Source of the DNA: Rhodovarius sp.
GTDB taxonomy: Bacteria > Pseudomonadota > Alphaproteobacteria > Acetobacterales > Acetobacteraceae
Length of the DNA stretch: 34,381 nt
Direction: 5' to 3'
Assembly: GCA_025057055.1 (NCBI GenBank)
Contig: JANWYF010000082.1
Span: 1-34,381, forward strand
How positions within the stretch are numbered: the stretch's first letter is position 1; each line of letters opens with the position of its first letter. The notes under the pieces were generated by a model that worked only from the letters and a program-made list of their open reading frames with translations, ran no database searches and was not told the origin of the DNA. The translations under genes and the position numbers were made by a program. Below, in pieces: positions 1-34,381 of this stretch.

Positions 1-173
1 GCCTCATCCACATCATGGGCGCGGTCGTGACCGACCTCCCCGATGAAGCGCAGGGTGAGATGGTAGTTCTCCTCCGGCACCCAGCGGGCCCCGGGAATGC
101 CCGAGGCGAGGGCCGCAAGCTCGTGCCGCAGCGCATCCGGCAGCGGGAGTGCCACGAAGAGACGCAGGGACAT
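1..173 (-). CDS. thpR: RNA 2',3'-cyclic phosphodiesterase (2'-5' RNA ligase family), 5' part only
   Basis: The N-terminal 57 residues of a ThpR/LigT-type 2H phosphoesterase are present; the gene runs off the left edge. The start is an ATG at 173-171 with a good GGAGG Shine-Dalgarno just upstream. The protein begins MSLRLFVALPLP, typical of the family, and carries the first of the two catalytic HxT motifs (H38-L39-T40, in HLTLRFIGEV). The second motif would lie outside the window. Family members hydrolyse 2',3'-cyclic phosphate ends of RNA and can ligate tRNA halves in vitro. It lies 83 nt downstream of tesA on the same strand and may also have its own promoter in that gap. Identification is firm; cellular substrate is unknown. 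Confidence 0.85.
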   Translation of the reverse strand, partial: MSLRLFVALPLPDALRHELAALASGIPGARWVPEENYHLTLRFIGEVGHDRAHDVDE

Positions 174-203
174 GGGCCCCCTCCGGTCCGAATCGCGGTT
201 CCT

Positions 204-233
204 ATTGTGCGGTGCGGCGGGCGGCGGGGGCAA
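204..233 (-). promoter_or_regulatory. Possible sigma70-type promoter for thpR
   Basis: Read on the minus strand, TTGCCC (233-228) and CACAAT (209-204) are separated by 18 nt, each matching 4 of 6 consensus positions, 31 nt before the thpR start codon. The element lies in the tesA-thpR gap. Weak evidence; thpR could equally be read through from tesA. Confidence 0.3.
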
Positions 234-234
234 G

Positions 235-251
235 TTGTCTCGAGGTGACAA
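235..251. repeat. Short perfect inverted repeat between tesA and thpR
   Basis: TTGTC and GACAA flank a 7-nt spacer, immediately after the tesA stop codon and upstream of the candidate thpR promoter. There is no T-run, so it is not a convincing intrinsic terminator. It could be a small operator-like site or chance. Confidence 0.3.
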
Positions 252-256
252 GCCCT

Positions 257-931
257 TCACCTCGGCACCGAATCGAGCAGCCGTTCGACCAACGGCAGGA
301 TCCGTTCCACCATCACGGCCACACCGCGGGCATTGGGATGGATGCCATCGGGCTGGTTGAGCGCCGGAACCGCCGCCACCCCCTCAAGGAAGAAGGGATA
401 GAGCAGCACACCCGGCCGTTCGGCGGCGAGGTCGGCAAAGACTGCCGCAAACTCCCGCCCGTATTCGGCGCCGAGATTGGGCGGGGCCAGCATGCCGGCC
501 AGCAGCGTGGGGATTCCGGCCGCCGCCAGCCGGTCGAGGATGGCAGCCAGGTTGGCGCGCGTGGCCGCCGGCGGCAGGCCGCGCAGCCCGTCATTGCCGC
601 CCAGCGCCACGATCGCTGCATCGGGCCGGTCGGCCAGCGCCCAGTCGAGCCGCGCAAGCCCCCCCGCCGTGGTATCGCCCGAGACCCCGCCGTCGAGTAC
701 CCTGACCTGCCGCCCGCGCGCCGCCAGAGCGCGTTCGAGCTGCGGCACGAAGCCCTGTCCGGGCGGCAGGCCGAAGCCTGCGGTCAGGCTGTCGCCCAGC
801 GCGAGCAGGCGCAGCGGGCGCTGCCCCGGCCCCTGCGCCCGGGCCCGGCCCGACAGCCCCGGCAGGACGGCCGCGCCGAGCGCCGCCTTCCGCAACAGGG
901 CGCGCCGCCCATATGAGTCTGTGATGGACAT
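257..931 (-). CDS. tesA: SGNH/GDSL-family arylesterase / lysophospholipase, exported
   Basis: A 224-residue TesA-like SGNH hydrolase acting on acyl esters (arylesterase, thioesterase or lysophospholipase I activity in characterised relatives). The N-terminus [15 protein letters not shown] looks like a twin-arginine signal (R9-R10), so the enzyme is probably periplasmic via Tat. Family blocks are complete: GDSL with nucleophile S48, the block II glycine in VSGDT, GGND (N113) and catalytic D195/H198 in DGIHP. The start at 931 is chosen because a GGAGGG Shine-Dalgarno lies about 10 nt upstream, inside ybbA. The gene is divergent from the YbbA/YbbP exporter, the same arrangement as tesA-ybbAP in E. 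coli. Substrate cannot be told from sequence. Confidence 0.9.
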
Positions 932-1658
932 GCCCAGCTCACCCTCCGCAGCCCAGCGGCCGGAACCCCTGATCGAGGCGCGCGGCCTGCGCTTCGAGGT
1001 GGCCGGCCCCTCCGGCCCCGTCAACATCCTGCGCGGCATCGACCTCACCGTCGGCGGGTCGGAGGCGGTGGCGATCCTCGGCCCCTCGGGGTCGGGCAAG
1101 ACCTCGCTCCTGATGCTGCTCGCCGGGCTGGAGCGGCCTTCGGGCGGCAGCCTGCGGGTGGCCGGCTGCGACCTGGCGCGGCTCCATGAGGATGGGCTGG
1201 CCCGCTTCCGACGCGAGAACGTCGGCATCGTCTTCCAGGCCTTCCACCTGGTGCCGACCATGACCGCGCTCGAGAACGTGGCCATCCCGCTCGAGTTCGC
1301 GGGCGATCGGCACGCCTTCGACCGCGCGCGCGAGGCGCTGGCCGCCGTCGGCCTCGGCCATCGCTTGGCCCATTATCCCGGGCAGCTCTCGGGCGGGGAA
1401 CAGCAGCGGGTGGCGCTGGCCCGCGCCTTCGTCGCCCGCCCGAGGCTGATCCTGGCCGATGAGCCGACCGGCAATCTCGACCGGACGACCGGCCAGATGG
1501 TGATGGATCTGCTCTTCGACCTGCGGGCTCGCCACGGCGTGACGCTGCTGCTGATCACCCATGACCCCGCGCTGGCCGCCCGCTGCGACCGGCAGCTGCG
1601 GATGGAGGACGGGCGGCTGCTGGCCGAGGCACCGCGCCGCGCCGCCGCCGCGGCATGA
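924..1658 (+). CDS. ABC transporter ATP-binding protein, YbbA/LolD-like
   Basis: A 244-residue ATPase subunit of a MacB/LolD-type exporter. Motifs are complete: Walker A GPSGSGKT (53-60), Q-loop Q105, signature LSGGEQQ (155-161), Walker B LILADE (175-180) and an H-loop in LLITHD. It overlaps its permease by 4 nt (ATGA), so the two are translated together. The start is uncertain: ATG at 924 and 930 (MDM...) are both possible and neither has a visible Shine-Dalgarno. The first 8 nt overlap the divergent tesA start. By position and sequence it is the YbbA equivalent; the transported molecule is unknown. Confidence 0.9.
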
Positions 1659-4174
1659 GGCCCGGCGCGCTGTGGGCCGCCCTTGCCCTCGGCCTGCGGC
1701 TGGCCCGGCGGGAGCTGCGCGGCGGGCTGGCCGGGCTGCGGATCGTGCTGGCCTGCCTAGCGCTGGGCGTGGCCGCCATCGCCGCGGTGGGGACTCTGCG
1801 CGCCGGGATCACGGCCGCCCTGCAGGCCGAGGGCGCGCGCATCCTGGGCGGTGATCTCGAACTGCGCGGCGGCTACCAGCCGGTCCCGCCGGAGGTCGTG
1901 GCCTGGGCCCGCGCCCGCGGTGCCGAAGCCTCCCAGGTGCTGGTCACGCGCGCCATGCTGATCGCCCCCTCGGGCGAGCGCGCGCTGGTCGAGCTCAAGC
2001 TGGTCGATCAGGCCTATCCGCTCTACGGCCGGCTGGTCACCGCCCCGCCGGTGCGGCCCGCGCCGGGGCAGGTGCTGGTCGAGCAGGCGCTGATCGACCG
2101 CCTCGGCCTGCGGCTGGGCGAGGAGGTGCGGCTCGGCGAGGCGCGCTTCACGCTCGCTGCCGTCATCGCCGAGGAGCCGGACAAGGTCGCCACCCCCACC
2201 GTCTTCGGCCCGCGCGCGATGATCGCGCTGTCGGATCTGCCGGCCACCGGGCTTGCCCAGCCCGGCAGCCTGATCAACCACGAAGTCCGCCTGCGCCTGC
2301 CGGAAGGGAGCGACCTGCGCGGCTTCCTGCGCGACCTGCGCGCAGCCTTCCCCGGCGCGCCCTGGCGCATCCGCCTCGCCGCCCAGGCCGAACCGGGGGT
2401 CAACCGCTTCCTCGACCGCAGCGCGGCCTTCCTGATGCTGGCCGGGCTGACCGCCCTGCTGGTCGGCGGCATCGGCGTGGCCACCGGGATCCGGGCATGG
2501 CTCGATGCCCGGGCGCGCACCATCGCCACGCTGCGCTGCCTCGGCGCACCGGCGGCGGCGATCTTTGCCACCTATCTCTGGCAGGTGCTGGCGCTCGCCC
2601 TGGCCGGCATCGCGATCGGCCTGGCGGGGGGGCTTGGCCTTGCGGCCCTCGCCGCGCAGGCCCTGGCCGGGGCGCTGCCCGTGCCGCCCCTGCTCCGCCC
2701 CTATCCCGACCCGCTGGCGCTGGCTGCCGCCTGCGGGCTGCTCACCGCGCTGGCCTTCGCGCTCTGGCCGCTCGGCCGAGCGCGAGAGATCCCGGGCGCG
2801 GCCTTGTTTCGCGATAGCATCAACCCCGCGCCGGCGCGGCCGCCCCTGCCGCTGATCGCGGTCAATGCGGCGGTGGCCGGGCTGCTAGTCGCGCTGGTCG
2901 TGGCCAGCGCCGAACAGCCGCGCATCGCCCTGGGCTTCTGCGCCGGGGCGGTTGCCACGCTGGCGGCCTTCCGGCTGGGCGGCCTTGGGCTGATGGCGCT
3001 CGCGCGCCGCCTGCCGCGGCCGCGGCGGCCGGCCTGGCGGCTCGGCATCGCCAATCTGCATCGGCCGGGTGCGGCCACGCCGGTGATGGTGACCGCCCTG
3101 GGCATCGGGCTGACCACGCTGGCCGCCATCGCGCAGATCGAGGGCAATCTGCAGCGCGCGATCGGGCGAGAGATGCCGGCCGCCGCCCCCAACTTCTTCT
3201 TCATCGACATCCAGCCGCAGCAGGTCGCGCGCTTCGAGGAGGTGGTCCGCTCGACCGTGGAGGTGGCGGAGCTGCGCCGCGTGCCCAGCCTGCGCGCGCG
3301 CATCGTCGCGGTCAATGGCGTGCCGGCCGAGGCGGTGCGCGCAAGCCCCGAGACGGCCTGGGCGCTCTCGGGCGATCGGGGCCTGACCTACAGCGCGACC
3401 ATGCCGCCGGGCACGGTGCTGACCGCGGGCAGCTGGTGGCCCGAGGATTACCGCGGCGAGGAGACGCTGGTCAGCTTCGATGCCAACCTGGCGCGCGGTT
3501 GGGGCATCGGCGTGGGCGATACGATCACGGTCAATGTGCTGGGCCGTGACATCGTGCTCAGGATTGCCAATCTGCGGCAGGTGGAATGGCGGGGGCTCGG
3601 GATGAACTTCACCCTGATCGCCTCCCCTGGCCTGCTCGAGCGTGCGCCGCATACCCACATCGCCACCGTCCGCAACGACCCGGCGCAGGATGGGCGGCTG
3701 CTGCGCGCGGTGACCGATGCGCTGCCCAATGTCAGCGGCATCCGGGTGCGCGAGGCGCTGGAGGCGGTGGCCGGGCTGCTTAGCCGGCTCGGGCAGGCGC
3801 TGACCGCGACCGGCAGCGTCACGCTGCTGGCCGGTATGCTGGTGCTGGGCGGGGCGGTGGCGGCCGGCCAGCGCCGCCGGGTGCGCGATGCGGTGGTGCT
3901 CAAGACGGTGGGCGGCACGCGTGCGCAGATCCGGCAGGCCTTTCTGGTCGAGTTCGGGCTGGTCGGCCTGGCGGCCGGTCTCCTCGCCGCGGCGGCCGGC
4001 ACCGCGGCGGCCTATGCGGTCACCCGATTCGTCATGCAGCAGGAGTGGATCTTCCTCCCCGGCAGCCTGGCCGGGACGGTGCTGGCCTGCATGGCGATCA
4101 CGCTGGCCTTCGGCTATGCCGGCACCGCCCTTGCGCTGCGCGGCAAGGCTGCGCCATGGCTGCGGCATGAGTGA
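1655..4174 (+). CDS. ABC transporter permease, FtsX/MacB-type, YbbP-like
   Basis: An 839-residue membrane subunit partnering the ATPase it overlaps. There is one hydrophobic segment near the N-terminus (about 27-48), then a periplasmic-type domain (about 50-250). Helices follow at about 257-280, 304-340, 354-374, 399-418 and 423-450, then a second soluble domain (about 505-700) and three C-terminal helices (about 717-736, 763-789, 803-828). This duplicated FtsX layout is typical of YbbP. Such exporters act mechanically on lipids or lipoproteins rather than through a classic channel. It ends in an 8-nt overlap with the deaminase gene. Function beyond the family is inferred. Confidence 0.9.
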   Translation: MRPGALWAALALGLRLARRELRGGLAGLRIVLACLALGVAAIAAVGTLRAGITAALQAEGARILGGDLELRGGYQPVPPEVVAWARARGAEASQVLVTRAMLIAPSGERALVELKLVDQAYPLYGRLVTAPPVRPAPGQVLVEQALIDRLGLRLGEEVRLGEARFTLAAVIAEEPDKVATPTVFGPRAMIALSDLPATGLAQPGSLINHEVRLRLPEGSDLRGFLRDLRAAFPGAPWRIRLAAQAEPGVNRFLDRSAAFLMLAGLTALLVGGIGVATGIRAWLDARARTIATLRCLGAPAAAIFATYLWQVLALALAGIAIGLAGGLGLAALAAQALAGALPVPPLLRPYPDPLALAAACGLLTALAFALWPLGRAREIPGAALFRDSINPAPARPPLPLIAVNAAVAGLLVALVVASAEQPRIALGFCAGAVATLAAFRLGGLGLMALARRLPRPRRPAWRLGIANLHRPGAATPVMVTALGIGLTTLAAIAQIEGNLQRAIGREMPAAAPNFFFIDIQPQQVARFEEVVRSTVEVAELRRVPSLRARIVAVNGVPAEAVRASPETAWALSGDRGLTYSATMPPGTVLTAGSWWPEDYRGEETLVSFDANLARGWGIGVGDTITVNVLGRDIVLRIANLRQVEWRGLGMNFTLIASPGLLERAPHTHIATVRNDPAQDGRLLRAVTDALPNVSGIRVREALEAVAGLLSRLGQALTATGSVTLLAGMLVLGGAVAAGQRRRVRDAVVLKTVGGTRAQIRQAFLVEFGLVGLAAGLLAAAAGTAAAYAVTRFVMQQEWIFLPGSLAGTVLACMAITLAFGYAGTALALRGKAAPWLRHE

Positions 4175-4664
4175 CGCCACCGCAGAGGACCTTGCCTTCC
4201 TCCGCCGTGCCATCGCGCTGGCCGCCATGGCGCGCGCCCGCGGTGATCGGCCCTTCGGCGCGGTGGTGGCCGAAGGCGGGGAGGTGCTGGCCGAAGGCGA
4301 GAGCCGCCAGGGCACCTCAGGTGGGGGGCCGCTGGCGCACAGCGAGATGGTCGCCCTCGAGCGGCTGCGGCAGGCGGGAATCGGGCGCGAACGGCTGCGC
4401 CGCGCGACCATCTATTCCTCGGGCGAGCCCTGCGCGATGTGCGCCGCCGCGATCTTCTACATGGGGATCGGACGGGTGGTCTACGGCCTGCCGGCGGAAG
4501 CGATCGCCGCCGCCCGCAATGCCGCCGCCCACACAGCGGGGATCGGCCTCTCCTGCCGGGCGGTGCTGCAGGCCGCCGCCGCGCCGGTGACGGTGATCGG
4601 CCCGTTGCTCGAACAGGAGGCCGCCCGCCCGCATGAGGGCTACTGGGGCCCGGACGCCGCCTGA
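4167..4664 (+). CDS. Nucleoside/base deaminase of the cytidine-deaminase-like superfamily
   Basis: A 165-residue zinc-dependent deaminase. The zinc and proton-shuttle motif is H58-S-E60 and the second zinc motif is P88-C-A-M-C92. The region around the cysteines (SSGEPCAMCAAAIF) resembles guanine deaminase and TadA-like enzymes. It lacks an identifiable tRNA-binding signature, so a free base or nucleoside substrate is more likely. The ATG at 4167 is fixed by an ATGAGTGA overlap with the permease stop, making it the third gene of the ybbAP operon. Which base it deaminates (guanine, cytosine or other) cannot be decided here. The functional link to the exporter is unclear. Confidence 0.85.
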   Translation: MSDATAEDLAFLRRAIALAAMARARGDRPFGAVVAEGGEVLAEGESRQGTSGGGPLAHSEMVALERLRQAGIGRERLRRATIYSSGEPCAMCAAAIFYMGIGRVVYGLPAEAIAAARNAAAHTAGIGLSCRAVLQAAAAPVTVIGPLLEQEAARPHEGYWGPDAA

Positions 4665-4684
4665 CGCCCCTGCCCAGGAGCGGG

Positions 4685-4714
4685 TTGATCTGGATTACAC
4701 AAAGTCCATATACT
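4685..4714 (+). promoter_or_regulatory. Sigma70-type promoter of the BI-1 family gene
   Basis: TTGATC at 4685-4690 and TATACT at 4709-4714 with an 18-nt spacer, in an AT-richer patch of otherwise GC-rich DNA, 77 nt upstream of the ATG. One of the two best promoter matches in the window. Confidence 0.6.
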
Positions 4715-4791
4715 GGCCATCGACGGGGGGCGGACTGCCGGGTCTGTTCCCCCGCGCAAGTCGCCCCTGTCACGGAAAGGACCACAGGACC

Positions 4792-5577
4792 ATGGCGTTC
4801 CAACCCGACTATCGCTACGGCGCCGCCCCTGCCTGGGGCCGCAGCACAGCTGTGGACGCTGCGGCGATCGATCAGGGCCTGCGCGCCTATATGCTGCGCG
4901 TCTACAACTGGATGGCGAGCGGCCTGCTGCTGACCGCCATCGTGGCCTACATGATCGCGAGCATGCCGGCCGTCTCCGCCCTGTTCTACGAGACGGTGCG
5001 CACGCCGCGCGGCCTGGCGACGGCCCCCACGATCCTGGGCTGGATCGCGATGTTCGCGCCGCTCGCCTTCATCCTGGTGCTCTCCTTCGGCATCAACCGG
5101 ATGAGCAGGACCGCGGCACAGGCGCTGTTCTGGGCGTTCTGCGCGGTGATGGGCGCCTCGCTGTCCAACATCTTCGTCATCTACACCAAGACCAGCATCG
5201 CCAGCACCTTCTTCGCCTGCTCGGCGATGTTCGCGGGGATGAGCCTCTACGGCTACACCACCGGTCGCGACCTGACGAAGATGGGCAGCTTCATGATCAT
5301 GGGGCTGATCGGCGTGCTGATCGCCTCCCTGATCAACATCTTCCTGCAGAGCTCGATGCTCGCCTTCGTGGTCTCGATCATCGGGATCATCGTCTTCCTC
5401 GGCCTGACCGCCTGGGACACCCAGCGGATCAAGAACGACTACATCGAGTACGCCTATGCCGAGGGCACGGAGGAGGCGGGCAAGCGCAGCGTGATGGACG
5501 CGCTGGCGCTCTACCTCAACTTCATCAACCTCTTCCAGCTGCTGCTGCAGTTCATGGGCTCGCGCAACCAGGACTAG
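4792..5577 (+). CDS. Bax inhibitor-1 / YbhL family integral membrane protein
   Basis: A 261-residue inner-membrane protein with a soluble N-terminus and seven predicted helices (about 40-57, 80-99, 110-130, 136-154, 164-184, 188-206, 236-254). Family signatures are TGRDLTKMGSFMIMGLIG and TAWDTQRIK. D209 (AWDTQ) and D236 (VMDALALYLN) fit the di-aspartyl pair that gates the pH-sensitive calcium leak in the bacterial homologue YetJ, so a similar leak channel is possible. Purine-rich sequence (GGAAAGGA) precedes the ATG at 4792. The gene is a single transcription unit, with a promoter at 4685-4714 and a terminator right behind it. Physiological role in this organism is unknown. Confidence 0.92.
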   Translation: MAFQPDYRYGAAPAWGRSTAVDAAAIDQGLRAYMLRVYNWMASGLLLTAIVAYMIASMPAVSALFYETVRTPRGLATAPTILGWIAMFAPLAFILVLSFGINRMSRTAAQALFWAFCAVMGASLSNIFVIYTKTSIASTFFACSAMFAGMSLYGYTTGRDLTKMGSFMIMGLIGVLIASLINIFLQSSMLAFVVSIIGIIVFLGLTAWDTQRIKNDYIEYAYAEGTEEAGKRSVMDALALYLNFINLFQLLLQFMGSRNQD

Positions 5578-5606
5578 GCGGCACGGACCGGCAGCGGAAC
5601 CACACC

Positions 5607-5635
5607 CCCCGGCGGAGCGATCCGCCGGGGTTTTT
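5607..5635 (+). terminator. Intrinsic terminator after the BI-1 gene
   Basis: A perfect 10-bp stem (CCCCGGCGGA / TCCGCCGGGG) with a GCGA loop and a TTTTT tail. It sits between two convergent genes and touches the holA stop codon. The T-run is only on the plus-strand side, so it should mainly end the BI-1 transcript. Confidence 0.9.
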
Positions 5636-6660
5636 CACACCCCGCCGCCGCGCCCCGCCGCCGCCCGCTGCGCGATGGCCAGCAGCGCCTGCCGCGCCAG
5701 CGCCACATCCGGCACGCCGCTGCTCTTGGCGCGCCGTTCCGCCTCATACAGACCGGCCCCCAGCGCCTCCAGGGCCGGGACGCGCCAGATCGCCAGCGCG
5801 CGCTCCATGGCCGGGCGGGCGCGGAAGAAGACCGGCGGGCGCAGCGCCTCGACCGCCGCGCGGGGGCTTGCGCCCTGCGCCACTTCGATCGCGGCCTCCA
5901 GCAAGCGCTGGGTGTGCCGCAGCGCTGCCCGCAGCGCCGTCACCGCCTGCGCGCCGGCGCCGAAGGCAGCCTCCAGCGCCCGATCCGCCCCCGCGACATC
6001 GCCCAGGAAGGCGGCGGCCAGGGCTTCCTCCAGGCTCCAGCTGTTGCTCCCGGCCACCGCGGCCAGGACATCCTCGGCACTCGCCCGCCCGCCGGGTCCG
6101 ACAAACAGCGCGAGCTTCTCGAGCTCCCGCCGCAGCCGCTGCCGATCCTCCCCCAGCTGTTCGGCCAGCCACTCCACCGCCGCCGGCTCGGCCGAGACAC
6201 CGAGCTCCTCCAGGATGCGGCGGATGCTGGCAGCCAGCTCCGCCCCGCGTTCCCGCCAGCAGGCGATCACCATCGCCTGCGGTGCCGCCTCGAGCAGGGC
6301 GCGAAGGCGCGAGCGGGCGGGCAGATCGGGCGCCTCCATCACCACGATGCCGGGGCCGGGCCCGGCCAGCGCCGCCTCGGCGGCGGCGGCGAAGGCATCG
6401 CTCGCCTCGCGCACCCGCACCACCCGCCGCCCGCCGAGCAGCGGAAGCATCGCGGCCTCCGCGGCCAGGAGCCCGGTCTCGCGCGCCGCCTCGCGCGGGA
6501 TCTCGACCACCGCGAGCTCATCGCCGCCGCTGACCGCGCGGGTCAGCTGATCGGCCCGCTCGCGGGCGAGCCCGGCATCATCGCCGTGGAACAGCACCAC
6601 CCGCACCTCGCCCGGATCGGCCAGGAAGGCCGGCAGGCGGCGCGGATCAAGCCTGGCCAC
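5635..6660 (-). CDS. holA: DNA polymerase III subunit delta
   Basis: A 341-residue HolA, the clamp-loader subunit that opens the beta ring. The N-terminal AAA+-like part is recognisable (FHGDDAGLARERADQL at about 24-39, then LLGGRRVVRVRE) and so is the helical C-terminal collar. Alphaproteobacterial HolA is usually 330-345 residues, so it looks complete. The likely start is GTG at 6660-6658, overlapping the end of lptE by 14 nt. The gene is last in leuS-lptE-holA; lptE-holA is a conserved pair in proteobacteria. It shares this window with its partner, the clamp gene dnaN. Confidence 0.92.
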   Translation of the reverse strand: MARLDPRRLPAFLADPGEVRVVLFHGDDAGLARERADQLTRAVSGGDELAVVEIPREAARETGLLAAEAAMLPLLGGRRVVRVREASDAFAAAAEAALAGPGPGIVVMEAPDLPARSRLRALLEAAPQAMVIACWRERGAELAASIRRILEELGVSAEPAAVEWLAEQLGEDRQRLRRELEKLALFVGPGGRASAEDVLAAVAGSNSWSLEEALAAAFLGDVAGADRALEAAFGAGAQAVTALRAALRHTQRLLEAAIEVAQGASPRAAVEALRPPVFFRARPAMERALAIWRVPALEALGAGLYEAERRAKSSGVPDVALARQALLAIAQRAAAGRGGGV

Positions 6661-7168
6661 GCCGGCGCAGCTCCAGCGCGATGCGGCGCGTGATGTCCTC
6701 GGCCAGCGCCTCCATCAGCCGCCGTTCCATCGCATCGCGGGAGACGTCGGCGGCGAAGAAGCGCTGGTCGGGGATGTTGAAGGCGTCGGTGGCGCGGGCC
6801 GCACCGCGCAGCAGCTCCTCCTCCTCCCCGCCGAGGCCGACCAGCACGAAATCGGCCACCGCCTGCACGCGGATGCGGGTGATGGCCCCGTCCTCGCGGT
6901 AGCCCTGCAGGTCGCTGTGGTAGACGAGGCCCACGCGCAGCTCATAGCGGGCGGGGCCGCCCTGCCCGTTGCGCAGGCGCTGATCGAGGGCGCGGCGCAG
7001 CAGCTGGCCCGGCCGTTCGGGAATATTCGCCACCCGCACGGCGGCCAGTTCGGCCGGCAGATCCAGCCCGCCCCGCTGGCCGTAGAGCGGGCTGAAGCCG
7101 CAGGCGCCGAGCGCGACCGGCAGCAGCAGCACGCCGCGCCGGCCGGGGCCGGCCGAAGCCTCAGACAA
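6647..7168 (-). CDS. lptE: LPS assembly outer-membrane lipoprotein
   Basis: A 173-residue LptE, the lipoprotein that plugs the LptD barrel during lipopolysaccharide insertion into the outer membrane. A short N-terminus with R10-R11 is followed by a hydrophobic stretch and the lipobox L20-G-A-C23, then GFSPLYG, the usual LptE/RlpB mature start. The start is a TTG at 7168-7166. An in-frame stop lies three codons upstream, and the next candidate (GTG, codon 13) would delete the positive charges of the signal. TTG overlaps the leuS stop as TTGTCTGA, which implies translational coupling. It also overlaps holA by 14 nt. Confidence 0.9.
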
Positions 7169-9734
7169 CGAAGTTCACGATCCGCCCCGGCACATGGATG
7201 CGCCGGCGGATCGTGCCTCCCCCGATGGCGCGCTGCACATTCTCCTGCGCCAGGGCGGCGGCGAAGATCTCCTCCTCTGCGGCCTGGACCGGCACCTCGA
7301 TGCTGGCCCGCAGCCTCCCATTGACCTGTACGGCGATGGTCATGGTCTCGGCCTTCAGCAGTTCGGGATCCGGCTCGAGCCAGGGCAGTTCGGCCACCAG
7401 CCGGTCGGAACCGGGGCGCAGCAGCGTCCACAGCTCCTCGGCCAGATGCGGGATCATCGGCGCGGAGAGGCGCACGATCGCCTCCAGCGCCTCGCGCTTG
7501 GCGGCGGCGGCTTCGGCCGGCGCCTCGGCGATCGCGTTGGCCAGTTCGTGGATGCGCGCGACGGCGACGTTGAAGGCGAAGCTCTCCAGCGCCTCCGTCA
7601 CCGCGGCGATGGCGCGGTGCGTGGCCTGGCGCAGACGGCGCGAGGCGGGCGTCTCGGCCGCCCCTTCGGGCAGCGGCAGCGCGCCGAGGACGAGGCGGTA
7701 GAGCCGCTGGATGAAGCGCGCTGCCCCGGCCACCCCGGCCTCCGACCATTCCATGTCGCGTTCGGGCGGGTTGTCGGAGAGGATGAACCAGCGCGCCGTG
7801 TCGGCGCCGTAGCGGTCGATGATCGCGCCCGGATCGACCGTGTTGCGCTTGGACTTCGACATCGCCTCGACCCGGCCGATCGTCACCGGCTCGCCGGTGT
7901 CGCGGTGGATGGCGGTGCCGTCCGGGCGCTTGATCACCTCCTCGGGGTAGAGCCAGCGGCCATCGGCGCCCTTGTAGCTTTCGTGGGTGACCATGCCCTG
8001 GGTGAAGAGGCCGGCGAAGGGCTCATCGATCTTGAGGTGGCCGGTTGCGCGCATCGCCCGCGTGAAAAAGCGGGAATAGAGCAGGTGCAGGATCGCATGC
8101 TCGATGCCGCCGATGTATTGGTCGACCGGCAGCCAGGCATCCACCGCCTCCGGCAGCACCGGCACCGGCGCGCGGGGCGAGCAGAAGCGGGCGAAGTACC
8201 AGGAGCTGTCGACGAAGGTGTCGAAGGTGTCGGTCTCGCGCCGGGCCGGGCGGCCGCAGCGCGGGCAGTGCACGTGCTTCCAAGTCGGGTGGTGGTCGAG
8301 CGGATTGCCGGGCTTGGTGAAGTCGACATCCTCGGGCAGGCGGACCGGCAGCTGGTCCTTTGGCACCGGCACGATGCCGCAGGCCTCGCAATGGATGATC
8401 GGGATGGGGCAGCCCCAGTAGCGCTGGCGCGAGACGCCCCAATCGCGCAGGCGCCAGTTGACCACGCCGCGGCCGGCCCCGATCTGCTCGAGCTTGGCAA
8501 TCGCGGCCTGCTTGGCCGCTGCGACCTCCAGCCCGTCGAGGAAGTCCGAGTTGAAGACGATGCCATCGCCGGTGAAGGGCTTCTCCTCGACCGAGAAGTC
8601 GGGCCCCGCATCGCGCGGACGGACCACCGCCTTGATCGGCAGGCCATAGCGCTTGGCGAAGAGGTGGTCGCGCTCGTCATGCCCCGGGCAGCCGAAGAGG
8701 GCACCGGTGCCGTATTCCATCAGCACGAAATTGGCGATCCAGACCGGATGACTCTCTCCGGTGAAGGGGTGCAGCACGCGGAAGCCGGTCTCGATCCCGC
8801 GCTTTTCGGCCTGTTCGATCACCGCCTCGCTGGTGCCCATGGCCCGGCATTCGGCGATGAAGGCGGCGGCGGCCGGGTTGCGCCGCGCGGCGGCGGCGGC
8901 GAGCGGATGTTCGGCCGCCACAGCGAGGAAACTCATGCCGAAGAGCGTATCCGGGCGGGTAGTGAAGACCTCCACCGTCTCGATGCCGTCGACCGGTTCG
9001 GCCAGGCGGAAGGAGAAGCGCGCGCCCTCGCTGCGGCCGATCCAGTTGGCCTGCATCAGCTTGACGCGCTCCGGCCAGCGGTCCAGGCGCTCCAGCCCCT
9101 CGAGCAGATCGGCCGCGTATTTGGTGATCGAGAGGAACCACTGCGAGAGCAGCTTCTTCTCGACCGGGGCGCCGGAGCGCCAGCCGCGCCCGTCGATCAC
9201 CTGCTCGTTGGCGAGGACGGTCTGGTCCACCGGGTCCCAGTTGACCCAGCTCTCCTTGCGCTCGACCAGCCCGGCCTCGAGCAGATCGAGAAAGAGGGCC
9301 TGCTGCTGGCCGTAATATTCCGGATCGCAGGTGGCAAACTCCCGCGACCAGTCGAGGGAGAGGCCCATGCGCTTGAGTTCGGCGCGCATGGCGGCGATAT
9401 TGCCGTAGGTCCAGGCGGCGGGGTGGATGCCGCGTTCGCGCGCCGCATTCTCGGCCGGCAGGCCGAAGGCGTCCCAGCCCATGGGATGCAGCACGAGATG
9501 CCCCTGCGCCCGCTTGAAGCGCGCCACCACATCGCCCAGCGTGTAGTTGCGCACATGGCCCATATGGATCTTCCCCGAAGGATAGGGGAACATCTCCAGC
9601 ACATAGTATTTGCGCGCCCCGGGCGGAGGCACATCGGGCACGGCAAAGCAGCGGCGGCTCTCCCAGGCGGCCTGCCACTTCGGCTCGGCGCTGGCGAAAT
9701 CGTAGCGGGCGGGTTCCGAGGGAAGCTGGTCCAT
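7161..9734 (-). CDS. leuS: Leucyl-tRNA synthetase
   Basis: An 857-residue class I synthetase that charges tRNA-Leu. The HIGH motif is HMGH (57-60, in [11 protein letters not shown]). The CP1 editing domain follows. A CxxC pair before and another after [11 protein letters not shown] suggests a zinc knuckle. The second signature is MSKSK (625-629), preceded by A instead of the canonical K. The C-terminal anticodon-binding domain and the end domain are present. The start [13 protein letters not shown] at 9734 fits family N-termini; no clear Shine-Dalgarno is visible. First gene of leuS-lptE-holA, and divergent from the secreted hydrolase gene with only 67 nt between them. Confidence 0.97.
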
Positions 9735-9801
9735 GGCCGGCCGCTTTAGAACGGATCGCCGCTTTGTGCCATGGAGGCCGCGCGCTATAGCAGGGGTTGC
9801 G

Positions 9802-10974
9802 ATGCCCAAGCCGCTGCCTCGGAAGCGGGGGCCGTCGCGCTGGCCTCTGCTCTGCCTCTCGCTCTGTCTCGCGCTGTCCACCGGGTTGGCGCCGCCCCCC
9901 GCCCGGGGCCAGACCGCCCCCGCCCTGCCCCCCGGCGCCAGCGCGGCCGAGGCCAGCCTCTACCGCAGCGCCTTCTCCGCCGAACGGCTCGGCCAGCCCC
10001 TGCCTGGCCCCGGCATCGCCACCGGCTTTACCATGCTCTACCGCGGCGCCGTGCCGCATGCCGCCTTCGCCGCCGCCCAGCTGCCGGACGGGCGGGGCGC
10101 CTGGGCGCTGGCCAGCGGCCAGGCCAGCCCCGCGGCGGCCGAGGAGGAAGCCCTGCGCCTCTGCCGGCAGAGCCTGGAGAGCCTGCGCGGCGGCCGGATG
10201 GACGGCGAATGTCGCATCATCGCGGTCGACGGCCGGGTGGGCGGGGAGGCGCTGGTCACCCCCCGCCAGGGCGCGATCGGCCCCTTCACGCTGAGCCCGC
10301 TGCACCTCTTTCGCGGGCCGGATGCCGCAGCCGGTGTCGTGGTCTGGGCGCACGGCTATGGCGGGGCCGGGCGCGACCTGCGGCGCAGCCCCGCTCCCGG
10401 CTTCCTCTCGGCGCTCAACAATGCGGGCTGGGATGTGCTGCGCTTCGACCGCCACCCCGGGGATGATGCCCTGCACCAGAGCCTGCCGCGGCTCATCGAG
10501 GCGCTGCCCCTGCTCCGCCCCTATCCGCGGGTGGTCCTGGCCGGACACAGCCGCGGCGGCTGGCAGGCGCTGCTCGCCGCCGCCCAGGCACCCGCGCTGG
10601 TCGATGGCGTGCTGGCCACCGCCCCGGCGGCGCATGGGGAGCTCGAGGAGGGGGAGCGCAGCGCCCTGGCGCTCGAGGATTTCCGCCGCCACCTCTCTGC
10701 CCTGCCGCGGGATCGGGTGCGCGTCCTGATCGCCCTGTTCGAGGAGGACAGCTTCGACCCCAACCCGGCGGCCCGCGCGGCCGCCCTCACCGGGCTCGGC
10801 CGCAGCGCGCCGACCCTGGTGCTCTTTCCGGACAGCCCCGCGCTGCGCGGCCACCATGGCGCCTCGGACTGGCGCTTCACGCGGGATTATGCCGCCTGCG
10901 TGCTGAGCTTCTTCCACGGGCCGGAGGCGGCGGCACCACGCGGGCTGCGCCGGCGCGGCTGCGGCGGCGGCTGA
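9802..10974 (+). CDS. Secreted alpha/beta hydrolase with an N-terminal Cys-pair domain
   Basis: A 390-residue protein. Residues 1-36 form a signal peptide (basic start, then [15 protein letters not shown]). Residues about 50-150 form a small domain with two cysteines (C121, C137) that could be disulfide-bonded in the periplasm; it resembles DUF4189-like secreted domains only loosely. From about 165 an alpha/beta hydrolase follows, with an oxyanion strand VVWAHGYGG, nucleophile elbow GHSRGG (S250), a probable acid in the FEEDSFDP region and a probable catalytic His in GHHGASDW. The start at 9802 is preferred over an in-frame ATG at 9733, because AGGGG lies 7 nt upstream and the signal peptide begins there. 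Substrate unknown. Confidence 0.8.
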
Positions 10975-11098
10975 GCTCCCGGGGCCCGACCCTGGGGCCT
11001 GGCGGCGCTTCCGCCGCGGCGCGCGGGCTGATAGTGAAACCACCCCTGGGACGGGGCAGCGATTCGTCCGCCCGGGGCCAGACCACGAGGGGCCGGCC
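10975..11098 (+). promoter_or_regulatory. dnaN leader region with a small hairpin and a weak -10-like element
   Basis: GGCGG-CGCTT-CCGCC at 11001-11015 can fold but has no T-run. GATAGT at 11030-11035 is a possible -10 box without a convincing -35. A GAGGGG Shine-Dalgarno precedes the dnaN ATG by 6-7 nt. No cluster of DnaA boxes is visible. Confidence 0.3.
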
Positions 11099-12351
11099 AT
11101 GAGGATCACCGTCGAGCGCGCCGTTCTGCTCAAGGCGCTCGCGCATGTGCAGTCGGTGGTGGAACGGCGCAACACCATCCCGATCCTGGCCCATGTGCTG
11201 CTGGATGCGCGCGATGGGCGCCTGATGCTGACCGCCACCGACATGGAAATCGCGGTGGTCGAGGAGGTGGGCGCAGCGGCCCCGGCGCGCGAAGGCCGCA
11301 GCACCGGCGGGGCGGCTGCCGCCTCCGGCAGCGACCTGCCCGCCGAGAGCGAGCGCAAGCCCGCCGCCAGGCGGGAGAGCGAGGAGGGAGCGACGTCAGG
11401 CGGCGTGGTCATCCTGCGGGAGGGGCGCACCACCGCCCCGGCCGCAACCCTCTATGACATCGTGCGCAAACTGCCCGAGGGGGCGCGGATCGAGCTCGAC
11501 CATCCCGGCGGGGATGCCCCGCTCAAGCTGCGCGCGGGCCGTTTCGTGACCCATATGCTGGCCCTGCCGGTCGAGGATTTCCCCGCCATGACCGAGGGCA
11601 AGCTGCCCTTCCGCTTCCGCCTGCCGGCGGCGACGCTGCGCGGCCTGATCGACCGCACGCGCTTTGCCATCAGCACCGAGGAGACGCGCTACTACCTCAA
11701 CGGCATCTACCTGCACGTCTCCGAACAGGACGGCGCGCCGATGCTGCGCGCGGTGGCAACCGACGGGCACCGGCTGGCGCGCGTGGAGGTGCCGATGCCC
11801 GAAGGGGCGCGTGGCATGCCGGGCGTGATCGTCCCGCGCAAGACGGTCAACGAGCTGCGCAAGCTGGCCGAGGAGACGGAGGGCGAGGTCGAGATCCGCC
11901 TCTCCGACACCAAGATCCAGTTCACCCTGGGGCCGGTCAAACTGACCTCCAAGCTGATCGACGGCACCTTCCCCGACTATGAGCGGGTGATCCCCAAGGC
12001 CAACGACAAGGTGCTGACGGTAGCCAAGAAGCAGTTCGCCGAGGCGGTGGCGCGCGTGGCTGCCATCTCGACCGAGCGGTCGCGGCCGGTCAAACTCTCG
12101 CTCGGGCCCAATCTGCTGCGGCTCGAGGCCTCCTCTCCCGACCAGGGCCAGGCGCAGGAGGAGCTCGACGACGGCAGCGTCGAATACCGCGCAAGCCCGC
12201 TCGAGATCGGCTTCCAGGCCCGCTACCTCGCCGACATCACCGAGCAGATCGAGGAGACGGTGCGCTTCGAGTTTGCCGACGGCTCGAGCCCGACGGTGGT
12301 CAAGGACGCCGCCCGGCCCGATGCCCTCTATGTCCTGATGCCGATGCGGGT

Positions 12352-12355
<4 letters not shown>
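11099..12355 (+). CDS. dnaN: DNA polymerase III sliding clamp (beta subunit) with an extra insertion
   Basis: A 418-residue beta clamp, the processivity ring of the replicase. The three-domain fold is recognisable from the start (MRITVERAVLLKAL) through RYYLNGIYLH and TDGHRLARVE to the conserved C-terminus YVLMPMRV that forms part of the partner-binding pocket. Family members are normally about 365-375 residues. The excess is one block in domain I, roughly residues 58-105, rich in A, G, S, E and R, between TDMEIAVVEEV and TLYDIVRKLPEG. The reading frame is intact, so the protein is probably functional. It overlaps recF by 4 nt. Confidence 0.95.
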
Positions 12356-15995
<3,640 letters not shown>

Positions 15996-16016
15996 GGCGG
16001 CCCGCGGGGGGCGCCC

Positions 16017-18125
16017 TCAGGCCGGGCGCAGTTCGAGCGAAATCAGCCGCACCCAGGGCAGAGTCTCGGGCAGATCCATCTCCGGTTCGGCCAAAAGCCG
16101 AATGGAGTGCGCCCCGGCCGCCAGCGGCAGGCGCAGCATGGCATAGCCGCGGGGGGCGATCTCGACCCCGCGGTCGAGCGCCGACACCCGCACCCGTCGC
16201 TCCGCCGCCAGCGCGAGGCAGAGCGTGCCGGCCACCGGTGCCGCCAGGTGCAGCCACGCCTGCCTCTCGGCCATCGCCGCCCCGCGCGGACCGGGCCGCA
16301 TCCAACCTTCGGCGAGGATCATGCGCAGCGGATGGGCGATGGGATCGGCGGGCCAGGGCCGCGCATCGGGCCCCAAGATCGGGGAGGGGGCGAAACGCAG
16401 GCCGGGGGGCAAGACGGGATGGACCATCGCCGCCGCCTCGCCTTCGGGCGGGCCCAGGCGCAGGCAGGCCTGGAGGATGTCCTGCGCCACCTCCGGCCAG
16501 CGGCGCGCCCTGAAGCCAGCGCGCAGCCGCGCCTCGGCCTCTTCGAGGAAGCCGGGTTCGCCGAGCAGGCGGCGGAAGAGCGGCAGCGCCGCCTCCACAT
16601 CCTCGGGGTCGAAAAAGAGGGCATAGCCCTCCCCCACTTCCGGCATGGAGCCGCGGTTCGAGGCGACGCAGAGCTTGCCGCGCGCCAGGCTCTCCCCGAT
16701 CGGCAGGCCCCAGCCCTCGATCAGGCTGGGCTGTACCGTGAAGAGGCAGGCGGCGTAGAGGGTTTCGATCTCCCCATCCGACAAGCCCGCAATCACCTGC
16801 ACCAGCCCGTCGAGCCCATCCGCTTCGGCCAGGGCGTATTCCAGCTCCAGCAGGTTCCAGCCGAGCTTGCCGGCCAGCACGAGCGGCGGCACCGCCACCC
16901 CTTCGGCGCGCAGCCGGGCCCAGAGGCGCACCAGGAAGGCGTGGTTCTTGCGCGCCTCCACCGTGCCGACCGAGAGCACGAAGCGCTGCCCGCGCAGGGC
17001 AGCTATGGCCGGCGTCCAGCACTCCTGCTGGCTGCTGCCGGCGGCGAGAGGGGGGCGCATCTCATGGGCCAGCGGCACGGTGATGACCGGGCGCTCCGGC
17101 AGGCCATGCGCCGCGATGGTCTGGCGGATGCTGCGTTCGGTGTGGCGGCTGTTGGCCACCGCGCCGTGCAGGCCGAGCAGCTCCTCGCCGAGGCAGATCG
17201 TGAACTCCCGCACCAGTTCGGGGTGGCAGAGTTCGGGGTGGGAGAGCGGGATCAGATCGTGGATCAGCGCGAGGCTGACCGCCCCGGACCGGCGCAGCGC
17301 GAGATGCAGCACCGGGTTGCCCTGATGCATCCAGAAGCCGCCGGGCTGGAGGTAGCGCAGGCCGGGCCGCGGCATGACGGGGGCGGCGCCGCGCAACAGG
17401 CGGTCCAGCAGCCGGTGCATCTCGGGCGTGTTGCCGCGCCCCGCCTCGGCCAGCTTCAGCACCTGCTGCAGCGGCGCGCGCGGCAGCGCCCAGATGCGCT
17501 GATCCCAGGGGCGGGTCAGCACGCAGGTGGCGCGCCCCGGCTCGGCCAGGGCAAGTTCGGCCAGCGCCGCGATGACCCGCTGGATGCCCGAGAGGGTCCG
17601 GTTGTGCCGGACGTATTCCACCAGATCCGCCACGTCGATCCAGACCGGCGCATCGCCCGGCGCGGCATCGCCGGCCGGCCGCATGCCCGGCAGGCGCAGC
17701 CGGCGCACCGCCGCGCGCCCGCCGCGCTCGGCCGCCTCGGCCAGCCGCTGGGCGGCCAGCCGGTGCTGGCCATGGTCGAGCAGGAAGGTGCCATGCACGA
17801 AGCGGTGGTAGGGGTCCTGCGGGTCGCGGGCGATGGCGCGCACATAGGCGGCTTCGGCCTCCGCCTCCCGGCCCAGGGCGCGCAGGCAATGGCCCATCAT
17901 GCTCCAGCCCATGGCATGGTCGGGCCGGCGCTCGAGATAGGCCTCGTAGAGGGCCAAGGCCTCCCGGAACCGCCCGGCGCGCCGCAGCCGATCGGCCCGC
18001 CGGCGCAGCGCCGCCGCTTGCTGCCAGAAGCGCCGCTGCAGCATCCGCCGCAGGAAGAGCCGGGGCGAGGTCATGCCGCGCGGCCCCATCCAGCGGCGCA
18101 GCAGGCGCCCGATCCGATCAAGCAT
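16017..18125 (-). CDS. TPR - GT4 glycosyltransferase - C-terminal beta module fusion (third copy)
   Basis: A 702-residue protein, last of three tandem paralogues. A basic N-terminus precedes two to three TPR-like helices (about 40-135; RPDHAMGWSMMGHCLRALG). A linker leads to a GT-B fold of family GT4: IDVADLVEYV and SGIQRV (179-184) open the acceptor half, ALIHDLIPL (about 286-294) follows, then FVLSVGTVEARKN (382-394). The donor-sugar EX7E motif is E470-GWGLPIG-E478. The C-terminal 100 residues contain AEGW (605-608) and alternating hydrophobic strands. No signal peptide or clear membrane helix, so it is probably cytoplasmic. The start overlaps the preceding copy by 8 nt (ATGCTTGA). The sugar and acceptor are unknown. 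Confidence 0.85.
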   Translation of the reverse strand: MLDRIGRLLRRWMGPRGMTSPRLFLRRMLQRRFWQQAAALRRRADRLRRAGRFREALALYEAYLERRPDHAMGWSMMGHCLRALGREAEAEAAYVRAIARDPQDPYHRFVHGTFLLDHGQHRLAAQRLAEAAERGGRAAVRRLRLPGMRPAGDAAPGDAPVWIDVADLVEYVRHNRTLSGIQRVIAALAELALAEPGRATCVLTRPWDQRIWALPRAPLQQVLKLAEAGRGNTPEMHRLLDRLLRGAAPVMPRPGLRYLQPGGFWMHQGNPVLHLALRRSGAVSLALIHDLIPLSHPELCHPELVREFTICLGEELLGLHGAVANSRHTERSIRQTIAAHGLPERPVITVPLAHEMRPPLAAGSSQQECWTPAIAALRGQRFVLSVGTVEARKNHAFLVRLWARLRAEGVAVPPLVLAGKLGWNLLELEYALAEADGLDGLVQVIAGLSDGEIETLYAACLFTVQPSLIEGWGLPIGESLARGKLCVASNRGSMPEVGEGYALFFDPEDVEAALPLFRRLLGEPGFLEEAEARLRAGFRARRWPEVAQDILQACLRLGPPEGEAAAMVHPVLPPGLRFAPSPILGPDARPWPADPIAHPLRMILAEGWMRPGPRGAAMAERQAWLHLAAPVAGTLCLALAAERRVRVSALDRGVEIAPRGYAMLRLPLAAGAHSIRLLAEPEMDLPETLPWVRLISLELRPA

Positions 18126-20190
18126 CCGGCTGAAATTCCAGCGCGATCAGCCACAGGCCGGGGCGCGCATCGGGCGGCGGGGCGGCAGGCCCATCCTGAC
18201 CGACCGGTTCGGCGCTGACGGCGAAGGAGACCGGCCCCGCCCGCAGCGGCAGCTCGAGCAACCCATAGCCTTCGGCCGCAAGGGCGAGGCGCTGCCCGCC
18301 GGCGGACACGACCAGGGCAGGGCCTGCGCGCAGCGCGAGCCGAAGGCGCCCGGGCACCGGTGCCTCGGCATGGACCCAGCCCTGCCGGCCGATGAGGTGT
18401 GAACCGCGCGGGCCGGGGCCGGACCAGCCCTCGGCCAGGGCAAGGCGCAGCGGATGGCGGAAGAGATCCAGGCCGGTCTCCACCCGGTCCGGCCCGGTCC
18501 AGGGCGAGGGGGCATAGGCCCCGCCGGCGGCAGGCAGCGGCGGCCGCAGCGGTTCTCCGCCGGCCACGGGCGGCAGGCCGGCCAGGCTGTCGAGCATGCG
18601 CCGTGCCACCTCCGGCCAGTGGCGGGGGCGGAAGCCCTCGCGCAGCCGCGCCTCGGCCTCTGCCAGGAAGCCCGGCTCGGCGAGCAGGCGGCGAAAGAGC
18701 GGCAGCGCCGCCTCCACATCCTCGGGGTCGATGTAGAAGCAGAACTCCCCGCCCACCTCCGGCAGGGCGCCGCGGGCCGAGGCGACGCAGATCCGCCCAT
18801 GCGCCAGGCTCTCGCCCACGGGCAGGCCCCAGCCTTCCGTGAAAGAGGGAAAGACGGTGAACAGGCACGCGTCGTAGAGGGCCTCGAGCTCCCCGTCGGA
18901 GAGGCTCGAGAAGACGCGCACCCGCCCGCCGACCGAGTTGGTCTCGGCCATGGCGCGCTCGAAGGCGCTGGTCTGCCAGCCGAGCTTGCCCACGATCGCA
19001 AGCGGCGGCGGCTCCAGCCCCTCCTCGAGCAGGCGCTGCCAGAGCCGCACCAGGAAGGCCTGGTTCTTGCGCGATTCGATCGTGCCCACGCAGAGCACGA
19101 AGCGCTGCCCCCTGAGCGGGGCGATGCGTTCGCTCCAGCGCGGGGTGGCCAGACCCTCCGGCCGCAGCGCATGGGCCAGCGGCACGGGCAGGACGGGCCG
19201 CGGCGCCAGCCCGTGGCGGGCCATGAAATCGCGCACCGTCTGCGCCGTGTGCCGGCTGTTGGCCAGGATCACATCGGCGGCGAACAGCGCCTCGCCCAGC
19301 ACGGCCGAGAATTCGCGCACCAGATCGGGCACGCAGACCTCAGGGTGGGTGATCGGTATCAGGTCATGGATCAGCACCGCGATCCCCATGCCGGCGCGCT
19401 TGAGGGTGGCGAGCAGCGGGGCATTGCCGCCGCCAATCCAGAAGGCGCCGGCCTGCAGGAGCCAGCCCCCTGCGACCGGTGCCACGGGCCGGGCGCTGCG
19501 GCGCAGCGCGTCGAGCAGGGCCACCGTCTCGGCGCTGCCGCCCTGCCCCGAACCCAGCAGGGCGAGCAGCCGCTCCTGCAGCCGGCGCGACAGGGCGCGG
19601 GGTTCGGGGTTCCAGGGGTCGGTCAGCACGCAATGGGCCAGTTCGGGGCGGCGCAACGCCTCGGCCATCAGCTCCGCCTGGACGCGCTGGATGCCCGAGA
19701 GGTTGCGGTTATGCGCGGCATAGATCAGCAGGTCAGAGACATCGATGAAGATGCGCGCGCCCGAGGGGGTGGCATCATCCGGATCGGGCTCCGGCAGGGC
19801 AGCGAGTTCGCGCTCCGCCGCCGCACCAGCCCCCGCGGCCACGGCGCGCGCCAGCCATTCCCGCGCTTCGGCCAGGCGGCCAAGGCGCAGGAGGTGGCTG
19901 CCGCGGCAATGCAGGATGTAGGGGTCGGTGGGCGAGCGCTCAGTGGCAGTGGCGAAGGCCTCCGCCGCCTCCTCCCCCCGGCCCTGGGCGGCCAGGACAT
20001 GGCCAAGCATGGTCCAGGCCATGCCATGGTCGGGCCGCAGCAGGAGATAGGCGCGGTAGAAGGCCTCGGCTTCCTCAGGCCGGCCGGCGCGGCGCAGCCG
20101 ATCGGCGCGGGCGCGAAGCCAGGCGCTGCGCCACCGCCAGGGCTTGCGCGCCAGCACGATGCGCGCGGTGCGGGCGATGCGGCTGAGCAT
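18118..20190 (-). CDS. TPR - GT4 glycosyltransferase - C-terminal beta module fusion (second copy)
   Basis: A 690-residue paralogue of both neighbours, with the same order of parts. TPR-like helices span about 25-120 (RPDHGMAWTMLGHVLAAQG). The GT4 domain begins at about 147 (IDVSDLLIYA), with SGIQRV at 165-170, VLIHDLIPITHPE at about 272-284, CVGTIESRKN, and EX7E at E452-GWGLPVG-E460. The C-terminal module contains AEGW (586-589) followed by a degenerate S-G-P-G-P-R-G motif. By eye it is closer to the third copy than to the first in linker and C-terminal spacing; this was not measured. Its active-site motifs are complete, so it is probably an active enzyme. Confidence 0.85.
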   Translation of the reverse strand: MLSRIARTARIVLARKPWRWRSAWLRARADRLRRAGRPEEAEAFYRAYLLLRPDHGMAWTMLGHVLAAQGRGEEAAEAFATATERSPTDPYILHCRGSHLLRLGRLAEAREWLARAVAAGAGAAAERELAALPEPDPDDATPSGARIFIDVSDLLIYAAHNRNLSGIQRVQAELMAEALRRPELAHCVLTDPWNPEPRALSRRLQERLLALLGSGQGGSAETVALLDALRRSARPVAPVAGGWLLQAGAFWIGGGNAPLLATLKRAGMGIAVLIHDLIPITHPEVCVPDLVREFSAVLGEALFAADVILANSRHTAQTVRDFMARHGLAPRPVLPVPLAHALRPEGLATPRWSERIAPLRGQRFVLCVGTIESRKNQAFLVRLWQRLLEEGLEPPPLAIVGKLGWQTSAFERAMAETNSVGGRVRVFSSLSDGELEALYDACLFTVFPSFTEGWGLPVGESLAHGRICVASARGALPEVGGEFCFYIDPEDVEAALPLFRRLLAEPGFLAEAEARLREGFRPRHWPEVARRMLDSLAGLPPVAGGEPLRPPLPAAGGAYAPSPWTGPDRVETGLDLFRHPLRLALAEGWSGPGPRGSHLIGRQGWVHAEAPVPGRLRLALRAGPALVVSAGGQRLALAAEGYGLLELPLRAGPVSFAVSAEPVGQDGPAAPPPDARPGLWLIALEFQPDA

Positions 20191-20259
20191 GACGGCGCCC
20201 CTCTTACGCGGCGAGGAGGGCCGCCGCCAGGGTAGCCGGGCGCAGCACCGCCGCCATCC

Positions 20260-22389
20260 TCACCCCTCCGCCGCTTCGGCGGCAAAGCGAATACGGCGCA
20301 GGCGCGCATCGCCCTCCAGGGTGACGGGCAGACGGTGCACCCCCGCGGCCAGAGGAAGAGAGATCTCCCCCTCCTCACCCGCGGCCAAGGCAAGGCGGCA
20401 TCCGCCTGCCGCCATCGCCCCGCCCCGCAACGCCCGCGCCTGCAGGCTGATGCGCCCGGGGATGGCAGTGCGAAAGAGCAGGGGCGCCTCCGGGCCGGGC
20501 CGAGGGGCGGCGCCCTCTTCCTCCACCGGCTGGCCCCAGCCCTCGGCCAGCATCAGCCGCAGAGGCGGGCGCAGCACCCCTGGCCCCTGCGCCGGAACAG
20601 GTTCGAGCGCTGCGGGCAGCACCCGCCAATCGGTGCCGGGCGGCAGCAGCGGCCCTGACCAGGGGCGCGGTGCGAGGGGCGGCAGGGCTTCGATCGCGGC
20701 GGCCATCTCTGCGGCCACCTCGGCCCAGCGCCGCGGGCGGAAACCCGCGCGCAGCCGCGCCTCGAGCTCGGTGCGCCAGGGCGCATCGGTGATCAGGCGG
20801 CGAAAGAGCGGCAGCGCCGCCTCCAGGTCCTCGGGGTCGACATGCAGGGCGAAACCTGCCCCGACCTCGGGCAGCGAGCCGCGATCGGAAGCGATGCAGA
20901 TCTTGCCATGGGCCAGGCTCTCGCCCACCGGCAGGCCCCAGCCCTCGCCGAAGGAGGGAAAGGCGGTGAAGAGGCAGCGCTGGTAGAGGGCGGCGAGCTC
21001 GCCGTCGGACAGTTTCGGGACATGGCGCACGAGCCCCCCGGCGGCGCGGGTCTCGCGCATCGCCTCCTGCCAGGCTCCGCTGCGCCAGCCGGGCTTGCCC
21101 GCGATGACGAGCAGCGGCATCGCCACCCCCTCCTGCCGCAGCCTCTCCCAGATGCGCACCAGGAAGGCGTGGTTCTTGCGGGACTCCACGGTGCCCACGC
21201 TGAGCACGAAGGGGCGGCTGCCCAGGCGGCGGACCGTGCGGGAGAGGACGGGCGGGGCGGCCAGCGCCTCGCGCGCAAGCGGCACCGGCAGGATGGGCAG
21301 CTGCGGCAGCCCTGCGCGGGTGAGGGCGGCGCGCACCTCCTCGGCCGTGTGGCCGCTGTTGGCCAGGATCGCATCCGCCGCGGCCAGCTCCTCCGGCAAG
21401 ACGGCCGCGAACTCCCGCACCAGGGCGGGCACGCAATGTTCGGGCAGGGTGAGGGGGATCAGGTCGTGCAGCAGCAGCACGTCGCGCATGCCCGCCCGCT
21501 TGAGTGCGGCATGCAGGGGCGGATTGCCGCCGCCGGTCCAGAAGCCGCCCGGGCGCAGCAGCGCGGCCCCGGCGGCCGGCGCCACTTCCCGCGCCGTCAG
21601 GTAGAGCCGTCCGATCAGGCTCAGCGCCTCTTCCCCGCCGCCGCGGGCGGCCTCGGCCAGGGCCAGAAGCTCCGCCACCGCCGACCGCGACAGGGCCCAG
21701 ATGCGCCCGTCCCAGGGGCGGAGCAGCACCGGCGCCATCTGTTCGGGATGGTCCATCGCATGCCGGATCAGGGCCAGCACCACGCGCTGGATGCCGGTCA
21801 CCGCCGGGTTGTGAAGCAGAAAGATCAGCGCATCGCTGGCATCGACCCAGATCCGGGCCGGGCCGGGGTCGGCATCGGCGGCCGGGTCGGCACCCGGGAT
21901 CGCCTGCAGCAGCGCCGCGCGCGCGACATGGCTGCCCCCGCCCAGCGCGGCGGCGCGGGCAAAGAGCGCTCCGGCGCGCTCCTCATCGCCCAGGCGCCGA
22001 TGGAAGGTCGCGGCGGTGACCAGGACGAAGGGGTCCTCGGGAGCAAGGGCGAGCGCGCGCTCGTAAGCCTCGGCCGCCTCGGCGCTGCGGCTGGCCATGC
22101 GCAGGCAGAAGGCGAGCATGAGCCAAGCCATGGCGTGGTCGGGCCGGGCTGCCAGATAGCGCCGATAGAGGACGATCGCCTCCTCATAGCGTTCGGCGCG
22201 GCGCAGCCGGTCGGCCTCGGCGCGCAGCCTGGCGCGGGCGCGCTCCCAGGGCCGGCGCGCCCACCACTGCTCGAGCATCCGCCCGACCGACCAGCCATAG
22301 ACCTCGAAGCCGCGCGCGATTTCGGCCGGCAGCCAGCGGGTGAGGAGCGGGCGCAGGCCGCGCGGCACGGGCAGGGGCGGCAGGCGCAT
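20260..22389 (-). CDS. TPR - GT4 glycosyltransferase - C-terminal beta module fusion (first copy)
   Basis: A 709-residue first copy of the array. It has about 37 extra N-terminal residues relative to the other copies, beginning MRLPPLPVPRGL; an in-frame ATG at codon 38 (MLEQWW) matches where they start. TPR-like helices span about 55-150. GT4 motifs: WVDASDALIFLL, TGIQRV (198-203), LLLHDLIPL, SVGTVESRKN and EX7E (E482-GWGLPVG-E490). The C-terminal module has AEGW (615-618), then an acidic insert where the other copies have PGPRG, so it is the most divergent there. It begins 9 nt after the histidine phosphatase gene, without an obvious Shine-Dalgarno, which suggests one operon. Substrate unknown. 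Confidence 0.85.
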   Translation of the reverse strand: MRLPPLPVPRGLRPLLTRWLPAEIARGFEVYGWSVGRMLEQWWARRPWERARARLRAEADRLRRAERYEEAIVLYRRYLAARPDHAMAWLMLAFCLRMASRSAEAAEAYERALALAPEDPFVLVTAATFHRRLGDEERAGALFARAAALGGGSHVARAALLQAIPGADPAADADPGPARIWVDASDALIFLLHNPAVTGIQRVVLALIRHAMDHPEQMAPVLLRPWDGRIWALSRSAVAELLALAEAARGGGEEALSLIGRLYLTAREVAPAAGAALLRPGGFWTGGGNPPLHAALKRAGMRDVLLLHDLIPLTLPEHCVPALVREFAAVLPEELAAADAILANSGHTAEEVRAALTRAGLPQLPILPVPLAREALAAPPVLSRTVRRLGSRPFVLSVGTVESRKNHAFLVRIWERLRQEGVAMPLLVIAGKPGWRSGAWQEAMRETRAAGGLVRHVPKLSDGELAALYQRCLFTAFPSFGEGWGLPVGESLAHGKICIASDRGSLPEVGAGFALHVDPEDLEAALPLFRRLITDAPWRTELEARLRAGFRPRRWAEVAAEMAAAIEALPPLAPRPWSGPLLPPGTDWRVLPAALEPVPAQGPGVLRPPLRLMLAEGWGQPVEEEGAAPRPGPEAPLLFRTAIPGRISLQARALRGGAMAAGGCRLALAAGEEGEISLPLAAGVHRLPVTLEGDARLRRIRFAAEAAEG

Positions 22390-22398
22390 CGGTGCCGG

Positions 22399-22974
22399 TC
22401 AGGCCAGCGGCTCGAGGGGCAGCGCTGTCATCCGCCAAGGCTGGCCGGGACCGGCCGGGGGTTCGACCGCCAGCGGCAGGGCATTGGGCGTGCGGATATT
22501 GGCCGGCAGCCCGGCCGCATGGCGGAAGGCGCGCCAGAAGGCGCCATGGGCCACCACCAGCACCGGCCCCGGCAGGGCGGTGGCGCGGTTGATCGCCGCC
22601 ACCGCCCGCGCCGTGAGGGCGGCGAAGGTCTCGGCCCCGCGCGGGGTGAAGCGGCCGGCGATCCAGTCATCATACCAGTCGGCCATCGGCTGGCCTTCCT
22701 GTTCGCCGAAGGCCACCTCGCGCAGGTCCGGGTCGATGGAAACCGGCAGGCCGAGCACCCGCCCCACCGTCTCGGCCGTGGCGTGGGCGCGCGCGAGGGG
22801 GGAGGTCACGATGGTCGCGATGCCGCGGCCGATCAGGGCCCGGGCGGCGCGTTCGGCCTGCAGCCGGCCGACGGCGTTGAGCGGGATGTCGGTCGTGCCC
22901 TGGGAGAGGCCGCGCGCGTTCCAGTCGGTCTCTCCGTGGCGGAGGAACCAGAAGGGCACCGGGTTGATCACCAT
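22399..22974 (-). CDS. Histidine phosphatase family protein (phosphoglycerate-mutase-like)
   Basis: A 191-residue small phosphatase with the catalytic RHGETDWN motif near the N-terminus (nucleophile His in LRHGE), a second arginine in SPLARAHATAE, the general acid region REVAFGEQEGQ and the second catalytic His in VVAHGAFWRA. The family includes cofactor-dependent phosphoglycerate mutases, alpha-ribazole phosphatases and sugar phosphatases; the length suits a phosphatase. A GGAGGGG Shine-Dalgarno precedes the ATG at 22974. Its end is 9 nt from the first TPR-glycosyltransferase, so a sugar-phosphate substrate is a reasonable guess but not shown. Confidence 0.88.
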   Translation of the reverse strand: MVINPVPFWFLRHGETDWNARGLSQGTTDIPLNAVGRLQAERAARALIGRGIATIVTSPLARAHATAETVGRVLGLPVSIDPDLREVAFGEQEGQPMADWYDDWIAGRFTPRGAETFAALTARAVAAINRATALPGPVLVVAHGAFWRAFRHAAGLPANIRTPNALPLAVEPPAGPGQPWRMTALPLEPLA

Positions 22975-23034
22975 GCGCGCCCCTCCGGCGGCCGGGTCGC
23001 CTGCGCCGGCGGCAGCGGGCCCGGCCGGGTCATC

Positions 23035-23649
23035 TCAGGCCGCCTCGCGCGCCAGCGCCCGCTGCACCGCCGGGCGGTCGAGCATGCGCTGGTGATGGGC
23101 GGCCAGCGCCCCGGGCATCTCGATCCCGGCGCGGCGGCACCATTGCTCGATGAAGAAGAGCGCCGGATCGGCCACCGTATAGACCTCCCCGAAGGCCCAG
23201 GGGCCCGCGATCTGGCGCGCCAGCAGCTCCACATATTCCTGGGCGGCGGCCTTGCCGTCGGCGATCACGCGGGCCTCATCCTCCTTGTCGCGGGCGAAGC
23301 GGGAGGGGCGGAACTGCCGGGTGAAGCCCATCGGGTGGACGGTGCCGGTGATGTATTCGAGCAGGGAGAGGCAGGCGATCTCCCCATCGAGACCTGCCGG
23401 CAGCAGCCCTGCCTCCGGGTTGCTGCGCGCCAGATAGAAGCTGATCGCCGGGTATTCGGTGACCACCCGCCCATCCTCCAGGGCCAGGGCAGGCACCTTC
23501 GCCTTGGGATTGATCGCCCGGTATTCGGGCGTCAGATGCGCCCCCTCCCGCGTCGAGATGCGCACCGCCTCGAAGGGCTTGCCGATCTCCTCGAGCAGGA
23601 CATGGATGCCAAGGCTGCACGCCCCCGGCGAGTAGTAGAGCTTCATCAT
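23035..23649 (-). CDS. Glutathione S-transferase, beta-class-like
   Basis: A 204-residue GST. The thioredoxin-like N-terminal domain opens MKLYYSPGACSLGIHVLLEE, where SPGACS carries the beta-class cysteine. The cis-proline is in KVPAL, followed by the glutathione-binding TEYPAISFYLA. The all-helical C-terminal domain follows. GGAGGAGG lies 8 nt before a double ATG (23649 or 23646). Enzymes of this class conjugate or reduce electrophiles with glutathione. It lies upstream of the phosphatase and glycosyltransferase genes on the same strand with a 60-nt gap, so co-transcription is possible. Confidence 0.92.
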   Translation of the reverse strand: MMKLYYSPGACSLGIHVLLEEIGKPFEAVRISTREGAHLTPEYRAINPKAKVPALALEDGRVVTEYPAISFYLARSNPEAGLLPAGLDGEIACLSLLEYITGTVHPMGFTRQFRPSRFARDKEDEARVIADGKAAAQEYVELLARQIAGPWAFGEVYTVADPALFFIEQWCRRAGIEMPGALAAHHQRMLDRPAVQRALAREAA

Positions 23650-23737
23650 CGCGCGGTCCTCCTCCCCACTGCGGCCTTGTTCCTCACCCGCCCCTGCCCC
23701 GGCCGACCGGACCGACTGCCCCCCGGCCGCCGGATGC

Positions 23738-24670
23738 TCAGTCGAACAGAGAGGAGACCGAGCTCTCCTCGCTGATGCGGCGCATCGCCTCGGCCAGGAG
23801 TGGGGCGATCGGGATCTGGCGGATATTGGGCGCCACCCGCACCGCTTCGGTCGCGGCGATGCTGTCGGTGACCGTCATCGCCTCGAGCGGCGCCGCACCC
23901 ACCCGCGCCACCGCCCCGCCTGAGAAGACGCCATGCGTGACATAGGCGGAGACGCTGCGCGCCCCGCTTCTGATCAGCGCCTCGGCCGCGTTGCAGTGGG
24001 TGCCGCCCGAGTCGACGATGTCATCGACCAGGATGCAGTCGCGCCCGCGCACATCGCCGATGACGTTCATCACCTCCGACACCCCGGCTTGCGGCCGGCG
24101 CTTGTCGATGATGGCCAGATCGGTGTTGAGGCGGGTGGCAATGGCGCGCGCCCGGACCACGCCGCCCACATCGGGGCTGACCACCATGATGTCGCGCCCC
24201 GCATAGCGCGCCTTGATGTCCTGCACGAAGAGCGGTGCGGCGAAGAGGTTATCGACCGGGATGTCGAAGAAGCCCTGGATCTGCCCCGCATGCAGATCAA
24301 GGGTGAGCACCCTATCCGCCCCCGCCTCGGTGATCAGATTGGCCACCAGCTTGGCCGAGATCGGCGTACGCGGGCCGGTTTTGCGATCCTGCCGCGCATA
24401 GCCGAAATAGGGGATCACCGCCGTCACCCGCCGCGCGCTGGCACGACGCAGCGCATCGAGGGTGATCAGCAGCTCCATCAGGTGATCATTGGCCGGGGCG
24501 CTGGTCGATTGGATGACGAAGACGTCTTCGCCGCGGATGTTCTCGTGGAACTCCACGAAGATCTCCATGTCCGCAAAGCGGCGGATGGAGCAGTTGACCA
24601 GCGGCAGTCCCAGCACGTCCGCCACGGCCTGGGCAAGTGGCCGGTTGCTGTTGCAGGCGACGATTTTCAT
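23738..24670 (-). CDS. prs: Ribose-phosphate pyrophosphokinase (PRPP synthetase)
   Basis: A 310-residue class I Prs that makes PRPP from ribose 5-phosphate and ATP for purine, pyrimidine, NAD, His and Trp synthesis. Key parts: the [18 protein letters not shown] stretch, the flexible-loop motif [10 protein letters not shown], a ribose-5-phosphate loop in [12 protein letters not shown] (215-226) and [14 protein letters not shown]. The start [13 protein letters not shown] at 24670 gives the standard length; longer upstream readings run into the lipoprotein gene. AGGAG lies 12 nt before the ATG, directly abutting a 6-bp hairpin. It follows the lipoprotein gene by 40 nt. Confidence 0.97.
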
Positions 24671-24687
24671 GGGCCGCAAACGCTCCT

Positions 24688-24702
24688 GGCCGAAAGTCGG
24701 CC
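24688..24702 (-). promoter_or_regulatory. prs: Hairpin abutting the prs ribosome-binding site
   Basis: A perfect GGCCGA-CTT-TCGGCC stem-loop lies between the lipoprotein stop and the prs start. The AGGAG Shine-Dalgarno begins at the next base after the stem. It could insulate or tune prs translation, or stabilise a processed 5' end. No known riboswitch class is recognised. Confidence 0.4.
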
Positions 24703-24710
24703 GTGTCCTA

Positions 24711-25688
24711 TCAACGCGGTGGGGGCGTGGCAACCGCGGGGGCGGCGGTCGCCTCGAGCAGCCCGCCGCCCGGGCCGGGTGCGGCGAGGGGGGCCGAGGC
24801 GGGATAAGAGGATGCCTCCGCATTGCGGATGATCTGGACCACGCCCCCGCTCGCCTGCTCTGCCGCCACATAGGCGATATCGCCCCAGAAGCGGTCGAGC
24901 CGCCCCGCCGGCACCGCCTCGACCTGCACCACCCGGCCGAGCTCGAGCCCGTCGCGGCGGGTCACGATCCACTGCAGCTCGACCACCTGCTGCCCCGCCC
25001 GCGGCGGGGAGAGCGTGACCTCCGCCGTCAGGCCGAACTCGGCCTCGGCCGCGGCCTCCTGCACAAGGAAGCCTTGGGCGGCCAGGAACTCCCGCATTCG
25101 GGCGGGGAGCGCCGCCGCCCCATCCCCCGGGGCGCCGCGGATCGGCAGCAGGCGAATCCGGCGCGGACCGCCGCCTGCCACCGGCATGGCCAGTCGCGCC
25201 CCTTGCGCGGCGGCGAGCAGGCGCTCCACCCCCTCCGCCGCTGCGGCGGCCAGGCCGGGGGGTAGCGCCGGGCCCGCCATGCGCCAGGCCGCCTCGGGCA
25301 GGGGTGGGCCGGCGAAGCTGCCCTGCAGCGCGCCATCGGCATCGAGCAGCGAAAACCGCGCGCGCCGCCGGCCGCCCTCGGCCTCGATCACGGTCGCCAG
25401 CCGCCAATCGAGCGGCAAGGGCGCGGCGGTGGCCACGGCAGGCAGGTCACGCTGCTGCAGCGCGGCGGCCAGCGCCTCGGCCAGGGCGAGCGAGGCGTCG
25501 GCACCCGGCACCAGGCCCTCGGCCGGCAGCACGGCAAGGCGGATCGCCAGCGGCATTGCGAGCTGCCGCGCCGACCGGCCGGGATTGCCCCAGAAGGGTC
25601 GCGGCACATCGCCGCAGCCGGCCAGCCCCGCGGCCAGAGTGGCGAGCAGCGCACGCCGGCCCGCCCCCGCCTCAGACGATGAGCGCAC
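24711..25688 (-). CDS. Conserved-type putative lipoprotein, function unknown
   Basis: A 325-residue protein with a lipoprotein signal: basic GRR, hydrophobic [11 protein letters not shown] and lipobox L-A-G-C (Cys at residue 25), then a mature start [11 protein letters not shown]. The rest alternates short strands and helices, with a W-rich stretch ([27 protein letters not shown]). No catalytic motif is recognised. The C-terminus is a low-complexity A/P tail. The start is a GTG at 25688, overlapping the end of a 23-codon ORF by 17 nt. Its place between pgeF and prs suggests an envelope gene travelling with the lgt/pgeF cluster. I do not recognise the family. Confidence 0.75.
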
Positions 25689-25743
25689 AGGTCACCAGCA
25701 TGGTCAGCAGGCAGAGCAGCGCGAACATCGCGACATAGGGCAT
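25672..25743 (-). CDS. Possible 23-residue single-helix membrane microprotein
   Basis: The ORF starts at an ATG 4 nt after the pgeF stop, with GGAG 9 nt upstream, lying in the last codons of pgeF. It encodes MPYVAMFALL followed by 13 more residues that are almost all hydrophobic: no charged residue, two cysteines (C11, C19), one predicted membrane helix. Its end overlaps the lipoprotein GTG start by 17 nt, so its translation could couple pgeF to the lipoprotein. It may be a real microprotein, a coupling leader ORF, or chance. Confidence 0.5.
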   Translation of the reverse strand: MPYVAMFALLCLLTMLVTCALIV

Positions 25744-25747
25744 CGGG

Positions 25748-26494
25748 TCATTCTCCCACCGCGATCGCCGAGAGCTGATGGCCGATCGCTCCCCCGCCGC
25801 CCAGGGTGCGGCGGCGGTGGCTGAAGAAGCGCTGCGGATCGGCCATCGTGTCATGGCCGCTTGCTGCGGCCTCCACCCCGACGGCGGCCAGGCGCGCCAG
25901 GCAATAGCCCGCGAGGTCGAAGCGCCAATGGCCCGGTCGCGCTTCGGCGAAGAAGCGGGCATCAGCCGGATCGCGCGCCAGGACGGCATCGCGCAGGTCG
26001 GCCCGCACCTCGTAGCTCGCCTGGCCGATGCAGGGGCCGATGACGGCCACGATCCGCCGCGCCCCGAGGGCGCGCATGGCCGCCACCGTGGCTTCCAGCA
26101 CGCCTGCCAGGGCGCCGCGCCAGCCGGCATGCGCCGCCCCGGCCACCCCGGCCTGTCGATCGAGGAGCAAGACGGGCGCGCAGTCGGCGGTGACAACGCC
26201 CAGCAGGATGCCGCCGCGGCGCGTCACCAGCGCATCGGCGCGGGGCCGGGCGGAATCGGGCCAGGGCTCCTCGACGATGGCCACCGCCGTGCCGTGCACC
26301 TGGAAGGCACCGGCCAGCTGCTGCGGGGCGAAGCCCAGGCGGCGGGCCGCGATGGCGCGGTTCTCCGCCACCCGGGCCGGATCGTCGGCGCCGCCCAAGG
26401 CGCAGTTGAGCGAGGCGAAATCACCCTCGCTGACCCCGCCCTCGCGGGTGAAGAAGCCATGCGGCGCGCCGGCCAGCAGCGGATGGGTGATCAC
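25748..26494 (-). CDS. pgeF: Peptidoglycan editing factor / purine nucleoside phosphorylase (YfiH, DUF152 family)
   Basis: A 248-residue PgeF. The zinc-site residues are visible as H67 (in FQVHGTAV), C105 (TADCAP) and H122 (HAGWRG). Members prevent wrong amino acids in peptidoglycan precursors in E. coli, and relatives cleave purine nucleosides (adenosine phosphorolysis/deamination); older annotations say laccase. The start is a GTG forming a GTGA overlap with the upstream methyltransferase stop. The ORF is open far upstream in this frame, but that region codes for the methyltransferase in another frame. Confidence 0.93.
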   Translation of the reverse strand: MITHPLLAGAPHGFFTREGGVSEGDFASLNCALGGADDPARVAENRAIAARRLGFAPQQLAGAFQVHGTAVAIVEEPWPDSARPRADALVTRRGGILLGVVTADCAPVLLLDRQAGVAGAAHAGWRGALAGVLEATVAAMRALGARRIVAVIGPCIGQASYEVRADLRDAVLARDPADARFFAEARPGHWRFDLAGYCLARLAAVGVEAAASGHDTMADPQRFFSHRRRTLGGGGAIGHQLSAIAVGE

Positions 26495-27489
26495 GGAGCA
26501 AAGCCGTAGGGGATGGGCAGACTCGGGTGGCACAGGCAGAGCGCCTTGAACAGCCTGCCCATGCCCTCCGGCGCGATCAGCCGCTGCATGCCAGAGAGGA
26601 TCAGCCCCGCCTGGCGCGGCGCGGCCTGGGCCAGCATGGCCGCGCGCGTCACGATATGCAGCCGCTGCAGAAACAGGCCCTGCGGCAGCGGCCCATGCAC
26701 CGCCGCCCCCGCCGCGCGCGCCGCCCGCGCCAGGGCGGCGAAATCGACATGGGCGGTGAGATCGGCACTCCCCGGTTCGGCCAAGGGATCGGCCGGGGCG
26801 TGGTGGCGGACGGCCTGCAGGCTCTCCCCCGGCGCGCTCTGCTCCGGCCCGTAGTCGAGAAACAGCGCCGCCCCCCCTTCCGCCACGATGCGCCGCGCAA
26901 GCCTCCCGATCAGCTCCAGGGCGGCTTCGTTGCGCTCGATCACCGAACCCTCCGGCAGATCGGGCGGCAGCGCCTCCTCGGCCGGCAGTTCGACGAAGGC
27001 GCCCGCGGCGACATGGCGTTCGCGCCAGCCATCCGCCCGCCGCACGAATTGGCGGATCGGCAGGGCATCCAGGAACTCGTTGGCCAGCAGGATCAGCGGC
27101 CCGGGCGGGAGGGATGCGAGATCGGCCAGCCAGCGCGCCGGCAGCCCGGCCAGGCGGTCGCGCTGGATGGCCGCCAGCGCAGGCGAGGATTCGACCAGGG
27201 CGATCCGCGCCGCGGCGGCGAAGGGGGCGGCGACCTCTGCGACGGCGCGCCAGGCATCGGCCATCAGGGTCCCTCGCCCCGGGCCGAGCTCGACGAGCCA
27301 GACGGGCTCGGGCCGGCCCATCGCCTCCCAGGTCACCGCCGCCCAGAGGCCCAGGCATTCGCCGAAGGCCTGGCTGATCTCGGGCGCGGTCGTGAAATGG
27401 GCGAGCGCATCGCCGCGGGCGTAGAAGGCGGCATTGGCGCGGGCCATGAAATGGTCAAGGCGCTCCATGCCCCCGGGCCTGTAGAGCAT
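26491..27489 (-). CDS. SAM-dependent methyltransferase, MidA/NDUFAF7 (COG1565) family
   Basis: A 332-residue class I methyltransferase. The SAM-binding glycine motif is VELGPGRGTLMAD (GPGRG at 69-73), preceded by the family hallmark FTTAPEISQAFGE and followed by NEFLDALPIRQFV. NDUFAF7 methylates an arginine of complex I subunit NDUFS2; bacterial members are presumed protein methyltransferases. The N-terminus is shorter than usual: the helical lead-in and HGYY...GDFTTAPE region is compressed to NAAFYARGDALAHFTTAPE. The start could be 27489 or the ATG at 27468 (MERLDHF). It overlaps pgeF by 4 nt. A small GGGCG-GTAT-CGCCC hairpin lies at 27499-27512, just upstream. Confidence 0.88.
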   Translation of the reverse strand: MLYRPGGMERLDHFMARANAAFYARGDALAHFTTAPEISQAFGECLGLWAAVTWEAMGRPEPVWLVELGPGRGTLMADAWRAVAEVAAPFAAAARIALVESSPALAAIQRDRLAGLPARWLADLASLPPGPLILLANEFLDALPIRQFVRRADGWRERHVAAGAFVELPAEEALPPDLPEGSVIERNEAALELIGRLARRIVAEGGAALFLDYGPEQSAPGESLQAVRHHAPADPLAEPGSADLTAHVDFAALARAARAAGAAVHGPLPQGLFLQRLHIVTRAAMLAQAAPRQAGLILSGMQRLIAPEGMGRLFKALCLCHPSLPIPYGFAP

Positions 27490-27646
27490 TTCGCGCCCGG
27501 GCGGTATCGCCCGCGGCGGCGGCGCGGGCGGCAGGGCAGGCGCAGGCGGCGGAGGCGAAGCGGCCCGGCCGCGCGGCCTCCTTCCTGGTCGGGGCGGGGC
27601 AGGAGGGGGGGCGGCTCTCTACCCCTGTGCGCCGGCGGTCGGGGGG

Positions 27647-29776
27647 CTATCTCGCCGCCTCGGCGCCGGCCCTCGCCGGTCCGCGCAGGCGGCGGCAGAG
27701 GGCGGCGAAGGCGGTCTCCGGCAGCTCTTCCTCCGGCAGATATTCCGGACTCTCGGCCGGGCGCAGGGGCATGATCGCGGCCGCCCGCACCCCAGGCTGG
27801 TAGCGGCGCAGCAGCCCGCGAAACCGCGCCAGATCGCAGCGCGTGGTGTCGAGGGGCAGCGTGTAGCTCACCTGGTTGCCGCGCTCGGCGCCGATCCAGT
27901 GCCGCTCGAGCAGGGCCAACCAAGCATAGTGCTGCTCGGGGCTGGCCTCGGCTGCGGTGACCAGCCTCTCGCCGATGCCGAGCCTGAGGATCAGCGGCTC
28001 GACCGGAAAGCCGATGATGACGGTATCCGGCCGGCTGGAGAGGGGGCGGCGGGGATGGCCGGCTGCCGCGAGCTCCGCCGCCGCCGGATCATCGGCGCGG
28101 AACTGCACCCAGCGCAGATAGCGCCGGCGGGCGGGCAGATGCGCCCCTTCGCTCAAGCCGAACAGCTTGGCCGTCGTGCCCGAGGGCTTGATGGTGGTGA
28201 TGGTGAGCGGCGGCGCCTGGCCCATGGCGGCGGCCGATTCCAGCGCCTCGCGCTTGGCCAGCGCCGAGAGCGCCGCCACTTCAGCCCAGAAGCGGGCAGC
28301 GCGTCCTTCCGCATCGAGGAGGGCGGGGAAATCGAGGCCGAAGCGCAGCCAGGCCCATTCGTGAATGCCAGTGAGCCCGATGCCGATGCGGTTGGTGCGC
28401 CTGACCTCCTCGGCATAGAGGCCATCCATCCGGTTCAGCCGAAGCAGCATCCGCACGCCCAGGCGCAGCGCCTCTGCCACCCGCTCATCCCAGGCGGCGG
28501 CCAGGGCCGGGTCCGGGCAGCCGGGCGGCACCTCCTCCAGCGGGGCGGGGCAGGCGAGGAGCGGCGCGACATCCCCCACCACGCAATAGCCGCCCGCGAC
28601 ATGCAGCACGACCTCTCCGCAGGGGTTGGTGGTGGCCGGAAAGCGCGCGGCGGCGGCGCGCTGGCCCAGGGCGCCGATCAGGCCCGCCGCGGCATCGGTG
28701 CGGTAGCGCCGGCTGGCCCAGGGCGGGGTGGCGGGAGGCCGGGCGCGGGCGGCCCCGGTCCGCCAATCCTCCAGCCGGTCGCCGTTGAGGAAGCCGGGTT
28801 CGCCACAGCGCCAGGCGGCGCGGGTCGCGGCGGCGAAGAGGGCGCGGGCATGGCGGCGCAGCGGATCGGGCGGGGCATCCGGCGCGATCAGCGCCCAGAA
28901 GCGGCGATCGACCATCAGCGAATGGTTAGCGGTCCAGAAGGCGCCGGAGGCGGCCAGCCGCACGAAGCGCCGCGCGCCCTGATCCTGCCAGTTCTTGCTC
29001 GCCATCCGCGCCGCCCGCCGCACCCCGCCTGCGGAGACGGCAGCCGCCAGGGCGTGGTCGATCCGCAGCGCCTGCTCCCAGGGCGGGATGGTCAGGCCCG
29101 CACGGCGGGGCGCGATCACCTGCTCGCGGATCGCATGCAGCGCCCTGGCCAGGGCGAGGGGCCCGGGCGCGGGGCGGCCCTGCAACCCGGCAATCGGTGC
29201 GCCGCGCGGGCGGATGGCGGAGAGATCGAACGCCAGGCAGCGACCGGCCGCGCCCGCGAAGGCGAGCCCCTCGAGCAGCTCCACCGCCTTGGCCCAGCCC
29301 TCGCGGCTGTCCTCCACGACATGGCGCAGGGCATGGGCGGGCAGCGCGGCGGGGGGCGTGAACAGCGCCGCCTCCGCCCCCGCCGCCCCCGGATGATCGG
29401 GGTGCGCGGGATCGAGCAGCAGATGCAGATCCGGCGCCCCGGCCCAGTCGACCAGCACCAGCTCCTCGTCATAGGCGCGGCCCACCCCGGCCCCGTTCAG
29501 CAGCAGATAGAACAGCGCGAAGGAGGTGATGGCGGTGGCGCAGTTGGTGAACAGCTCCATCGCCCGCCCGGCCTGGGTCGCATCCCCGTGCTGGAGCTGC
29601 CGGCCGGAGGCGAGCACCGCCCCGCAGGCGATGGCGTTGCGCAGCCGCGCCTGCTCGATGCGGGCGGCGGGGCTGTCGGGGTCGGGGTGCAGAGAGAGGC
29701 TGCCGGCCGCCACCCGATCGGCCACCCGGCCCCAATCCTCGGCGTCGGAGGGGCGGAAGATGCTGCGCCGCGCCAC
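27647..29776 (-). CDS. Class II (adenosylcobalamin-type) ribonucleoside-triphosphate reductase-like protein
   Basis: Read from the first standard start (GTG 29776) this is 709 residues, resembling the monomeric B12-dependent RTPR type (L. leichmannii enzyme about 739). The active-site loop N384-P-C386-G-E388 carries the thiyl cysteine; C79 (FTNCATAITSF) and C398 (GGYCVVGDV) fit the redox pair. NGAGVG and TIKPSGTTAKLFG are also family hallmarks. It would reduce ribonucleotides to deoxyribonucleotides. Two oddities: the C-terminus has one Cys (C694) and no CxxxxC relay pair, and the frame stays open with coding-like codons upstream to a CTG at 29848, which overlaps the phosphoribosyltransferase stop (CTGA) behind a G-rich Shine-Dalgarno. 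The real start may be there. Confidence 0.8.
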   Translation of the reverse strand: MARRSIFRPSDAEDWGRVADRVAAGSLSLHPDPDSPAARIEQARLRNAIACGAVLASGRQLQHGDATQAGRAMELFTNCATAITSFALFYLLLNGAGVGRAYDEELVLVDWAGAPDLHLLLDPAHPDHPGAAGAEAALFTPPAALPAHALRHVVEDSREGWAKAVELLEGLAFAGAAGRCLAFDLSAIRPRGAPIAGLQGRPAPGPLALARALHAIREQVIAPRRAGLTIPPWEQALRIDHALAAAVSAGGVRRAARMASKNWQDQGARRFVRLAASGAFWTANHSLMVDRRFWALIAPDAPPDPLRRHARALFAAATRAAWRCGEPGFLNGDRLEDWRTGAARARPPATPPWASRRYRTDAAAGLIGALGQRAAAARFPATTNPCGEVVLHVAGGYCVVGDVAPLLACPAPLEEVPPGCPDPALAAAWDERVAEALRLGVRMLLRLNRMDGLYAEEVRRTNRIGIGLTGIHEWAWLRFGLDFPALLDAEGRAARFWAEVAALSALAKREALESAAAMGQAPPLTITTIKPSGTTAKLFGLSEGAHLPARRRYLRWVQFRADDPAAAELAAAGHPRRPLSSRPDTVIIGFPVEPLILRLGIGERLVTAAEASPEQHYAWLALLERHWIGAERGNQVSYTLPLDTTRCDLARFRGLLRRYQPGVRAAAIMPLRPAESPEYLPEEELPETAFAALCRRLRGPARAGAEAAR

Positions 29777-29844
29777 CGCGAGACCGAGGCCGGGCTCGAG
29801 GGGGCGGGGCGGGATCGGCTCCTCGCCGAAACAGGCGCCGGGGA

Positions 29845-30516
29845 TCAGGCCGCCCCCCTGGCCGCGGCGGCATCCAGAAGGCGGATCACCTCGGCATCCT
29901 CGAGCTGGTGGAAATCCTGATAGAAGGCGCCGACCCCGGGAAAGCGCGCGGGCCTGTGGAGGCAGACGACCTGATCGGCCTCCGCCTGCAGGGCGGCCAG
30001 GGTATCGGGCGGGGCGACCGGCACGGCCAGGATCAGGCGGGCCGGGCCGCCCCGGCGCAGGGCATGCAGCGCGGCGCGCGCGGTGGCGCCGGTGGCCAGC
30101 CCGTCATCCACCACGATGGCGCTGCGCCCGGCCGGGTCGATCCTTGCCCGCCCGCGCAGATAGAGGGCGCGGCGCCGGTCGATCTCGGCCAGCGCGGCGG
30201 CGCGGGCTGCTTCGACATAGTCCGGGCCGGCGCCGGTCGCGCGCAGGATGTCCTCATTCAGCACCATCTCCGGCGCCGTTCCATCCACCACAGCACCGAT
30301 GGCGAGTTCGGGCTGCAGCGGCGCGCCCAGCTTGCGCACCAGGACGAGGTCGAGCGGCGCGCCGAGGGCGGCCGCCACCTCCGCCCCCACCGCCACCCCG
30401 CCGCGCGGCAGGGCATAGACCGCGGGCCGCTCCGGGTGCAGCGCCGCCACCGCCGCCGCCAGTTCGCGCCCGGCGGCGGCGCGGTCGGCAAAGCGCGGGC
30501 GTTCAGCGCGCCACAT
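29845..30516 (-). CDS. Phosphoribosyltransferase family protein (COG1926-like)
   Basis: A 223-residue type I PRTase fold. The PRPP loop is VVDDGLATGAT (135-145). YALPRGGVAVGAEVA near the N-terminus and LVLVRKLGAPLQPELAIGAV are typical of the uncharacterised COG1926 group. The start at 30516 (MWRAERPRFADR) is chosen because the downstream sequence matches family N-termini; a longer reading would run into the hydrolase gene. It overlaps the upstream hydrolase by 14 nt. In many bacteria this PRTase is fused to, or paired with, exactly such a small alpha/beta hydrolase. Substrate unknown. Confidence 0.88.
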   Translation of the reverse strand: MWRAERPRFADRAAAGRELAAAVAALHPERPAVYALPRGGVAVGAEVAAALGAPLDLVLVRKLGAPLQPELAIGAVVDGTAPEMVLNEDILRATGAGPDYVEAARAAALAEIDRRRALYLRGRARIDPAGRSAIVVDDGLATGATARAALHALRRGGPARLILAVPVAPPDTLAALQAEADQVVCLHRPARFPGVGAFYQDFHQLEDAEVIRLLDAAAARGAA

Positions 30517-31159
30517 CGGCCGCCACCGGGAGGAGCCAGCGCGCGAACCACCCGCGGGCAAGGCGCGCCACCTCCTCGAGCGCGCCCGGCTCCTCGAACA
30601 GGTGGCCGGCCCCTTGGATCACCGCGAGCTCGGCGGGGCAGGAGAGATGCCCGAGCGCCTCCCGGTTCAGGGCAAGCACGGCATGATCCGCCCCGCCCAC
30701 CAGCAGCAGGGTGGGGGCGCGGACGGCGCCCAGCACGGCCGCACCGGCCAGGTCCGGGCGGCCGCCGCGGCTGACCACGGCGCCGACCGGCACCCGCCCC
30801 GCCGCCGCCACCGCCAGCGCCGCCGCCGCGCCGGTGCTGGCGCCGAACAGGCCGACCGGCAGCCCGGCCAGCCCCGGCTGCACCGCCGCACAGCGCGCCG
30901 CCGCCTCCAGCCGCGCGGCGAGCAGCGGAATGTCGAAGGCCGCCCGGCGGTCCGCCGCCTCGGCCGGGCTCAGCAGGTCCGACAGCAGGGTGGCGAAACC
31001 GGCTTCGCGCAGGCTGGCGGCCACGGCGCGGTTGCGCGGGCTCATCCGCCCCGAGCCGCTGCCATGGGCGAAGACCACGATGCCGCGCGGCCGGCGCGGC
31101 AGCTCCAGCAGCCCGGGCAGGCCGGCAGGCGGAATGGCGAGCGGAACGGCGGTGGGCAT
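30503..31159 (-). CDS. Small alpha/beta hydrolase, dienelactone-hydrolase-like
   Basis: A 218-residue alpha/beta hydrolase without a signal peptide. Strand and oxyanion region VVFAHGSGSGR, nucleophile elbow GASTG (S108), acid D158 (VGGADHAV) and His H186 (GAGHLFEE) form a complete triad. It starts at ATG 31159 with GGGAGG about 10 nt upstream. An alternative ATG nearer to the Shine-Dalgarno is in the wrong frame. It is paired with the phosphoribosyltransferase by a 14-nt overlap, an association known from other bacteria. Chemical role unknown. Confidence 0.87.
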   Translation of the reverse strand: MPTAVPLAIPPAGLPGLLELPRRPRGIVVFAHGSGSGRMSPRNRAVAASLREAGFATLLSDLLSPAEAADRRAAFDIPLLAARLEAAARCAAVQPGLAGLPVGLFGASTGAAAALAVAAAGRVPVGAVVSRGGRPDLAGAAVLGAVRAPTLLLVGGADHAVLALNREALGHLSCPAELAVIQGAGHLFEEPGALEEVARLARGWFARWLLPVAADVAR

Positions 31160-31230
31160 CTGCGCGCATCCTCCCCGATGCTCGATCTTGTCATTTTCCG
31201 CCCCGCCGGTCGGGGCGGCCATGATCCGGG

Positions 31231-32025
31231 TCAAGCCCCGGGCCTGGCCCGGCGCATCAGCCAGATGCCGGCCGCCAGCATCGGCAGCGAGAGGAGCTGG
31301 CCCATGGTGATCACCCCCGCGAGATGGCCGAGATGCGCATCCGGTTCGCGGAAGAACTCGCCCAGGATGCGCGCGATGCCATAGCCTGCGAGCAGCGCGC
31401 CGGTCAGGAAGCCCGGGCGGGCGCGCAGGGCCGGGCGGTTGAGCGCCAGCATCAGCCCGAACAGCAGCACACCCTCAAGCAGCGCCTGATAGAGCTGCGA
31501 GGGATGGCGCGGAAGCTGCAGCGGATCGGCCGGGAAGATCATGGCCCAGGGCAGGTCGGTCGGGCGGCCCCAGAGCTCGCCGTTGATGAAGTTGGCGATG
31601 CGGCCGAGGAAGAGACCGATCGGCACGCCCACCGCCACCCGATCCCCGAAGGCGAGAGGGGCTATCCCTTCGCGCCGGCAGAACCACAGCGCGGCCAGGA
31701 TCACGCCCAGCGCCCCGCCATGGAAGGCCATGCCGCCCTGCCAGAGCAGCGGGATCTCCCACGGATGGAGCAGGTAATGGCCCGGGCGGTAGAACAGCAC
31801 ATAGCCGAGGCGCCCGCCGAGGATGATGCCAAGCGTCGCCCAGGTGACGAAATCATCGGCCTGGCGCGGGCTGGCCACCGCCGGGGCGGCCTCCACCAGC
31901 CGACGCAGCAGCCGCCAGGCGATCAGGATGCCCGCGATGTACGCCAGCGCATACCAACGTATGCCGATCGGGCCGATCTGCACCGCCACCGGGTCGATCA
32001 TCGGATAGGCGATCAGGGGAAGCAT
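31231..32025 (-). CDS. lgt: Prolipoprotein diacylglyceryl transferase
   Basis: A 264-residue inner-membrane enzyme that transfers diacylglycerol from phosphatidylglycerol to the lipobox cysteine, the first step of lipoprotein maturation. About seven membrane helices. Conserved residues fit the E. coli enzyme: Y25, H102 (MAFHGGALG), and the Lgt signature GRIANFINGELWGR with R142 and N145. A conserved arginine lies in GEFFREPDAHLG. The start MLPLIAYPMIDP at 32025 gives the normal length. It is divergent from ubiK across 57 nt. Its products here would include LptE and the lipoprotein at 24711-25688. Confidence 0.95.
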   Translation of the reverse strand: MLPLIAYPMIDPVAVQIGPIGIRWYALAYIAGILIAWRLLRRLVEAAPAVASPRQADDFVTWATLGIILGGRLGYVLFYRPGHYLLHPWEIPLLWQGGMAFHGGALGVILAALWFCRREGIAPLAFGDRVAVGVPIGLFLGRIANFINGELWGRPTDLPWAMIFPADPLQLPRHPSQLYQALLEGVLLFGLMLALNRPALRARPGFLTGALLAGYGIARILGEFFREPDAHLGHLAGVITMGQLLSLPMLAAGIWLMRRARPGA

Positions 32026-32082
32026 GCGGCCTCGTCTGCTGCGGCGCGGGAAGCTATAGGCGATGCGGGAGCGGAGGGCACC

Positions 32083-32361
32083 ATGGCGATCAGGCAGCGT
32101 CTCGATGATCTGGCAGGGGTGGCGGGGGGTGCCTTCAGCCTGCTCGCCGGCTTGAAGGCCGAGGCCGAAGCGCTCGCCAAATCGCGCGCCGACGCAATCG
32201 CGCAAAAGATGGAACTGGTCCGGCGGGAGGAGTTCGACGCCGCCCTCGAACTGGCCCGCCGCGCCCGCGAACAGGCGGAGCGGCTGGAGGCACGGGTGGC
32301 TGAGCTCGAACACCGTCTCGCCCGGCTGGAGGCCGAACTGCGCGCGGGCGAGGCCGGCTAG
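32083..32361 (+). CDS. ubiK: Ubiquinone biosynthesis accessory factor UbiK (BMFP domain)
   Basis: A 92-residue protein of the BMFP family: an amphipathic N-terminal helix (RQRLDDLAGVAGGAFSLLAGL) followed by a long coiled coil (about 45-88, RREEFDAALELARRAREQAERLEARVAELEHRL). UbiK in gammaproteobacteria binds UbiJ and membrane lipid to help aerobic ubiquinone synthesis; alphaproteobacterial members are assigned by similarity. GGAGG lies 5 nt upstream of the ATG. The ubiK/lgt divergent pair is common in alphaproteobacteria. Confidence 0.88.
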   Translation: MAIRQRLDDLAGVAGGAFSLLAGLKAEAEALAKSRADAIAQKMELVRREEFDAALELARRAREQAERLEARVAELEHRLARLEAELRAGEAG

Positions 32362-32780
32362 CTTCCTCCGCCGGTCGGGCCGATGGGGTCCGGCGGCTGG
32401 AGAGCCCTGCCGCCGGCACCCGCCAAGCCCTGCCCCTTCCCAGCCCCGGGCCGCTCTCGACCGGCGCGGTGCGGCCGGAATGCCTCCGCCTCTCCTGACC
32501 GGTGCCGGATGCGGCCGGCTTAACGGGGCCGGGGTTGGGGCACGCCCCGGCGCCGGGCTGGGGCAGCCGGCGGAGGGCTGCGCGGCAGGCCGGTGGGGGC
32601 GCCCGCGTCACAGCGGGGCCTTGCGGCGCGGATTCAGGGCCGCCTACCCTGTATCTGGTGGTGCCGGGCGCGATCGGCCCCAAGCCCTTGGGCCCGCGGG
32701 GGGCGGGCGGAAGGGGGGGGCAGCCCGGCCCAGGAGGCAGGGGGTGCAGGATGTCCGGCATGCTTTCCCGGGAGGGCGGA
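32362..32780 (+). other. Non-coding stretch between ubiK and the YbjN-domain gene
   Basis: Very GC-rich. CCGCCGG near 32367 and CCGGCGG near 32390 can pair just after the ubiK stop but lack a T-tail. TTGCGG (32621-32626) and TACCCT (32645-32650), 18 nt apart, are a weak promoter candidate. Around 32697-32720 there are runs of G. Plus-strand ORFs here are upstream extensions without coding signs. I see no RNA gene. Confidence 0.4.
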
Positions 32781-33257
32781 ATGGAAATCGCCAATCCGCT
32801 GGATGTGGTGGAACAGATCCTCGGCCAGAACGAATGGGTGTGCGAACGCCCCTCGGAGAGCGAGATGCTGGCCGAGGCGCCCGGCAAATGGTGCGACTAC
32901 GCGATGCTCTTCACCTGGACGCCGGAGCTTGGCGCGCTGCATTTCCGCTGCATCTTCGACATCAAGATCCCGCGCGAGCGCCGCGGCGCCCTGCATGAGC
33001 TGCTCGCGCTGGCCAATGAGCGGCTGTGGATCGGCCATTTCGGGCTGGAGGGCGAGGAGGGGGTGCCCGCCTTCCGCCATGCCCTGCTGCTGCGCGGTGC
33101 GGCTGGCGCCTCGGCCGAGAGCCTGGAGGATCTGATGGACATCGCGCTCAGCGAGTGCGAGCGCTTCTATCCGGCCTTCCAGTTCGTGCTCTGGGGCGGC
33201 AAACCCCCGCGCGAGGCGCTGGATGCCGCCATGCTGGACTGCGCGGGGGAGGCCTGA
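32781..33257 (+). CDS. YbjN domain-containing protein
   Basis: A 158-residue soluble protein (168 if the in-frame ATG at 32751 is used). The YbjN fold is recognisable: NPLDVVEQIL, then WCDYAMLFTWTPELGALHFRCIFDIKIP, LWIGHFGL, FRHALLLRG and CERFYPAFQFVLWGG. YbjN proteins resemble type III secretion chaperones and affect stress or motility in enterobacteria; the role in alphaproteobacteria is unknown. The start at 32781 is preferred because GGGAGGG lies 5-6 nt upstream. The 32751 start has AGGAGG at about 13 nt. Confidence 0.85.
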   Translation: MEIANPLDVVEQILGQNEWVCERPSESEMLAEAPGKWCDYAMLFTWTPELGALHFRCIFDIKIPRERRGALHELLALANERLWIGHFGLEGEEGVPAFRHALLLRGAAGASAESLEDLMDIALSECERFYPAFQFVLWGGKPPREALDAAMLDCAGEA

Positions 33258-33293
33258 AGCAAGGCTGACGCGCAAGAGAGCACCCCCGGCCGG

Positions 33294-33323
33294 TTGACGG
33301 GGGGCGGGGTGGCTTTCTATACG
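33294..33323 (+). promoter_or_regulatory. Sigma70-type promoter of the rpmH operon
   Basis: TTGACG at 33294-33299 and TATACG at 33318-33323 with an 18-nt spacer, about 77 nt before the rpmH start. Together with the BI-1 promoter it is the best match in the window. Confidence 0.7.
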
Positions 33324-33340
33324 GCCAGCCTCTTCCGGGG

Positions 33341-33361
33341 CGGGGCGTAGCGCCCCGTTTT
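33341..33361 (+). terminator. Terminator-like hairpin in the rpmH leader
   Basis: A perfect CGGGGCG-TAG-CGCCCCG stem-loop followed directly by TTTT, about 18 nt downstream of the rpmH -10 box and 26 nt before the rpmH Shine-Dalgarno. It may end read-through from the YbjN gene, act as an attenuator of rpmH, or cap the 5' end of the message. Confidence 0.6.
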
Positions 33362-33399
33362 CGCATGTCTCCGATCGGTTCGTTGCAGGAGTGGTCGCC

Positions 33400-33534
33400 G
33401 TGAAGCGCACCTATCAACCATCCAAGCTTGTCCGCAAGCGGCGGCATGGGTTCCGCGCCCGCATGGCGACCGTGGGCGGCCGCAAGGTGCTGGCCCGCCG
33501 CCGGGCCAAGGGCCGCAAGCAGCTCTCGGCCTGA
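33400..33534 (+). CDS. rpmH: 50S ribosomal protein L34
   Basis: A 44-residue highly basic ribosomal protein; the sequence from [18 protein letters not shown] to KGRKQLSA is the textbook L34. The start is GTG at 33400 (AGGAG 8 nt upstream). An in-frame GTG at 33391 would add three residues and is less likely. L34 is a late-assembling protein of the large subunit. It begins the conserved rpmH-rnpA-yidD-yidC operon. Confidence 0.97.
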
Positions 33535-33536
33535 CC

Positions 33537-33923
33537 ATGGCCGGCGGCCCGGCCCGGCTGCCCCGGCTGACCCGCCGTGCCGAGTTCGTGGCGGTGGCGC
33601 GGGAGGGAGTGAAGGCAGCCCGCGGGCCGGTCCTGGTGCAGGCGCTGCGGCGCGCGGGGCCCGGGCTGCGCGTGGGCTTCACCGCCACGCGCAAACTGGG
33701 CAAGGCCGTCGTCCGCAACCGCGCCAAGCGGCGTCTGCGCGAGGCGGCGCGGCTCGAGTTCGGCGCCGCACCGCCCGATGGCTGGGATGTGGTGCTGATC
33801 GCGCGCCCCGGCGTGAACGAGGTCCCCTTCGCCGAGCTCCGAGCCGCTTTGCGCGGCGCACTGGCGCGGCTGACCGGGCCGGCAGCCGCGACCGCCTCGG
33901 CCGCGCCGACAGGCCAGCCGTGA
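33537..33923 (+). CDS. rnpA: Ribonuclease P protein component
   Basis: A 128-residue basic protein that assists the RNase P RNA in removing tRNA 5' leaders. The signature RNRAKRRLREAAR and the preceding VGFTATRKLGKAVV are diagnostic; RLTRRAEFVAVAREG matches the N-terminal region. The C-terminus has a short A/T/P-rich tail. It starts 2 nt after the rpmH stop and overlaps yidD by 4 nt. Confidence 0.95.
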   Translation: MAGGPARLPRLTRRAEFVAVAREGVKAARGPVLVQALRRAGPGLRVGFTATRKLGKAVVRNRAKRRLREAARLEFGAAPPDGWDVVLIARPGVNEVPFAELRAALRGALARLTGPAAATASAAPTGQP

Positions 33924-34180
33924 GCCTGCGGCGGCTGCAGGGGGGGCTGCGCAAGCCCGCCACCCTGGTGCTGACCGGGGCGGTGCGCGCCTACCAGTAC
34001 ACGCTGCGGCCCGTCATCGGCGCGCATTGCCGCTTCTGGCCCAGCTGTTCCGAATACGCGATCGAGGCGCTGCACCGCCACGGCCCGCTGCGCGGTGCAG
34101 CCCTCAGCGCCTGGCGGATCCTGCGCTGCAATCCCTGGAATCCGGGCGGCGTCGATCCGGTGCCTCCCGCCAAGCCATAA
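33920..34180 (+). CDS. yidD: Membrane protein insertion efficiency factor YidD
   Basis: An 86-residue protein with the conserved YidD core CRFWPSCSEYAIEAL...HG and RILRCNPWNPGGVDPVP, including its cysteines. A short amphipathic N-terminus probably binds the inner membrane. YidD helps YidC-dependent insertion of membrane proteins. The start is a GTG forming a GTGA overlap with the rnpA stop. It is followed 16 nt later by yidC. Confidence 0.95.
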   Translation: MSLRRLQGGLRKPATLVLTGAVRAYQYTLRPVIGAHCRFWPSCSEYAIEALHRHGPLRGAALSAWRILRCNPWNPGGVDPVPPAKP

Positions 34181-34196
34181 GACGCGAAAGACCCCG

Positions 34197-34381
34197 ATGG
34201 ACCAGAAGCGCCTGCTGGCGGCGATCGCCCTCTCGATCGGCATCCTGCTGATCTTCGACGTCTGGAACCGCACCCAGGCCCCGCCGCCGACCCAACGCCC
34301 GGTGCCGGAGCAGACCACGGCCGATGGCGCGCCGCTGCCCGCCGCGCCCGTGCCCGCCCCTGCCGCCCTGCCGGGGGAGGC
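34197..34381 (+). CDS. yidC: Membrane protein insertase YidC, N-terminal part only
   Basis: The first 61 codons are present; the gene runs off the right edge. The protein begins MDQKRLLAAIALSIGILLIFDVW, the first membrane helix of Gram-negative YidC, followed by a P/A-rich linker (TQAPPPTQRPVPEQ) toward the periplasmic domain. Only a weak purine stretch (GAAAGA) precedes the ATG. Position after rpmH-rnpA-yidD confirms the identity. Confidence 0.93.
   Translation, partial: MDQKRLLAAIALSIGILLIFDVWNRTQAPPPTQRPVPEQTTADGAPLPAAPVPAPAALPGE

Follow-up and report, generated by a model that had tools for sequence, protein, structure and literature searches.

Three adjacent TPR-GT4 glycosyltransferase genes as one lineage's expansion of a recognisable alphaproteobacterial enzyme type

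Why should a bacterial genome carry three long, related glycosyltransferase genes in a row, with no polysaccharide gene beside them? The question is raised by a stretch of 34,381 nucleotides from a Rhodovarius sp. (G000:C217, 73% GC), hereafter the window, in which the three genes, designated a, b and c, follow a histidine phosphatase gene. The genes concerned are the following:

20260..22389, (-) strand: copy a, TPR + GT4 + beta module, 709 aa (ORF; Pfam TPR and Glycos_transf_1; own ortholog group)
18118..20190, (-) strand: copy b, TPR + GT4 + beta module, 690 aa (ORF; Pfam; model at pLDDT 93)
16017..18125, (-) strand: copy c, TPR + GT4 + beta module, 702 aa (ORF; Pfam; groups with the copies of G002, G006 and G008)
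22399..22974, (-) strand: histidine phosphatase, 9 nt upstream of a (Pfam His_Phos_1, E 1.6e-41; family-wide orthologs)
23035-23649, (-) strand: GST-like gene (Pfam; same neighbour of the phosphatase in other genera)
23738-24871, (-) strand: ribose-phosphate pyrophosphokinase gene, prs (Pfam; same neighbour in other genera)

An initial annotation, made from the letters alone, had described three paralogues of 709, 690 and 702 residues with a common order of TPR, GT4 and C-terminal module, and this description is borne out by the reading frames and by BLASTP, Pfam and profile searches. Pairwise identities in BLASTP are 45.1, 50.4 and 50.5% over 649-667 columns (E-values of 4e-153, 1e-160 and 0, in the same order), a likeness that, judged from these alignments, is far beyond chance. 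Glycos_transf_1 scores 61.9, 67.7 and 68.2 bits in the three copies against a Pfam cut-off of 26.4, and Pfam TPR models pass their cut-off in all of them. The catalytic motifs said to be retained are indeed present in each copy, with an intact EX7E (EGWGLPVGE in a and b, EGWGLPIGE in c) and GIQRV. Re-measurement returned the same 9-nt gap between the phosphatase and a, and the same 8-nt overlap of the start of c with the end of b; 69 nt separate a from b. The three genes are probably co-transcribed behind the phosphatase, in agreement with the proposed single operon. A scan for sigma-70 consensus sites between 15900 and 23800 returned no promoter-like site, a result that is weakly informative at 73% GC. 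As had been stated, no adjoining polymerase, flippase or sugar-nucleotide gene was named by Pfam among the 26 ORFs scanned in the window.

Copy b was modelled by AlphaFold from a 58-row alignment with b as first row, at a mean pLDDT of 93 and with all three parts visible; this model supersedes one from an alignment of the three window copies only (a as first row), which at a pLDDT of 56 was too poor. The domains were delimited as follows, the C-terminal modules with a profile built from rows that include a, b and c themselves:

19798..20142, (-) strand: TPR helices of copy b, residues 17-131 (model; Pfam TPR matches)
18571..19758, (-) strand: GT-B domain of copy b, about residues 145-540 (model; MshA structural match)
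20275..20640, (-) strand: C-terminal beta module of a (profile match, E 1.3e-28)
18121..18507, (-) strand: C-terminal beta module of b, strands at residues 589-688 (profile, E 1.0e-35; model)
16020..16388, (-) strand: C-terminal beta module of c (profile match, E 1.8e-41)

The C-terminal modules are thus homologous in all three copies, and not unrelated, a possibility that the initial annotation had itself raised against its reading. The best structural match of the GT-B domain of b is MshA (3c4q_A, Z 28.5, 337 aligned, rmsd 3.6), in a comparison that covered almost only residues 143-543, and the domain also resembles WaaG (Z 24.2). The window enzymes share the EX7E motif and, as modelled for b, the GT-B fold of retaining GT4 enzymes such as MshA, BshA, PimB' and WaaG, at Z 24-28 to solved members, but differ from MshA-type enzymes in having an added N-terminal TPR domain and a C-terminal beta module. 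The latter, searched with 15 members, has no Pfam match at E<=1, and its profile finds nothing below E 0.16 among the sequences of solved structures. It is carried by at least 20 of 150 sampled genomes of the family, as judged by profile with up to 24 candidates scored per genome, and spans several alphaproteobacterial lineages, once or twice behind GT4 domains. Two modules follow the glycosyltransferase in a row in L084, L089 and L225; the last (L225:3817-9876, G091) holds an ORF of 2019 aa composed of TPR, GT4 and two consecutive beta modules. No description of the TPR-GT4-beta family was found in the open-licence PMC literature, and the available part of PMC8156966 contains nothing about it.

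The enzyme is present in all nine genomes examined from the genus at E<=1e-90, as a single copy in five (G001, G003, G004, G005 and G007) and as three copies in four (G000, G002, G006 and G008); the single copy of G003 is a lower bound because this genome is incomplete (69%), and G006 is 82% complete. Copies a and c form well-supported ortholog groups in two trees and b forms one with supports of 87/91 in one tree and 96/89 in the other, each group having one member per three-copy species. These groups are confined to one clade, and the four three-copy species form a single clade (support 100) in a tree of KpsE and KpsD. Support for the order of the deeper splits is weak. These sequence trees are most simply explained by a single expansion within one branch of the genus: the three copies look like descendants of a single ancestral enzyme that was duplicated there, and the trio does not represent an ancient system.

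Copies a and b adjoin in all four three-copy species, whereas c stands beside b in the window only and lies elsewhere in the other three. A gene judged dapB-like by eye precedes c in G002 and G006, and the G008 contig stops at that point; in the window genome, the genes flanking c in G002 sit on separate contigs, the dapB-like gene on C79 and the other on C96. A search of related genomes for the tandem array, which the initial annotation had called for, accordingly does not support a conserved array, since five of nine genomes show one copy and the row of three is seen in the window alone. The idea that three related enzymes are kept together survives in part: three paralogues are kept in four species, but not as a tandem row outside the window. 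Elsewhere, Novacetimonas maltaceti carries a tandem of two very similar 712-aa TPR-GT4 genes (L090:7966-12506), and a row of three such genes, which belong to a separate clade, occurs in L069 (G014).

For sequence outside the window, ORF calls come from a GC-position heuristic that leaves start sites and small genes uncertain. With that proviso, copy b in G002 and G008 (L055:1637-3211 and L064:1200-2774) is without TPR: it starts at the GT domain, with a 4-nt overlap across the stop of a, and a itself has a shortened beta module in these species. A frameshift within the GT domain, either real or an assembly error, breaks the c copy of G002 (L056:2145-4162) in two. Between G002 and G008, dN/dS is 0.22 for a (400 codons), 0.17 for b (524 codons), and 0.27 and 0.15 for two parts of c; KpsD and KpsE of the same pair give 0.08 and 0.09. 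In this pair, a, b and c are constrained yet evolve faster than KpsD and KpsE, a pattern that suits surface-glycan enzymes. The view that these are not decaying copies is supported by the purifying selection seen in this pair, with the frameshifted c of G002, a possible assembly error, as its one exception; single copies do occur in close relatives, but the extra copies of the others are not plainly inactive. Fixed columns specific to the a, b or c ortholog groups are few, six in the N-terminal and four in the C-terminal half of the GT domain and none in the beta module, the TPR region having too few comparable rows for such a count, and they did not reveal different donors or acceptors.

What these enzymes build is suggested mostly by their relatives. 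Among the best 80 of 572 confirmed stretches, 23 loci hold an ORF with TPR and GT4, and 22 of these were scanned for Kps genes (L084 was left out). KpsM- and KpsE-like matches lie in the fetched stretch at nine of the 22 loci (L082, L083, L085, L091, L092, L101, L103, L107 and L112), which represent about five lineages, one Kps reference set having been taken from L092 itself; 13 loci have no KpsM match, several of them being cut by contig ends. None of 13 control loci gave KpsM- and KpsE-like matches, although these controls, being housekeeping phosphatase loci and mostly shorter, demonstrate no more than that the search is not matching indiscriminately. Poly_export and the ATPase are found in L101, and Poly_export, ABC2_membrane and the ATPase pass the Pfam cut-off in L092, whereas the NCBIfam KpsE and KpsM matches in L092, L209 (G007) and L082 all fall below the curated cut-offs. 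In the midpoint-rooted tree, L082, one of two L083 members and L085 fall on the side of the window genes, and the Belnapia/Roseicella and Erythrobacter groups on the opposite side; the clade of the window genes is long-stemmed, and the Kps-linked relatives fall outside it. Because relatives adjoin Kps-type export genes in several lineages, the proposal of an undescribed system was too strong: the three genes are one lineage's expansion of a recognisable alphaproteobacterial glycosyltransferase type rather than a new system. In the Porphyrobacter locus L092, a 472-aa KpsT-like ATPase ORF (L092:5567-6985) also scores against the TPR profile, and this export ATPase may carry a TPR of its own.

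The genus itself carries genes of this kind. Poly_export is above cut-off in all nine genomes, which also have ABC2_membrane, a broad family, and two Capsule_synth genes each. In seven of nine genomes, one of the two Capsule_synth genes shares a contig with kpsD; the other is KpsS-like in G007 (NCBIfam, below cut-off) and has a BioF-like ORF close by in the six loci inspected, the models having been run on G007 only. The KpsM and KpsE names tested in G007 are likewise below the NCBIfam cut-offs. In the nine kps stretches of the genus (7.7-20 kb), no called ORF matches the GT profile of the TPR-GT4 family at E<=1e-3, so the enzymes that build the glycan may lie elsewhere. Neither the window genes nor the single-copy genes of the genus have a polysaccharide gene beside them or lie in or beside a kps cluster.

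Rhizobial rkp-type K-antigen loci are a known comparison for gene sets that combine polyketide synthase, BioF-like and Kps genes. They are resembled by L082, whose single stretch combines a polyketide synthase and a BioF-like enzyme with a GT4, a TPR-GT4, KpsE-, KpsM- and again KpsE-like genes and an export ATPase. A comparable likeness is seen in G003 and G007, where a related glycosyltransferase lies near the KpsS-like gene: L235:4154-16142 (G007) and L236:5209-17250 (G003) each show a glycosyltransferase gene in a row with a very long ORF that looks PKS-like by eye and with BioF-like, formyltransferase-like and KpsS-like genes, models having been run on G007 only. Unlike in rkp-type loci, the three transferases of the window genus sit away from such clusters.

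We hold with moderate confidence that a, b and c are cytoplasmic retaining GT4 enzymes for the synthesis of a surface polysaccharide, whose export would most likely depend on a Kps-type ABC system with its genes at another place in the genome. The GT4 sequence and fold with intact EX7E argue for a surface-polysaccharide glycosyltransferase; the Kps matches at nine of 22 relative loci against none of 13 controls, and the Poly_export and Capsule_synth genes of all nine genomes, point to Kps export. A precedent for TPR in a capsule role is offered by group 2 capsule polymerases such as CpsD of Actinobacillus pleuropneumoniae, a TagF-like multi-enzyme polymerase of about 1100-1300 residues according to the available part of PMC11666461. 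As described there, CpsD resembles the window enzymes in the fusion of TPR to a GT-B enzyme and in the Kps export genes found with their relatives and in their genus; the window enzymes, however, have a single GT4 domain and match no TagF-type (glycerophosphotransferase) Pfam model at E<=0.1. Several observations weigh against this explanation: no polysaccharide gene lies beside the window genes or the genus singletons, the Kps link comes from relatives outside their long-stemmed clade, 13 of 22 relative loci (several cut by contig ends) are without a KpsM match, the NCBIfam KpsM, KpsE and KpsS matches sit below curated cut-offs, one Kps reference set came from a matching locus, and in G003 and G007 a related glycosyltransferase lies near the KpsS-like gene.

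In this polysaccharide model, an ancestral single enzyme behind the histidine phosphatase was duplicated in one branch of the genus, giving three diverged copies that probably form different linkages or use different acceptors within the same glycan. In each, the GT-B domain would transfer sugar from a nucleotide donor, the TPR domain would dock the enzyme to its acceptor or a partner protein, and the beta module might help to hold the glycan or stabilise the enzyme. Together, the scattered TPR-GT4 enzymes of the genus would build the Kps-exported glycan; we infer the polysaccharide role, the capsule as product and the division of labour from these combined clues.

The alternative with the strongest claim, although it appears rather unlikely, is that a, b and c act on LPS (core or O-chain) or another glycan that does not depend on Kps. 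It would be consistent with the resemblance of the GT-B domain to WaaG, with the lack of linkage between the window genes and kps genes, and with a long glycosyltransferase gene pair of the same genome next to an SbmA/BacA-type ABC transporter; the Kps linkage of nine of the 22 TPR-GT4 relative loci, among the best 80 of 572, speaks against it. The pair (L065:862-7190, G000:C216) consists of ORFs of 1041 and 1197 aa; the first has two glycosyltransferase stretches, and in the tree the other branches as sister to the window family.

A bolder version of the polysaccharide model is doubtful. It would make a, b and c non-interchangeable members of one TPR-docked glycan assembly complex derived from a single enzyme, in which a and b would be translationally coupled and share a TPR, c would perform a third step, and the beta module would bind glycan or govern chain length as a hitherto undescribed domain of GT4 enzymes. 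The simplest form of a TPR-scaffolded complex of three, as suggested in the initial annotation, is weakened by the absence of TPR from b in G002 and G008: this speaks against every subunit needing a TPR of its own, although a and b could still have one in common. Serial action on one acceptor and a three-enzyme complex both stand as guesses.

A role of the three as protein-modifying enzymes is improbable in turn. GT41 is the OGT family, and O-GlcNAc transferases rank first in Foldseek with the model of b, as expected for a composite of TPR and GT-B; the top bacterial ones, however, superpose poorly (TM-scores of 0.32-0.35, rmsd near 17 A), and the window sequences are GT4 and match no GT41 model at E<=0.1 in Pfam. 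The same domain order is found in FlmG, the flagellin O-glycosyltransferase of Caulobacter, which combines an N-terminal TPR with a C-terminal GT-B domain as far as the available part of PMC7591256 describes it. If a, b and c were FlmG-like cytoplasmic protein O-glycosyltransferases, their TPR would bind a protein such as flagellin and the GT domain would glycosylate it; compared by domain order with the enzyme described there, the window enzymes, which are GT4, have an extra beta module. Flagellin genes are present in all nine genomes of the genus, but this is not decisive, as they occur in 29 of the 36 genomes searched, many of which are without the window-gene clade, and L219, one of the three flagellin-type matches in the window genome, has no GT profile match.

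The genes around the three transferases lead back to how the presumed polysaccharide enzymes came to stand where they do. An ortholog of the phosphatase was found in 20 of the 22 family genomes searched and in 22 of 36 in all; it was not found in G002 and G008, where contigs end nearby. At the phosphatase loci of other genera, some of them cut by contig ends, no such transferase lies nearby (13 of 13), and prs is near the phosphatase in 11 of 13. Within the genus, the transferase lies directly behind the phosphatase in all seven genomes in which the latter was found, and does so even in G004 and G005, where neither prs nor GST is close by. Probably, then, the transferase was placed behind a housekeeping gene and has since remained with it; this lasting pairing hints at co-expression without establishing a joint function. 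Treating the neighbours and the transferases as one system was considered and rejected: the phosphatase, GST and prs are an old row of the family, and gyrB (named from sequence), recF and dnaN lie on the opposite side of the three genes. In another genus, L177 (G011:C39) has the phosphatase and GST close to gyrB, recF and dnaN, with the blocks of the window in a different order. A true functional pair, in which the phosphatase would, for example, dephosphorylate a sugar or lipid product, would fit its position directly upstream in seven of seven genus genomes, even where prs and GST are absent nearby, but is very improbable given a phosphatase that occurs in 20 of 22 family genomes and is without such a transferase nearby at all 13 other-genus loci.

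The genus thus offers a natural contrast between one-copy and three-copy species, which bears on the way duplicated genes add steps to a glycan pathway and on whether the TPR of polysaccharide transferases works in cis or in trans. It also draws attention to a beta module that is without a Pfam match, lies behind GT4 domains in several alphaproteobacterial lineages, and has a role that is directly testable.
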